Positions 1 to 55,062 of a stretch of DNA of 55,062 bases are shown piece after piece. The notes under the pieces were generated by a model. It was not told where the DNA came from. It saw nothing but the letters and a program-made list of their open reading frames with translations, and made no database searches. The translations under genes were made by a program, and so were the position numbers. Source of the DNA: Synergistaceae bacterium (GTDB taxonomy: Bacteria > Synergistota > Synergistia > Synergistales > Aminobacteriaceae); the NCBI GenBank assembly GCA_017448795.1, contig JAFSKV010000062.1:1-55062 (forward strand), written 5' to 3'. The stretch's first letter is position 1. Every line of letters begins with the position of its first letter.

Positions 1-32
1 ATCACCAAAAATTTATCAGGGAGTGATTCATT

Positions 33-2690
33 ATGCCCTCAGAAAAGTTTGTTTACAGCCTCAAGGAAGGAGACGGCTCCAACCGCCTGCTTCTCGGAGG
101 CAAAGGCGCGAATCTCTGCGCAATGGCACAGCTCGGCCTCCCCATCCCTCCCGGCTTCGTCATCACAACCGAAGTCTGCCGCAAGTACATGCAGAACCCC
201 GCCATCATGGACGAAATCTGGGACGACGTGAAAGCCTCAGTAGCCCGCCTCGAAGCTGAGACCGGAAAAGGCTTCAACGACCCCAAGAACCCCCTGCTCG
301 TTTCGGTAAGGTCAGGTGCGCCCATCTCGATGCCCGGAATGATGGAGACAATCCTCAATCTCGGACTAAATGAGGAGACCGTCAAGGGACTCGCCGAGTC
401 TTCAGGCAGCAAGAGATTCGCTTTCGACAGCTACAGAAGGTTCATCCAGATGTTCGGGAGCGTTGTTGACGAGGTGAACTTTGACCTGTTCGAGGCCGCA
501 TTAGCCCGCGCAAGAGCGGCTGAAGGCATCACTGACGCAAAGCAGGACTACAAGATTTCCGCTGAGAATCTCGAAAAGCTCATCGTTGAGTACAAGGAAA
601 TCTACAAGAAGGCAACAGGAAGCGATTTCCCGTCAGACCCTTGGGTGCAGCTGCGCCGCGCAATTGAGGCGGTCTTCAAGAGCTGGAACATCCCCCGCGC
701 TATCACTTACCGCAAAATCAACAAGATAGACGACTCGCTCGGTACTGCCGTCAACGTCATCACAATGGCATTCGGCAACTTGGGCAATGACTGCGGAACA
801 GGCGTTTGCTTCACCCGCAACCCGTCAACAGGCGAGAACAAACTTTACGGCGAGTTCCTCATCAACGCCCAGGGCGAGGATGTCGTTGCAGGTATCAGGA
901 CTCCCATGCCGATAGCACAGCTTCAGCAGGAGATGCCCGAAATCTACAAGCAGCTCTGCGAGATCACCAGCAACCTTGAGAAGAACTACCGCGACATGCA
1001 GGACGTTGAGTTCACGATTGAGCGCGGAAAACTCTTCATCCTCCAGACACGCGCAGGAAAGAGAACAGCTACTGCCGCCGTCAAAGTAGCCGTTGACATG
1101 GTAAACGAGGGACTCATCGACACCAAGACCGCAGTAACCCGCGTAAGCCCGGACCAGGTAGAGATGCTCCTTCACCGCCAGATCGACAAGTCCGCGAAAC
1201 TTGACGTAATCACGAAGGGACTCCCCGCCTCGCCCGGAGCAGGAGCGGGAATGCTCGTGTTCAGTGCGGACGAGGCCGAAGAATGGGCGCGCCAGGGAAA
1301 GCCGACGATTCTCGCAAGACCCAAGACAAGTCCCGATGACATTCACGGACTTTTCGCGTCCCAGGGTGTCGTAACTTCAGAAGGCGGAATGACCTCTCAC
1401 GCTGCCGTCGTTGCTCGTGGAATGGGCAAGCCCGCTGTCTGCGGTTGTGGAGAAGCTGTAATCGACCTCGACAAAGAGACTATCACCGTCGGAAGCAGAG
1501 TCTTCAAGAAGGGCGACTGGGTTACGGTTGACGGCACGACGGGCAACTTCCTTGCTGGCGAAGCGAAGATGGTTGACGCGACGTTCACGGAGGACTTCAA
1601 GAAGATTCTTGCGTGGGCTGACGAGAACGCGAAGTTACAGGTGTGGACGAACGCAGACACCCCCGAAGACACACAGAGGGCCCGCGATTTCGGAGCGAAG
1701 GGAGTCGGCCTGTGCAGGACTGAACACATGTTCATGGGTGTTGACCGCCTGCCAGTAATGCAGACCCTCATTGTCGCGCTTGGTGAGGCCGGAGAGGAAG
1801 GCAAGAAGGCACGTGCTGAGGCACTCGCGAAGTTGAAGGTCATGCAGAAGGAGGACTTCATCGGAATCTTCAGGGCTATGGACGGGCTTCCCGCAATCAT
1901 CAGGCTGTTAGACCCGCCGCTTCATGAGTTCCTCCCGAAAGAACCCAACGTGCTTGAAGCCCTCAAGACAGCAACGCCGGAAGAGGCCAAGAAGCTCAAC
2001 AACATTCTCGAGAAGATTCACCAGCTTCACGAGGAGAACCCGATGCTCGGCTTCAGGGGATGCAGGCTCGGAATGATCTACCCCGAAATCTACGAGATGC
2101 AGATGAACGCAATCTTTGAGGCGGTCGTCGAGCTCACGAAGCAGGGCGTAACCGTCAAGCCGGAAGTCATGATACCCATCGTAGGCACGAAGGCGGAAAT
2201 GAAGTTCTTCCGTGAGATGGCTGACAGGATAGCGGCTGAGGTGAAGAAGGCAAGCGGCGTTGATTTCGGCTACCTTGTCGGGACGATGATTGAGCTTCCG
2301 AGAGCGGCACTTGTCGCTGACCAGCTGGCGGAATACGCGCAGTTCTTCTCATGCGGGACGAACGACCTCACTCAGACGACACTCGGCTACTCACGCGACG
2401 ACGCGGAAAACAAGTTCCTCTTCCAGTACGTCGAGAAGGGAGTCTTCAAGGAGAATCCTTTCGCCGTCCTCGACAGGGAAGGACCCGGCCAGCTCGTGAA
2501 GATGGCTGTCGAGAAGGGGCGTTCAGTCAACCCCGGAATGTCGGTAGGAATCTGCGGCGAACACGGCGGCAACCCGGAAAGCATCGCGTTCTGCCACAGC
2601 GTGGGACTGACCTACGTGTCATGCTCACCGTTCAGAGTCCCCGTAGCAAGAATCGCGGCGGCTCATGCGGCACTCGGTGTGCTGAAGTAG
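33..2690 (+). CDS. ppdK: Pyruvate, phosphate dikinase
   Basis: Interconverts pyruvate, ATP and phosphate with PEP, AMP and pyrophosphate in the cytoplasm; in anaerobes it often runs toward pyruvate and ATP in glycolysis. The 885 residues match the usual full length. Visible in order: an N-terminal ATP-grasp part beginning with LLGGKGANL (about 1-340), a swivelling phosphohistidine domain with GGMTSHAAVVARG, whose catalytic histidine is His456, and a PEP/pyruvate-binding barrel (about 520-885) with SCGTNDLTQTTLGY and the catalytic cysteine Cys841 in GICGEHGG. All key residues are present. The ATG is preceded by an AGGGAGTGA ribosome-binding site. It is monocistronic here: a strong terminator follows at once and the next gene is convergent. 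Identification is very secure; the direction of flux is inference. Confidence 0.97.
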   Translation: MPSEKFVYSLKEGDGSNRLLLGGKGANLCAMAQLGLPIPPGFVITTEVCRKYMQNPAIMDEIWDDVKASVARLEAETGKGFNDPKNPLLVSVRSGAPISMPGMMETILNLGLNEETVKGLAESSGSKRFAFDSYRRFIQMFGSVVDEVNFDLFEAALARARAAEGITDAKQDYKISAENLEKLIVEYKEIYKKATGSDFPSDPWVQLRRAIEAVFKSWNIPRAITYRKINKIDDSLGTAVNVITMAFGNLGNDCGTGVCFTRNPSTGENKLYGEFLINAQGEDVVAGIRTPMPIAQLQQEMPEIYKQLCEITSNLEKNYRDMQDVEFTIERGKLFILQTRAGKRTATAAVKVAVDMVNEGLIDTKTAVTRVSPDQVEMLLHRQIDKSAKLDVITKGLPASPGAGAGMLVFSADEAEEWARQGKPTILARPKTSPDDIHGLFASQGVVTSEGGMTSHAAVVARGMGKPAVCGCGEAVIDLDKETITVGSRVFKKGDWVTVDGTTGNFLAGEAKMVDATFTEDFKKILAWADENAKLQVWTNADTPEDTQRARDFGAKGVGLCRTEHMFMGVDRLPVMQTLIVALGEAGEEGKKARAEALAKLKVMQKEDFIGIFRAMDGLPAIIRLLDPPLHEFLPKEPNVLEALKTATPEEAKKLNNILEKIHQLHEENPMLGFRGCRLGMIYPEIYEMQMNAIFEAVVELTKQGVTVKPEVMIPIVGTKAEMKFFREMADRIAAEVKKASGVDFGYLVGTMIELPRAALVADQLAEYAQFFSCGTNDLTQTTLGYSRDDAENKFLFQYVEKGVFKENPFAVLDREGPGQLVKMAVEKGRSVNPGMSVGICGEHGGNPESIAFCHSVGLTYVSCSPFRVPVARIAAAHAALGVLK

Positions 2691-2718
2691 CAGTAACGGA
2701 CAAGAAGGCAAAAAATTA

Positions 2719-2751
2719 TCCCCCTTGGTCGTCATGGCCAGGGGGGATTTT
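2719..2751 (+). terminator. Intrinsic terminator of ppdK
   Basis: A run of C, a TGG arm, a short loop containing GTCGTCAT, then CCAGGGGGGA and a T-rich tail form a G+C-rich hairpin 30 nt after the ppdK stop. The loop and arm sequence closely resembles the terminator after the alpha-2-macroglobulin gene at 22447-22479. Confidence 0.8.
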
Positions 2752-2766
2752 GCTATAGCGTGAGAG

Positions 2767-5700
2767 CTAGTTTCTTGTCGCGAGAATCTGAGGCTTGTAG
2801 ACTGTTCCGGGGTTGAGCCAGATCGATATTGTGATAAGCCTGCTCTCCGGGACAGTGAATATCTCTTCTCCCGTCTCGTCGTAGAACTCCGCTATCTCGT
2901 CGTCGTCCGACGGGTTATCGCTCCCGGCCATGTAGATCAGTTTCCAGCCTTCAGGCGCGTCATCATTAAGTGCGATTCCGAACTCATACATGCCCGCTTC
3001 ATCAGCCGAAATCACACCAAGCTCACCGACAATAATATACCCTCCTGCCTCAGTTAATGCCTCATTTTCAGGAGGGACACGGCGCGTTTCTTGTCCGGTT
3101 TCAGGGGATGAAGAAGCCTCTTTGCTGTCATCCGGCGCGCTGAATACCGGAAGCCTTGTGTCTGAGGCGGCTTTCACCTTGAGCTTCAGAGTCTTTGGCT
3201 TTTTCCCGACTATGTTTTCCGCTGTAACTCTGACGCTGTAAATTTTGGCAGCGGCGTTTGTCGTGCCTGAAATTGTCCCTGTCGTCCCGTCAATATCAAG
3301 CCCCGACGGAAGCCCCGTTGCTGTCCAAGTTATAGGCGTACTTCCTGTTGCTTGAAGCGTGAAACTGTAGGATGCTCCCTGCGTCGCGTCATCAAGCACT
3401 GTGGTCGTTACTGTCGGCTGTTTGCCTTTGACGGTGAAGGTAATCTTCTTTGACTTCCTGCCCGCCGAATTTTCCGCCGTTACCGTGAACTTGAAGACAC
3501 CTTTCTTGCCGTATGAAGTCGGGATGCCTGAAATTATCCCCGTCCCAATGTCGAACGTGAGTCCTTCAGGGAGATCACCCTCAATGCTCCACGCTATAGG
3601 CTCTGTGCCTTTCACCTTGAGTCCTGAGCTGTAGGGTTGGTTGAGGTCAGCCTTCGCGAAACTTCCTGACAATGTCGGGGCTACACCCTTGACGTTGAGC
3701 TTGAGTGTCTTCGCGCTTGTCCCCGCGTCATTTTCCGCTGTTACAGTAACGCTGAATGTCCCTGATACTGACGGCTTGCCCGAAATTCTCCCGGTCTTGG
3801 CGTTGATGGTTAGACCGTTGGGGAGTCCTTCTGCTGACCACCTGAAGGGCTTTGTGCCTGTTCTTGTCCTAATGGTGAAGCTGTAAGCCTTGCCTGTTGT
3901 TGCGTCCTTGAGGCTTGCTGTTGAGATTTCCGGCGCAACGAATGAGCTTAGTGTGAGGTCAGCTGTGTCAGAACCCGCTGAATTTTCCGCCTTGACCGTG
4001 AATTTGCCCGTCAGCTTCTTTTCTGCCGTTCCCGTGAGAAGTCCGGACGCACTGAGGCTGAAGCCTGCCGGGAGTTTTCCCTTCGAGACCGACCAAGTTA
4101 TAGGCGATGTCCCGGAAGCTATGAGCTGAACGCGGTATTGCACTCCTGCGCGCACGGCATTGAGCTTCCTTGTGAGAATTGAGGGAAGTGTTGCGCCGCT
4201 TTCCAGGGGGTTATCTACGTGGTAGCTGACTATCTCTGTCGCGTCATCATGCATGAAGTTCACGAGTTTGGGACAGCCGCCGGTGTTGAGCCGGGCAATA
4301 TTGTTGTTCGTGCAGTTAAGGCCTATGAGTTCGCCGCAGTTGTCTATGTTGAGCCAGACGAGATTATTCTTGCTGCAGTCTATGCTGACAAGCTGGCCGT
4401 TTGCGCTGAGGTCAAGAACTGTCATACCGTTTCCGTAACAGTAAAGCTCAGCAAGCTCCGTATTTGCTGACAAGTCAAGGGCTGTGAGGCTGTTCCCGGA
4501 ACATGAGAACAGTTTAAGCCTCGGGTTGTTGCTCACGTCAACAGCAGCAAGCCCCGTAGCATCACAGTGAAGCTCCTCAAGCTCCGTGTTGTGTGAGACA
4601 TCGAGGGCGGCAATCTTAGTGTTATGGCAGTAGAGAGTCCTTAGTTTCGGGTTCTGCGAGACATCGAGAGCCGTCAAAGGGTTGGAGTTGGCTTCGAGTT
4701 CTTCGAGCGCCGGGTTGTGAGTAACGTCGAGGGCGGAAATATTGTTCTTGTCGCACCCCAATATAGACAGTCCCGGCATCATAGAGACATCGAGGGCGTT
4801 AATGTCATTTGACGAGCACCAAAGCTCCGTGAGGTTCGTGAACTGGCTCAAGTCTATAGTCCCGGAAGTGATGAAGTGCGCGTAGCTGAAGCCGAGTCCC
4901 TCAAGTGCCGTGCATCCGTCAAAGTTGAGCGAGGAGAAATCGTTGTAGCTTGCCCATAAGTATTTGAGGCTCTTGCGGTTGCTAACATCGAGGGTACGTA
5001 TCTTGTTGTTGCGGCAGTTGAGCGTCTCAAGAGCATAGCACCCGTCAATGTTGAGGCTTGTTATCTGGCCGTTGTACCTGCATGTCAGTACTCTTAGATT
5101 CTTGCGCCCCGACAGGTCAAGCCCGCCGATAATCTGGTTGTACTGAACGCTCACGTATTCAAGCTCCATACATCCGCTGAGGTTGACGGCTATCAGCTGG
5201 TTGTTCCTTGCTTCGAGGTGGTGAAGGCCGGGATTGTTGCTGAGGTCTAAGGCCTTAAGGTTGTTGTAGCCGCAGTGAAGGCTTTCGAGGTAGGGGCAGC
5301 TGGCGACGTTCAGGGACGGCAGCGAGTTGTTCCCGCATTCCAGCCGGCGGAGTTCGGGGCAGTTGCTGACATCTAGCGCGTCAAGCTGGCATTCTTGGCA
5401 CCACAAGCCTTGAAGTCTGCTGCAGCTGCTGAGGTCTAGGGCGGTGATTGGGTTTCCTGCAACATTGAGCTGTTCGAGGAGCGGGCTTCCTGATATGTCG
5501 AGGGCTGATATTCTGTTGCCCCAGCATTCGAGAACTACGAGGCCGGGCTTGTCGGTTACGTCCAAGACATCGATTCTCTTCTCCCAGTCGTCCGCGTAAG
5601 TCTCGGCGCATATAAGCTCCCTGAGATTGGGATTGCTGCTGACGTTAAGGGATGAGATTCTGTTCTGAGAGCAGGCCAGTATTTCAAGCGCGGGATTCTT

Positions 5701-8583
5701 GGACACGTCAATATCTGTGATGAGGTTTCCGCAGACGTGCAGTTCCCGGAGATTAGCCAGCTTGCTTGTGTCTACGGCTGTAATTTTGCTCCAGTTAATA
5801 TTCAGCACTTCAAGTTTCGGATTGTTGGAGATGTCAAAGGCAGTGAAATTATTTCCCCAAGCCCAGACGTAAGCCATCTCAGGATTCGCGCTGATGTCAA
5901 GAGCCTCCATGCCGTTGCCCGCGCAGTTGATGCCTGTGAGATTCGGATTGTGGGACAAATCGAGGGCAACAGTCCCGTTCTTCTCACAGCCCAGCCATTC
6001 AAGCAATGGATTGTTGCTCAGGTCGATAGCAGTAATCTTGTTGCCGTCAATCTTTGAGATGTCATCTTCATCATCGACATAGTTCGGGAAATCGAGGTTC
6101 TTCAGCAGCGGGTTATGACTCACATCTAGGGCGGTGAGTCTGTTGAGCTGGCAGCCGAGATTCTCAAGCAAAGGATTCTGACTCAGGTCTATTGCTGAAA
6201 CCCGGTTGTAGTTGAAGGAAAGCGACTGAAGTTTAGCGTTTGCAGTAACGTCTAATTCAGTGAGGTTATTCCCGTCGCAGTTGAGGGCGGAAAGCTGAGG
6301 GTTGTTGCTCACGTCCAAGACAGAGAGTCCCAAGCCGCTGCATGACAGTGTTTCAAGCGCAGGATTATCACGGACATCAAGGGCAGGCATAGGATTTCCT
6401 GATACGTCAAGCTCCCTTAGTTCGTCGTTCTCGTGGAGGTCGAGGGCGGCAATCTGGTTGTTCTCAACGAAGAGCTGTGCGAGGTGCGGATTGTTCGCGA
6501 GATTGAGGCCTGTTATCTTGTTGTTACCGTCCCTCTTGAAGTCAACGCCGCTTACGTTTCGGAGGCACAGATATTCCAGAACGTCATTCTTGCTGACATC
6601 GACTGTGGAAAGCTCGTTGTCCTGAAGGTCGAGGAAGCGCAGGTTTCCGTTCTGTGTTACGTCAATGGCGGTGAGGAGATTCCCGCAGAGGTAGACGTTT
6701 TCGAGGGCGGGATTCTTGGTGAGGTCTATTGCTGTGAGCGAGGGCTGTGTGTAAGTTTCATCAGCGAAATTCTCGCCGCACTCAAGACGGATGAGTCCCG
6801 GATTGTGCGTAACGTCAAGGGCTGTTACCGGGTTGTTGTCGAGGTCAAGTGTCTCCAAGACTTCGAGTTTGCTCACGTCGACAGCCGGAATGTGGTTATT
6901 CTCGCACACAAGCTCGCGGATGTCGGGATTCTTGCTGACATCGAGAGCCTGGAGCTGGTTGCTGTCGCAGTAGAGCGTTTCGAGTTCCGTGCAGTGGGAG
7001 ATATCGAGGGTCTGGAGTTGGTTTCCTCCGCAATGAAGCTCACGGAGGCTTGCTTGCGCGCTCAGGTCTAGGGCGGTGAGCTGATTCCATGCGACGTTGA
7101 GATGTTCCAGGAGAGGACAGCCGGAAATGTCGAGGGCGGTTATCCTGTTATCCCAGCAATAAAGCTCGCGGAGGCTTCCCAGTGTACTCAGGTCAAGAGC
7201 CGTGTAGTTGTTCCCCCCGCAGTCTACGTACTCAATCAGCGGATTGTGTGAAAGGTCAAGAGCGTCCATGTTATTGGCCATGCAGTTGATGCCCGTAAGA
7301 AGGGGGGTGCTGCTGAGGTCGACTGTGCGTATCCTGTTGCCTTCAAGTTCGCGGTAATCCCCTTCGCCGTCCCCGTAGATGTTCCCGAAGTACAGCCCGG
7401 TCAGCTTCGTGTTCGCTGAGATGTCGAGGGCGGTCAGGCGGTTGTTGAAGCACTCAAGCGCGTCGAGCTCCGGGTTGTCCGCCAAGTTGAGGGAGGCAAT
7501 GAGGTTGTATGAGCATGACAGGCGGTTGAGCTTCGGGTTGTGGCTGACATCAAGGGCAGTGAGAAGGTTGTTCCCGCAATTCACCACCTCAAGCAGCGGG
7601 TTGTGGCTCAGGTCCAGGTTTCGGATTGAGTTGGCCATGCAGTCAAGTGTTATGAGATTGGGCAGCATACTGAGATCTATATCCGTAATCTTATTCCCCC
7701 ACGAGAAACGAAGCTCAGTCAAGGCCGTGTTATGACTCACATCGAGGGCGGTAAGCTGGTTTGTCCCGCATTCAAGAAATTCCAGCTTGGTGTTGTTCGC
7801 AACGTTGAGGCTCGTAAGCTGGCTCAGTCCCACGTCCAGATAACGGAGATTAACATTCGCGCTGACATCAACTGCCGCCATTGGGTTATGGCCGCAGTTC
7901 AGGGTCTCAAGGCCTGTGTTCTTGGACACGTCAACAGCGGCAAGCTGGTTCCCCCAGCAGTAAAGCTCCTGAAGCTCCGTGTGAATGCTGACATCAAGAG
8001 CAGTGAGGTTGTTCCCCCCGCAGTCAATGTACGTCAGCAGCGGATTGTGCGAGATGTCGAGGGCATCTATTTCGTTGACGGCACAGCTGAGTATCTTGAG
8101 GTTTGGATTGCTGCTCAGGTTGATTGTCCTGACCCTGTTGCCCTCGCGGTCGCGGTAATGGACATCCGAGTCATCATCGTAGAAGTTCGAGACCCAGAGG
8201 CCTTCAAGCTGCGTGTTCGCTGAGACATCAAGCCCGGTCAGCAGATTGTTGTCGAGGTTCAGGTAGTGAAGGCTGGTGTTCCTGCTCACGTCAATTTCGC
8301 GTATACTGTTGTGGTCGCACGCAAGATTTCCGAGTGCCGTGAAGTGCTCAATGCCCTTCAAGCTCTCAATGCCGAGCCCTCCAGCGATGATTTCACCGAT
8401 GCCCGCAATCTCAGCGTCAGTGATAACCCCGTCGCCGTCCGGGTCAAACGCGGCGGATATGTAGCTCCTGAACGCCTCATCCGGGAAATTCGAGCTGTTG
8501 ACCGCCACGTCAGCAAAACCGGGCGGAGCTGTGAGAATCATAACCATCACCGCAGAAACGAACGGCACAAATAATCGTCTCAT
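2767..8583 (-). CDS. Giant secreted cysteine-ladder leucine-rich-repeat protein with Ig-like domains
   Basis: A 1938-residue predicted exported protein of unknown ligand. It begins with a clear signal peptide (RRLFVPFVSAVMVMILT, probable cut after GFA), then an EF-hand/dockerin-like loop DPDGDGVITDAEI (about residues 45-60). About 65 leucine-rich repeats of ~21 residues with consensus LxALDVSxNPxLxxLxCxxN follow (about 75-1445). The regularly placed Cys is the hallmark of internalin-J-type LRRs, where cysteines stack as a ladder. Four putative Ig/cadherin-like modules of the He_PIG type follow (about 1460-1800, recurring TAENxAG and GLPxGL), then a Ser/Glu-rich linker and a C-terminal domain of ~110 residues I do not recognise. 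No LPXTG or transmembrane anchor is seen. The start at 8583 is chosen over an upstream in-frame ATG because AAGGAGG lies just before it and the signal peptide starts there. Binding or adhesion is inferred from the fold. Confidence 0.9.
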   Translation of the reverse strand: MRRLFVPFVSAVMVMILTAPPGFADVAVNSSNFPDEAFRSYISAAFDPDGDGVITDAEIAGIGEIIAGGLGIESLKGIEHFTALGNLACDHNSIREIDVSRNTSLHYLNLDNNLLTGLDVSANTQLEGLWVSNFYDDDSDVHYRDREGNRVRTINLSSNPNLKILSCAVNEIDALDISHNPLLTYIDCGGNNLTALDVSIHTELQELYCWGNQLAAVDVSKNTGLETLNCGHNPMAAVDVSANVNLRYLDVGLSQLTSLNVANNTKLEFLECGTNQLTALDVSHNTALTELRFSWGNKITDIDLSMLPNLITLDCMANSIRNLDLSHNPLLEVVNCGNNLLTALDVSHNPKLNRLSCSYNLIASLNLADNPELDALECFNNRLTALDISANTKLTGLYFGNIYGDGEGDYRELEGNRIRTVDLSSTPLLTGINCMANNMDALDLSHNPLIEYVDCGGNNYTALDLSTLGSLRELYCWDNRITALDISGCPLLEHLNVAWNQLTALDLSAQASLRELHCGGNQLQTLDISHCTELETLYCDSNQLQALDVSKNPDIRELVCENNHIPAVDVSKLEVLETLDLDNNPVTALDVTHNPGLIRLECGENFADETYTQPSLTAIDLTKNPALENVYLCGNLLTAIDVTQNGNLRFLDLQDNELSTVDVSKNDVLEYLCLRNVSGVDFKRDGNNKITGLNLANNPHLAQLFVENNQIAALDLHENDELRELDVSGNPMPALDVRDNPALETLSCSGLGLSVLDVSNNPQLSALNCDGNNLTELDVTANAKLQSLSFNYNRVSAIDLSQNPLLENLGCQLNRLTALDVSHNPLLKNLDFPNYVDDEDDISKIDGNKITAIDLSNNPLLEWLGCEKNGTVALDLSHNPNLTGINCAGNGMEALDISANPEMAYVWAWGNNFTAFDISNNPKLEVLNINWSKITAVDTSKLANLRELHVCGNLITDIDVSKNPALEILACSQNRISSLNVSSNPNLRELICAETYADDWEKRIDVLDVTDKPGLVVLECWGNRISALDISGSPLLEQLNVAGNPITALDLSSCSRLQGLWCQECQLDALDVSNCPELRRLECGNNSLPSLNVASCPYLESLHCGYNNLKALDLSNNPGLHHLEARNNQLIAVNLSGCMELEYVSVQYNQIIGGLDLSGRKNLRVLTCRYNGQITSLNIDGCYALETLNCRNNKIRTLDVSNRKSLKYLWASYNDFSSLNFDGCTALEGLGFSYAHFITSGTIDLSQFTNLTELWCSSNDINALDVSMMPGLSILGCDKNNISALDVTHNPALEELEANSNPLTALDVSQNPKLRTLYCHNTKIAALDVSHNTELEELHCDATGLAAVDVSNNPRLKLFSCSGNSLTALDLSANTELAELYCYGNGMTVLDLSANGQLVSIDCSKNNLVWLNIDNCGELIGLNCTNNNIARLNTGGCPKLVNFMHDDATEIVSYHVDNPLESGATLPSILTRKLNAVRAGVQYRVQLIASGTSPITWSVSKGKLPAGFSLSASGLLTGTAEKKLTGKFTVKAENSAGSDTADLTLSSFVAPEISTASLKDATTGKAYSFTIRTRTGTKPFRWSAEGLPNGLTINAKTGRISGKPSVSGTFSVTVTAENDAGTSAKTLKLNVKGVAPTLSGSFAKADLNQPYSSGLKVKGTEPIAWSIEGDLPEGLTFDIGTGIISGIPTSYGKKGVFKFTVTAENSAGRKSKKITFTVKGKQPTVTTTVLDDATQGASYSFTLQATGSTPITWTATGLPSGLDIDGTTGTISGTTNAAAKIYSVRVTAENIVGKKPKTLKLKVKAASDTRLPVFSAPDDSKEASSSPETGQETRRVPPENEALTEAGGYIIVGELGVISADEAGMYEFGIALNDDAPEGWKLIYMAGSDNPSDDDEIAEFYDETGEEIFTVPESRLITISIWLNPGTVYKPQILATRN

Positions 8584-8736
8584 GATGAATCCTCCTTGTG
8601 CGTGATAAATTTTCAGGTGTGGAAGCAAGCGTAATATATCACAGAAATTTTCGGGCGGGTTGACTTTATGCCGGTAAAATTTGTGATAAGATTTCCGAAT
8701 TATCCACTCATAACAACAAGGAGGCACAAAATCTTA

Positions 8737-11535
8737 ATGGACGCGAAAGACTACAAGGACACACTCAACCTGCCCGTTACAGATTTCCCCATGAGAGCCA
8801 ATCTCGCCAAGCGTGAACCGTCATTCTTGGAGTTCTGGCACTCACACGACATCTACCACAAAGCATTACACGCCCGCGAGCATTCCCCCGAAAAATTCCA
8901 GCTCCACGACGGCCCGCCCTACGCTAACGGCGACATCCACATCGGCACAGCGTTCAACAAAATCCTCAAGGACTTTATCGTGAAGTCAAAGACAATGACC
9001 GGGCATTACACCCCCTACGTACCCGGCTGGGACACGCACGGCCTGCCCATCGAATTGCGCTCGCTCAAGGACGGCGGACTCTCAAAGCATGGCACTGGTG
9101 TTGACCCGGTCGAACTGCGCGCAAAATGCCGGGAGACTGCGCTACATTATCTCGGTGTTCAGCGGGAGGAGTTCAAGCGTCTCGGTGTTCTCGGTGAATG
9201 GGAGCATCCCTACATCACGCTTGACCCGGAATATGAGCATCTTGAGCTTCACGCTTTCGCCGACATGGTCGAGAAGGGACTCATTTATCGCGGACTCAAG
9301 CCCGTATTCTGGTGCACCGACTGCCAGACAGCATTAGCCGCCGGAGAAATTGAGTACTGGGACGAGGACAGCCCTTCGGTTTACGTTGCCTACCCTCTGC
9401 CCGGAGCGTCAGAGAAATTCCCGGAGCTTTCAGGGCGTGAGACTTACATTGTGATATGGACGACCACCCCGTGGACCCTCCCGTCGAGCGCAGGAGTCGC
9501 CGTTCACCCACGCTACGATTACGGCTTCTACGAGTCGGGCGGCAAGGTCTACGCTTTCGCATGTGAGCTTAAGGGGGCAATCGAGAGCAACACAGGACTC
9601 ACTTTCACCGGGCCGCTTCTCACCGTGAAGGGTGCTGACCTGGAGAGGATGAAGCCGCTTCACCCGTTCTATGAGCATGAGCTTCTTGTTGTCCTTGCTG
9701 ACTATGTGGAGCTTGAGACGGGTACGGGATGCGTCCACACTTCGCCCGGTCATGGCGTTGAAGACTACGAGACGGGAGTAAGGTATGGCCTCAAAGTGTA
9801 CAGCTCGGTTGACCACGCCGGGAAATTCGAGAAGGAGCTTCCCATTGTCGGCGGAATGTCCCTTGATGAGGGCGGCAAGAAAGCAATCGAGCTCATCCGC
9901 GAAAAGGGAAGGCTGCTAGGCTTCGGGAAAATCTCTCACAGCTACCCTCACTGCTGGCGCTGCAAGAGACCCGTAATCTTCCGGGCGACAGACCAGTGGT
10001 TCATCAACGTGGCACAATTCCGGGACGAGGCACTCCGCATCATCGACAGCCAGGTGAAATGGATACCTGACTGGGGGCGCGACAGGATCTATAACATGGT
10101 CAGCTCGCGCTCTGACTGGTGCATTTCCCGCCAGAGAGTCTGGGGAATCCCCGTGCCCGCGATTCGTTGCAAGGACTGCGGGCATTTCACACTGACTCCC
10201 GACCGTATAAGGATGCTCGCCGAAAAGGTCAAGACCTCGCCCGACGGAACGTCCATTTGGTGGCGCGAGAGTCTGGAGTCATTGTTCGGTGAGAAGGCCT
10301 GCTGTGATGAATGCGGCTCACACAACGTCGAGAAGGACAGCAACATTCTTGATGTTTGGTTTGACTCCGGCGTGTCCCACATGGCCGTGCTTAACGCGAA
10401 ATTCGGACTCACATGGCCGTGCGACATGTACCTTGAGGGCAGCGACCAGCACCGCGGATGGTTCCAGTCATCACTCCTCACAGCAGCCGCCATAAAGGGG
10501 CAGGCTCCTTATGCCCAAGTCCTGACACACGGCTTCACCCTCGACGGCAAGGGGCGGAAAATGTCCAAGTCCCTCGGCAACACAATAGCCCCCGCTGACA
10601 TATGCAACGAGTTCGGCGCGGACATCCTGAGATTGTGGGTAGCCTCGACGGATTACCGCAACGACGTGCGAATCTCTAAGGACATCCTCAAGACGTTATC
10701 CGAGACTTACCGCAGAATCCGCAACACAGCCCGCTTCCTTCTTGGGAATCTTCACGACTTCACGCCGGGTGATGCGTTGCCGTATGACTCTCTTCTGCCG
10801 ATGGACAAATGGATTCTGGACAGGCTTCACAGGATTATTGCGAGAGTCCGGGACGCATTGGAGGAATACGAGTTCCACGTTCCTGTGTCATTGATACACT
10901 CGTTCTGCGTCAATGAGCTGTCGGCGTTCTATCTCGACATCAGCAAAGATAGATTGTACGTTGAGGCCAAAGACTCAGTAACAAGAAGAAGCGCACAGAC
11001 GGCCATGTACGAAATATTGTCGTGCGTAACGAGGATGATTGCCCCCCTGTTGAGCTTCACGGCTGAGGAAATCTGGCAGGAGATGAGGAAGACGGATGAC
11101 TCGCTGCCTGAGAGCGTGTTTCTTGCGGACTTCCCCGAACAGGACGAGGCAAAACTCGATGAAGGACTCAATGCGCGCTGGGCTGGGGCTGTAACCTTGA
11201 AGGGAGCTGTCAGCCGTATGCTTGAGACTATGAGGGCGGCAAAGACAATCGGGACATCACTTGAGGCGGCTGTTCAGGTGAAACGCTCTGAGGGACTCGC
11301 GGAAATTGAGCGGGCATTCACGGAGTCTGAGCTTGCTGACATTGTGATTGTGTCAAAATTTGAGTGGGCGGATGAACTGACTCTGCCGAATGTCTTTCAC
11401 GATGATGATACGGGGTGCGACATTGCCGGAGGTTTTGCGCCGGGTGAAAAGTGTCCTAGGTGCTGGAAATATGAGGAGCATCCCAACGAGCATGGGTTGT
11501 GCAAACGCTGCGCACACGTCATGCATGAGGACTGA
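8737..11535 (+). CDS. ileS: Isoleucyl-tRNA synthetase
   Basis: Class I aminoacyl-tRNA synthetase that charges tRNA-Ile and edits misactivated valine. The 932-residue product has the HIGH-type signature as HIGT at residues 68-71 within [12 protein letters not shown], an editing insert with TTTPWTLPS, the KMSKS loop at 608-612, and a C-terminal zinc finger [10 protein letters not shown]...LCKRCAHVM, as in bacterial (type 1) IleRS. The reading frame is open further upstream, but the ATG at 8737 has AAGGAGG twelve bases before it and matches where the family begins ([17 protein letters not shown]). The gene is divergent from the LRR protein gene; a TTGACT at 8660-8665 may belong to its promoter. 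The leader is too short to hold a T-box. A terminator follows. Confidence 0.97.
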
Positions 11536-11549
11536 AGGATGACACTTGC

Positions 11550-11582
11550 GGCCTCCCGGTGAAAGCTGGGGGGCTGTTTTTA
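11550..11582 (+). terminator. Intrinsic terminator of ileS
   Basis: GCCTCCC pairs with GGGGGGC (one T-G wobble) around a ten-base loop and is followed by TGTTTTTA, 15 nt after the ileS stop. Confidence 0.7.
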
Positions 11583-11605
11583 TGGGGGGAGACAGCTTCC
11601 TTGCG

Positions 11606-11635
11606 TTACATTTTTTCCCCCTCATGTGCTATCAT
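11606..11635 (+). promoter_or_regulatory. Probable promoter of rpsO-rpmE
   Basis: TTACAT and TATCAT hexamers separated by 18 bases, with a TG one base before the -10 (TGCTATCAT, extended -10). It lies about 90 nt before the rpsO start, leaving a leader in which S15 autoregulation would be possible, though I see no diagnostic structure. Confidence 0.45.
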
Positions 11636-11723
11636 TACTCCCGCTTACACTCACTGCTCAGAACATTGCCTGCTGGATTAGCTTTGTTCCGGGCTCTGAA
11701 GTATTACACAGGAGGTTATCCCA

Positions 11724-11990
11724 TTGATCCAGAAAGACAAGAAGCAATCTGTCATAGCTGAGTATAAGACTCACGACAACGACACAGGTTCGCCTGAAGT
11801 GCAGGTAGCAATTCTCACCGAGAGAATCCGCGAGCTTACCGAACACCTCAAAGTCCACAAGAAAGACTTTCATTCACGGCGCGGACTCCTCAAGATGGTC
11901 GGCTCAAGGCGCAGGCTTCTCCGCTACCTGATGAACAAGGACTTCAACCGCTACCGCTCGCTCATCGAACGCTTAGGCCTCAGACACTAG
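11724..11990 (+). CDS. rpsO: 30S ribosomal protein S15
   Basis: Primary 16S rRNA-binding protein of the small subunit central domain. The 88 residues are the normal S15 length, with the typical [26 protein letters not shown] and RRRLLRYL segments and the conserved C-terminal [12 protein letters not shown]. The start is a TTG, supported by an ACAGGAGG ribosome-binding site eight bases upstream and by alignment to the family's first residues. It is followed 13 nt later by rpmE and preceded by its own promoter. Confidence 0.97.
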
Positions 11991-12003
11991 GAGGAACAAC
12001 AAC

Positions 12004-12231
12004 ATGAAGAAAGGCATTCACCCCGACTACCAGGAGTGCAAGGTAACCTGCTCCTGCGGAAACACGTTCACGACGCGCTCAACCATGAAGGAAATCCGCG
12101 TAGGCGTATGCTCTGCCTGCCACCCGTTCTATTCCGGCAAGAAGGGCAGAATCCTCACCGAAGCAGGCCGCCTCGAGAAGTTCCAGAAGAAGTACAAAGG
12201 CATCAACTACGGCCAGAAGACAGAAGTATAA
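12004..12231 (+). CDS. rpmE: 50S ribosomal protein L31, zinc-binding form
   Basis: Large-subunit protein L31, 75 residues. It keeps the four zinc-ligand cysteines (Cys16, Cys18, Cys36 and Cys39, in CSCGN and [10 protein letters not shown]), so it is the zinc-containing C+ type rather than the zinc-independent paralogue induced in zinc starvation. The ATG has a GGAGG nine bases upstream. It is cotranscribed with rpsO and ends in an intrinsic terminator that runs directly into the thyX start. Confidence 0.97.
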
Positions 12232-12247
12232 TCACACGCAGACCGTT

Positions 12248-12275
12248 ACGGGGGCTGAAAGACGCTCCCGTTTTT
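12248..12275 (+). terminator. Intrinsic terminator of rpsO-rpmE, abutting the thyX start
   Basis: A perfect 8-bp stem (ACGGGGGC with GCTCCCGT, one G-T wobble) around loop TGAAAGAC, followed by TTTTTG. The T-tract ends only three bases before the thyX ATG at 12279. Confidence 0.8.
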
Positions 12276-12278
12276 GTT

Positions 12279-12968
12279 ATGGACGTTATATTACTCACAC
12301 ACACACCCAATCCCGACTCCCTCGTAGCCGCCGCCGCAAGAATATGCTACCGTGATGTTACGGCGGGCGAGCTTTTGCGCGGTGAAGAAGAGAATTTATC
12401 CCGGAAACTCATTGCTGACCTTTTCGCCAGCGGGCATATGTCCACGTTCGAGCATGTCTCGTTCACGTTCGGTGTTGACGGACTGAGCCGGGTAGCCTCG
12501 CATCAGCTTGTGCGCCACAGGATGGCCAGTTTCAGCCAGCAGAGCCAGCGTTACGTGAAAATGTCAGCAGACCCCGGAGCCGTCATAATCCCCCCCTCAG
12601 TCAGCAGGAACCCCCAAGCCCTCGCAGCATTCACGGAGGCCGTAAGGAAATCTCAGGAGGCATACGCGGAACTCTGCGCTCTGGGAGTCCCGAAAGAAGA
12701 TGCCCGCTTCATCCTCCCTCACGGACACTCGACACGCCTCGTTATGACCATGAACGCACGGGAGCTTCACCACTTCTTCAGCCTGAGACTTTGCCGCCGG
12801 GCGCAGTGGGAGATTCACGAGCTGGCCCGGAGAATGCTGGCACTGTGCAGGGAAGTCGCCCCGGTTCTGTTCGACATGGCCGGGCCATCATGCATATTCG
12901 GGGAATGTTCGGAGGCCAGGAATTGCGGGAAACCGTATACAGATATGGAGGATTTATTGTTTGCTTAA
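12279..12968 (+). CDS. thyX: FAD-dependent thymidylate synthase ThyX
   Basis: Methylates dUMP to dTMP using methylene-tetrahydrofolate and reduced FAD; replaces ThyA in many anaerobes. The 229-residue protein carries the diagnostic RHRX7S motif (Arg79-His80-Arg81 ... Ser89) and the C-terminal family region with LRLCRRAQWEIHELA. The ATG at 12279 is the only ATG, GTG or TTG at the right place: upstream codons in this frame encode the rpmE terminator. No Shine-Dalgarno sequence is visible, since the eight bases before the ATG are the terminator's end and T-tract. Initiation may depend on readthrough with the hairpin unfolded, or on an SD-independent mechanism. The last eight bases overlap the longest open frame of the next gene. 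Confidence 0.95.
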   Translation: MDVILLTHTPNPDSLVAAAARICYRDVTAGELLRGEEENLSRKLIADLFASGHMSTFEHVSFTFGVDGLSRVASHQLVRHRMASFSQQSQRYVKMSADPGAVIIPPSVSRNPQALAAFTEAVRKSQEAYAELCALGVPKEDARFILPHGHSTRLVMTMNARELHHFFSLRLCRRAQWEIHELARRMLALCREVAPVLFDMAGPSCIFGECSEARNCGKPYTDMEDLLFA

Positions 12969-13020
12969 GAAATTTCACTTGTGGATGATTGCCGTGCTTA
13001 ATCTTTTCACGGAGGACGCA

Positions 13021-13890
13021 TTGCCCGAAAAAATCCCGGTCGGAGGACAGGCTGTAATTGAAGGGGTACTCATGAAGGGAAAATCCTTGTGGGGACTCGC
13101 TGTGAGGAGGCCTTCAGGGGACATATTCACGGAGACTTGGCCGAACTCTTCACGCACGAAGCGGCTGCCCTGGAAGCTCCCGTTACTGCGTGGGGTTGTC
13201 GTAATGTGTGAGATGATGGCGACGGGATTCCGCGCCCTGTCGAAATCCGCCGAGGTCGCCCTTGAGGAGGAAGAAGAACAGATGACCGTCAAGGACGTGA
13301 TACTGTCAGTGTTGCTTGCTGTCGTGGCGGTGGGGGGGCTGTTCATCGCGCTGCCGTTGTGGCTGGCCGGGTACATCGCCGAGACTCCGCTGTGGGTCAA
13401 CATAACAGAAGGCATCCTGCGGGCGGTGATATTCGTGGGATATGTCGCTGTGATAGGACTCTGGAAGGACATACGCGAGGTATTCAGGTATCACGGTGCT
13501 GAACACAAGACCATCAACGCCTACGAACACGGACTAGCCATGACTCCCGAAAACATCATGACATGCTCCCGGATTCACCCACGCTGCGGAACATCCTTCC
13601 TATTAATAGCCGTCATAGTCAGCATAATTGTTTTCTCGCCCGTCAAGACGCTCATAGCAGGGGGAGGATTCTTCCTTCAGGTTTTGGCACGGGTGATACT
13701 GATTCCCGTTGTTGTCGGAATATCCTACGAGATAATACGGCTCGCATCCAGTTCCGGGAAAATCGGGCTGTGCTTGATTGCCCCGTTCCTGACGCTCCAA
13801 TACCTGACGACGCGCGAACCCGACATAAAGCAGGCAGAAGTCGCATTAGTCTCACTGAATACCGCAATGGAAGGAGGATTGTTATCATGA
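13021..13890 (+). CDS. DUF1385 (YqhQ-type) integral membrane protein
   Basis: Membrane protein of the DUF1385/COG3872 family, function unknown, commonly found next to prfA and prmC. The opening IPVGGQAVIEGVLMKG is the family signature. Several hydrophobic segments are visible (about 95-125, 140-160, 210-235 and 240-262), with the conserved FRYHGAEHKTINAYE between them and HPRCGTSFL after it. I chose TTG at 13021 because GGAGG lies five bases upstream and the family starts here; a TTG at 12961 and an ATG at 12985 are in-frame alternatives. The stop overlaps the prfA start as ATGA, indicating translational coupling. Confidence 0.85.
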   Translation: MPEKIPVGGQAVIEGVLMKGKSLWGLAVRRPSGDIFTETWPNSSRTKRLPWKLPLLRGVVVMCEMMATGFRALSKSAEVALEEEEEQMTVKDVILSVLLAVVAVGGLFIALPLWLAGYIAETPLWVNITEGILRAVIFVGYVAVIGLWKDIREVFRYHGAEHKTINAYEHGLAMTPENIMTCSRIHPRCGTSFLLIAVIVSIIVFSPVKTLIAGGGFFLQVLARVILIPVVVGISYEIIRLASSSGKIGLCLIAPFLTLQYLTTREPDIKQAEVALVSLNTAMEGGLLS

Positions 13891-14966
13891 ACATTGAGCC
13901 GAAATTACAGGCAATCGAGCAGGAATATGAGGAAGTAGGAAGGAAGCTAGCTGACCCGAAAATAGCCTCAGACCCGAAGGAACTCCAAGTACTCGGCAAG
14001 AAACGCGCCCAGCTTGAGCCGGTAGTCGAGAAGTACCAGGAGTACAAGAACGCGCAGAAATCCATAGCTGAGGCAAAAGAACTCCTGAAGTCGGGGGACT
14101 CTGAGCTTGAGTCGCTGGCAAAAGAGGAAATCGCCGAGCTTGAGCCGAAAATTGACAGCTTCACCCATGACCTGACACTGTTGCTGCTGCCCCAAGACCC
14201 GAATGATGACAAGAGCGTTATAGTTGAGATTCGCGCCGGGACGGGAGGGGATGAGGCCACGCTTTTTGCGGCTGACCTGTTCAGGATGTACACGCGTTTC
14301 TGCGAGCGCCAGCGGTGGAAAATCGAGGTCATAGACAGCTCAACCAACACGGCAGGAATAGGCGGCTACAAGGAAATCGTGTTCAGGATAGACTCGCAGG
14401 GAGCTTACAGCAAGATGAAGTACGAGTCGGGTGTTCACCGCGTCCAGAGAGTCCCGGTAACAGAAGCATCCGGGCGCATTCACACGAGCGCGGCAACTGT
14501 TGCTGTCTTGCCGGAAGCTGACGATGTCGAGGTCGAAATCAGGCCGGAAGACCTTAAGATTGACACGTACCGTTCCAGCGGGGCAGGCGGACAGCACGTC
14601 AACATGACAGACTCAGCCGTCAGAATCACTCACCTACCGACCGGGATTGTCGTAACATGTCAGGATGAACGCTCCCAAATCAAGAATCGTGCGCGGGCAA
14701 TGAGCTATCTTAAGACGAAACTCTTTGACCTTGAACAGCAGAAGCAGGCCGATGAACGGGGCAGTGAACGCAAGGGCATGATAGGTTCGGGCGACAGGTC
14801 AGAGCGCGTGAGGACGTACAACTTCCCGCAGAACAGAATCACAGACCACCGCATCAATCTCACGCTGTACAAGCTGGAGAGCTACCTTGACGGGGATTTG
14901 TACGAGATGATTGACGCTATGCTTCTTGCCGAGCAGACCCAGAAGCTGCAGGAAATTGACGGTTAG
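13887..14966 (+). CDS. prfA: Peptide chain release factor 1
   Basis: Recognises UAA and UAG stop codons and triggers peptide release. It has 359 residues, the usual RF1 length. The GGQ catalytic motif is at 234-236 in SSGAGGQHVNMTDSAVRITH, the codon-recognition tripeptide is PVT in RVPVTEASGRIHTS, and the N-terminal helical domain (1-100) is complete. Start ATG at 13887 overlaps the preceding stop and has AAGGAGG ten bases upstream. It sits next to prmC, which methylates the GGQ glutamine, a widely conserved pairing. The longer open frame upstream is a shadow of the DUF1385 gene. Confidence 0.97.
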   Translation: MNIEPKLQAIEQEYEEVGRKLADPKIASDPKELQVLGKKRAQLEPVVEKYQEYKNAQKSIAEAKELLKSGDSELESLAKEEIAELEPKIDSFTHDLTLLLLPQDPNDDKSVIVEIRAGTGGDEATLFAADLFRMYTRFCERQRWKIEVIDSSTNTAGIGGYKEIVFRIDSQGAYSKMKYESGVHRVQRVPVTEASGRIHTSAATVAVLPEADDVEVEIRPEDLKIDTYRSSGAGGQHVNMTDSAVRITHLPTGIVVTCQDERSQIKNRARAMSYLKTKLFDLEQQKQADERGSERKGMIGSGDRSERVRTYNFPQNRITDHRINLTLYKLESYLDGDLYEMIDAMLLAEQTQKLQEIDG

Positions 14967-15756
14967 CGGAGTAATCTCACGGCTTGAGGGCGCGGGAATC
15001 GTCAACCCAAAACAGGAAGCCTTGTGGCTCATGTCCCACGCAATCGGCGCAACTCACACACAGCTTCTTGCGCGTGATTCTTTCACTGATGACGAGGCAG
15101 GGAAGATTGAGGCCGTAATCTCCCGGAGAGTCTCAGGCGAGCCGCTGCAGTACATTCTTGGCGTGGCGGACTTTTACGGGCGGGATTTCGCGGTAGGGCC
15201 GGGCGTTCTCATCCCTCGTCATGACACAGAGACTCTCATTGATGGCGTGAAGAAAGTTTTTGCGCATGATGAGGCTTTCAGGTTTCTTGACTGGGGGACG
15301 GGGTCAGGCTGTCTTGCCGTAACAATCCTGCTTGAGTTCCCGAACGCGTCAGGTGCTGCGGTTGACGTGAGCGGTGAGGCTCTGAGTTATGCGCGTGAGA
15401 ATGCTGAACGCTGGGGCGTTGTTGACAGGGCGGAATTTGGGGACAACGGCGGAGAATTTGCCCTCATCGTCAGCAACCCTCCCTATATCCCATCGTGTGA
15501 GATTGCGGGGTTACAGCGTGAGATCCGGGACTTTGAGCCGACTCTTGCTCTTGACGGCGGCCATGACGGCATGAGATATTACAGGGAGCTTCAAGGGCTG
15601 GCTATGATGAGGCTGAAACGCGGGGGGTATCTCGTGCTTGAGGCGGGGGACTTGGGACAGGTCAGGGAGCTTTGCGGGATGGAAGGCTTCACGTTGGCGG
15701 GGAAGATTCTTGACGGCGGAAATTTCCCGCGCTGTATCATAATGAGGAGGAATTGA
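14956..15756 (+). CDS. prmC: Release factor glutamine methyltransferase
   Basis: SAM-dependent methyltransferase that methylates the glutamine of the GGQ motif in RF1/RF2. The 266-residue protein has an N-terminal helical domain, a Rossmann motif (FLDWGTGSGCLAVTIL) and the catalytic NPPY at residues 174-177. The likely start is the TTG at 14956, inside the prfA end, giving an 11-base overlap and an AGGA just upstream; an ATG at 14911 in the same frame would add 15 residues that do not look like the family. Translational coupling with prfA is likely. Confidence 0.92.
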   Translation: MTVSGVISRLEGAGIVNPKQEALWLMSHAIGATHTQLLARDSFTDDEAGKIEAVISRRVSGEPLQYILGVADFYGRDFAVGPGVLIPRHDTETLIDGVKKVFAHDEAFRFLDWGTGSGCLAVTILLEFPNASGAAVDVSGEALSYARENAERWGVVDRAEFGDNGGEFALIVSNPPYIPSCEIAGLQREIRDFEPTLALDGGHDGMRYYRELQGLAMMRLKRGGYLVLEAGDLGQVRELCGMEGFTLAGKILDGGNFPRCIIMRRN

Positions 15757-15757
15757 C

Positions 15758-16042
15758 ATGAAGAGGAAGGGCGAAACTTTGACAGAATTTTTGACGGCTT
15801 CGACTGTTTTCGGGCTTGTAGCGGCCGGGATTTTCGAGTTCATGGCCAGCCAGACTGAGACTCTCGCTGACATCAGGAACAAAGACGAGATGATTTATCA
15901 GGCGCAGCGCTACATGAACACAGGGACTCAGGAAGACGGCGTAACATGCGGCAAGTCTTCGGACGGAAAAACCCTCACAGTTACCCTCAAGACTGACGGC
16001 ACAGAGGAAAGAGCCTCAATGACCTTCACCCTCAAGCCCTAA
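15758..16042 (+). CDS. Small prepilin-like protein
   Basis: A 94-residue protein starting with a short basic leader and a type IV prepilin-like cleavage region: KG|ETLTEFL followed by about 18 hydrophobic residues. Relative to the predicted cut, Glu lies at +5, as needed for N-methylation and assembly in pilins and pseudopilins; an acidic Glu at +1 is less usual. After the hydrophobic helix comes a short soluble part with one Cys and a Thr-rich C-terminus. It starts one base after the prmC stop with AGGAGGAATT before its ATG, so it belongs to the prfA-prmC unit. No pilus assembly genes are nearby. A minor pilin/pseudopilin role is inferred from the N-terminus only. Confidence 0.6.
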   Translation: MKRKGETLTEFLTASTVFGLVAAGIFEFMASQTETLADIRNKDEMIYQAQRYMNTGTQEDGVTCGKSSDGKTLTVTLKTDGTEERASMTFTLKP

Positions 16043-16950
16043 TAGTTCCTGTTCTTCTTGCACTCGTGGTATATCCTCATCACAGCCTCAACCAGCTTGT
16101 ACACATCAGGCTTCAGCACGTGCGTAATCTTCAGCTTTTCCGCACGGTCTAACAGCTCCTTCACCATTATCGACGAGAACAGTATCACCGGCATGTTCTC
16201 CGTCCTAGAATCCCCCCTCAGTGTCTCGACGAGGCTCAGGCCGTCAAGAAGCGGCATCTCTATGTCAGACACAAGAAGGTCAAAATTCTCCCCCTGGTCA
16301 AGCAGCAATTTCCTAGCCTCTACTCCGTCCTTCACAGGGTAAATGCTCGTGAACCCGGACTGCTTCAGCACATCACATGTCTGCTGGCGAAGCAAAGGCG
16401 AGTCATCAGCAACAAGAATGTGGAAGTCCTCGACATGGCCTATCTGCCTGTGGAACGTCTCAAGTTTCCCCTGATCGAACATGTGCTCGGCCACGGCGGG
16501 GGCGGTCTCCTGTATTATCGCCTCGTAGTCCAGAAGGAGGATGTTCCGCTCGTCGCGCTTGATGATGTAAAGCACCCACTTCAAGGACACGCCGCGCATC
16601 TTTGAGCTGTCGAGATCCTCAGCGTTTACCTGCCTGATGCGTTCTACTCCGTCGACAAGGAAGCCCATCTTTATGTCGTTGAACTCGACGACCATAACCT
16701 TTGTGTTTGCCATTGGAACAGTTGAGTTTATGCCCAGGAATATGCGCAGGTCAATCAGCGGCAGGAGGACATCACGCAATGTTGTAATGCCGACAAACGC
16801 CGGGACTTTCGTCGGAATAGGGCGGCATCCTGTCCAGCGCAGAATCTCGCGGGTCTTGTTGACGTTTATGGCGAACGCGTCTTTCCCCAGCGTGAACACT
16901 ACGACTTCCCATTTCTTGCTCGCGGCTTCTACATTGCGCTTCTCTTCCAT
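16039..16950 (-). CDS. cheV: CheV-type chemotaxis coupling protein (CheW plus receiver)
   Basis: Couples chemoreceptors to CheA and fine-tunes adaptation in the cytoplasm. In 303 residues it has a CheW-like domain (about 14-150, VVFTLGKDAFAINVNKTREIL) and a response-regulator receiver domain (about 176-303) with acidic pocket Asp182/Asp183, phosphoacceptor Asp229 in LLVSDIEMP and a late Lys-Pro (LKPD). The ATG at 16950 is preferred over a TTG at 16983; GGAGG is 11 to 15 bases upstream. TATAAT on this strand at 16993-16988 is a probable -10. It is convergent with the prepilin-like gene (4-bp overlap) and isolated from other chemotaxis genes. Confidence 0.88.
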   Translation of the reverse strand: MEEKRNVEAASKKWEVVVFTLGKDAFAINVNKTREILRWTGCRPIPTKVPAFVGITTLRDVLLPLIDLRIFLGINSTVPMANTKVMVVEFNDIKMGFLVDGVERIRQVNAEDLDSSKMRGVSLKWVLYIIKRDERNILLLDYEAIIQETAPAVAEHMFDQGKLETFHRQIGHVEDFHILVADDSPLLRQQTCDVLKQSGFTSIYPVKDGVEARKLLLDQGENFDLLVSDIEMPLLDGLSLVETLRGDSRTENMPVILFSSIMVKELLDRAEKLKITHVLKPDVYKLVEAVMRIYHECKKNRNY

Positions 16951-17072
16951 TGTGTGAGACTTCCTCCCTCTGCATATGAACAATTAGATTATAGCTTAAT
17001 TTTTGTATTTTACGGGATATAATAAGCCAGTTGATTTTATCCCATTATATACAAGAAAGGAGTGCTTGCATT

Positions 17073-20000
17073 TTGCTCAAGCCTCACAGAATTTTCCTGC
17101 TGGCTTTGATTTTACTGCTGGCAAGTTCGGCGGCCATGTCTGCCCCTGCACGTTCAGGAATGCCGACGGGAGTAAGGAGCTTTGCCCCGACAGGAACAGT
17201 ACCCGACAATGTTTCTTTCCGTGTCGTTTTCGCCAGCCCTGTGGTGAACAGAGCGCAGACAGGCAAGGCTATAACCCCCGAAAACCAGCTGTTCCCGTTC
17301 GAGGTCAACCCCCCGCTCCAGCTTGAAGGACGGTGGCAGAATGAGCGCACATTCACGGCCCGGCTTCTTTCACCGCTTAGGAACGCCACGACTTACACAG
17401 CTTCTCTCAGGGAAGGCCTGAAGGACAGGCGGGGAAGCTCAATAGGTCCCGGCGAGTTCAGATTCCAGACAGAAGGACTCTCACCGTCAGACATACGCGC
17501 ATCAATGGGCAGGGACGGAAATGCATACTTCACGCTTACGTTCAACATGAGGGTTGACCCGGCAAGGCTCAAGGGCTACATGCGCATCATAAATTCAGAA
17601 GGCCGCGAAATGCCCTACACCATAAGCGGCGCGCTTCCCTCACGCGTCATAAGAGCCTCTGTCCCGGTCAAGAAGACTTCATCACGACAGAGATACACAG
17701 TGAGAATCTCAGCCGGACTCAAATCAGGCGAGGGAGACTTAGGGATTGACCGCGACATTTCCGAGAATGTGATACTTGACCCGGCTTTAATCGTTCAGGA
17801 ACTCAGCGCGTACAAATACAGCGAGAACACTATACGGGCTGTGATGAATTTCGGCGTTGACCCGGAGACAGTCAGGAATTTCGTTACTGTTGAGCCGTCA
17901 GCAGGAAATATAGAGTTCGGTTCAGGCTGGAGCGATGAAATTCTCGACATAAGAGCCGAGGGCTTCAAGCCTCGTTCTCGTTTCGTGATAACTTTCCGCA
18001 AGGGCTTTCCGTCAAAAGGCGGCCTTGTTCTCACGGAAGACTACAGCCAGGCGGTTATCATGCCCGACCTCAACACTGAGATAACACTTCCTGCGGCAGG
18101 GTCATATCTTGCACCGCTGGACAAAGGGCTTGTTCCTATTGAGCTGCTCAACGTCAAGAAGCTGCAGTTAGACTTGTGGCGCATGTATGACAACAACATT
18201 CCTCACGTCCTTCATGATGAATATGAGTATTTCAACAAGGACATTGCACAGAGAGTCTTCACGAGGGAGATTCCTTTAAGCCTCCCCCTGAATGAGAGAG
18301 TAAGAAGGAGCATACCTGTTGATGAGATGGCTTCAGGCGACAGGGGGCTTTTCCTTCTGACCGCAAGAGACTCTGAGGCTGAGGAATGGGAAGAATCAAG
18401 CCAGATGATTAACCTGTCAGACATGGGCGCAACCGTGAGAATGTGGGAAGACGCGGCTCTTGTGTGGGTGAACCGCCTCACTTCACCGGCAGGAATCAGC
18501 GATGCGACGGTCAAAATATTCTCGTCGAAAAAACAGCTCCTCGCGCAGGGCAGGACAAACAACGCGGGAGTCTTCTACTACGAAATCCCGGAAGGAAAGA
18601 CGTGGGACAATGACAATCTCCCTGACCTCGCGATAATCTCAAAGGGTAAGGAACTGACTTATGTCCGCCTAACACGCAACCTTCTTGACCGCGAAATGTT
18701 CGACACTTCCGGGCGTGAATGGCTCAAATCAGGTTATGACGGAGTGATATTCTCGCCCCGGGACATTTACAGGACGGGCGAACAGGCAGCATTCAAGCTC
18801 ATAGTCCGCAACCCCGACATAAGCACGCCTGATGCATTCCCTGTTATGTTCATAGTCAAGGACACTTTAGGCCGCAAGGTCAGGCAGGAAGCAATCACGC
18901 TCAACGCAAAAGGAAGCGCAATAGCAAACCTTTCACTTCCAGGCAACGCCATCACGGGGACATGGACAGCATATCTTGCAGTGCCGGGCAGTGAGTCAAA
19001 GCCCATAGCGAGCTGCAAATTCCGCGTTGAAGATTTCGCTCCTCCGCGCATTGAGGTGAAACTCAGCACTTACAGGCAGTACCTGATACACGGCGACACT
19101 TTCACGGCTGATATTTACGCGCGCTGGCTCTTTGGTGTTGACGGTGCAGGACTGGCATATAAAGCCGCGTGGTCAGCAAAAGAAGCAGAATTTACCCCCT
19201 CACAGGACAGATGGAAGGGCTACAGCTTCGGAGACCCGTCGAGGAAATTCGCAGCCGTAGAGAGCGATATAAACGAGGGAGAACTAGACAGCTTCGGAGC
19301 GGGCAAAATCAGCCTGAAGCTCGAGGACAGCTGGGAAGCCCCCACGCTCATAAACCTGACGCTAAGGACTGAGGTGATGGAGGACTCCGGCCGCTGGGTA
19401 ACGTCAACAATAACGCGCCCCTATTACGCCGCCCCGTGGCTTTTGGGAATAGCTCCAGTTACGGAGAATTTCGCGGTCAGGAATAACATAGACTTCCGCG
19501 TCGCCGGCATAACTCCCGATGAGGAACCCGCCAATCCCGGCGAGCTTAGGGCAGAGCTTTACCGGGTAACATGGAACTACAACATGGTTGAGATTGACGG
19601 AAGGAAACGCTGGCAGTCAACAGAGGAATTGCAGAAAGTCGAAGAAAAGAGCCTGACTCTCCGCAACGGACTCGGAACGGTCTCATTCAGGCCTGAGAGC
19701 TATGGGACATACCTTGTGAGGGTCAGCGACTCAGACGACAATGCGAGGGCTGTTTACAGGTTCTACGCTACCGATCCCCAGTATGCCGGAAGCGGCTCAC
19801 AGCTCATAGACAGGATAGAGATTACCCCCGACAAGGACACATACAGGCTGGGTGATACGGCTCATGTGAAGATACGCGCGCCCTTCGAGGGACTCATGAT
19901 GATTATGGTTGAGGGTGCAAAGCTGATTGACCGCAATGTGAGGATGGTCGAGGAGTCTGAATTTACGTTTGACATCCCTATAACGCAGGCACTGCGGCCA

Positions 20001-22430
20001 AACGTCTGGGTAAGCGCGTGGCTGATACGTCCTGTTGACGACTCTGACGCGAAGCAATGGGCCTCACACAGGGCAATAGGCCTCGCGAGAATCAACACGG
20101 ATCTGTCAGATTACCGCATCGACGTTGGAATATCCGCTCCGAGGAAAGCCGAGCCTTCAGCAAAATTACCCATAACAATCACTCTCAAAGGCTCAAGCGC
20201 GATGATTTCTAGGAACGCGGATGTTTCAGTTGCTCTTGTTGATGACGGGGTGCTTGGGCTGACTCACTACAAAGTCCCGGATCTGCTTCATCATTTCTGG
20301 GGGAAGAAAAAGCTCAACTCAAGCGGCTATGACATATACGACCAGTTAATCCCGGTTGAGGACAGGACGACGGAACAGCTTCATCCCGGCGGAGATGAAG
20401 GGTTGGATACCCTTGCTCTTGACGGCAACATACAGCGTTTCAAGATACTTTCACTCTTTGAGGGTGTTCTTTACCCTGACGAGAGGGGGATGCTTACAAC
20501 GGAGCTTGAGCTTCCGGAATTTTCCGGGCGCGGAAGGCTCTTTGTTGTGGCGGCTTCAGGCAAGAGCTTCGGGAGCGCGGAAACTGCCGTTGAGATTGCG
20601 AGGGATATTGTTACTGAGGCCGGGCTTCCAAGATTCGCCGCGCCTGGGGACTCTTTCGCTGTCCCTGTCTCAGTCTTCAACACGTCAAACGCAAACAGGG
20701 ACGTAAGAGTCAGCCTTGTGCCTGAAGGACTCATGCTGGATAACTCGTTTGCTGACCTGAAGATTCCTGCCGGGTCAAAGTCTTCATTCACGGCTCAGGC
20801 AAAAGCACTCGGCGGGGCGGACAAGGCATTACTGCGCGTAACAACGTCATGGAACGAGGGAAGCGGGGAAAAGTCTTTCACTCAGGAAATCGAGATGCCA
20901 GTACGGGCTGCGTGGCCTTCTGTTACAGTCGGAGGCTCCGGGACATTCGATAACGGGACAACGAGGCTCGATATTCCTTTTTCTGACTTTGACGGGGAAA
21001 TTTCAGGCGCGCTGACTCTTGCTGACACTCCTGCCGTCAGTCTCAACAAGGCCGTGAGCTTCCTGAACTCTTACCCTTACGGATGCCTTGAGCAGACAAT
21101 TTCCGCGGCGTGGCCTTTCCTGATACTGCCTGACGCTGTGGCCGAGCTTGATCCTGCTGTTATGTCAGACTCTCAGGTCCGTGAGAGGGCAGAAGGTGCA
21201 ATAGCCCGCATACAGTCTATGCAGCTATACAACGGCTCATTTGCCATGTGGCCCGGCACTACTCAGCCCTACAACTGGGGAAGCGTATACGCGGCTCACT
21301 TCCTGCTCAGCGCGAAACATGCAGGCGTTAATTTCCCTGAAGAGATGCTCACGGGAGTCATGAACTGGCTTCGTGAGTTCCTTGCGTCAATGCCTGCCTA
21401 CTCTTACGACGGCGAGGAAAAAGACGACCTGTCAGCAAAAGCATACGCCGTTTATGTCCTTGCACTCAACGGAGAAAAGCCGCTCGGATGGATTGAGTAT
21501 CTCCGCGAGAACGAGAAGAGCCTTCATCAGTCGGGGCATATATACCTTGCCGGGGCTCAGGCAGTTTCTGACGGCAAGCCCGACGCTCTGCGCAGTCTCA
21601 ACATAGGCAGGGCATCAGGATATTCCGGGATGACGCTGGAGTCTGACGCGAGGAACACGGCTTTGCTTCTCACGATGTGGCTCGACGCTGACCCGCAGGC
21701 ATCGGAAGTCACGGAGCTGGCGCAGAGGCTTTCAGGGATGAGATGGCACGGGACTCAGGACAACTCCGCGGCAATCGTCGCCCTTTCACGCTACAACGTC
21801 GAGGCAGTGAGCGCAAAGAGCAGCATAAAGGCCAATGTCAGCACAGAGACGAGCGACAAGCCCATTCTCACCTATGAGAGCGGCAAAGGCACGGCAAGTG
21901 TGAAAGTCAGCCAGCTTCCCCGCGGGACAAACATTCTCATTGAGGCGGAAGGAACAGGGCAGGGCTGCTGGGCATGGAGCATAACAGGGACTCCTAAGAC
22001 ACAGCCTAAGCCTGAGCGCAGGAACGTCAACATTGAGACGCTCTACTATGACGAGGCAGGAAACATCATAGACTTCACACGCCCAGTTGAACACGGAAAA
22101 ATTGTGCAGGTCGTGCTTGGGGTTAAGCCCTCAATGACCGTGAGCAACCTTGCTGTGAGCTGTCTTATTCCTGCGGGCTTCGAGATAGAGAATCCTAGGC
22201 TTGACGACGGGAGGGACGACGAGGAGACATACACGGGAGTCGTGAGCGATATACGCGATGACAGGCTCGTGCTTTTCTTCGGGCGGCTTGAGGGTGAACG
22301 CTCTTACGGTTTCAGGATGAGGGCGGTAACACGCGGGACGTTCCGTGTTCCTCAGATAAGCGCAATGGGCATGTATGACGCCGGGATAAGATTCACAGGC
22401 AGCGTACAGCCAGATGTAACAATCAGGTAG
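17073..22430 (+). CDS. Bacterial alpha-2-macroglobulin, thioester type
   Basis: Large periplasmic or surface protease trap: cleavage of a bait region activates an internal thioester that covalently captures the protease. 1785 residues, in the range of bacterial A2Ms (YfhM-like). A signal peptide is seen (HRIFLLALILLLASSAAMSA); there is no lipobox cysteine, unlike many homologues. MG-type domains occupy the first ~1100 residues (ISPRDIYRTGEQAAFKL resembles the MG2-like part), and the thioester CLEQ is in PYGCLEQTISAAWPF with Cys1338 and Gln1341 intact, followed by the alpha-helical thioester domain and a C-terminal receptor-like domain. The start is TTG at 17073 (AAAGGAG ten bases upstream, correct signal peptide). 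TATAAT at 17018-17023 is a possible -10. The usual partner pbpC is absent next door. Confidence 0.92.
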   Translation: MLKPHRIFLLALILLLASSAAMSAPARSGMPTGVRSFAPTGTVPDNVSFRVVFASPVVNRAQTGKAITPENQLFPFEVNPPLQLEGRWQNERTFTARLLSPLRNATTYTASLREGLKDRRGSSIGPGEFRFQTEGLSPSDIRASMGRDGNAYFTLTFNMRVDPARLKGYMRIINSEGREMPYTISGALPSRVIRASVPVKKTSSRQRYTVRISAGLKSGEGDLGIDRDISENVILDPALIVQELSAYKYSENTIRAVMNFGVDPETVRNFVTVEPSAGNIEFGSGWSDEILDIRAEGFKPRSRFVITFRKGFPSKGGLVLTEDYSQAVIMPDLNTEITLPAAGSYLAPLDKGLVPIELLNVKKLQLDLWRMYDNNIPHVLHDEYEYFNKDIAQRVFTREIPLSLPLNERVRRSIPVDEMASGDRGLFLLTARDSEAEEWEESSQMINLSDMGATVRMWEDAALVWVNRLTSPAGISDATVKIFSSKKQLLAQGRTNNAGVFYYEIPEGKTWDNDNLPDLAIISKGKELTYVRLTRNLLDREMFDTSGREWLKSGYDGVIFSPRDIYRTGEQAAFKLIVRNPDISTPDAFPVMFIVKDTLGRKVRQEAITLNAKGSAIANLSLPGNAITGTWTAYLAVPGSESKPIASCKFRVEDFAPPRIEVKLSTYRQYLIHGDTFTADIYARWLFGVDGAGLAYKAAWSAKEAEFTPSQDRWKGYSFGDPSRKFAAVESDINEGELDSFGAGKISLKLEDSWEAPTLINLTLRTEVMEDSGRWVTSTITRPYYAAPWLLGIAPVTENFAVRNNIDFRVAGITPDEEPANPGELRAELYRVTWNYNMVEIDGRKRWQSTEELQKVEEKSLTLRNGLGTVSFRPESYGTYLVRVSDSDDNARAVYRFYATDPQYAGSGSQLIDRIEITPDKDTYRLGDTAHVKIRAPFEGLMMIMVEGAKLIDRNVRMVEESEFTFDIPITQALRPNVWVSAWLIRPVDDSDAKQWASHRAIGLARINTDLSDYRIDVGISAPRKAEPSAKLPITITLKGSSAMISRNADVSVALVDDGVLGLTHYKVPDLLHHFWGKKKLNSSGYDIYDQLIPVEDRTTEQLHPGGDEGLDTLALDGNIQRFKILSLFEGVLYPDERGMLTTELELPEFSGRGRLFVVAASGKSFGSAETAVEIARDIVTEAGLPRFAAPGDSFAVPVSVFNTSNANRDVRVSLVPEGLMLDNSFADLKIPAGSKSSFTAQAKALGGADKALLRVTTSWNEGSGEKSFTQEIEMPVRAAWPSVTVGGSGTFDNGTTRLDIPFSDFDGEISGALTLADTPAVSLNKAVSFLNSYPYGCLEQTISAAWPFLILPDAVAELDPAVMSDSQVRERAEGAIARIQSMQLYNGSFAMWPGTTQPYNWGSVYAAHFLLSAKHAGVNFPEEMLTGVMNWLREFLASMPAYSYDGEEKDDLSAKAYAVYVLALNGEKPLGWIEYLRENEKSLHQSGHIYLAGAQAVSDGKPDALRSLNIGRASGYSGMTLESDARNTALLLTMWLDADPQASEVTELAQRLSGMRWHGTQDNSAAIVALSRYNVEAVSAKSSIKANVSTETSDKPILTYESGKGTASVKVSQLPRGTNILIEAEGTGQGCWAWSITGTPKTQPKPERRNVNIETLYYDEAGNIIDFTRPVEHGKIVQVVLGVKPSMTVSNLAVSCLIPAGFEIENPRLDDGRDDEETYTGVVSDIRDDRLVLFFGRLEGERSYGFRMRAVTRGTFRVPQISAMGMYDAGIRFTGSVQPDVTIR

Positions 22431-22446
22431 CAGGCGAGAAACTTTG

Positions 22447-22479
22447 TCCCCCTGGTCTTCATGGCCGGGGGGATTTTTT
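22447..22479 (+). terminator. Intrinsic terminator of the A2M gene
   Basis: TCCCCCTGG pairs with CCGGGGGGA (one wobble) around a loop with GTCTTCAT, followed by TTTTTTC, just after the A2M stop. It is nearly identical in arm and loop to the ppdK terminator at 2719-2751. Confidence 0.8.
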
Positions 22480-22484
22480 CTGCC

Positions 22485-23252
22485 TCACTTCATCATGAGG
22501 ACAATCACATTTATCACCAGCATGAAGAGACATGCCCCAGACAGCCCGGCGGCAATCTTGAGCAGCTTCACATTCCCCCCGTCGCTCCCGGATTTCCCGG
22601 CAATATTCCCGCCGTTAATGCCGGAAATTTCTTCAGCTACAGCCTCCCTCACCTCATGGACAAGAGCCTTGCTGTTCTCCTCAGTCATGGCAGTAACCTC
22701 GCGTGATAACTCCGTCAGCTCCTGTGTATGAGACCTGCCTTCAGCCCTGATTAAACCCTCAAGCCCCGTGAAGATTTCCGGGTCAAAAGAAGGCCTCATA
22801 ATCTCAGGAACAGGCGCGTCATTCTCCCTGTGTTCCGCGTAAGTCTCAAAGAAATCCTTTATCCCCTGCGTGAGAGTGTCGAGCCTGCGGGAGATTCCTT
22901 CAAGCTCTTCCGCCAGATTGTCCGGGACAGCAGGAGTGATCTGCGTGATTTCCGGCTGTGATGATTTCACTGACGCTGCAAGAACTTCCGGGAGGCGGTC
23001 AACCGTCCTGCGAAGGTTCGCGCATTCCTCAAGAACAGTTGCAATAGACTGCATTATCATGCTCCTTCCTGCGCGTGAATCGTCAATTTCAACTCTTACT
23101 GCCTTCTCAACGACCTTGCTGCTGCGTTCAAAGAGGGCGGCGAAATCTGCGGAAGGCACTGCGGCAGCGAGGGACTTTGTGAGAGCCGGGAGGATTGAGG
23201 CGGAAAGTTCTGACACAAGCCGGGCAGTGATAGGGTCCAAGTCATCGGGCAT
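22485..23252 (-). CDS. Hypothetical tail-anchored coiled-coil protein
   Basis: A 255-residue protein I do not recognise. It has no signal peptide; long amphipathic stretches rich in Glu, Arg, Leu and Ala (about 10-110 and 115-215) suggest coiled coil. It ends in a Gly/Asn-rich linker followed by one strongly hydrophobic segment (LKIAAGLSGACLFMLVINVIVLMM) at the extreme C-terminus, so it is probably tail-anchored in the inner membrane with its body in the cytoplasm. The pattern is reminiscent of MotA/TolA-like or methyl-accepting helical proteins, but no diagnostic motif is visible. It is divergent from hemC and convergent with the A2M gene. The ribosome-binding site is poor. Confidence 0.65.
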   Translation of the reverse strand: MPDDLDPITARLVSELSASILPALTKSLAAAVPSADFAALFERSSKVVEKAVRVEIDDSRAGRSMIMQSIATVLEECANLRRTVDRLPEVLAASVKSSQPEITQITPAVPDNLAEELEGISRRLDTLTQGIKDFFETYAEHRENDAPVPEIMRPSFDPEIFTGLEGLIRAEGRSHTQELTELSREVTAMTEENSKALVHEVREAVAEEISGINGGNIAGKSGSDGGNVKLLKIAAGLSGACLFMLVINVIVLMMK

Positions 23253-23315
23253 GGTAAAATTCTCAGCTCCAGTTAGAATTTATGTGATGGAAGTAGTATA
23301 TCAGGAGGCGTAAAC

Positions 23316-24161
23316 TTGCACACAATAAGAATAGGCACAAGGTCAAGCCCTCTTGCGCTGGCACAGGTGAGAGTCATTGCTGACGTTATACAGGCCTCAT
23401 ACCCTGACGCTGAGATAATCCCCGTCCCTATACGGACATCAGGCGATAAGAACACGGCCGCCTTCAGCTCAGATCCGCGGGGGATAAAAGGTATGTTCAC
23501 GCTTGAGATCGAGGAGGCATTAAGGCGGGGTGAAATTGATTTTGCCGTCCACAGCCTGAAGGATTTACCCGCTGAAATTCCGCCCGGCCTTCCCGTCATT
23601 GCGTACTCAAAACGCGCTGACCCTAGGGACGTTCTAATAGGCGGTGGAAAAGTCATAGGCACGTCATCAGCAAGAAGGAAAGCACAGCTTGCTGTGATTT
23701 TTCCCGGCGTTGAAGTTGTCCCTGTGCGCGGAAACATAGGGACTCGTCTCCTCAAACTTGACGCGGGGGAATATACCGGGCTTGTTCTATCCGCTGCCGG
23801 GCTTGAGAGGCTAGGACTTGCCTGGAGAATCTCGCGGGTTTTCACGGCCGATGAGATGATACCGTCGCCGGGTCAGGGGATATTAGCGTGTCAGGGCCGG
23901 GCAGGGGAGGATTACGGGTATCTTGCTTGTGCTGACGACAGGGACTCGCGTGATTGTGCCGCTGCCGAACGGAGTTTTTCGCGCTGTCTTGGGACTGGCT
24001 GCAGCATTCCTGCGGGGGCTTTTGCTGAAATCGACGGGGACATGATGACTTTACGGGGGATTTTTCTTGCTGACGGGGAAATCAGGCGCGGGAAATTGTC
24101 GGGCAGGCGTGAGGAAGCTGAAGAGTTAGGCGTGAGACTTGCGGGGGTGATTCTGGGATGA
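23316..24161 (+). CDS. hemC: Porphobilinogen deaminase (hydroxymethylbilane synthase)
   Basis: Polymerises four porphobilinogens into hydroxymethylbilane for tetrapyrrole synthesis. The 281 residues are slightly short for the family (about 300-310), the loss being at the C-terminus. It has the N-terminal RIGTRSSPLALAQ, the active-site region DFAVHSLKDLP with the catalytic Asp, RGNIGTRLLKL, and the dipyrromethane-cofactor cysteine in LGTGCSIPAGAFA. The start is TTG at 23316 with CAGGAGG upstream. The next gene overlaps by four bases (ATGA), and its C-terminal HemD part closes the HemC product, so the two act in series. Confidence 0.95.
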   Translation: MHTIRIGTRSSPLALAQVRVIADVIQASYPDAEIIPVPIRTSGDKNTAAFSSDPRGIKGMFTLEIEEALRRGEIDFAVHSLKDLPAEIPPGLPVIAYSKRADPRDVLIGGGKVIGTSSARRKAQLAVIFPGVEVVPVRGNIGTRLLKLDAGEYTGLVLSAAGLERLGLAWRISRVFTADEMIPSPGQGILACQGRAGEDYGYLACADDRDSRDCAAAERSFSRCLGTGCSIPAGAFAEIDGDMMTLRGIFLADGEIRRGKLSGRREEAEELGVRLAGVILG

Positions 24162-25558
24162 AGGGGAAAATTTATCTTGTAGGAGCAGGGCCGGGAGATT
24201 CTGGTTTGCTGACACTGAGAGGCCGCGAGGTCTTAGGGCGTGCTGACGTTGTGATCTATGACCGTCTTGTAGGTGAGGGAGTTCTTGCTATGATTCCTGA
24301 GACTGCCGAGCGAATAGACGCGGGGAAATCTCCGGGCAATCACACAATGAGCCAGCGCGAAATAGAGTCGGCCATGATAGACCGTGCATTATCCGGGAAA
24401 ATTGTCGTGAGGCTCAAAGGGGGAGATCCTTACATTTTCGGGCGTGGTGGCGAGGAAGCTGAAGCGATAATCCGGGCGGGGCTGGCGTTCGAGGTCGTGC
24501 CGGGCGTAACGAGTGCTGTTGCTGTCCCGGCTTATGCTGGAATCCCGGCGACTCACAGGGATTACTGCTCAGGCGTTGGCATATTCACGGCTCACCGCGG
24601 CAATGACAACCCCCCGTCAGCCACAAGAATATTCCTCATGGGCGCGGGAAATTCTGAGGCGTTGCAGGCGGAATTACTGCGCGAAATGAGTCCTGATACC
24701 CCCTGCGCTGTAATCGAGAACGGCACAACGTCATCACAGCGTGTGATTCGGTCGACAGTCTCACAGCTTCATGCGTCAGTCGTCAGCAATAACATCACTC
24801 CTCCTGCCGTGATAGTCGCCGGGAAAGTCGCGGGACTCAATCTCACATGGCGGGAAAATCTGCCCCTGGTCAGCAAAAGAATCATCATCACACGCCCTGA
24901 AGGACGCGGGGAAAAACTGGCCTCAATGCTCCGTGATTTGGGGGCTGAAGTTATCATGATACCAACGATAAGGACGCGTATTCTTCACGGGAGTCTTGAC
25001 GGCGTGAATTTGGCCGGGTATGACTGGGCGGGCTTCACGAGCGTAACGGGGGTAGAGGCGTTGTTCACTCTTCTTGCTGAGACAGGGCGGGACATCCGCG
25101 AACTTGGGACTGCGAAAATTGCGGCTATAGGCCCGGCGACTAGGGACGCGGTAATTTCGCACGGCCTGAGAGTCGATTATGTCCCGGAAATTTTTGACGG
25201 AGAACACATGGCTGAAGGACTCGCGGGATTCGGCGGGAAGATTCTCATGTTCCGGGCGGAAAAAGGGACTCCTGAAATTGAACGTGTCTTCACGAAATAC
25301 GGAATTTGCGCCGTGAATATTTGTGTTTACCGCGCCGATTATGTACAATTAAAACACGTTCCAAGTTTTGCAGACATAATAATATTCACATCGTCCTCAA
25401 CTGTGAGAGGTCTTGCCGCTAACACAGGCACATTCCGGGATTCTCTTGCTGTATGCATCGGTGTTCAGACGGCGGACGAGGCAGTGAGGGCAGGCTTTAC
25501 CCGTATCAGGATTGCGGAACAGGCAGCAGCAGAAGCTATTGTTGATGCTTGTACGTGA
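24158..25558 (+). CDS. cobA-hemD: Fused uroporphyrinogen-III C-methyltransferase and uroporphyrinogen-III synthase
   Basis: A 466-residue bifunctional enzyme. Residues 1-240 are a SUMT/CobA methyltransferase (VYLVGAGPGD-like opening KIYLVGAGPGDSGLLTLRG, VVRLKGGDPYIFGRGGEE, VVPGVTSA, THRDYCSG), which makes precorrin-2. Residues about 245-466 are HemD (RIIITRPEGRGEKLASMLRDLGAEV, DWAGFTSVTGVEAL, FTSSSTVRGL), which cyclises hydroxymethylbilane to uroporphyrinogen III. The fusion is common in Clostridia and Synergistota and channels the flux toward siroheme or cobalamin. ATG overlaps the hemC stop by four bases. No hemA, hemL or hemB is in the window. Confidence 0.94.
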   Translation: MKGKIYLVGAGPGDSGLLTLRGREVLGRADVVIYDRLVGEGVLAMIPETAERIDAGKSPGNHTMSQREIESAMIDRALSGKIVVRLKGGDPYIFGRGGEEAEAIIRAGLAFEVVPGVTSAVAVPAYAGIPATHRDYCSGVGIFTAHRGNDNPPSATRIFLMGAGNSEALQAELLREMSPDTPCAVIENGTTSSQRVIRSTVSQLHASVVSNNITPPAVIVAGKVAGLNLTWRENLPLVSKRIIITRPEGRGEKLASMLRDLGAEVIMIPTIRTRILHGSLDGVNLAGYDWAGFTSVTGVEALFTLLAETGRDIRELGTAKIAAIGPATRDAVISHGLRVDYVPEIFDGEHMAEGLAGFGGKILMFRAEKGTPEIERVFTKYGICAVNICVYRADYVQLKHVPSFADIIIFTSSSTVRGLAANTGTFRDSLAVCIGVQTADEAVRAGFTRIRIAEQAAAEAIVDACT

Positions 25559-25587
25559 TAAATTTTGTTGTGGAGGAAGGATAGTTC

Positions 25588-26556
25588 ATGCGAAAAATTT
25601 TGCTGGCACTGTTTGTTATGGCGTTGCTGTCATCGTTTGCTTTTGCTGACGAGGGGCAGAAGTTCGAGAGCAAGATACTCAACGTACCGCTTGAGAAGAA
25701 TCAAGTGATGCTCTACGAGAATATCCCGTTCAACTCAGGCAAAGAACGCGGAAGCCAAATGTTCACGCTGGCGATGGATATTCTTCAGCCCGACAGCAAA
25801 GAACCCCTGCCGCTCATCATGTTCATATCGGGAGGCGGCTTCATCATGTCCCCCAAGAACAACTGGATACAGCAGAGGATGAGGCTGGCAGAAGCCGGGT
25901 ATGTTGTGGCGAGCATAGAATACCGTCATGCGCCGCTGTCGAAGTTCCCGCTTCCTGTCGAGGACTGCAAGCTGGCGATCCGCTGGCTTCGTGCTCATGC
26001 TGACCAGTACAACATTGACCCTGAGAGAGTCGGAGTGCTGGGAAATTCAGCGGGCGGTTACCTGTCTGCTTTCATGGGAGTGCTGAATGACAACCGGGAG
26101 TTCGACAAGGGGGACTTCCTCGACCAGTCAAGCAACATACTCTGTGCAGTCGACATTTTCGGCATCTCCGAGCTTATGAGCATAGGCGACGATTACCCGG
26201 AAGAAGAGCGCAGGCTTCATGACTCACCCGGCATAACTGAGGCAATGTGGGTGAAGGGAGTCCCCGGTTTCGGAGGGCCTGACGGCGGAGTCAAAGATTT
26301 CCCTGAAGAGTCGAGAAGGGCAAGCCCGCTGTACTACGTGAGCGATAAGACAGTACCTATGCTGTTCATGCACGGGGACGCGGATAAGTCAGTATCACCC
26401 AGCCAGACCGACAAAATGTATCAGGCACTGAGGGCGCAGGGCATTGAGGCTGAAAGGTATGTAGTACCCGGCGCACCGCACGGCGGAGCATTCTGGATGC
26501 AGGAACCCGTCCTGAAGATCATCGTTGACTTCTTCGACAAGTACATGAAGAAATAG
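25588..26556 (+). CDS. Secreted alpha/beta-hydrolase (esterase, HSL/BD-FAE-like)
   Basis: A predicted exported carboxylesterase of 322 residues. The signal peptide is clear (RKILLALFVMALLSSFAFA, cut before DEGQ). The mature part has an oxyanion-hole FISGGGF, a nucleophile elbow GNSAGG with Ser154, an acid in HGDADKSVSP (Asp266) and His298 in GAPHGGAFW, giving a complete triad; EYRHAPLSKFPLPVEDCKLAIRWLR is typical of acetyl-ester hydrolases and of bifunctional feruloyl/acetyl-xylan esterases. Substrate cannot be told from sequence. It has its own ribosome-binding site GGAGGAAGG; spacing of 29 bases to the hemD end leaves co-transcription possible. An intrinsic terminator follows. Confidence 0.85.
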   Translation: MRKILLALFVMALLSSFAFADEGQKFESKILNVPLEKNQVMLYENIPFNSGKERGSQMFTLAMDILQPDSKEPLPLIMFISGGGFIMSPKNNWIQQRMRLAEAGYVVASIEYRHAPLSKFPLPVEDCKLAIRWLRAHADQYNIDPERVGVLGNSAGGYLSAFMGVLNDNREFDKGDFLDQSSNILCAVDIFGISELMSIGDDYPEEERRLHDSPGITEAMWVKGVPGFGGPDGGVKDFPEESRRASPLYYVSDKTVPMLFMHGDADKSVSPSQTDKMYQALRAQGIEAERYVVPGAPHGGAFWMQEPVLKIIVDFFDKYMKK

Positions 26557-26572
26557 CGTGAAGGGATCGTTT

Positions 26573-26605
26573 GCCCCCTGTGAAATTTGCGGGGGGTTTT
26601 TTTGT
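26573..26605 (+). terminator. Intrinsic terminator of the esterase gene
   Basis: GCCCCCT...GCGGGGGG hairpin followed by seven T, starting 17 bases after the esterase stop; it lies inside the leader of the following glycosyltransferase gene. Confidence 0.75.
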
Positions 26606-26630
26606 GAGTTTTTTTGCGGAGGTGCAGGGA

Positions 26631-27827
26631 ATGAAATTGTTGTTTGTTGAGGGAGCATCTAGGTGTTACTTTGACACGGAAGGCAATGTTTATGTCGGCA
26701 CGAATTTTCACCGGGCAATGCAGGAACGTTACAGGAGTTACTGCGACAAGCTCACCATTCTGAACAAGACAGACGGGAGAATCTGCGCGCCTTCAGAAAT
26801 TCCGCCCGGCCTTCAGCGTCTTGACACAGAGATAGCAGACATTGCCGCCGTCCCTGATATTTACCGCCCCCGCAGAAATCTCTTCAGCCTCACCGCAAGA
26901 AAGAAGATACATGCGCTCATGACGGAAGCAATCTCGGCGGCTGACCGTGTGATAATCCGCGTTGCTGTGAACTATTACACGTCATTGGCCGAGAAAATAT
27001 GCCGCCAGCTTGGCAAGCTGTACCTGATTGAGATTGTCGAGTTCGTGAAGCTGTCTAACTGGTATTACGGGCTTGAGGGGAAAATCATAGCTCCATTTTC
27101 CGAGATAAGGGCGCGCGAAATTGTAAGGAATGCGCCGTATGTCGTGTATGTTACACAGCGTGAGCAGCAGAAGCGTTACCCAACGAGCGGGAAATCTATA
27201 GGCTGCTCTGACGTGGAAATTCCGGAACTTGATCCTGCTGTTCTTGAGGCGAGATTGTCCCGGATACGTGAGTCGGGGAGTCGCCCTGTGATATTCGGTA
27301 CAGTCGGCTACATGGGAAGCAAGATCAAGGGTCAGGAGTATGTGATACGCGCAATGGGCAGGCTGAAATCCGAGGGCATAACCGGGATTGAATACCGTCT
27401 TGCGGGGGCTGGGCCTCAGGAATATTTGAGGGGGCTTGCTGACTCACTTGGTGTCGGCGGGCAGGTCAGGTTTGACGGGGCTGTGCCTCACGGGGAAATC
27501 TGGGGCTGGTATGACAGTCTCGACGCTTATATTCAGCCGTCAATGACTGAGGGATTATGCCGGGCGATAATCGAGGCCATGAGCCGGGCATTGCCTGTAA
27601 CATGTTCTGATGCCGGGGGGAATCCTGAGCTTGCTGACGAAAATATGATATTCCATGCGGGGGACGTGGGGCGGATTTTGGCGGTCATGCGTGAGCTTCT
27701 GAGGCCTGAAGTGAGGGAACGCGAGGCTGCCAGCTCGTTCAGCAGGGCAAAAAGCTACAGCAAAGCACGGCTCGACAAGGTTAGGGATGATTTCTACTCA
27801 TCATTCACTGGAGTCATGCGTTCCTGA
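26631..27827 (+). CDS. Group 1/GT4-type glycosyltransferase
   Basis: A 398-residue cytoplasmic or membrane-associated glycosyltransferase, GT-B fold. The C-terminal half shows the GT4 pattern: PVIFGTVGYMGSKIKGQEYVIRAM, YRLAGAGPQEYLRGLADSLGV, VRFDGAVPHGEIWGWYDSLDAYIQPS, and the E-x7-E region MTEGLCRAIIEAMSRALPVTCSDAGGNPEL. The N-terminal half (1-190) is more divergent. Donor and acceptor are unknown; with manC and another transferase elsewhere in the window, a polysaccharide role is plausible. ATG at 26631 has GGAGG nine to thirteen bases upstream; the frame is open further 5' only through the upstream terminator. The 3' end overlaps the convergent Hsp70-like gene by 14 bases. Confidence 0.82.
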   Translation: MKLLFVEGASRCYFDTEGNVYVGTNFHRAMQERYRSYCDKLTILNKTDGRICAPSEIPPGLQRLDTEIADIAAVPDIYRPRRNLFSLTARKKIHALMTEAISAADRVIIRVAVNYYTSLAEKICRQLGKLYLIEIVEFVKLSNWYYGLEGKIIAPFSEIRAREIVRNAPYVVYVTQREQQKRYPTSGKSIGCSDVEIPELDPAVLEARLSRIRESGSRPVIFGTVGYMGSKIKGQEYVIRAMGRLKSEGITGIEYRLAGAGPQEYLRGLADSLGVGGQVRFDGAVPHGEIWGWYDSLDAYIQPSMTEGLCRAIIEAMSRALPVTCSDAGGNPELADENMIFHAGDVGRILAVMRELLRPEVREREAASSFSRAKSYSKARLDKVRDDFYSSFTGVMRS

Positions 27828-28773
27828 TCTCGCGTATCAGGCTCTCCATCAGCGTAATGATTCCTGCGTCATTCATGCCTTCTGCCTGCCGGAAGAGGGT
27901 ATACAGCCTGTCTTTCTGCTGACGGTTGAGGCCTTCCTCGATGCTGAGGAGTTCGGCTCTAAGCTCGCGCATTCTTGAGACAGAGTCGGCGATGTTCTTG
28001 CGTGCTTCCTGTTTCGTGAGGGCAAGTGCCTTCAAGGATGCCCCCTTTACCGCGAGGCCTTCAATGACTTCTGACCCGGCGAAAATTTCCCGGACAAGAG
28101 GAATTTCCGCACAGCCCCCCGTAAGCACGAATCTTCCAGGTTTCCACACACGGGCGAGCCTGTCTGCTGTCCTTGAGGCTCTCATGACGGGAAAATATAT
28201 CAGCCTCGTGAAATCCTCCCGGTAAATATTCATGCTGTGCCACAAACGAGACTCTTCCGCGCTGAGAATGTGCTTGATTCTTTTTGCCTCGCTCATGATA
28301 AACTCATCAGCCTTCTTCATGAGCCGCCGTTCTCTCAGGTAGTCAGCAAAAACTTTGTCGAACATATCGCCGCAGACATCACACGCTGAGTTTTCCAGAA
28401 TCTCGCCGTCCTCGATCACCGCAAAATCACACCTTGACGCGCCGAAATCGCACACAAGAGTCCTCACATCATCGCCCAGTCCCAAGCACAAAGCCTCATA
28501 CTGCCCCATGATTTCCACGTCCCTGAAGCCGGAACTCTCAGCCTTAAGCCTTAGTGCCCCGCGCTGTCTGGACGGCATGTCATCATGAACAGCCATAACG
28601 CAGGAGAAAACGGGCTCATCAAAAAAAATTTCCGCCTCCTCCCTGAGAGCAAGGAAATCAAAGGCGCCTGCCCAGGCAATAATCCTCGTGCCTAAATTGT
28701 CGGAATAAGCCAGCTTTGAACAAGACGACCCCGCGTCAATCCCTGCGCAGACATTCAAGCCCCCCGCCGACAA
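27814..28773 (-). CDS. Short Hsp70-like (ASKHA-fold) ATPase
   Basis: A 319-residue protein with an actin/Hsp70-type nucleotide-binding fold and no DnaK substrate-binding domain. Visible: phosphate-1 motif AGIDAGSSCSKLAY near the N-terminus, phosphate-2 motif LVCDFGASRCDFAVIEDG (about 108-125) and the adenosine motif FVLTGGCAEIPLVREIF (about 215-231), which parallels DnaK's GGxTRIPxVQ. The last ~80 residues are a charged helical tail like the DnaK lid. The start is TTG at 28773 with GGAGGTGAT upstream, overlapping the mtaB end by 38 bases, so it is translated with mtaB. The client is unknown; no DnaJ or GrpE is nearby. Confidence 0.72.
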   Translation of the reverse strand: MSAGGLNVCAGIDAGSSCSKLAYSDNLGTRIIAWAGAFDFLALREEAEIFFDEPVFSCVMAVHDDMPSRQRGALRLKAESSGFRDVEIMGQYEALCLGLGDDVRTLVCDFGASRCDFAVIEDGEILENSACDVCGDMFDKVFADYLRERRLMKKADEFIMSEAKRIKHILSAEESRLWHSMNIYREDFTRLIYFPVMRASRTADRLARVWKPGRFVLTGGCAEIPLVREIFAGSEVIEGLAVKGASLKALALTKQEARKNIADSVSRMRELRAELLSIEEGLNRQQKDRLYTLFRQAEGMNDAGIITLMESLIREIRNA

Positions 28774-30013
28774 ACTGAATCACCTCCGCCCTCACAATCT
28801 CGTTGTCCTTTCCCTCACATGATGCCTCTATGTAGTGCCGTGTATGCCCCCTGCCGTCCCGCTCAATGAGAATCTCCGCCTCATGGCCTATGAATTTCCG
28901 TGCATATGACGCGAAAAGCTCCCGGCCTAATGCTATTGCCCTTGATACACGAGATACTTTGACGGAATGGGGAACCTGCCCGGGCATGTCAGCCGCTAAT
29001 GTCCCTCTTCTCGCCGAATAAGGGAAGACGTGAACCCGCCCCAAGCCCGCATCACTCATAACGCCAAGAGTCCGCGAGAAAGCCTGCTCAGATTCTCCGG
29101 GGAAGCCGACGAGTATATCGCTGGAAATGTGTATATCATGTGAGATTGCTGACCTTGCTTCACCGCATACCCTCAAGAAATCCCGCGCATTATAGCCCCG
29201 CCTCATGGCCGCAAGTATCCCGTCATCCCCGCTCTGCAGCGGAAGGTGAAGATGATGGCAGAAAGACTCACAGTCAGCAAGAGCCGCGGTCAAATCCCCG
29301 TCAAGGCAGAAAGGCTCAAGTGAACCAAGCCGCAAGCGTCCCAGCCCGCCAATCCGTGAGACACTCCGCACCAAGCCGGCAAGAGTCATCCCAATATCCC
29401 GGCCGTAAGCTCCCAGATGAATCCCGGTCAGCACGACTTCCTTCACGCCGGAATCAATGAGCCTGCGTATCTCGTCCGTCACGTTTCCGGGCGGCCTGCT
29501 GACTGGTTTTCCCCGCAGGAACGGAATCACGCAGTACGAGCAGAAGTGGTCGCACCCGTCCTGGACCTTCACGAACGCCCGCGAGTGCATCACCGTCAAC
29601 GACAGCGGCAGTTCCTCCCAGCCCGGCGGAAATTCCCCCCTCAAGTCGGCAAACTCCCGGCCATGTCTGATGGCTGAGTCTACTGCTGACGGCACGAGGC
29701 TTTTACCCTTTGTCCCGGCGAGAATGTCAATGCCAAATTCCCGCGCAGTGTTCACGTCCAGAGCCTGAGACCAGCATCCGCACACAGCAAGAACGCCTTT
29801 ATCCCCCAAGAATTTCCGGGCCCTCCTGACGAGCTGGCGGCATTTCCTGTCAGCCTCGCCTGTCACCGAGCATGTCACTATTACGGCCGATGAGATTCCC
29901 GGCGCAAGGTCTTCCGTGATTTCATGCCCAAGAGAAAGCAGGCTGCCCGCCAAATATTCACCCTCACAAAGGCTCGTCCTGCACCCGAACGAGCGGACGT
30001 AAATTAGCCCCAT
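28736..30013 (-). CDS. mtaB: tRNA (t6A37) methylthiotransferase, MtaB-type radical SAM enzyme
   Basis: Radical-SAM enzyme that converts t6A to ms2t6A at position 37 of ANN-decoding tRNAs. 425 residues in the MiaB/RimO/MtaB order: N-terminal UPF0004 domain with cluster cysteines (GCRTSLCEGEYL, VTCSVTGEAD, VCGCWSQ), radical-SAM CxxxCxxC in DGCDHFCSYCVIPFLRGK, and a C-terminal TRAM domain (about 365-425). FLRGKPVSRPP and the general length favour MtaB over MiaB or RimO, but separation by eye is not absolute. ATG at 30013, AGGGG ribosome-binding site. A 21-bp tandem repeat lies directly upstream. Confidence 0.85.
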   Translation of the reverse strand: MGLIYVRSFGCRTSLCEGEYLAGSLLSLGHEITEDLAPGISSAVIVTCSVTGEADRKCRQLVRRARKFLGDKGVLAVCGCWSQALDVNTAREFGIDILAGTKGKSLVPSAVDSAIRHGREFADLRGEFPPGWEELPLSLTVMHSRAFVKVQDGCDHFCSYCVIPFLRGKPVSRPPGNVTDEIRRLIDSGVKEVVLTGIHLGAYGRDIGMTLAGLVRSVSRIGGLGRLRLGSLEPFCLDGDLTAALADCESFCHHLHLPLQSGDDGILAAMRRGYNARDFLRVCGEARSAISHDIHISSDILVGFPGESEQAFSRTLGVMSDAGLGRVHVFPYSARRGTLAADMPGQVPHSVKVSRVSRAIALGRELFASYARKFIGHEAEILIERDGRGHTRHYIEASCEGKDNEIVRAEVIQFVGGGLECLRRD

Positions 30014-30034
30014 GCTTTGCCCCTAACACTAACT

Positions 30035-30141
30035 ACTAAGCACTTGCCACTAAGCACTAAGCACTTGCCACTAAGCACTAAGCACTTGCCACTAAGCACT
30101 AAGCACTTGCCACTAAGCACTAAGCACTTGCCACTAAGCAC
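30035..30141. repeat. 21-bp tandem repeat (minisatellite), about five copies
   Basis: Unit ACTAAGCACTAAGCACTTGCC repeated with no mismatch: complete copies at 30049-30069, 30070-30090, 30091-30111 and 30112-30132, with a partial copy on each side. It fills almost the whole gap between the prmA stop and the mtaB start (both minus strand). The unit itself contains an internal ACTAAGC doublet. Confidence 0.95.
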
Positions 30142-30147
30142 CAGTCT

Positions 30148-31059
30148 TTACCCCCATGACTTTACGGCCCGGCAGCCCCACCAGTCGCCGATCCACATTT
30201 CCCGCTCAATCTCAAGCCTTGAGCTTTCCATGACTGATGTGAACATGTGGCTCTCTATTCTTGTCATGCCTGAGAAGACAGCAAACCCTTTCGGCTTAAG
30301 CACGCGCCTGACATCAGGGAGCAGGGTGATGTTCGGATGAAGAAGGATGTTTGCCGTGAGAATGTTGACTTGGCCGCGGAATCCTTTGAGCAGGTCGCCT
30401 TCTGACAGGTCGCAGACTTTGGGGTTAATGCCGTTGAGGTTCATGTTGCGTTTTGCCTCGCTGAGTGTGTCCGGGTCAATGTCGCGGGCGATGGCCTTCC
30501 CTGCTCCGAGCTTCAGGGCTGTGATGAAAAGAATCCCCGTTCCTGTCCCGACATCAAGGATCGTGTCCCCGGTCCTCACGATTTCCTCGATGAGCGACAG
30601 TGCTATCTGCGTGCTTTCGTGGTAGCCGGTCCCGAACGCGCTTGCAGGGTAAATGTAGACCGGGGTGCGACCTTCGGGTATCTCGTCGTCCTCGTGCCAC
30701 GGGGCCATGACAACGAGCCCTTTTCCCACAGGAAGAGGGGGGAAAGCGTCATAATGCTGGGTGTTCCAAGCCTCATTTTCCAGCTTCCGGCAGCGGGCAA
30801 TGATTATCCCCGCAAAACTCACGTCCTCAAGTATGAACTGAAGCCGGTAAATCACATCGTCAATCCCACGTGAGCCTTCATAGCTTGCTCTGAGGAACAG
30901 TAATTCATTGCCGTAAAAGTCATCCTCCGTGAAAATCTCTGAGCCTATAGCCTCGCTTATTGCTGCTACAGTGCTTAGGCGTTCCTCGTTCTGCTGACGG
31001 TTATAGACGGCACTCGGCACGCTGAGTTCGACAATCCACCAGAAATTATTATCTTTCAT
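30148..31059 (-). CDS. prmA: Ribosomal protein L11 methyltransferase
   Basis: SAM-dependent trimethylation of ribosomal protein L11. 303 residues with a divergent N-terminal recognition domain (1-130), then PASAFGTGYHESTQIALSLIEE, the SAM-binding LDVGTGTGILFITALKLGA, acidic IARDIDPDTLSEAKRN, and NILTANILLHP in the position of the family's NILA motif. Upstream of mtaB on the same strand, separated by the minisatellite. ATG at 31059. Confidence 0.9.
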   Translation of the reverse strand: MKDNNFWWIVELSVPSAVYNRQQNEERLSTVAAISEAIGSEIFTEDDFYGNELLFLRASYEGSRGIDDVIYRLQFILEDVSFAGIIIARCRKLENEAWNTQHYDAFPPLPVGKGLVVMAPWHEDDEIPEGRTPVYIYPASAFGTGYHESTQIALSLIEEIVRTGDTILDVGTGTGILFITALKLGAGKAIARDIDPDTLSEAKRNMNLNGINPKVCDLSEGDLLKGFRGQVNILTANILLHPNITLLPDVRRVLKPKGFAVFSGMTRIESHMFTSVMESSRLEIEREMWIGDWWGCRAVKSWG

Positions 31060-31114
31060 GAAAAGTTTTCCCCATGATAAAAGTTAGGATGCCACGATTA
31101 TATAACACGGCTGC

Positions 31115-31150
31115 AAAAAAAAATCCCCCCTGCGTCATCATCAGGAGGGA
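31115..31150 (-). terminator. Intrinsic terminator of the Sel1-repeat gene
   Basis: Read on the minus strand, TCCCTCCTGA pairs with CAGGGGGGA around a short ATGATGACG loop and is followed by nine T, just beyond the Sel1 gene stop at 31167. Confidence 0.75.
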
Positions 31151-31166
31151 ATGCGCTTTCTTTCTT

Positions 31167-32303
31167 TCACCAGCTGAGGCCGAGATCTCTCAGTGCGCTT
31201 TGAGCGTCTTCGTTTCCGTTCTGCGCGGATTTGCGCCACCATTTCACGGCCTCGTCATAGTCCTGCTTCACGCCGTAGCCGTTGCGGTACATGAAGCCGA
31301 CGTTGTACTGCCCCCAGTGGTTGCCGTTGTCAGCCGCTAGCCTGTACCACCTGAGGGCTTCTGTGTCATTTCGCGTTACTCCTCTTCCGTTGCGGTACAT
31401 GAGGCCTATCTTGTTCTGCGCCGCCCCAAGGTTCTGGTCCGCGGCCTTCCTGTACCACCTGAGGGCTTCAGCGTAATCCTTTTTCACTCCCTCGCCGTCC
31501 TCGTACATTGTGCCCAGGTTGTACTGCCCCCACGCGCTTCCGTTCTCCGCGGCTTTTCTGTACCATCTCACGGCCTCGGCGAAATTCTTGGTCACGCCCT
31601 TTCCGTCATAGTAGAGGACTCCCAGGTGGTTCTGCGCGCTGGCGTAATCCTGGTTGGCGGCCATCCTGTACCATCTCGCGGCCTCGAAGTAGTCCTGCTT
31701 GACCCCGTTTCCGTTGGCGTACATGAGGCCCATGTTGTCCTGCCCTTCCGGGCTGCCCTGGTCTGCGGCTTTCCTGTACCACTTGATGGCCTCGAAGTAA
31801 TCCTGCTTGACCCCGTAGCCGTGATAGTACATGTCTCCCAAGCTGTTCTGGCCCCGTATGTGTCCTTGGTCAGCGGCCTTCCTGTACCATTTGACGGCCT
31901 CGAAATAATCCTTGTCGACACCTGAGCCGCGCTCATACATGTAGCCTAGGTTCCCCTGCGCTGTGGCATAGCCTTTATCTGCGGCCTTGCGGTAAAGCTC
32001 CGCGGCCTTCCTGGGATTTCTGGTTACCCCCTGCCCGAACTCGTACATTATGCCCATGTTGTTGTCAGCGGCCGGGACTCCGTTCTGCGAGGCCTTGAGA
32101 TACCACTTCATGGCTTCCTTGTAGTTCTGTTTCACGCCGTCTCCGTCCTGATACATTCTTCCGAGCTCAAATTGTGCCTGAGCGTCCCCCCTCTGGGCTT
32201 TGCGCTGTGTTTCCTTGAAGCTGGCGGCTGACACAGGGAGGGCTGACAGAACGAGAACGATTAACACCGACAATGCTAGAATCTTTGCGAGATTCCTACG
32301 CAT
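31167..32303 (-). CDS. Secreted Sel1-repeat (TPR-like) protein
   Basis: A 378-residue exported repeat protein. The signal peptide (RRNLAKILALSVLIVLVLSALPVSA) is followed by about nine tandem Sel1-like repeats of 36 residues, consensus A...LG.MY.DG.GVKQDY.EA.KWYRKAA..G, filling the protein to its end; such alpha-solenoids mediate protein-protein contacts. No enzymatic domain or anchor is visible. The repeats are very alike (several 18-residue stretches nearly identical), suggesting recent expansion. The neighbours give no functional hint. On the minus strand TATAAT at 32349-32344 could be a -10. Confidence 0.88.
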   Translation of the reverse strand: MRRNLAKILALSVLIVLVLSALPVSAASFKETQRKAQRGDAQAQFELGRMYQDGDGVKQNYKEAMKWYLKASQNGVPAADNNMGIMYEFGQGVTRNPRKAAELYRKAADKGYATAQGNLGYMYERGSGVDKDYFEAVKWYRKAADQGHIRGQNSLGDMYYHGYGVKQDYFEAIKWYRKAADQGSPEGQDNMGLMYANGNGVKQDYFEAARWYRMAANQDYASAQNHLGVLYYDGKGVTKNFAEAVRWYRKAAENGSAWGQYNLGTMYEDGEGVKKDYAEALRWYRKAADQNLGAAQNKIGLMYRNGRGVTRNDTEALRWYRLAADNGNHWGQYNVGFMYRNGYGVKQDYDEAVKWWRKSAQNGNEDAQSALRDLGLSW

Positions 32304-32398
32304 GACTACACGACACCTCCGGGAAAATTTTTTTGGATGAAATAATTATATATGCACACTGTGAATTATTCTTGCCTTGAAGGCGAAAAGGGGTATGG

Positions 32399-33556
32399 AT
32401 GATGAAATATTATGTTTCTGTACTGATGGCCTGCCTTATGCTGTGCGGGGGGGCTTCCGCTGAGACGAGGGCGCGCTTCCTGTTCATCGGGGACATCATG
32501 GTTCACGACCAGCAGCTTGACGCGGCAAGGAAGAAGGACGGGACTTATGATTTCTCGCCGTCGTTCAGGAGAGTGAAGCCTCTGTTTGAGGGAGCGTTCC
32601 TTGTCGGCAACCTTGAGACAGTTTTCGCCGGGACAGGCAAGAAGCTCCGTTACGCCGGTTTTCCCTTCTTCAACACGCCGGATGTCTTCACGGAGAATCT
32701 TTCGGGGGATTTAGGGGTTGACCTTCTGACTCTCGCCAACAACCACATCTTCGACCGCGGGGCATCAGGAGCAAGACGCACAGCCCAAGTCCTCACGTCA
32801 GCCGACATCCCTCACATAGGACTCGGCCTCGACGACATTCCATCGAACGACGCAATTCTTCTCATCAACAACGGAATACGCGCCGCCTTCATCAATCACA
32901 CTTACGGAAGCAACGAGCGGCCGAAAAGCTCCGACGTTCACCTGAACATAATATCAGACACCGACATTGCCGCAAGCATGGCCCGCGCAAGGAGCCTCAG
33001 CCCCGACGTGATAATCGCCCTCTTACACTGGGGCAATGAGTACCACTACCAGCCCAACGTCCACCAGAAGAAAGCCGCTGATGCCGCGTTCCGTGAGGGG
33101 GCAACGCTGATTGTTGGGACGCATCCGCATGTGCTCCAGCCCGTTGACGTGATGGTGTCGGGCGACAATGTGAGGGCGGTTGCGTGGTCGCTGGGAAATT
33201 TCGTGTCGTTCCAGAGGACAAGGCCGCGTGAAAGGAGCATGATACTTTCCGCCGAGTTCGTGAAGGATGACGCTGGCACGAGGCTCGCGAGTCTTGGGAT
33301 TGCTCCGCTGTATGTCGTTGCGCCAGGCTCAAAGAGGACTGAAGTAACCTACGCGGGAAGCAGTGAGTCTCTGATTGAGTCGCTGGATTTTGACGGCCTC
33401 AGCAAATCTCAGGTGAACAACTTGCGGGGGATTGGCCGTTCTGTGAATGAGTTTCTCGGAGTCCAGAAGGTTACGGACGATTACGGCTTCAATATTTTGT
33501 GGCGTGAGGAAAGCCCCGACATTCTCCCGAAAAGCAGGAGGAAAGCCCCGCTGTAA
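32399..33556 (+). CDS. CapA-family exported metallophosphoesterase-like protein
   Basis: A CapA/PgsA-type protein (calcineurin-like fold), associated in some bacteria with poly-gamma-glutamate capsule or envelope polymer processing. 385 residues: signal peptide (KYYVSVLMACLMLCGGASA), RFLFIGDIMVHDQQ, GAFLVGNLETVFAG, LLTLANNHIFDRG, VIIALLHWGNEYHYQP and VGTHPHVLQPVD with AWSLGNFVSFQ, all hallmark segments with metal-ligand Asp, Glu, Asn and His. A Cys in the signal peptide (MLCGG) might make it a lipoprotein, but the context is not a good lipobox. ATG at 32399 or 32402 cannot be separated. No capBC neighbours, so polymer synthesis is not implied. Confidence 0.85.
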   Translation: MMKYYVSVLMACLMLCGGASAETRARFLFIGDIMVHDQQLDAARKKDGTYDFSPSFRRVKPLFEGAFLVGNLETVFAGTGKKLRYAGFPFFNTPDVFTENLSGDLGVDLLTLANNHIFDRGASGARRTAQVLTSADIPHIGLGLDDIPSNDAILLINNGIRAAFINHTYGSNERPKSSDVHLNIISDTDIAASMARARSLSPDVIIALLHWGNEYHYQPNVHQKKAADAAFREGATLIVGTHPHVLQPVDVMVSGDNVRAVAWSLGNFVSFQRTRPRERSMILSAEFVKDDAGTRLASLGIAPLYVVAPGSKRTEVTYAGSSESLIESLDFDGLSKSQVNNLRGIGRSVNEFLGVQKVTDDYGFNILWREESPDILPKSRRKAPL

Positions 33557-33597
33557 TATAATATGCACATCCACAACATACACACAAAACAGGAGGC

Positions 33598-34233
33598 ATG
33601 AATGACGAAATGCCAGGCGGAATTTACGGATGCATGTCGCTAATCTCCAAGCGCATAACGGACAACAAGGACTTTCTCACGGAGCTTGACCGGGAAATCG
33701 GCGACTCAGATCACGGCATCAACATGGCACGGGGCTTCGCGGCTGTAATGGAGAAGTTATCCCCCGAAGACACCGACATAGGCGCGGCACTCAAGAAGGC
33801 AGGAATGACTCTCCTGTCGAAAGTCGGCGGGGCTTCCGGGCCATTGTATGGTACTGCCTACATGGAGGCCGGGAAAATCACAGCAGGCAAAACCGAGCTT
33901 ACCCCCTCAGACATGAAGGCTGTACTTGACGCGGCAATAGCGGGAATCCAGAAGCGCGGCAAGGCAGTACGCGGGGAAAAGACAATGCTCGATGCGATAA
34001 TCCCTGCGGCAGAAACTTTCAGCGCAAAAATTTCTGAGGGCGCGGACATGATTTCGGCGTTGGAGGCGGCGTGTGAGTCAGCGCGTGAAGGAGTCGAGTA
34101 CACCAAGACCATAATCGCCACGAAAGGCCGGGCAAGCTATCTCGGCGAGCGCAGCATAGGCCATCAGGACCCGGGCGCGACTTCGGCCATGATTACGCTT
34201 GAGGCCATCCGGGATTATTACAGGGGGGCGTAA
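33598..34233 (+). CDS. dhaL: Dihydroxyacetone kinase subunit L
   Basis: ADP-binding subunit of the PTS-dependent dihydroxyacetone kinase; its bound ADP is rephosphorylated by DhaM and phosphorylates DHA held on DhaK. 211 residues with the Mg-binding LDREIGDSDHG (Asp31, Asp36, Asp38, matching E. coli DhaL), VGGASGPLYGTAY and the C-terminal GRASYLGERSIGHQDPGATS nucleotide loop. ATG at 33598 is only one base after GGAGG, so the in-frame ATG at 33610 may be the true start. TATAAT at 33557-33562 is a possible -10. First gene of dhaL-dhaM-dhaK. Confidence 0.93.
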   Translation: MNDEMPGGIYGCMSLISKRITDNKDFLTELDREIGDSDHGINMARGFAAVMEKLSPEDTDIGAALKKAGMTLLSKVGGASGPLYGTAYMEAGKITAGKTELTPSDMKAVLDAAIAGIQKRGKAVRGEKTMLDAIIPAAETFSAKISEGADMISALEAACESAREGVEYTKTIIATKGRASYLGERSIGHQDPGATSAMITLEAIRDYYRGA

Positions 34234-34234
34234 C

Positions 34235-34630
34235 ATGGTCGGAATAGTGATAGTGTCTCACAGCTGGAAGATTGCCGAGGGTGTCTGCGACCTTGCCCGC
34301 GAAATGGCACAGGGACTCGACGCTATAATCCCGGCAGGAGGGCTTGAGGACGGCTCAACAGGCACTGACGCGCAGAGGATAGCGGACGCGATTGCTGAGG
34401 CTGACTCAGGGGACGGGGTTGTGATTCTTGCTGACATTGGGAGCGCGATAATGAGTGCTGAGACTGCTATTGAGCTTCTTGAGGACGAGGGCCGGGAAAT
34501 CAACGCAGTAATTGCTGACGCTCCTATTGTCGAGGGCGCAATATGCGCGGTTGTCGAGGCGGCTGGCGGAAGCAGTGTTGACGACGTGCTCAGAGTAGCG
34601 GAAGAGTCGCGTGAAGCGAGCAAACTTTAA
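34235..34630 (+). CDS. dhaM: Dihydroxyacetone kinase phosphotransfer subunit DhaM (EIIA domain only)
   Basis: PTS-type phosphocarrier that passes phosphate from HPr to ADP on DhaL. 131 residues, an EIIA-mannose-like fold: VGIVIVSHSWKIAEGVCDLA with phosphoacceptor His9 and ILADIGSAIMSAETAIELL. It lacks the HPr and EI-like domains that E. coli DhaM carries, so general PTS HPr/EI must supply phosphate; neither is in the window. ATG at 34235 is one base after the dhaL stop; GGGGGG-type ribosome-binding site. Confidence 0.92.
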   Translation: MVGIVIVSHSWKIAEGVCDLAREMAQGLDAIIPAGGLEDGSTGTDAQRIADAIAEADSGDGVVILADIGSAIMSAETAIELLEDEGREINAVIADAPIVEGAICAVVEAAGGSSVDDVLRVAEESREASKL

Positions 34631-34642
34631 GGAGGAATAATC

Positions 34643-35638
34643 ATGAAGAAGTTAATCAACGGCGTGGAAGATATTGTTGACGAGATGCTTGACGGAATGA
34701 CTGCGGCATATCCCCAGTACGTGAAGAGGCTTGAGGGCTTCAACGTCCTTGTACGTGCTGGCGGAAATCCGGGAAAAGTCGCGTTAGTGTCAGGCGGCGG
34801 TTCTGGTCATGAGCCATCACACGGGGGCTTTGTCGGGCGGGGAATGCTTGACGGTGCTGTTGCGGGCGAAGTGTTCACGTCCCCGACACCCGATCAGGTC
34901 TACGAGGCTGTGAAGGCAGTCAACGGCGGAAAAGGAGTCCTCCTCATCATCAAGAACTACACGGGCGATGTGATGAATTTCGAGATGGCTGAAGAGATGG
35001 CGGCTGACGAGGGCATCACGGTTGACCATGTTGTTGTTGCTGACGATGTGGCGGTGCAGAACTCGACGTGGACGACAGGAAGGCGCGGGATTGCCGGGAC
35101 GGTTCTGGTACACAAAATCGCGGGGGCATGTGCTGAATCCGGGGCGGAGCTTGCTGACGTGAAGAGAGTCGCGGAAAAGGTCATCGCAAACGTGCGCTCA
35201 ATGGGTATGGCCGTCAACGCCTGCACAGTCCCTGCGGCGGGGAAACCGAGCTTTGAGCTTGCGGATGACGAAATCGAGATTGGCATCGGCATTCACGGCG
35301 AGCCCGGAACTCACCGTGAGAAGATTTCCAGCGTCAACGAGATTGCGGACAAGCTGCTTGAGAAGATATTTGCCGAGGGGATATACGCGGCTGGTGATGA
35401 GGTTGCTGTTCTGGTGAACGGTATGGGCGGGACTCCGCTGATGGAGCTTCTTGTTGCTAACAAGCACGTGAAGGAAGTCGTCGAGAGCCGTGGGCTGAAG
35501 GTTGCGCGGACGATTGTCGGTAACTACATGACCTCGCTCGACATGGAGGGCTTCTCGGTTACCCTGCTGAAGCTGGATGACGAGCTGAAGGGATTCCTGA
35601 ATGCTCCTGCGGACACTCCCGCGTTCGTCCAGTTCTAG
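34643..35638 (+). CDS. dhaK: Dihydroxyacetone kinase subunit K
   Basis: Binds dihydroxyacetone covalently as a hemiaminal and presents it for phosphorylation by DhaL-ADP. 331 residues; the substrate-binding histidine is His218 in GIGIHGEPG, the same number as in E. coli DhaK. GGGSGHEPSHGGFVGRGMLDGAV and NYTGDVMNFEMA are also typical. Starts 12 bases after dhaM with AAGGAGGAATAATC before the ATG. Gene order here is L-M-K rather than the common K-L-M. An intrinsic terminator follows. Confidence 0.96.
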   Translation: MKKLINGVEDIVDEMLDGMTAAYPQYVKRLEGFNVLVRAGGNPGKVALVSGGGSGHEPSHGGFVGRGMLDGAVAGEVFTSPTPDQVYEAVKAVNGGKGVLLIIKNYTGDVMNFEMAEEMAADEGITVDHVVVADDVAVQNSTWTTGRRGIAGTVLVHKIAGACAESGAELADVKRVAEKVIANVRSMGMAVNACTVPAAGKPSFELADDEIEIGIGIHGEPGTHREKISSVNEIADKLLEKIFAEGIYAAGDEVAVLVNGMGGTPLMELLVANKHVKEVVESRGLKVARTIVGNYMTSLDMEGFSVTLLKLDDELKGFLNAPADTPAFVQF

Positions 35639-35649
35639 GGAATGAGGTT

Positions 35650-35685
35650 GCCCCCTCTCTGCAACATTGGGAGGGGGATTCTTCT
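35650..35685 (+). terminator. Intrinsic terminator of the dha operon
   Basis: CCCCCTC pairs with GAGGGGG around a TCTGCAACATTGG loop, followed by ATTCTTCTTG, 12 bases after the dhaK stop and just before the convergent membrane 4Fe-4S gene. Confidence 0.65.
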
Positions 35686-35687
35686 TG

Positions 35688-36272
35688 CTATTGCCTCTCG
35701 TTCCCCCCGCGAACCCGGCATATCACCTGCGTAACCGCCCCCATCGGGCAGAACGCGCACCACGTCCTAGGACGGTACAACGCCATCACAGCCAGCCCTA
35801 TAAGCGCGCTCGTCAGCATGAGGCTGTACAGCCCGTAAGCGAACTGAACCGCCCAGTCCGGGACAATCCCCGCGACATTCGCCCAGCCCCAAGGAACACG
35901 GAACACCCACAACAGTTTGACCGTCTCACTCACCGGCCTTGCGCCCCCGAAAACGAGCCATGACTGCCAGCACACATTCGCGAACATGGCCATGAAGAAC
36001 ACGAGGAATGCATACCTGAACCACGACGACCGCATCCATCCCGGAGCGAGCTTCCCCCGCGAGCACCTGAGCTTTCCCGGCAGGTACGCGAAGAGCTGGC
36101 TCCGTCCGCAGAGATGGTTGCAGAAGTACTTATTGCCCCCGAAAACCGCGAACATCAACGGGAGCATGAAGTCAATCATCCCCAGCCACGCAAAAAGTAT
36201 GTTGAACATCCCCAGCGCGAAATACACGATCGGCCACACCCACAAGAAATCCCGCCAGGTCTTACGCCTCAT
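35688..36272 (-). CDS. Membrane protein with 4Fe-4S cysteine motifs (NapH/YccM-like)
   Basis: A 194-residue inner-membrane protein with about four hydrophobic helices (about 10-45, 85-110, 140-170) and two cysteine motifs facing loops: FCNHLCGRSQLF (about 50-61) and WCAFCPMGAVTQVIC (about 170-185), as in the polyferredoxin-like membrane subunits NapH, YccM and NosR-C-terminal. It likely passes electrons between quinones or membrane partners and the small ferredoxin encoded just upstream, with which it overlaps by 11 bases. The catalytic partner is not in the window. Confidence 0.75.
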   Translation of the reverse strand: MRRKTWRDFLWVWPIVYFALGMFNILFAWLGMIDFMLPLMFAVFGGNKYFCNHLCGRSQLFAYLPGKLRCSRGKLAPGWMRSSWFRYAFLVFFMAMFANVCWQSWLVFGGARPVSETVKLLWVFRVPWGWANVAGIVPDWAVQFAYGLYSLMLTSALIGLAVMALYRPRTWCAFCPMGAVTQVICRVRGGNERQ

Positions 36273-36459
36273 CCGTCATCACCTCAATCACCCCGGCCGG
36301 GCAGGTTCGTGCGCAAAGCCCGCAGCCCACGCATAATTTCCTGTCGACAACAGCGTACATTCCCCGCCAGATTGTTACTGCCCCTCTCGGACAGACATTC
36401 ATACACGCCCCGCATGATACGCAGGATTTTGTGTTGACCTGAGCAAATCTCTTCGCCAA
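36262..36459 (-). CDS. Small 2[4Fe-4S] ferredoxin
   Basis: A 65-residue ferredoxin with two complete cluster motifs, CVSCGACMNVCPRGA and CVGCGLCARTCPAGV. The start is TTG at 36459, preceded by GAGGAGGGG with five bases of spacing; the open frame continues upstream but over the fapR promoter. It overlaps the membrane 4Fe-4S gene by 11 bases, so the two probably form one electron-transfer pair. It is divergent from fapR; TATAAT on this strand at 36486-36481 is a candidate -10. Confidence 0.85.
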   Translation of the reverse strand: MAKRFAQVNTKSCVSCGACMNVCPRGAVTIWRGMYAVVDRKLCVGCGLCARTCPAGVIEVMTDEA

Positions 36460-36490
36460 AATTACCCCTCCTCTGAGTAAATTATACAGG

Positions 36491-36519
36491 TTGACGAAAT
36501 CACCAACGGCAAATATACT
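36491..36519 (+). promoter_or_regulatory. Sigma70-type promoter of the fapR-plsX-fab operon
   Basis: TTGACG at 36491-36496 and TATACT at 36514-36519, spaced by 17 bases: one mismatch in each hexamer at most. Transcription would start near 36526, leaving the FapR operator inside the 5' leader. Confidence 0.7.
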
Positions 36520-36550
36520 TTGCGCCAAAATCCCAGCTGGCAGTGAGGTA

Positions 36551-36567
36551 TTATTATCAGGTGCTAA
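36551..36567. promoter_or_regulatory. Probable FapR operator
   Basis: On the minus strand the site reads TTAGCACCTGATAATAA, which agrees at 15 of 17 positions with the known FapR core TTAGTACCTGATACTAA, an inverted repeat. It lies about 25 bases after the predicted transcription start and covers the likely GTG start of fapR, so bound FapR would block the operon that encodes it. Confidence 0.7.
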
Positions 36568-37124
36568 AAGATAAGCCCGCAAGAAAATTACGGCAGGACG
36601 TTCTGGCCAAGATACTGGAATCAAATCCCATGATTACGGACAACGAGCTTGCTTCACGCCTTGAGGTCAGCGTCTCGACCGTGAGGCTTGACCGCGCATT
36701 AATGGGAGTCCCGGAACTACGCGAGCGCATCCGGTCAATGGCACAGGACGCAATGAGCCGCCTAAAGTCCCTGAGACCGTCGGAAGTCATCGGCGACCTT
36801 CTTGAGCTTGAGCCGGACAAATGGGCGTTGTCTGTGCTGAGAACCGCCAAGGATATGGCCTTCAGGTTCACCGACATAGTCAGCGACAATTACGTTTACG
36901 CTCAGGCTGGCTCAATCGCTGTTGCCGCCATCAACGCCGCGAGCGCGATAATAGCGTCAATGCGGGGGCAGTACAGCGGCCATGCCCACGTGGGTGATGT
37001 TCTCATTGCGAGGGCAAAAGTAGGCGTGAACCATGACGGCAGAAAGATCGTCAGCGTCCGGACAAAAGCAGGAGACCGTGAAATCTTCGTGGGACGCTTC
37101 ATCATCGAGGTGATAGAACATTGA
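36561..37124 (+). CDS. fapR: Fatty-acid biosynthesis transcriptional repressor FapR
   Basis: DNA-binding repressor of lipid synthesis released by malonyl-CoA or malonyl-ACP. In 187 residues it has an N-terminal DeoR-like helix-turn-helix (ITDNELASRLEVSVSTVRLDRALMGVPELRERI, about 22-55), which closely parallels Bacillus FapR, a linker helix with PSEVIGDLLELE, and a hot-dog (thioesterase-like, non-catalytic) effector domain (about 80-187) with AQAGSIAVAAIN and FVGRFIIEV. The start is probably GTG at 36561 (GAGG 12 bases upstream); GTG at 36543 is an alternative. The stop overlaps the plsX TTG. A FapR operator spans its start. Confidence 0.88.
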   Translation: MLKDKPARKLRQDVLAKILESNPMITDNELASRLEVSVSTVRLDRALMGVPELRERIRSMAQDAMSRLKSLRPSEVIGDLLELEPDKWALSVLRTAKDMAFRFTDIVSDNYVYAQAGSIAVAAINAASAIIASMRGQYSGHAHVGDVLIARAKVGVNHDGRKIVSVRTKAGDREIFVGRFIIEVIEH

Positions 37125-38107
37125 GCGGCAAAATCACAATAGCCCTTGACGCTATGGGAGGAGACAACGCACCCGCCGAAATCTGCAAGGGAGCTTACGA
37201 GGCCTGCACACAGTATGACGACATAGAGATTGTGCTGACTGGAGACACCGAGCGCATAAAGTCATGTCTCACGGAGCATCCACGCATACACATCCAGCAC
37301 GCGACGGAAATCATTGACCCCGACGAGCACCCCGCCAACGCCATCCGCAAGAAGAAAGACTCAAGCCTCCGCGTGGCTATGGAGATGGTCAGGCGAGGAG
37401 ACGCACAGGGACTCATCAGCGCAGGCAGCACGGGAGCAATCGTAGCGGGAGGAGTTCTTGTTGTTGGACGTATTGAGGGTATTGACCGCCCGGCATTGGG
37501 AGTCCCGATTCCGTCAACAGGAAACGTAACATTCATGCTTGACGTTGGGGCAACAGTCAGGTGCAAGCCGGAGAATTTGCTGCAGTTCGCGCTTATGGGG
37601 AGCGTGTATTCACGGAAGATACTCGGAGTCGACAGCCCCCGCGTGAAAATTCTCTCCAACGGAAGCGAGGACATCAAGGGCGATGACACTGTGCTTGCGG
37701 CGCGTGAACTCATCGAGAAGCAGGGCAGTATGAATTTCGGCGGCTACATTGAGGGCAACGAGGTATTTTTCGGGAAGGCTGATGTTGTTGTTTGCGACGG
37801 CTTCAACGGGAATATTGCGCTCAAACTCGGCGAGGGGCTGATACAGGGCTTGAAGTCAATGCTGACGGAGGAAATCAAGAAATCCTTCATGGCCAAAGCC
37901 GGAATATTGCTCCTTGCTCCTACAGTCAAGAAATTGCTTGCACGTTTCAGCTACGAGAAATACGGCGGGACTCCGCTGCTTGGGGTGAAGGGGGCTGTGC
38001 TTAAGGCTCACGGGCGCTCGAAGTCCCCGGCAATAGTCAGCGCGATTTCAGCCGCAAGGAAATTCATAGCAGAAGACGGAACATCACAGATTAACCGCGA
38101 AATATAG
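37121..38107 (+). CDS. plsX: Phosphate acyltransferase PlsX
   Basis: Converts acyl-ACP to acyl-phosphate, the donor for PlsY in phosphatidic-acid synthesis; a soluble, membrane-associated enzyme. 328 residues with IALDAMGGDNAP at the N-terminus, SAGSTGAIVAGG, GVPIPSTG, and VVCDGFNGNIALKLGEG. The start is TTG at 37121, inside the fapR end, matching the family start. Second gene of the FapR operon and a standard FapR target. Confidence 0.96.
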   Translation: MSGKITIALDAMGGDNAPAEICKGAYEACTQYDDIEIVLTGDTERIKSCLTEHPRIHIQHATEIIDPDEHPANAIRKKKDSSLRVAMEMVRRGDAQGLISAGSTGAIVAGGVLVVGRIEGIDRPALGVPIPSTGNVTFMLDVGATVRCKPENLLQFALMGSVYSRKILGVDSPRVKILSNGSEDIKGDDTVLAARELIEKQGSMNFGGYIEGNEVFFGKADVVVCDGFNGNIALKLGEGLIQGLKSMLTEEIKKSFMAKAGILLLAPTVKKLLARFSYEKYGGTPLLGVKGAVLKAHGRSKSPAIVSAISAARKFIAEDGTSQINREI

Positions 38108-38134
38108 ACAGCAGTAACACACAGAGGTGAAAGA

Positions 38135-39247
38135 ATGGTACAGACACAAGACAAGTCAGCAACACAAGGCACGTCAACAGCACAAGCCAGCGCAGAGACA
38201 CCCGCCCGCCCGTCAACACAAGACAAGTCAACAGCGCAAGACAGCTCAACAGCACAGGCCAGCGCAAAGACACCCGGCCATGCGTGGACAATAGCCAGCC
38301 TCAAGCGCGAGGACAACAGGATATGTCGGCTGCTAGGCACGGAATACCCAATCATACAGGGCGGAATGGCATGGGTAGCGAACGCCGAATTAGCCTCAGC
38401 CGTCAGCAACGCAGGAGGACTCGGAATAATCGCCGCCGCCGCAACTCCCCCCGACATCCTCGAACAGGAAATCCTCAAGGCAAAATCCCTCCTCAAGCCG
38501 GGAAAACCCTTCGGCCTCAACATCATGCTCATGTCCCCGACAGCAGAAGCCGCCCTCGAAGTTGCCGTGAAGCACAAAGTCCCGGTTGTAACGACAGGAG
38601 CAGGCAGCCCCGGTAAATTCCTCGAACGCCTCAAGCCCCTAGGAACAATCGTTATCCCCGTTGTAGCGTCAGTAACTCAGGCCCGGCGCGTCGAAAAGCA
38701 GGGAGCTGATGCAGTCATCGCTGAGGGAATGGAGGCAGGCGGTCATATCGGCGAGCTTACGACAATGGTACTCACTCCGCAGATCTCGCAGGCCGTCAAG
38801 ATTCCAGTCGTTTGCGCCGGGGGTGTTGCTGACGGACGGGGAATCGTCGCCGCATTCGCTCTTGGTGCTGAGGGAGTGCAGGTAGGGACTCGCTTCATCT
38901 GCTGTGAGGAATGCACCGTTCACCCCAACTACAAGAAGGCAGTGATCGATGCCCGCGACAGGTCAACAGCTATCACAGGTCAGAGTCTCGGTCATCCCGT
39001 AAGGTGTCTGCGCAACAAGCTCACGGCAGAATTTGAGCGTCTCGAACACGACAACGCCCCCGCGTCAGAGATTGAGGCACTCGGAACGGGCAAGCTCAGG
39101 GCGGCGGTTGTTGACGGCGACACTGAATGGGGCTCGCTCATGTCGGGTCAGTCGGCGGCGATGGTCAACGACATTCTTCCGGCAAGGGACATAATCACCC
39201 GGATGTTCTCGGAGGCTGAAGCGATTCTTGCGGGGGTGAGGGCATGA
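38135..39247 (+). CDS. fabK: Enoyl-ACP reductase II FabK with a duplicated low-complexity N-terminus
   Basis: FMN-dependent NAD(P)H enoyl-ACP reductase for the last step of fatty-acid elongation. From residue ~57 on it is a normal FabK: ICRLLGTEYPIIQGGMAWVANAELASAVSNAGGLGIIAAA, FGLNIMLMSP, DAVIAEGMEAGGHIG, VCAGGVADGRGIVAAFALGAEGVQVGTRF. The first ~50 residues are extra: two tandem copies of a 24-residue Ser/Thr/Ala/Gln-rich unit starting DKS. The extension is probably real because AGAGGTGA precedes the ATG at 38135 and no ATG, GTG or TTG occurs in frame before the FabK core. Stop overlaps fabD by four bases (ATGA). Confidence 0.93.
   Translation: MVQTQDKSATQGTSTAQASAETPARPSTQDKSTAQDSSTAQASAKTPGHAWTIASLKREDNRICRLLGTEYPIIQGGMAWVANAELASAVSNAGGLGIIAAAATPPDILEQEILKAKSLLKPGKPFGLNIMLMSPTAEAALEVAVKHKVPVVTTGAGSPGKFLERLKPLGTIVIPVVASVTQARRVEKQGADAVIAEGMEAGGHIGELTTMVLTPQISQAVKIPVVCAGGVADGRGIVAAFALGAEGVQVGTRFICCEECTVHPNYKKAVIDARDRSTAITGQSLGHPVRCLRNKLTAEFERLEHDNAPASEIEALGTGKLRAAVVDGDTEWGSLMSGQSAAMVNDILPARDIITRMFSEAEAILAGVRA
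38144..38287 (+). repeat. 72-bp imperfect tandem duplication within fabK
   Basis: Copies at 38144-38215 and 38216-38287 both begin ACACAAGACAAGTC and share most of their length, including a GCACARGCCAGCGCARAGACACC block. The duplication is in frame, giving 24-residue units DKSATQGTSTAQASAETPAR... and DKSTAQDSSTAQASAKTPG.... Confidence 0.85.
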
Positions 39248-40185
39248 GCTGCGCGTTAGTTTTTCCCGGCCAGGGCTCGCAGTCCGTTGGAATGGGGCGC
39301 GAGCTGTACGAGGCTTTTCCGTCAGCAAAAAACGTATTCGATGAAGCCGATGATGCTTTGTCCGAACACTTGAGCCGACTCATCTTCGAGGGTAATGCTA
39401 ATGAGCTGACCCTCACGAGGAACGCACAGCCCGCAATTATGACCGTGAGCATCGCCGCGCTTCGTGTGCTTACTGGTGAGATGGGCGCGGAGATTTCACC
39501 ATCATTCATGGCCGGGCACAGTCTCGGTGAGTACACTGCGCTGACAGCCGCGGGGGTAATCCCGTTTGCTGACGCTGTGAGGCTCGTGCGCAACCGCGGG
39601 GCTTTCATGCAGGAAGCAGTACCGGAAGGAGTCGGAGGAATGGCGGCACTTGTCGGAGCGAGCCATGATGACGCGGAGAAGCTCTGTGAGTCAGTCGCCC
39701 CGAATGGTGAAGTCAGCCCTGCGAACTTCAACTGTCCCGGCCAGGTCGTTATCTCAGGGTTGACGGAGTTTGTTGACGCGGCAATCTCTCAGGCAAAATC
39801 CTTCGGCATAAAACGCGCCGTGAAGCTCTCTGTCAGCGCGCCCTTCCACAGCCAGTACATGAAGCCCGCCGCCGAGAAGTTACGCTCCGAGTTCGCAAAA
39901 ATCACGTGGCATGACGCAAATTATGACATCATCGCCAACGTTGACGCAAAGCCAGTGAGAGCCGCGAGCGATATTCAGGCCAGACTCTACGCACAGACGT
40001 TCAGCCCGGTTTTGTGGGAGGACAGTGTTGCGTTCATGGCCGACTCAGGTGTCGAGGCTTTCTACGAGATCGGGCCGGGTGAAGTGCTGTCAGGCCTCAT
40101 CAAGAAATGCCGCAAGGGACTCGCCCTCATGTCAGCAGGAACTCCCGGAAAGCTCGAAGCCCTGCGCGAAAAGTTAGGAGGCTGA
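39244..40185 (+). CDS. fabD: Malonyl-CoA:ACP transacylase
   Basis: Loads malonyl groups onto acyl carrier protein. 313 residues, normal length; VFPGQGSQSVGMGREL at the N-terminus, nucleophile Ser93 in GHSLGEYTAL, RGAFMQEAVPEGVGGMAAL with the malonate-binding Arg, and the catalytic His in SAPFHSQYMKPA. ATG overlaps the fabK stop; fabG follows three bases after its stop. Confidence 0.96.
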   Translation: MSCALVFPGQGSQSVGMGRELYEAFPSAKNVFDEADDALSEHLSRLIFEGNANELTLTRNAQPAIMTVSIAALRVLTGEMGAEISPSFMAGHSLGEYTALTAAGVIPFADAVRLVRNRGAFMQEAVPEGVGGMAALVGASHDDAEKLCESVAPNGEVSPANFNCPGQVVISGLTEFVDAAISQAKSFGIKRAVKLSVSAPFHSQYMKPAAEKLRSEFAKITWHDANYDIIANVDAKPVRAASDIQARLYAQTFSPVLWEDSVAFMADSGVEAFYEIGPGEVLSGLIKKCRKGLALMSAGTPGKLEALREKLGG

Positions 40186-40188
40186 CCC

Positions 40189-40923
40189 ATGCTCGCACTA
40201 ATCACAGGAGCCGCAAAAGGCATAGGACGCGCAATCACCCTTCAGCTCGCTCATGACGGGTTCGACGTTGCCATCAATTACGCGCACAGCGAGGAGGCCG
40301 CAATGTCTCTCAGGGATGAAGTGATGACTCTCTGCGTGAAGGCTGAAATTTTCCGGGCTGACGTGAGCGTCCAAGAGGAAGCCGCGAAAATGTTTGCTGA
40401 CGTTAAGGCATCATTCGGCGAAAATATTTCTGTCCTCGTCAACAACGCCGGAATCACCCGTGATACCCTCCTCATGAGGATGAAGGCTGAGGACTGGCTC
40501 GCGGTCATCAACACGAATCTCAACGCCGCCTTCTACTGCTCACAGCTCGCGGTCAAGGACATGGCAAAAGCCCGCTACGGTCGAATCATCAGCATATCCT
40601 CAGTCGTTGGCCTCGTGGGGAACGCCGGGCAGTGCAACTATTCCGCGTCAAAAGCTGGTATAATCGGCCTCACGAAATCCATCGCAAGAGAATACGCAGG
40701 CAGGGGCATAACCGCCAACGCGATAGCTCCGGGCTTTATCGATACGGGGATGACTGGTATACTGAAGCCGGAAGTGAAGGAAGGCATCCTCAAGTCCATA
40801 CCTGCCGGGCGCATCGGTGAGCCGGAAGAAGTGGCAAGAGCCGTGTCATTCTTCGCTTCAGAGAAGAGCGCATACATCACAGGACAGACCCTCGCAGTTG
40901 ACGGGGGAATGACAATGATTTAG
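40189..40923 (+). CDS. fabG: 3-oxoacyl-ACP reductase
   Basis: NADPH-dependent reduction of beta-ketoacyl-ACP, short-chain dehydrogenase family. 244 residues with nucleotide-binding GAAKGIG (7-13), NNAGITRD, and the catalytic triad Ser138, Tyr151 and Lys155 (YSASK), plus the C-terminal TGQTLAVDGGM. Located between fabD and acpP in the FapR operon; a possible extra promoter for acpP lies in its 3' end. Confidence 0.96.
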   Translation: MLALITGAAKGIGRAITLQLAHDGFDVAINYAHSEEAAMSLRDEVMTLCVKAEIFRADVSVQEEAAKMFADVKASFGENISVLVNNAGITRDTLLMRMKAEDWLAVINTNLNAAFYCSQLAVKDMAKARYGRIISISSVVGLVGNAGQCNYSASKAGIIGLTKSIAREYAGRGITANAIAPGFIDTGMTGILKPEVKEGILKSIPAGRIGEPEEVARAVSFFASEKSAYITGQTLAVDGGMTMI

Positions 40924-40926
40924 TAT
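40898..40926 (+). promoter_or_regulatory. Possible internal promoter for acpP
   Basis: TTGACG and TAGTAT hexamers with 17-base spacing, the -10 overlapping the fabG stop codon. It would start transcription about 35 bases before acpP, the most highly needed product of the cluster. Confidence 0.4.
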
Positions 40927-40966
40927 CATGCACAGTGAAATTATCCCTTGAAGGAGGTGAAGTAAC

Positions 40967-41218
40967 ATGACGAAAGAAGAAGCAGTGGCGAAGCTCAAAG
41001 CAATAGTGTCAGACCGCCTTGACGTTGAGGCCGACCAGGTTACGCCGGAGAAGTCGTTTGTTGAGGACCTCGGAGCAGACTCGCTTGACATCGTGGAGCT
41101 TATCATGGGAATCGAGGAAGAGTTCGACATCGAGATTCCTGACGAGGACGCGGAGAAGCTCACATCAGTAGGCGAGGCAATGAATTACACGCTGGGCAAA
41201 ATCGGCGTGGAAGACTAA
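40967..41218 (+). CDS. acpP: Acyl carrier protein
   Basis: Carries growing acyl chains on a phosphopantetheine arm. 83 residues, acidic, with the attachment Ser39 in [18 protein letters not shown]. The ribosome-binding site AAGGAGGTGA is a perfect anti-16S match, the strongest in this operon, consistent with high expression. A hairpin follows before fabF. Confidence 0.97.
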
Positions 41219-41245
41219 GAAGGCGTTGTACAGAAAATGCCATTT

Positions 41246-41287
41246 GACGGGGGATAGTCCGGCTTGCTGGTTCTGTCCCCCTGTTTC
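41246..41287 (+). terminator. Hairpin between acpP and fabF (partial terminator or processing site)
   Basis: GGGGGATAG pairs with CTGTCCCCC (with small irregularities) around a long loop, followed by only a weak TGTTTCAT tract. It is more likely an attenuator or an RNA-processing structure separating abundant acpP mRNA from fabF than a full stop. Confidence 0.45.
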
Positions 41288-41309
41288 ATATACAGGAGCG
41301 TGATTTCAC

Positions 41310-42566
41310 TTGACACACAAGAAACGCAGAGTAGTGGTAACAGGATTAGGCCCGGTGAGTCCGATTGCGGCTGGGAAAAATGACTACTGGCAGGCACTCC
41401 GTGAAGGGAGGAACGGAATACACAGCATAACGACGTTCGACCTTGGGGACTGCCCCGTAACATTCGGCGCGGAAATCCGGGACTTTGACCCCTCAGTCTA
41501 CATGCCGGGAAAAGAAGCCAAGCGCTCGGACCGGGCAATACAGTTCGCAGTAGCCGCCGCAAAATTGGCGGTTGAGGACTCAGGCTTGGACGTGAAGACA
41601 GTCGACCCCTATAGGCTGGGAGTGTACATAGGAACAGGCCAGGGCGGAATAGAGACCTCGTTCAACAACTTCCGCACGATGCTGGAAAAGGGCTCAAGAC
41701 GAGTCAGCCCCTACTTCATCCCCATGATGATAAGCAACATGTCAACCGCCTACGTGGCAATCGTTCTCGGCGCAAAAGGCCCGAATCTTTGTGTTGTTAC
41801 GGCATGTGCTACCTCCCTTCACTCAATGGGCGAGGCATATCACACAATCATCCGGGACGACGCTGACGTGATTATAGCGGGCGGGACTGAGGCGGCTTTA
41901 CGCACGATAGCGATTGCTGGCTTCGCGTCAATGAAGGCGTTATCCACCCGCAACGATGACCCGGAACACGCATCGAGACCGTTCGACCTCAACAGGGACG
42001 GCTTCGTCATGGGCGAGGGAGCCGGGGTTGTCGTCCTTGAGGAGCTGGAACACGCATTAGCACGGGGAGCGCACATTTACGCTGAGTTCACGGGCTACGG
42101 GACTTCATGCGACGCAGGCCACATCACAGCACCAGACCCGGAGGCAAAAGGAGCAGCCTACGCAACAGAGCGCGCAATCACAATGTCAGGCTGGGACAAG
42201 TCTCAGGTCGACTACATCAACGCTCACGGGACATCTACAGGCCTCAACGACAAGATGGAGGCAGGGATGATCAACCGCGTTTTTGGCGACAGGGCAAAGG
42301 ACATCACAGTAACGTCAACAAAATCCATGATTGGGCATTGCTTGGGGGCGGCAGGAGGGCTTGAGGTCATCGCGTCAATGCAGGCCATCGAGGAAGGCTA
42401 CATTCACCCAACGCTGAACTACGAGACTCCTGACCCGGATTGTGATATTACGCTGTCGGCAGGGGCAGGCGTGAACAGGAAGGTGGACAGGCTGCTTGTG
42501 AACAGCTTCGGTTTCGGCGGGCACAACGGAGTCCTCGCGTTTGAGAAATATGGCATCAGTGATTGA
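41310..42566 (+). CDS. fabF: 3-oxoacyl-ACP synthase II
   Basis: Condenses acyl-ACP with malonyl-ACP in chain elongation. 418 residues, KAS II type, with Cys166 nucleophile in VVTACATSLHS, the first His in INAHGTSTGLND, the second in KSMIGHCLGAAGG, and the C-terminal NSFGFGGHNGVLAF. The start is TTG at 41310 with CAGGAG about ten bases upstream. Its end overlaps the rnc start. There is no fabH in this cluster. Confidence 0.96.
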   Translation: MTHKKRRVVVTGLGPVSPIAAGKNDYWQALREGRNGIHSITTFDLGDCPVTFGAEIRDFDPSVYMPGKEAKRSDRAIQFAVAAAKLAVEDSGLDVKTVDPYRLGVYIGTGQGGIETSFNNFRTMLEKGSRRVSPYFIPMMISNMSTAYVAIVLGAKGPNLCVVTACATSLHSMGEAYHTIIRDDADVIIAGGTEAALRTIAIAGFASMKALSTRNDDPEHASRPFDLNRDGFVMGEGAGVVVLEELEHALARGAHIYAEFTGYGTSCDAGHITAPDPEAKGAAYATERAITMSGWDKSQVDYINAHGTSTGLNDKMEAGMINRVFGDRAKDITVTSTKSMIGHCLGAAGGLEVIASMQAIEEGYIHPTLNYETPDPDCDITLSAGAGVNRKVDRLLVNSFGFGGHNGVLAFEKYGISD

Positions 42567-43278
42567 CCTTGAGGCGTTAATCAACAAACAGCGTCTCGAC
42601 GAACACGAAATCAAGTTCCTTGAGGAAGGTATAGGCTACACGTTCGAGGACAAGATGCTGCTTGAGGAGTCATTGTGTCATTCGTCGTTCGCAAAAGAAT
42701 ACGGCCTCAGCTACAACAATGAGAGGCTGGAATTTCTCGGCGATTCTGTGCTGGAGTTCATCGTAACACGCACGCTGTTCCGCAATTATCCTGACGCTAA
42801 CGAGGGCGAACTGACACAGATGCGGGCGGGGCTCGTGAAGACCGACTCACTGTTCAGGAAGGCAGAGGCTCTCAGAATCCCCTACATAGTCCTTCACGGC
42901 CACACAATGAAGACCGGCGACCTCCCGAAATCCGTAACAGCAGACGCACTCGAAGCGGTAATCGGGGCTGTGTGCCTTGACGGGGGAATGAGCGCGGCGG
43001 AACGTGTCGTGAAGAAACTTTTTCTCAGCAACGCCGAAGAGCTCCTGACCGAGCGCGACCCCAAGACCGCCCTCCAGCTCTGGCTTCAGGCAAGGGCGAT
43101 GCCGCTACCGAAGTATGAGCTGCTCAAGACAGAAGGCCCGTCCCACGCCCCTACGTTCACGGTCAGGCTGTACATGAACGGCTTCGAGCATGTCGAGACG
43201 GGGAAGTCCCGGAAAAAGGCTGAGGCGAAAGTAGCGGCTCTTATGCTGGAAGACTTGAAGGCGAAATTTGGCGCGTAA
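42550..43278 (+). CDS. rnc: Ribonuclease III
   Basis: Double-stranded-RNA endonuclease for rRNA and mRNA processing. 242 residues: catalytic domain with the signature ERLEFLGDSVLEFIV and the acidic KSVTADALEAVIGAVCLDGG, followed by a dsRNA-binding domain (about 170-242, DPKTALQLWLQA, GKSRKKAEAKVAALML). ATG at 42550 overlaps fabF by 17 bases; a TTG at 42541 is an alternative. Its place at the end of a fab cluster is usual in Gram-positive-type operons. Confidence 0.95.
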   Translation: MASVIDLEALINKQRLDEHEIKFLEEGIGYTFEDKMLLEESLCHSSFAKEYGLSYNNERLEFLGDSVLEFIVTRTLFRNYPDANEGELTQMRAGLVKTDSLFRKAEALRIPYIVLHGHTMKTGDLPKSVTADALEAVIGAVCLDGGMSAAERVVKKLFLSNAEELLTERDPKTALQLWLQARAMPLPKYELLKTEGPSHAPTFTVRLYMNGFEHVETGKSRKKAEAKVAALMLEDLKAKFGA

Positions 43279-44095
43279 GATTCTCACCGTAACAATCATA
43301 ATATTCTGGCTGACCGGGGCAGGCGTTTCTCCGGCTGATGACAAGCTCAATGTCGCTGTCACTCATCCGTGGCTTGCCCTTCTCGCTTCATTCATCGGCG
43401 GCCCGGAAGTCAACGTTATACCCCTCCGAATCTGGAACGCAAACGGCGATCTTGTCATGGCCGAACGCGGGCGGACTCTCCGCGAGCTCCCGGACGGCGC
43501 GAAAATCATTGCCCTCGACGCGGACGACGCTCAGTCAGCAGGCATAAAGTCCCCCGGAAAATTCACCATGAAGTACCTATATTCCCCCTTCCCAGTCAGC
43601 ACAAGCTCACTCTATGACCCGTCTGTGATTCCGTTCGTGGCACAAAGAGTCCTCACTGCGTTGTCGGAATGGGACGCTCAGAATTACCCGTACTACCAGC
43701 GGAGGCTTGCAGAGTTCCAAGCGAGACTGTCCAGCTCGATACTTGTCGGGCAGGTTCTGAAGGACACGAATATTGCGGACTTCAGCGGGTCATCGGGGAT
43801 ACTGCTTCAGGCGGCGGGGTGCAGGGTTGAGCGTCCTGACGGGCTGGAGCGGTGGCAGAAGGGGAATTTTGCGGGGCTCCGTGAGTATCTTGACGAGGCA
43901 AGAGGACGGGGGACAGCAATTGTGATTGATGACGACACCCCGGCGGTTCTGAGGCGTTACCTGAACGGGAGGGCTGACGTGTACAAGTGGGAGCGTCCGA
44001 GCCTTGAGACCGATTACCCTTCATTCCTTCACGAGCAGTACATATCGCTGTGGCAGAAGATAATAGCCCGCCCCCTGCCCGGACGCAAACGCTAG
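43268..44095 (+). CDS. Exported TroA/ZnuA-like binding protein with missing metal ligands
   Basis: A 275-residue secreted protein with overall similarity to the metal-binding SBP fold: signal peptide (RKILTVTIIIFWLTGAGVSPA), LNVAVTHPWLALLASFIGGPEVNVIPL, SLYDPSVIPFVAQRVLTALSEWDAQNYPYYQRRLAEFQARL. In true ZnuA/TroA proteins the first strand set is followed by PHxYEP and the middle by DPHxW; both histidines are absent here, so it may not bind Zn or Mn. Start TTG at 43268 overlaps the rnc end by 11 bases, so it is the last gene of the operon. No ABC permease or ATPase is adjacent. Family assignment is tentative. Confidence 0.6.
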   Translation: MARKILTVTIIIFWLTGAGVSPADDKLNVAVTHPWLALLASFIGGPEVNVIPLRIWNANGDLVMAERGRTLRELPDGAKIIALDADDAQSAGIKSPGKFTMKYLYSPFPVSTSSLYDPSVIPFVAQRVLTALSEWDAQNYPYYQRRLAEFQARLSSSILVGQVLKDTNIADFSGSSGILLQAAGCRVERPDGLERWQKGNFAGLREYLDEARGRGTAIVIDDDTPAVLRRYLNGRADVYKWERPSLETDYPSFLHEQYISLWQKIIARPLPGRKR

Positions 44096-45078
44096 CTGTC
44101 CAGACTCACCGCTACGGTCTCAGTCAGCCTCCTTTGAGCGCAGGCAACATTCACTTCATCTTCAAGCTCACCGATTCCAACACAGCACACGATAACTTCA
44201 CTCTCACTTATCCCGAAAACATGTCTTATCAAGGCCTGTTTTGCGAAACCCGAGCGAAGGCACTGGAACAAGCATGACCCCAGTCCGTGGGCGTGTATCG
44301 ACATCACGAGGTAGCCGAGAAAGATCCCGCCGTTGACGTATTCCTGATCGTCAAGCTCCGCCGGGCTGAACAGTGCCCTGTCGCACGTTACTATGAGGCA
44401 GTCATGAACTCCCGGAGCTACGAATCCATCCGCGCCTAACTTGATGATTTCGGCGATTTTCCCCCTGTCCTCAGAGTAGTACACCCTGAAGGGCTGGCGG
44501 TTGCAGGCGGAAGGGCAGTACAGGGCATCCCTCACGATCTCGCGGATGACCGGGCCGGGAATGACCTTGTCGCGGAACTTCCTGACAGAATGCCGGGATG
44601 ACACGAAGGCGTTGAAGTCGAAGTTTGCGTGTGAGAGGATTTCTGCTGACGGGACAACCTCGGCTCCTCCCCTGTAATCCTGCGCGGGGATGTTATGCCG
44701 GGACACGAGGGCTCCGAGCTGTGATTTCTCGTCCTCATGGCCGGGAAGAGTTGCGAGGGCTGACCTGATTATTGCCGCGCTTACTGCGACTGTGTAGTCA
44801 TCCGGCGGGAGTCCCATGTCGAGCAGGCGGGCTATATTGCTGATGAGTTCGGGGTATTTTACGGCGGAAAGGTACTTCATGTTGCTGACTGCCAGGGCTT
44901 TCTCCAGCATGTGGACGGAAATTAGCTGCCTGACGTTGAGGCTGTCCCGTGTGATGTCAGCGGCGGGCGCACCCGATGAATACCATGCGGCTCTGGCGGC
45001 ACTGAGGGAGGACTTTAGGCGGCGGACTCTTGCGGTGTTCTTCTCGCCGAGCAATGACTTGATGAGTTCCTTCACCAT
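44092..45078 (-). CDS. Nitroreductase-family flavoprotein with N-terminal extension
   Basis: A 328-residue protein. Residues about 160-328 are a nitroreductase (FMN) domain: SSRHSVRKFRDKVIPGPVIREIVRDALYCPSACNRQPFRVY, then a GIFLGYLVMSIHAHGLGSCLFQCLRSG region and a short C-terminal domain. The first ~155 residues are a mainly helical, charged extension not found in the small nitroreductases; similar long forms occur next to polysaccharide genes. Substrate unknown. ATG at 45078 with GGAGG upstream; a 7-bp tandem repeat lies 45 bases upstream of it. Convergent with the TroA-like gene, overlapping by four bases. Confidence 0.78.
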   Translation of the reverse strand: MVKELIKSLLGEKNTARVRRLKSSLSAARAAWYSSGAPAADITRDSLNVRQLISVHMLEKALAVSNMKYLSAVKYPELISNIARLLDMGLPPDDYTVAVSAAIIRSALATLPGHEDEKSQLGALVSRHNIPAQDYRGGAEVVPSAEILSHANFDFNAFVSSRHSVRKFRDKVIPGPVIREIVRDALYCPSACNRQPFRVYYSEDRGKIAEIIKLGADGFVAPGVHDCLIVTCDRALFSPAELDDQEYVNGGIFLGYLVMSIHAHGLGSCLFQCLRSGFAKQALIRHVFGISESEVIVCCVGIGELEDEVNVACAQRRLTETVAVSLDS

Positions 45079-45122
45079 TGCCCGGCCTCCTTCAAGTCAG
45101 CCAGAAAAAGGGAACAGTTCAG

Positions 45123-45163
45123 GCGATGTGCGATGTGCGATGTGCGATGTGCGATGTGCGATT
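45123..45163. repeat. 7-bp tandem repeat
   Basis: GCGATGT repeated five times exactly (45123-45157) and a sixth partial copy GCGATT, in the gap between the GT2 stop and the nitroreductase start. Confidence 0.95.
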
Positions 45164-45225
45164 GTACACGGCCATGATTCTTGTGTCAAGCTCCTTTCTT
45201 GTGATTAGCGGCGGAAATTAAAGCC

Positions 45226-46227
45226 TCATTCTCCGGGCATCCCGCCCCTGCCCGTCAAAGCATAATACATCCTGCGGAGAAATCCTGCCCTTCTCAGCTC
45301 AAACTTCAGCATGAAATACGGCATCCTCACCAGGACTTCCGGCATGTACCCCGAAGCCTTCAGTATCGTGAAATGCACCCTCATCCTGTACGCCACGCCC
45401 TCCTTATGCCCCGTGAACTGCCTCATGTGAAGCTCAAGCAGCCTCAGATAGCTCCTCTTCGCGGACTTAGCGTTAGACAGGGAGGACAGCTTGCCGAGTA
45501 TGGCGTTGTCAGTCCTCACGCGCTCCGCAAGGTTCTCCATCCTCCTCTTCATCCATTCAGACAAACGCGAACGGCCAAGCGTGTTGCTGTCAGGATGCTT
45601 GCGGTATACCCCCACAATTCCGGGCATTATGTGGACATCCCCGTGAAGTGCCATCCATATATACGTCTCTGTGTCAAATATCATCATGTCATCGGGCAGG
45701 CAATGCCTCATGATTTCGCCGTCAAACACAGCAGGAAAAAGGGACGTGGGCTTGAGATATTCACGGTCATGCTTAAGGGCGAACTCGACACCGCTCAATC
45801 TTCCTAGCTTGCCGGGACTGTGGGGGGTAATTCTGCCCGTCTCAGTCTCCAAGATTTCACCGTCAGCACAGACAAACGCAAGAGGCTTCTCACTGTCAGC
45901 AAAAATCTTCAGAGCGTCGGCGAAAAATTCCCGGTCAGTGTAATAATCATCGTCATCAATGAACGTGATATAACGTCCACGCGCCTGGCTGAGGCCGAAT
46001 TTCCTGCTCATCTCCGGGCCGCTATTATGTTCGTTCCTGAAGTAGCGCACAGGCTCATCCGGGATGCTCCGCACATAGTCTTCCGTGCCGTCCGTTGATA
46101 CGTCATCCACAACGATAACTTCCAGGGATGCCTGGGACTGGGCTAGCACGCTCGATATTGTCTCGGCGAGCATGTCCTTGCGGTTGAACGTGGGGATTAT
46201 CACAGACTGAAGGGGAGTCCCGGCCAT
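45226..46227 (-). CDS. Family 2 glycosyltransferase
   Basis: A 333-residue GT-A enzyme with QSVIIPTFNRKDMLAETISSVLAQ, VIVVDDVSTDGTEDYV and the metal/nucleotide-binding FIDDDDYY in place of the DxD motif. No membrane segment, so it is cytoplasmic. Sugar donor and acceptor are unknown; the nearby manC suggests a GDP-mannose-linked glycan, which is inference. It starts three bases after the stop of the C_GCAxxG_C_C gene on the same strand and is followed by the 7-bp repeat. Confidence 0.85.
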   Translation of the reverse strand: MAGTPLQSVIIPTFNRKDMLAETISSVLAQSQASLEVIVVDDVSTDGTEDYVRSIPDEPVRYFRNEHNSGPEMSRKFGLSQARGRYITFIDDDDYYTDREFFADALKIFADSEKPLAFVCADGEILETETGRITPHSPGKLGRLSGVEFALKHDREYLKPTSLFPAVFDGEIMRHCLPDDMMIFDTETYIWMALHGDVHIMPGIVGVYRKHPDSNTLGRSRLSEWMKRRMENLAERVRTDNAILGKLSSLSNAKSAKRSYLRLLELHMRQFTGHKEGVAYRMRVHFTILKASGYMPEVLVRMPYFMLKFELRRAGFLRRMYYALTGRGGMPGE

Positions 46228-46230
46228 GAC

Positions 46231-46617
46231 CTATATAGTCTCCTCCAGAATCCCGACGGCATTCCTCACGCAGTCATCACATGAGCAAAGCACCTTCCCT
46301 GTTCCGACTCCCTTGATGTCCCGGCAGATTGACCCCCCGCACTTCTCCGTGAACTTCCTGTGAAGCTCCTTCGCGTCATTGCGTATGGGACTGCCCTTGT
46401 ACTTCACGAGGCCTAATATCATTTCTGCCCCGCACAATGCCCCGCATGTCCCTTCCATTCCTCCCATGCCCAAGCCGAAGCCCGCACCGATCCTCCGCAA
46501 TACGTCCGCGCTGACTCCCGCCTCGTCAGCAAACACGCACGCCACAGCCTGGCAGCAGTTATAGTGAGCATCGCCCGGCCTGTTCTTAAGCTCTACAGCC
46601 TGTTCCTTCTTCGTCAT
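46231..46617 (-). CDS. C_GCAxxG_C_C family redox protein
   Basis: A 128-residue cysteine-rich protein of the C_GCAxxG_C_C family: NCCQAVACVFADEAG, the naming block GTCGALCGAEMILG, and CGGSICRDI with a C-terminal CSCDDCV. The family often sits with redox enzymes and is thought to bind a metal or cluster; its function is not known. ATG at 46617 (GAGGGG about ten bases upstream) is preferred over the longer frame. Divergent from punA. Confidence 0.8.
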   Translation of the reverse strand: MTKKEQAVELKNRPGDAHYNCCQAVACVFADEAGVSADVLRRIGAGFGLGMGGMEGTCGALCGAEMILGLVKYKGSPIRNDAKELHRKFTEKCGGSICRDIKGVGTGKVLCSCDDCVRNAVGILEETI

Positions 46618-46669
46618 AATTTCTTGCCCCTCTGTGTGGATTGTTGGCCGTAATTGTATCATGCCCCTG

Positions 46670-46678
46670 TGCTAGAAT
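46670..46678 (+). promoter_or_regulatory. Extended -10 promoter element of punA
   Basis: TGCTAGAAT: a TG one base before a TAGAAT -10, with no good -35. It resembles TGCTATCAT before rpsO and lies 32 bases before the punA start. Confidence 0.4.
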
Positions 46679-46709
46679 ACCCGGCATATCCACAAAGGAG
46701 GCGCGGAAA

Positions 46710-47534
46710 TTGCCCAGCTATGATTATGATGATGCCCGTGAAACTGCCGGCTACATTCGCGGAATAATCCCCTTCACGCCCAAGACCGCCATAGTAGCAG
46801 GATCAGGGCTCGCCGACATTGCCGACATGGTCGAGAATCCCATCACACTTTACGCGAAGGACATACCCAACTGGCCCGGCTCGACAGCTCCCGGCCATGC
46901 AGGAAGGATTATCGCCGGGACGATTCACGGAAGGCACGTGATATTCCTTCAGGGGCGCGTGCATTACTACGAGGGCTACAGCATGAAGGCCGTAACATTC
47001 CCGGTTCGTGTACTCGGAATGCTCGGCGTGAAAGAATACATAGCCACCAACGCATCAGGCGCAATAAACACCTCATACACTCCCGGCGAAATCGTAGCCA
47101 TAACCGACCACATCAACCTCATGGGAAGCAGCCCCCTGATCGGCCCGAACGACTCGCGCTGGAACGAACGTTTCCCGGATATGACTCATGCTTACGACCG
47201 GGAAATGCTGGAATTTTTCGCGGGCTTGGGACTGAAGCAGGGAGTTTACGCCGCAATGCACGGGCCGTCTTTCGAGACTCCCGCCGAAGTGAGGATGCTG
47301 CGGATGCTTGGGGCTGACCTCGTGGGGATGTCCACAGTCCCGGAAGTCATCACCGCCCACGCTATGGGGATGAGGGTAGCCGGGCTGTCGTGCGCCGCTA
47401 ACTTGGCCGCGGGGATCGACCCTGAGCACAGGCTGACGGGGCAGGAAGTCCTCGAAGTCGTCAGCGAGGCCGCAATACGCACTGCCGGAATCATCACGGC
47501 GTTGATCGACAGGCTTAACCGCGGGGAAATGTGA
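46710..47534 (+). CDS. punA: Purine nucleoside phosphorylase
   Basis: Trimeric-type PNP: phosphorolysis of inosine and guanosine in purine salvage. 274 residues with IVAGSGLADIADMV, GRVHYYEGYSMKAVTFPVRVL, NASGAINTSYTPGEIVAITDHINLMG, MHGPSFETPAEVRMLRMLGADLVGMSTVPEVITA and the AxN-type SCAANLAAGI. The start is TTG at 46710: AAAGGAGG lies eight bases upstream and it fits the family. The ATT/TTG-type codons further upstream are in the promoter region. Confidence 0.94.
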   Translation: MPSYDYDDARETAGYIRGIIPFTPKTAIVAGSGLADIADMVENPITLYAKDIPNWPGSTAPGHAGRIIAGTIHGRHVIFLQGRVHYYEGYSMKAVTFPVRVLGMLGVKEYIATNASGAINTSYTPGEIVAITDHINLMGSSPLIGPNDSRWNERFPDMTHAYDREMLEFFAGLGLKQGVYAAMHGPSFETPAEVRMLRMLGADLVGMSTVPEVITAHAMGMRVAGLSCAANLAAGIDPEHRLTGQEVLEVVSEAAIRTAGIITALIDRLNRGEM

Positions 47535-47580
47535 TATATTTCTGCGGAACAAGAAATCCCACATCAAGGAGAAACTCTAT

Positions 47581-48492
47581 ATGCGCAGACTGAAATCATC
47601 CCTCATAATCACAGCCATCATTGCAATCATGGCCGCGCCTTCATACGCCTCATCATGGGTGAATTTCCCCACAAGCTGGGACATAGGGCAGGCCTTCGCC
47701 GTGTCATTAACATCAACCGCCGACTACTCATCGCCTACAGTAACATGGATGAACAGAAGCATAGCCCTCAACGTCGAGCCGGGAGGAGCGGGGAAAATAT
47801 CTTACGGGCTGTTAGGGTCAGACGTTCGCAACATCAAGCCGGGAAGCTACAAGATACTATTCGAGTTCATACAGGGCGGGAAAAAGTACAAGGCCTCCGG
47901 GAATATCTACCTGCGCGCCAAGCAGTACCCAAAAGAAGAGCTCAAGGTGAATCCGAAAATGGTCAACCCTCCCAAGAAGGAACTATCACGAATCCAGAAC
48001 GAGTCCAAGCTCATAGGCACAGCACTACGCACAATGACAGCGTCAAGAAGATGGACGACTCCCCCTCAGCCCCCGTTAGCGTCAATCACCCTAACGAGCA
48101 ATTACGGCAAGCAGAGAATCTACAACGGACAGCCCCGCGCAGGACACAACGGAGCTGACATCAGGGCGGTAACAGGAACGGACGTACGCGCGCCGTTCGC
48201 AGGGACGGTTGTCTTGACTGGCTTCCACTATTACGCGGGCGGAAGCGTCTACATCGACTCAGGCAACGGGGTAATCACGGTGTTCTTCCACCTGAGCAAG
48301 ATACTCGTGAAGAAGGGCGACAAGGTCAGCAAAGGCCAGGTAGTCGCAAAGTCAGGCGCAACCGGGAGAGTTACAGGGCCTCACCTTCATTACAGCCTTG
48401 TTCTAGGCGGTCAGTTCGTCGACCCAATCCCGTTGTTGTCGACAAGCATAACCCAGATGCTGAAACGCGGGAATACCCGGCAGGTGAACTAG
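47581..48492 (+). CDS. Exported M23 metallopeptidase (LytM-type)
   Basis: Zinc endopeptidase of the lysostaphin/LytM kind acting on peptidoglycan cross-links. 303 residues: signal peptide (RRLKSSLIITAIIAIMAAPSYA), a beta-rich N-terminal domain (about 25-110), and the peptidase domain (about 165-290) with zinc ligands in GHNGADIRA (His and Asp) and GPHLHYSL (HxH), all intact, plus KGDKVSKGQVVAKSGATGRVTGPHLH. ATG has AAGGAGAAA upstream. Starts 46 bases after punA; manC follows closely, so a shared transcript is plausible. Confidence 0.92.
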   Translation: MRRLKSSLIITAIIAIMAAPSYASSWVNFPTSWDIGQAFAVSLTSTADYSSPTVTWMNRSIALNVEPGGAGKISYGLLGSDVRNIKPGSYKILFEFIQGGKKYKASGNIYLRAKQYPKEELKVNPKMVNPPKKELSRIQNESKLIGTALRTMTASRRWTTPPQPPLASITLTSNYGKQRIYNGQPRAGHNGADIRAVTGTDVRAPFAGTVVLTGFHYYAGGSVYIDSGNGVITVFFHLSKILVKKGDKVSKGQVVAKSGATGRVTGPHLHYSLVLGGQFVDPIPLLSTSITQMLKRGNTRQVN

Positions 48493-48506
48493 GAGGCATG
48501 AAGGAT

Positions 48507-49565
48507 ATGAGGAATGTTTACGGGCTGATACTGAGCGGAGGAAGCGGGACTCGTCTTTGGCCGTTGTCGCGGGAAAATTTCCCCAAGCAGTTTATCACTC
48601 TTTACGGCGACAAGACATTATTGCAGGCTACAATTCTGCGGATGATGAGCATGATACCGCTTGAGTTCCTCCGGGTAATATCGGGTGCTAGGTGGCATGA
48701 CCTAGTTATGACTCAGGCGGGCGAGATTGCAGGTGTCGAGAATCTCCCGGAAGGCTTCGTGATTGAGGAGCCCTGCGCGAGGGGTACAGCTCCTGCGATT
48801 ATGCTTGCGGCTGATGACCTGATGAGGCGGGGCGCGGGGATGGATGACGTGATGATTGTCGTGCCTAGTGATGCGTTCATCCGTAACACGCGGGCGTTCA
48901 CCGGCTCACTGAAGGCGGGAATTGCGGCGGCTGATGACGGGTATATTGCCACGCTGGGAATCGCTCCCGTTAGGCCTGAGACTGGATTCGGGTATATCAG
49001 GAAGGGCCGGGAGATTCGCGGGGGGTATTATGAGGCTGAAGCGTTCGTTGAGAAGCCTGACTTGAGGACAGCGGAAGAGTATCTTGCTTACGGAAATTAT
49101 CTCTGGAACGGGGGAATATTCATCTTCACGCCGAGGAGTCTTTTGCGTGAGCTTGAGCGGGCTGACGGTGAACTTTTCGCGGCCATGAAGGGGGACTTGC
49201 GGGGGAATTTCGCGGCAGTCAAAAATATTTCGTTCGACAATGCCGTGATGGAGAAGGCGGAACATGTTGCGGTTGTCCCGATGGCCGATTCTGGATGGTC
49301 TGATGTCGGCTCGTGGGATGCTCTGCATGATGACGTGATGACCTGCGACGAAAACGGGAATGCTGTTGCGGGGGATGCTGTGATTCTTGGGGGGCATAAC
49401 TGCTTCGTTCACTCGCCGGGAAAAATGACTGTGCTGAATATGGTTGATGATATTGTTGTGGTTGATACGCCTGACGCATTGTTCATCACGAGGCGGGGAA
49501 TGTCTCAGGAAGTCAGGCAGGCCGTGAAGTACCTCAAGGATAACGGGATGACGGGGCTTGTATAG
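48507..49565 (+). CDS. manC: Mannose-1-phosphate guanylyltransferase
   Basis: Makes GDP-mannose from mannose-1-phosphate and GTP for polysaccharide or glycolipid synthesis. 352 residues: nucleotidyltransferase signature LILSGGSGTRLWPLSRENFPKQF, PSDAFI, ETGFGYI, FVEKPD, NGGIFIF, SDVGSWDAL. It lacks the phosphomannose-isomerase domain of bifunctional ManC/AlgA, so it is the short form. The ATG at 48507 is ten bases after GGAGG; the ATG at 48498 is only one base from it and less likely. A degenerate copy of its 3' end lies just downstream. Confidence 0.92.
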   Translation: MRNVYGLILSGGSGTRLWPLSRENFPKQFITLYGDKTLLQATILRMMSMIPLEFLRVISGARWHDLVMTQAGEIAGVENLPEGFVIEEPCARGTAPAIMLAADDLMRRGAGMDDVMIVVPSDAFIRNTRAFTGSLKAGIAAADDGYIATLGIAPVRPETGFGYIRKGREIRGGYYEAEAFVEKPDLRTAEEYLAYGNYLWNGGIFIFTPRSLLRELERADGELFAAMKGDLRGNFAAVKNISFDNAVMEKAEHVAVVPMADSGWSDVGSWDALHDDVMTCDENGNAVAGDAVILGGHNCFVHSPGKMTVLNMVDDIVVVDTPDALFITRRGMSQEVRQAVKYLKDNGMTGLV

Positions 49566-49590
49566 CGTGAAAGCTGCCTAAACCTCACAA

Positions 49591-49660
49591 GCTGATACCC
49601 TGATGCGTTGTTCATAACGAGGCGGGGAATGTCAAGGCCGTGAAGTATCTCAAGGATAGC
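49591..49660 (+). pseudogene. Degenerate partial duplication of the manC 3' end
   Basis: The stretch from GTTCATAACGAGGCGGGGAA through GTGAAGTATCTCAAGGATA repeats, with substitutions and a net 13-base deletion, the last ~90 bases of manC (49461-49550). The reading frame is not maintained. It is a remnant of a tandem duplication or a recombination scar; no start or function is expected. Confidence 0.75.
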
Positions 49661-49693
49661 AAGAGGGGCAAGCTGAACATGAGACAAACAATA

Positions 49694-49730
49694 AGAGCCG
49701 CTTCCATTTTCTGGAGTGACTCTTTTTTTT
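49694..49730 (+). terminator. Probable terminator of the manC transcript
   Basis: AGAGCCGCTTCCA pairs imperfectly with TGGAGTGACTCT around a TTTTC loop, followed by eight T. Confidence 0.6.
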
Positions 49731-49740
49731 CGCGTAACTG

Positions 49741-50121
49741 TCAGTTTCTTTGCAGTGAGAAGGTCGTACTATCCTTTCTGAACAGCGACAGCCTCCACAA
49801 GCCTTTGAGGTCGAGATTTCGGAATATCAGGTCTCCGCCGTCCCAGCACACCATCTTGATGTCAACAAAACGCGCATAGCTGTAGAAGTCATCTTCATAG
49901 GAGAACGTATAATGCTCTCCGTTGCCTACGACAGAGCTTGTGAGTATATCATGCCCCCACTTTCCTTCGCCTGGCAGAGACATATACATACTCACTACCA
50001 AACGGTTGCTGTAATTGTAGAACTCGCAGCTTATCAGTTTGGCAGAAGCTGATTCTGCGGCAATCATGGAAAGAATGAAAGCCAACGCGCATAACCCGGA
50101 AATCTTGAATCTTCTGGTCAT
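49741..50121 (-). CDS. Hypothetical small secreted protein
   Basis: A 126-residue protein I do not recognise. It has a signal peptide (RRFKISGLCALAFILSMIAAESASA), then a short beta-rich, aromatic mature part with two Cys (ISCEFYNYSN and DIKMVCWDGG), which could form a disulfide. The base composition is poorer in G+C than the neighbours. AAAAGAGGC precedes the ATG at 50121. It faces manC across a terminator; no partner is suggested by the context. Confidence 0.6.
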   Translation of the reverse strand: MTRRFKISGLCALAFILSMIAAESASAKLISCEFYNYSNRLVVSMYMSLPGEGKWGHDILTSSVVGNGEHYTFSYEDDFYSYARFVDIKMVCWDGGDLIFRNLDLKGLWRLSLFRKDSTTFSLQRN

Positions 50122-50387
50122 AATATGCCTCTTTTCGCCGTGTATTTTAATTGCCCGTCAATGTGTAAGTAGTGCCGTTTCTGTTGTACAGAGTTTCCCT
50201 CCTGACATTCTCCGCCCGGCTGCCTGAAAGATGCAGAATGTTTACTGCACGCCTTCTGCCGCAACCTCACGCAAAACAAGGAAGCCAGAATCTTGGATTA
50301 ATATGCTGGGATTTTTACTGTGAGAAAATTATGGCATATATCATTGTTATTTTATTGCCAGGCCTCTATATGCATGGCGCGCCGTAT
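50122..50387. other. Gene-free low-GC spacer
   Basis: Between the small secreted protein and the tRNA-Leu promoter. AT-richer than the rest of the window. I see no convincing gene, repeat or RNA structure; the one open frame crossing it runs into the tRNA and has no ribosome-binding site. Confidence 0.6.
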
Positions 50388-50416
50388 TTGACAAAAGATA
50401 AAAGCAAGTGTATCTT
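50388..50416 (+). promoter_or_regulatory. Promoter of tRNA-Leu (and probably rpsT)
   Basis: Consensus TTGACA at 50388-50393 and TATCTT at 50411-50416, 17 bases apart, 18 bases before the mature tRNA 5' end. Confidence 0.75.
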
Positions 50417-50433
50417 ATCCTTTATCATTGAAA

Positions 50434-50519
50434 GCCGGAGTGGCGGAATGGCAGACGCAGCGGACTCAAAATCCGCCGGGGGCGACCTCGTAGGAGTTCA
50501 AGTCTCCTCTCCGGCACCA
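50434..50519 (+). tRNA. tRNA-Leu (anticodon CAA)
   Basis: Acceptor GCCGGAG pairs with CTCCGGC, followed by A and an encoded CCA. The anticodon stem GCGGA/TCCGC holds loop CTCAAAA, anticodon CAA, reading UUG. The long variable arm (class II) and T-arm GGAG-TTCAAGT-CTCC complete the cloverleaf. UUG is also the alternative start codon used often here. Confidence 0.95.
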
Positions 50520-50547
50520 TCACACAAACATTCAGGGAGAGAAATTC

Positions 50548-50814
50548 ATGCCGAACAAGAAATCAGCGGAACGCCGTGTGCGTATATCCGAGCGCAACAG
50601 GCTGTACAATAAGTACTGGACATCAAGGTGCAAGACGGCCGTCAAGAGGGTTCTCGAAGCAGTAGAGTCAGGCGACAAGGACACAGCTACAGCCAGTTTC
50701 AACACAGCACAGAGCGTAATAGACAAGGCAGTAGTGAAGGGCGTAATGCACAAGAACACAGCCGCCAGACGCAAAGAACTCATGTCGCGCCGTATGAAGG
50801 CAATGAACGCGTAA
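50548..50814 (+). CDS. rpsT: 30S ribosomal protein S20
   Basis: Small-subunit protein that binds the 5' and 3' minor domains of 16S rRNA. 88 residues, helical and basic, with MPNKKSAERRVRISERNRLYNK and the C-terminal VMHKNTAARRKELMSRRM typical of S20. ATG at 50548 with CAGGGAGAG upstream. Probably cotranscribed with the tRNA-Leu 28 bases upstream; a strong terminator follows. Confidence 0.96.
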   Translation: MPNKKSAERRVRISERNRLYNKYWTSRCKTAVKRVLEAVESGDKDTATASFNTAQSVIDKAVVKGVMHKNTAARRKELMSRRMKAMNA

Positions 50815-50835
50815 CCAGCGCACGAAATCCCACAG

Positions 50836-50869
50836 CCTCCGGGCAACACCGGGGGTTGTTTTTTTTTTT
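50836..50869 (+). terminator. Intrinsic terminator of rpsT
   Basis: CCTCCGG pairs with CCGGGGG (one wobble) around GCAACA, followed by TTG and twelve T. Confidence 0.75.
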
Positions 50870-50945
50870 GCCCGGAATATGCCCCCCTGCCCTTGAACTT
50901 TCCCGCAAGAACGGCGATAATTCTTCCATCCCAACAAGAAAGGAA

Positions 50946-50975
50946 TTGACACGCATTGAGTGAACTCGGTATAAT
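50946..50975 (+). promoter_or_regulatory. Consensus promoter of the repeat surface-protein gene
   Basis: Perfect TTGACA (50946-50951) and TATAAT (50970-50975) separated by 18 bases, about 75 bases before the first ATG of the broken gene downstream. It also falls just after the rpsT terminator. Confidence 0.8.
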
Positions 50976-51050
50976 GGCTCACGGCCACTCATTGACCCTT
51001 CACACGCGCTAACTTTTCCCAAGTTCTTCCGGCAATTTGCCCTCGCAGTC

Positions 51051-53263
51051 ATGGCACTACTGCTCATGTCCCAATCATCATGGGCATCTGTCAGCTACTT
51101 TGACGCGGACGGCAGCGAACAGACCTGCGATGAATACACTTCCGTAGCAAGCGACACAACCTCGTGGACTGACGGAGGCTGGGATGGAGCAGGCATAGGC
51201 GGCGGCTATAGTGGCTCAGGCGGAACTACAACCATCAACGGCGGCAATGTTACGGCTAATGGTGGCGAATATGGAGCAGGCATGGGCGGCGGCAAAAACG
51301 GCTCAGGCGGAACTATCACACTCGGCTGGACGAACGAGACTGAAGACTCCATATATGCCTCAAGCTACAAAGGGACTGTAACACTGACATCCGGCTTCCT
51401 CATTGACGGGGCTGACACTGAGACTGCGGCAATTCCCGGCAACATTGGCGGCAAGAAAATTGTCCCAAGCCTCAAAGTCCACGCTCTAAGTGCTGACAAA
51501 GAGATAGCGGCTGTTCCTTGGGAGGTTGAGGGCAAGACCGTAACACTGACACACAGCAAGGCAGGCTATAAGGCTGTCTACTCGGTCAATGGTGAGGCAA
51601 TAGAGGGCGACTCCTTCACGATGCCGGAAGCTAACGCGACAATCACAGCGACGTTCACCCCCATAGTCTACACGCTGACGTATGACCTTGCTGACGGGAG
51701 TCTTGCAGAAGGCGTGAGCAACCCGGCAACCTACACAGTAGAGTCCGATGACTTCACGCTGACCAATCCCACACGAGGACGGGCTATGACTTTACGGGCT
51801 GGACAGGGACAAGCCTTGACGTTGCCAGCACGGACTTAACAATCGCGCAGGGATCAATCGACAACAGGAGCTACACCGCTAACTGGACTCCCATTTCTTA
51901 CACGCTAACGTACGAACACAACGGAGGAACGGCAAGCAATCCCGAAAGCTACACGATTGAGTCCGCAGACTTCAAGCTCACGAACCCCACGCGCAACGGC
52001 TACACTTTCACGGGCTGGACACTCAGCGGCGATAACGAAGCGGCATCAGACTCGCTCACGGTCTCGAAAGGCTCAACGGGCAACAAGACCTACATTGCTG
52101 GCTGGAGCATCATCACCTACACGCTGACGTACAACCTCAATGGCGGCACTGCTGACAACCCCGCGAGCTACACAGTCGAGACGGACACCTTCACGCTGAA
52201 CTCGCCAAAGCGTGCGGGCTTCACGTTCAATGGCTGGACAGGGACAGAACTTACTGAGGCAACGGCTTCCGTAACGATCGCAAAAGGCTCGACAGGAGAC
52301 CGCGAATATTCGGCCGTCTGGGAAGAAGGAGGCTACAGCCCTGCCAACGAAAATGCGCCCGAGTTCGTGTACCACCAGCTCATCCTAAGCGGCCAGCTAA
52401 ACATGATGTTCTACGTCTACATTCCTGAAGCCTGGTCGCCTGATGACTGCACTATGGACTTTGACGTGAGCGGAGACATCTCGCAGAACGCGCAGGGCCA
52501 GAAGTACGCTGAGACCATCACATTAGACGGCGTTACATTCTACGGCTGGCAGTGCTGCGTGAACTCGGTGCAGATGGCCGATGAGATTCACGCCGCGCTT
52601 CATTACGGCTCAGGCCAGACGCTCACGCACAGTTACACGGTGAAGGAGTATCTTGACCTCCACGTGAACGACGAAAGCCTCCCGGACGACACGAGGGAGC
52701 TTGCACGGAGCATTGAGGACCTGGGGGGCTACGTTCAGCCTGTTCTTGCGGCGGAAAACAGCTGGACTGTCGGCGAAAAACACGCGAAGATGGACCCGGC
52801 TTATGACTTCAAGGATACGGACTTCAACACGGTGAGCAATGACACAGCAAGTGATGCCATAAGCTACACGATACCTGACGGCTCCGGCATCGCGAAGGTG
52901 AACTACACGCTCCTTCTTGACGCGGCGACAACGATTGAGGTCTGCCTGACACCCAAGAGCGATTACACGGGGGCTGTCTCTGTGTACGTTGACGGAGGGA
53001 CTGAGGACATGGCCGAGTCTGATGGCGGCGTTTACGTTGTCCGTATCAGTGATATTCCTGCGCACAAGCTCGCCAAGAAGCACACTCTCACGGTCGTTAC
53101 GGGGGATGTCAGCTTTGACGTTGAAGTGTCGGCTCTGTCCTACGTTCACGCGGGTATACGCAGGGACGATGACAATCTGAGGCGGGCGGCAACAGCGATA
53201 TACCGTTACTGGGACGCTAACATGACCTACAGGCAGAACCGGCCTGACGAGTACCACGACTGA
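51051..53263 (+). pseudogene. Frameshifted surface protein with Listeria-Bacteroides-type repeats
   Basis: One gene in two frames. The first part (51051-51839) has a truncated-looking signal peptide (ALLLMSQSSWA), Gly-rich AGIGGGYSGSGG and AGMGGGKNGSGG units, and the first YTLTYD...NPxxYTVES..FTLTNPTR repeat (Flg_new, PF09479 type). About 51775-51785 the frame changes by -1 or +2; the second frame continues with YDFTGWTG and two more such repeats, then a ~300-residue C-terminal domain (about 52370-53263) common at the end of gut-bacterial surface proteins (SALSYVHAGI...AATAIYRYWD). Joined it would be ~737 residues. There is no Shine-Dalgarno before ATG 51051 and no canonical in-frame start further up. 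It may be a decayed gene or an assembly indel. Confidence 0.7.
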
Positions 53264-53273
53264 GGGGGTGAAC

Positions 53274-53459
53274 ATGATGGACGCAAAGAAAGAGTACGAG
53301 ACTCCCGAAGCTGAGGTGATAGGCTTCACGGACGGGGACATAATCACAGCGAGTGATACGAGGCTTAATTTCCAGTCATTGCCATTTTCTCCGAGTACTC
53401 CGAGCCTTCCGAGTATTCCGAGTCTTCCGGACCTTCCAGACCTTCCGAGCCTGTTCTAG
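53274..53459 (+). CDS. Small YETPEAEV-type peptide with C-terminal P-x-L repeats
   Basis: A 61-residue peptide starting (M)MDAKKEYETPEAEVIGFTDGDIITAS, a pattern seen in many small gut-bacterial proteins of unknown role that follow large surface-protein genes. The C-terminal half ends in seven consecutive Pro-(Ser/Asp)-(Leu/Ile/Thr) tripeptides and Phe, encoded by 9-bp units (53391-53453). No signal peptide and no cysteine. It begins 11 bases after the stop of the broken surface-protein gene with GAGGGGGTGA as ribosome-binding site, so it shares its transcript. A cleaved or modified peptide is possible but unproven. Confidence 0.65.
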   Translation: MMDAKKEYETPEAEVIGFTDGDIITASDTRLNFQSLPFSPSTPSLPSIPSLPDLPDLPSLF

Positions 53460-53464
53460 TCCGC

Positions 53465-53503
53465 AAAAAAACCGGGAGACCCTTCCGAGTCCCCCGGCAG
53501 TTT
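53465..53503 (-). terminator. Terminator of putP, shared with the small peptide gene
   Basis: CCGGGAGAC pairs with GTCCCCCGG (one A-C mismatch) around CCTTCCGA. The seven A before it give a T-tract on the minus strand, so it mainly ends putP; it may also act on the plus strand. Confidence 0.7.
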
Positions 53504-53513
53504 CCTTCCCTAA

Positions 53514-54971
53514 TTACTCCTGCGAGGCCTTCAGTGCCCGGTCAAACAGCACCTCAACTTCCGCTGACGGCTTCGGAGTGATGAGCGACACCACAACCGC
53601 CACGATGAGTCCCGCGAAGAACCCCGGAATTATCTCGTACACCCCGGTATCAGCCATGTACGTCAGCCACGCTATATCCACAACAGCACCCGTGAATATC
53701 CCGCAGGCAGCCCCCGCAAATGTCGCCCTCTTCCAGAAAAGGCTCAACAGTATTGCAGGCCCAAACGCCGCACCGAACACTCCCCATGCGTTGGACACAA
53801 GAGCCATGATTGACCCAGCGTTGGGATTCGAGGCTATCAGCATCGCCACAACAGCAATCGCGAGAACCACAAGCCGCCCGGCCCAGAGCATCTCCTTATC
53901 GCCCGCCTTGTCCCCGCGAATCACCGGCTTGTACACGTCAGACGCGAACGCACTCGCCGCCGCCAAAAGCTGACTGTCAGCAGTGCTCATTGCCGCCGCA
54001 AGTACAGCAGACAGCAGAAGCCCAGACAGCAAGGCCGGGAATATTCTCCTCGTCATCACAACGAACACAAGCGAGTTGCCGCTCACATTCTCATCAAGAC
54101 CGATGAACATGCGCCCGATTACACCGACAAGCACGGCCATCGTCAGGATTGCCACCGTCCACGAGATTCCGATTTTTGCTGACTTGCGGAGTTCCTTCTG
54201 CGAGTTCAACGACATGAAGCGGATGATTATGTGGGGCATACCGAAGTAGCCGAGTCCCCAGCCGAGTCCCGACACTATGTCCTGCCACGAGGAAAACACG
54301 TTCCAGTAGTTGGGCGTGTCGATTCTTGCTGACGCTCCGGCCTCAAGCATCGTTGCCGCCGCTATTGGCACAACGAACATCGCCGCAAGCACAAGCATTC
54401 CCTGGAAGAAGTCCGTCCACGATACCGCGCTGAAGCCGCCTAGGAATGTGTAGCTGATGACGATTAACGCCGAGATGTACATTGCTGTTGTCGTGTCTAT
54501 GCCTGTTACGGTGTTGAAGAGAGTCCCGCAGGCCTTGATGCTCGACGCTGAGTATATCGTGTAGGCTATCAGGAACACAGCCGCAGATATGAGCTGAAGC
54601 ATACGTGAGTCAGACTTGAAGCGGTTGGTCAGGTATTGGGGGACGGTGATTGAGTCGTCAGCCTCGATTGAGAACGTGCGCAGGCGGGGAGCCTCGTATA
54701 TCCAGCTCAGAGAATAGCCGATCGCAAGCCCGACCGCTATCCAGACCTGCCCCAGTCCCAGAGCGTAAACAGATGTAGGAAGCCCCATAAGCACCCACGC
54801 GCTCATGTCCGACGCTCCTGCTGACAGTGCCGCCACCCAAGGGCCCATCTTCCTGTCGCCGAGGAAATACCCCTTCTCCGTCTGGTTCTTATCGCGGAAG
54901 AAGAACCACACCCCTATCGCGAGCATGAATACCAAGTAGATGATGAATACGCTTACTTCCTGAATGTTCAA
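53514..54971 (-). CDS. putP: Sodium/proline symporter
   Basis: Sodium-coupled solute transporter of the SSS family in the inner membrane, PutP type. 485 residues with about 12-13 membrane helices; family segments GYFLGDRKMGPWVAALSAGASDMSAWVLMGLP (sodium-site TM2 region), SYTFLGGFSAVSWTDFFQGMLVL, GLGYFGMPHIIIRFMSL and AVLAAAMSTADSQLLAAASAFASDVYKP are all present. The start is TTG at 54971 (GGAGAG upstream; NIQEVSVFIIYL is the usual N-terminus); the frame is open 21 codons further up, over the promoter. Proline is the likely but unproven substrate. Confidence 0.92.
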   Translation of the reverse strand: MNIQEVSVFIIYLVFMLAIGVWFFFRDKNQTEKGYFLGDRKMGPWVAALSAGASDMSAWVLMGLPTSVYALGLGQVWIAVGLAIGYSLSWIYEAPRLRTFSIEADDSITVPQYLTNRFKSDSRMLQLISAAVFLIAYTIYSASSIKACGTLFNTVTGIDTTTAMYISALIVISYTFLGGFSAVSWTDFFQGMLVLAAMFVVPIAAATMLEAGASARIDTPNYWNVFSSWQDIVSGLGWGLGYFGMPHIIIRFMSLNSQKELRKSAKIGISWTVAILTMAVLVGVIGRMFIGLDENVSGNSLVFVVMTRRIFPALLSGLLLSAVLAAAMSTADSQLLAAASAFASDVYKPVIRGDKAGDKEMLWAGRLVVLAIAVVAMLIASNPNAGSIMALVSNAWGVFGAAFGPAILLSLFWKRATFAGAACGIFTGAVVDIAWLTYMADTGVYEIIPGFFAGLIVAVVVSLITPKPSAEVEVLFDRALKASQE

Positions 54972-55006
54972 GTAGAAATCTCTCCATTCGTCAAAAAATT
55001 CTATGC

Positions 55007-55036
55007 AGTATACCATGAGGCGCAAAATACTCACAA
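55007..55036 (-). promoter_or_regulatory. Promoter of putP
   Basis: On the minus strand TTGTGA (55036-55031) and TATACT (55012-55007) are separated by 18 bases, about 35 bases before the TTG start. Confidence 0.6.
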
Positions 55037-55062
55037 TCTGCTATCATTGTCAGCATGGACGG

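Follow-up and report, generated by a model that had tools for sequence, protein, structure and literature searches.

A small open reading frame (ORF) of 61 amino acids at positions 53274..53459 of the window, by which we mean the whole 55,062-nucleotide stretch of Synergistaceae DNA analyzed here, is probably (we put it at roughly 0.7) a precursor peptide that an RRE-dependent, RiPP-like pathway modifies. This reading follows from the peptide family to which the ORF belongs, the enzyme genes that adjoin its homologues, the genome-wide co-occurrence of the peptide with one of these enzymes, a nucleotidyltransferase, and the missing lasso-type B2 protease (27 genomes) and full-length cyclase (the ORF's own genome). 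On this reading, an orphan family of small proteins from gut and rumen bacteria gains a testable function, linked to four enzymes open to joint assay.

The small ORF and its setting in the window

The ORF, defined from the ORF list and its homologues, lies on the forward strand, as do all window features below unless stated otherwise, and would encode 63 amino acids if translation started at a GTG upstream of the ATG. Neither it nor the surface-protein ORFs of the window matched Pfam or NCBIfam models above cut-off. The conserved part of the alignment corresponds to a proposed leader, M1-S27 (53274..53354), which contains YETPEAEVIGFTDGDIITAS and whose border is provisional. The proposed core, or tail (53355..53456), differs among copies, as judged from an alignment of the copies in the same genome and from tail statistics. 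Within the tail, seven 9-bp units (53391..53453) encode P-(S/D)-(L/I/T) tripeptides in the order PST PSL PSI PSL PDL PDL PSL, followed by a final Phe. The preliminary description had singled out this run of seven and its Phe end, and both the sequence and a shuffle test bear it out: among 100,000 shuffles of the tail, no more than three such units occurred in a row. Tandem repeats finder (TRF) reported two intervals, 53390-53429 with period 9 (and 18) and 53424-53447 with period 9, in agreement with the proposed 9-bp repeat; that the repeat is expandable was a surmise, and other unit numbers were never seen.

Upstream lies a surface-protein gene in two frames. Its 3' part, delimited by frame reading, is an open frame of 503 amino acids (51752..53263), and its 5' part, in another frame, spans 262 amino acids (51051..51839) with weak beta-helix and InlB-like matches below cut-offs. 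The gene switches frame within the InlB-like repeat (51752-51839), which reflects either a true frameshift or an assembly error. A conserved C-terminal (CT) domain occupies 52880..53251 (E 3.4e-53 in a search with a profile that itself includes the window sequence). The TGA stop of the surface gene (53261-53263) is separated from the ATG of the small ORF (53274) by 10 nt, so that the close spacing reported earlier stands with 10 nt in place of 11, and a likely ribosome-binding site read from the sequence, GAGGGGG (53262..53268), overlaps the stop. A promoter-like site, TTGACA-18-TATAAT, precedes the surface gene (50946..50975; 12/12 in a consensus scan, which is not functional evidence), and a terminator-like hairpin (53471..53498, reported on the reverse strand) lies between the peptide gene and a convergent symporter gene, in a scan that yielded no more such hairpins than shuffled sequence. 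Because the promoter-like site stands before the surface gene and the hairpin after the small ORF, the two genes may form one transcription unit.

A peptide family and the enzymes that accompany it

The genome from which the window comes (G000; 86 contigs) holds seven copies of the peptide in six loci, and a 26-row model found the peptide in 12 of the 43 genomes of the genus. A narrower 7-row model gave no match in 38 other genomes of the family, drawn from 19 other genera. Named relatives at 23 loci belong to Synergistaceae and "uncultured Fretibacterium" MAGs and, among gut and rumen Firmicutes, to Lachnospiraceae, Ruminococcus (including R. flavefaciens YRD2003), Solobacterium and others. 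The recurrence of the N-terminus claimed in the preliminary description is thus far above chance. That account had named inconsistent neighbors or an unconserved N-terminus as findings that would count against it; we looked for both, and found consistent neighbors and a conserved N-terminus. The leader-like N-terminus, YxxPExEVIxFxxEDVITTS, is common to the family and the tail is variable, so that by alignment these proteins have the conserved leader and variable core of RRE-dependent RiPP precursors. In an alignment of 26 sequences drawn from the two phyla, E12, D20 and S25 never vary, and Y6, I22 and T23 hardly do. When the leaders were compared with the YxxPxL type, the Y was almost invariant; the P was present in the majority and frequently substituted.

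The tails of the genus are constrained in sequence. T-x-[LMTVI]-P was present in 28 of 40 tails versus 2.5 in shuffles and a C-terminal F or Y in 20 of 40 versus 2.8, counts in which related paralogues are not independent. Most genus tails have T-x-x-P where the window tail reads TRLN; here TRLN replaces TRLP, the Pro repeat is added and the -LF end is retained. The closest paralogue (contig C23) has a leader almost identical to that of the window and a very different tail. Tails from Firmicutes (n=60) mostly lack the genus motifs, and many are short and acidic; some comprise just 4 to 8 residues, an unusual length for a natural product.

Several genus peptides and some Firmicutes peptides adjoin a gene set encoding an HPr-kinase-like protein (HprK), a PqqD protein, an S26-type peptidase, a nucleotidyltransferase of the NTP_transf_5 family and, often, an ABC exporter. 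We compared 33 enzyme loci, picked by PqqD, nucleotidyltransferase or peptide matches, two of which, L059 and L208, are the same place; of the 32 distinct ones, 14 have a peptide at, or one gene removed from, the HprK/PqqD genes. In some genomes HprK is fused to PqqD or the S26-type peptidase to the nucleotidyltransferase. The window's genome has one enzyme cluster, on a contig (C22) separate from the window, with neither a recognized peptide nor an ABC gene. It stands behind a gene for a papain-like protease with a Lectin_like domain and the same CT domain (L104 6052-8778). With similar arrangements in G060, G059, G030 and G034, the PqqD cluster follows a large-protein gene in five genus genomes. 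In G060, a protein with type I restriction-modification domains is encoded immediately 3' of the cluster (L110 10892-14308), and G059 and G030 have ORFs similar to it in start and size.

The cluster proteins retain the hallmarks of their families. The PqqD of the window's genome scored 38.9 bits against a Pfam cut-off of 23.4, and the nucleotidyltransferase matched NTP_transf_5 (PF14907) with E 9e-40 and 137.3 bits against a curated cut-off of 31.2. Conserved motifs comprise SGTGKSTH (P-loop) and NDDKP in HprK, SMxP/LHR/GDN in the S26-type enzyme and MSDxDI in the nucleotidyltransferase. We modeled a single read-through chain that joins the peptide to HprK and PqqD (L116). Its pLDDT was 74-79 for leader residues 1-20, which include a predicted strand at 12-16, and below 50 for residues 19-60, which make up tail and linker. 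The HprK part resembled PEPCK (Z 13.4) and HprK/P (Z 11.8) over parts of the model, and structures of these two kinds filled the list of matches, so that the comparison bears on the HprK part. The S26-type enzyme matched TIGR02754 (2e-7) and TIGR02228 (4e-9), both below cut-off; across the S26 models no score exceeded the curated cut-off, the best being 36.6 of 51.85 bits (TIGR02228), and by eye we saw no N-terminal membrane helix. It keeps the Ser, His and GDN motifs of the Ni-superoxide dismutase maturation protease and archaeal-type signal peptidase; it differs from these in its sub-cut-off scores and its place in a peptide-modification cluster. A phmmer search of PDB sequences with the PqqD, S26-type and HprK proteins of the window's genome returned no matches, and in PADLOC the peptide and the four cluster enzymes matched no defense model.

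To gauge co-occurrence we counted whole genomes. The 100 peptides collected with the peptide HMM (matches below 17 bits discarded) came partly from loci picked for their enzymes, and the relatives on which that HMM had been trained stemmed from the same search; we therefore drew co-occurrence solely from the genome-wide genus and Firmicutes counts. In the genus, the nucleotidyltransferase was present in 10 of 12 peptide-positive genomes versus 1 of 31 others (Fisher 3.6e-7, relatedness ignored). The two exceptions are incomplete assemblies (G023, 80%; G029, 87%), and the G023 cluster runs off its contig. PqqD was present in 12/12 peptide-positive genomes, adjacent to the peptide in several, versus 11/31 others. 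In the Firmicutes family of G081 (the R. flavefaciens YRD2003 genome), 14 of 148 genomes have the peptide and 27 have the nucleotidyltransferase over cut-off, which amounts to 14/14 peptide-positive genomes versus 13/134 others (Fisher 1.4e-12, relatedness ignored), the latter being 13 nucleotidyltransferase-positive genomes without a peptide match. Sub-cut-off PF14907 matches (4/31 Firmicutes genomes) were scored as negative in the motif and family tally. Five of 18 Firmicutes nucleotidyltransferase stretches (L194, L206, L207, L209 and L210) lack PqqD, HprK and S26-type genes. Two of the genomes concerned, G205 and G127, are peptide-positive and have their nucleotidyltransferase away from that set; a third, G120 (L207), is also peptide-positive and has a second nucleotidyltransferase that adjoins PqqD (L205).

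One further genus genome, G045, gave a match (E 0.0485, 9 residues) that was left out of the peptide-positive count, in which it would be the 13th. It marks a peptide remnant on contig C34 (~17880-17950; L240/L262) that keeps DVITTS and the tail and lacks the front of the leader. The remnant lies 25 nt after a CT domain and is followed by an HprK-like gene and then the contig end. In R. flavefaciens YRD2003, a radical SAM gene stands between the peptide and HprK genes (L193 6367-7746), and the window's genome encodes elsewhere a PqqD-radical SAM-SPASM protein (L105 5122-6546).

A lasso-like tailoring kit and a proposed route

In the full-text literature searched, three papers combined HPr kinase with PqqD, each of them about lasso peptides. 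Paeninodin, pseudomycoidin and the bsf cluster (phosphorylated or phosphoglycosylated lasso peptides) share with the family described here a YxxP-like leader, in which a Thr ahead of the proposed cut hardly varies, and their clusters share PqqD/RRE, an HPr-kinase homologue, a nucleotidyltransferase and an ABC exporter. A study of rumen bacteria likewise places HPr kinase, PqqD and nucleotidyltransferase genes within lasso clusters (PMC7533575). The differences are as marked. Instead of the PF13471 B2 protease of lasso clusters, for which none of 27 genomes had a match over the cut-off (a single sub-threshold match occurred in G127), the clusters here have the S26-type peptidase, and several precursors are dispersed away from the cluster. 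In lasso clusters a fusion of the nucleotidyltransferase with the B2 protease is sometimes seen (PMC8498205); here its fusion partner, where it has one, is the S26-type enzyme. The window's genome has no full-length PF00733 cyclase, only two fragments (best E 1e-4, 67/354 positions). PF00733 matches of some kind were found in 23/27 genomes, mostly full-length in Firmicutes, and denote a family match alone, not a lasso-cyclase assignment. The absence of PF13471 and the fragmentary PF00733 disfavor a lasso identity for the peptide.

The features shared with phosphorylated lasso clusters, namely the YxxP-like leader, PqqD, HprK-like, nucleotidyltransferase and ABC proteins (PMC8498205 and PMC10368454), would also fit a decayed lasso system. 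We consider this highly improbable: besides the missing B2 protease, the gene set, S26-type peptidase included, is found again in each of two phyla with its catalytic motifs intact, and decay would neither add a conserved peptidase nor preserve tail motifs. In a lasso system, substituting Y, P and L of YxxPxL had only a small effect (PMC10368454), and the leader motif by itself therefore proves little.

We favor the precursor reading, in which the peptide appears to use the lasso tailoring kit without lasso formation. The N-terminus (YxxPExEVIxF...DVITTS) would dock on the PqqD/RRE protein, the HPr-kinase-like enzyme would place phosphate on Ser/Thr of the precursor, and this phosphate might then receive a sugar or a nucleotide from the NTP_transf_5 enzyme. 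Lasso clusters have just such a pair, a kinase homologue that puts phosphate on the precursor and a nucleotidyltransferase that attaches hexoses to this phosphate (PMC8498205). Phosphoglycosylation of the peptides here is a tentative proposal, at somewhat below even odds. The S26-type Ser/His peptidase would cleave close to the T-(T/A)-S motif and so free the tail of its leader, and the ABC exporter, present in the clusters of many genomes and not seen in that of the window's genome, would export the tail. In the window's genome, the single C22 cluster would serve all seven precursors in trans. The preliminary description had suggested a cleaved leader plus an exported or modified peptide; the adjoining enzyme genes and the genome-wide co-occurrence support this idea, with the amendment that the leader is part of the small ORF itself and not of the surface protein.

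Coupling to surface proteins

The CT domain occurs 56 times in 11 of the 43 genus genomes, and a peptide lies within 700 nt downstream of 39 of these 56 genes (within 230 nt in 36 of the 39), confirming within the genus the earlier remark that large repeat proteins are neighbors. Conversely, 39 of 52 peptide matches, a total that includes the G045 remnant, come first after a CT domain. Among the 17 CT-domain genes lacking a peptide, 5 directly precede an enzyme cluster; 9 of the remaining 12 were inspected, yielding one leaderless tail and otherwise no visible peptide. In the window's genome, five of seven copies stand directly behind CT-domain genes, the sixth is in tandem with one of these and the seventh has no such gene. 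Over all loci, the 100 non-redundant peptides have a CT-type ORF ending within 300 nt upstream in 55 cases, another ORF in 37 and neither in 8. The frequency of peptides downstream of CT-domain genes argues for a partnership with the surface protein, which we rate as a real prospect a little short of an even chance. As coupling in the genus, the proposed pairing is genuine. In Firmicutes, many of the large genes that precede a peptide seem to encode exported products, and a signal-peptide rule (a crude hydrophobicity measure that misses cases) was satisfied by 29 of 43 large upstream ORFs that were complete. The pairing is weakened by partnerless peptides in G027 and G040 and by structure prediction. 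In a model of one chain that reads from the CT domain through into the peptide (L107), pLDDT was below 50 for residues 297-335, which cover most of the peptide, so that no ordered peptide was predicted next to the CT domain in one chain, and the model had no PDB match at E <= 0.001. The two read-through chains were modeled with different small alignments (16 and 8 rows).

The same coupling could mean that the peptide is an unmodified accessory of the surface protein, such as an assembly factor or small subunit, and that the enzymes act on the CT domain. The position of the peptide just behind CT-domain genes, the co-presence of the two in 10 of 43 genomes and the enzyme clusters that directly follow peptide-less CT genes all suit such a role. 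We nevertheless regard it as rather unlikely, given that the peptides of G027 and G040 adjoin enzymes without any CT-domain match, that in Firmicutes the upstream ORFs are diverse yet the peptide tracks the nucleotidyltransferase in every case, and that the peptide is predicted to be disordered in a chain with the CT domain.

Another possibility, which we consider doubtful although likelier than an accessory role, is that the peptide is modified as proposed and acts as a secreted signal or antimicrobial, its position behind surface genes reflecting only shared expression or cassette dispersal. Its probability overlaps that of the precursor reading because the precursor part is common to both. 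Such a product would fit the number and diversity of precursors in a genome, which in the window's genome face a single enzyme set, as well as the short Firmicutes tails and the G040 peptides at a cluster without a surface gene. The tight association with a single type of surface C-terminus within the genus, and tails that are acidic or Pro/Ser-rich rather than cationic, argue against it.

Returning to the modified-precursor reading, the mature peptide would probably act with, or share regulation with, the surface protein, by analogy with QhpC, the gamma subunit of quinohemoprotein amine dehydrogenase. QhpC is likewise a RiPP-like small protein with a leader; it undergoes modification and cleavage while in the cytoplasm, leaves through an ABC transporter and becomes a subunit of a larger extracytoplasmic protein (PMC7876137). 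It differs in its radical SAM and flavoprotein chemistry and its subtilisin-type protease, and in the comparisons made no homology was found. Speculatively, and with the odds against it, the family may represent a RiPP class in two gut phyla that combines S26-type leader removal with HPr-kinase/nucleotidyltransferase tailoring (phosphoglycosylated linear peptides), in which precursors scattered behind surface genes and processed by one cluster supply each surface protein with a private modified subunit or anchor. Outside subscription journals and preprints, the literature searched contained no case of HPr kinase and PqqD with an S26-type peptidase or with surface-gene-linked precursors. Should the peptides indeed partner surface proteins, the surface proteins of commensals would include modified peptides as functional components, a role beyond that of a diffusible natural product, and many precursors dispersed through a genome would depend on a single cluster. 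The G040 locus without a surface gene contains five consecutive peptide genes 5' of an HprK-like gene (L108 685-1340).
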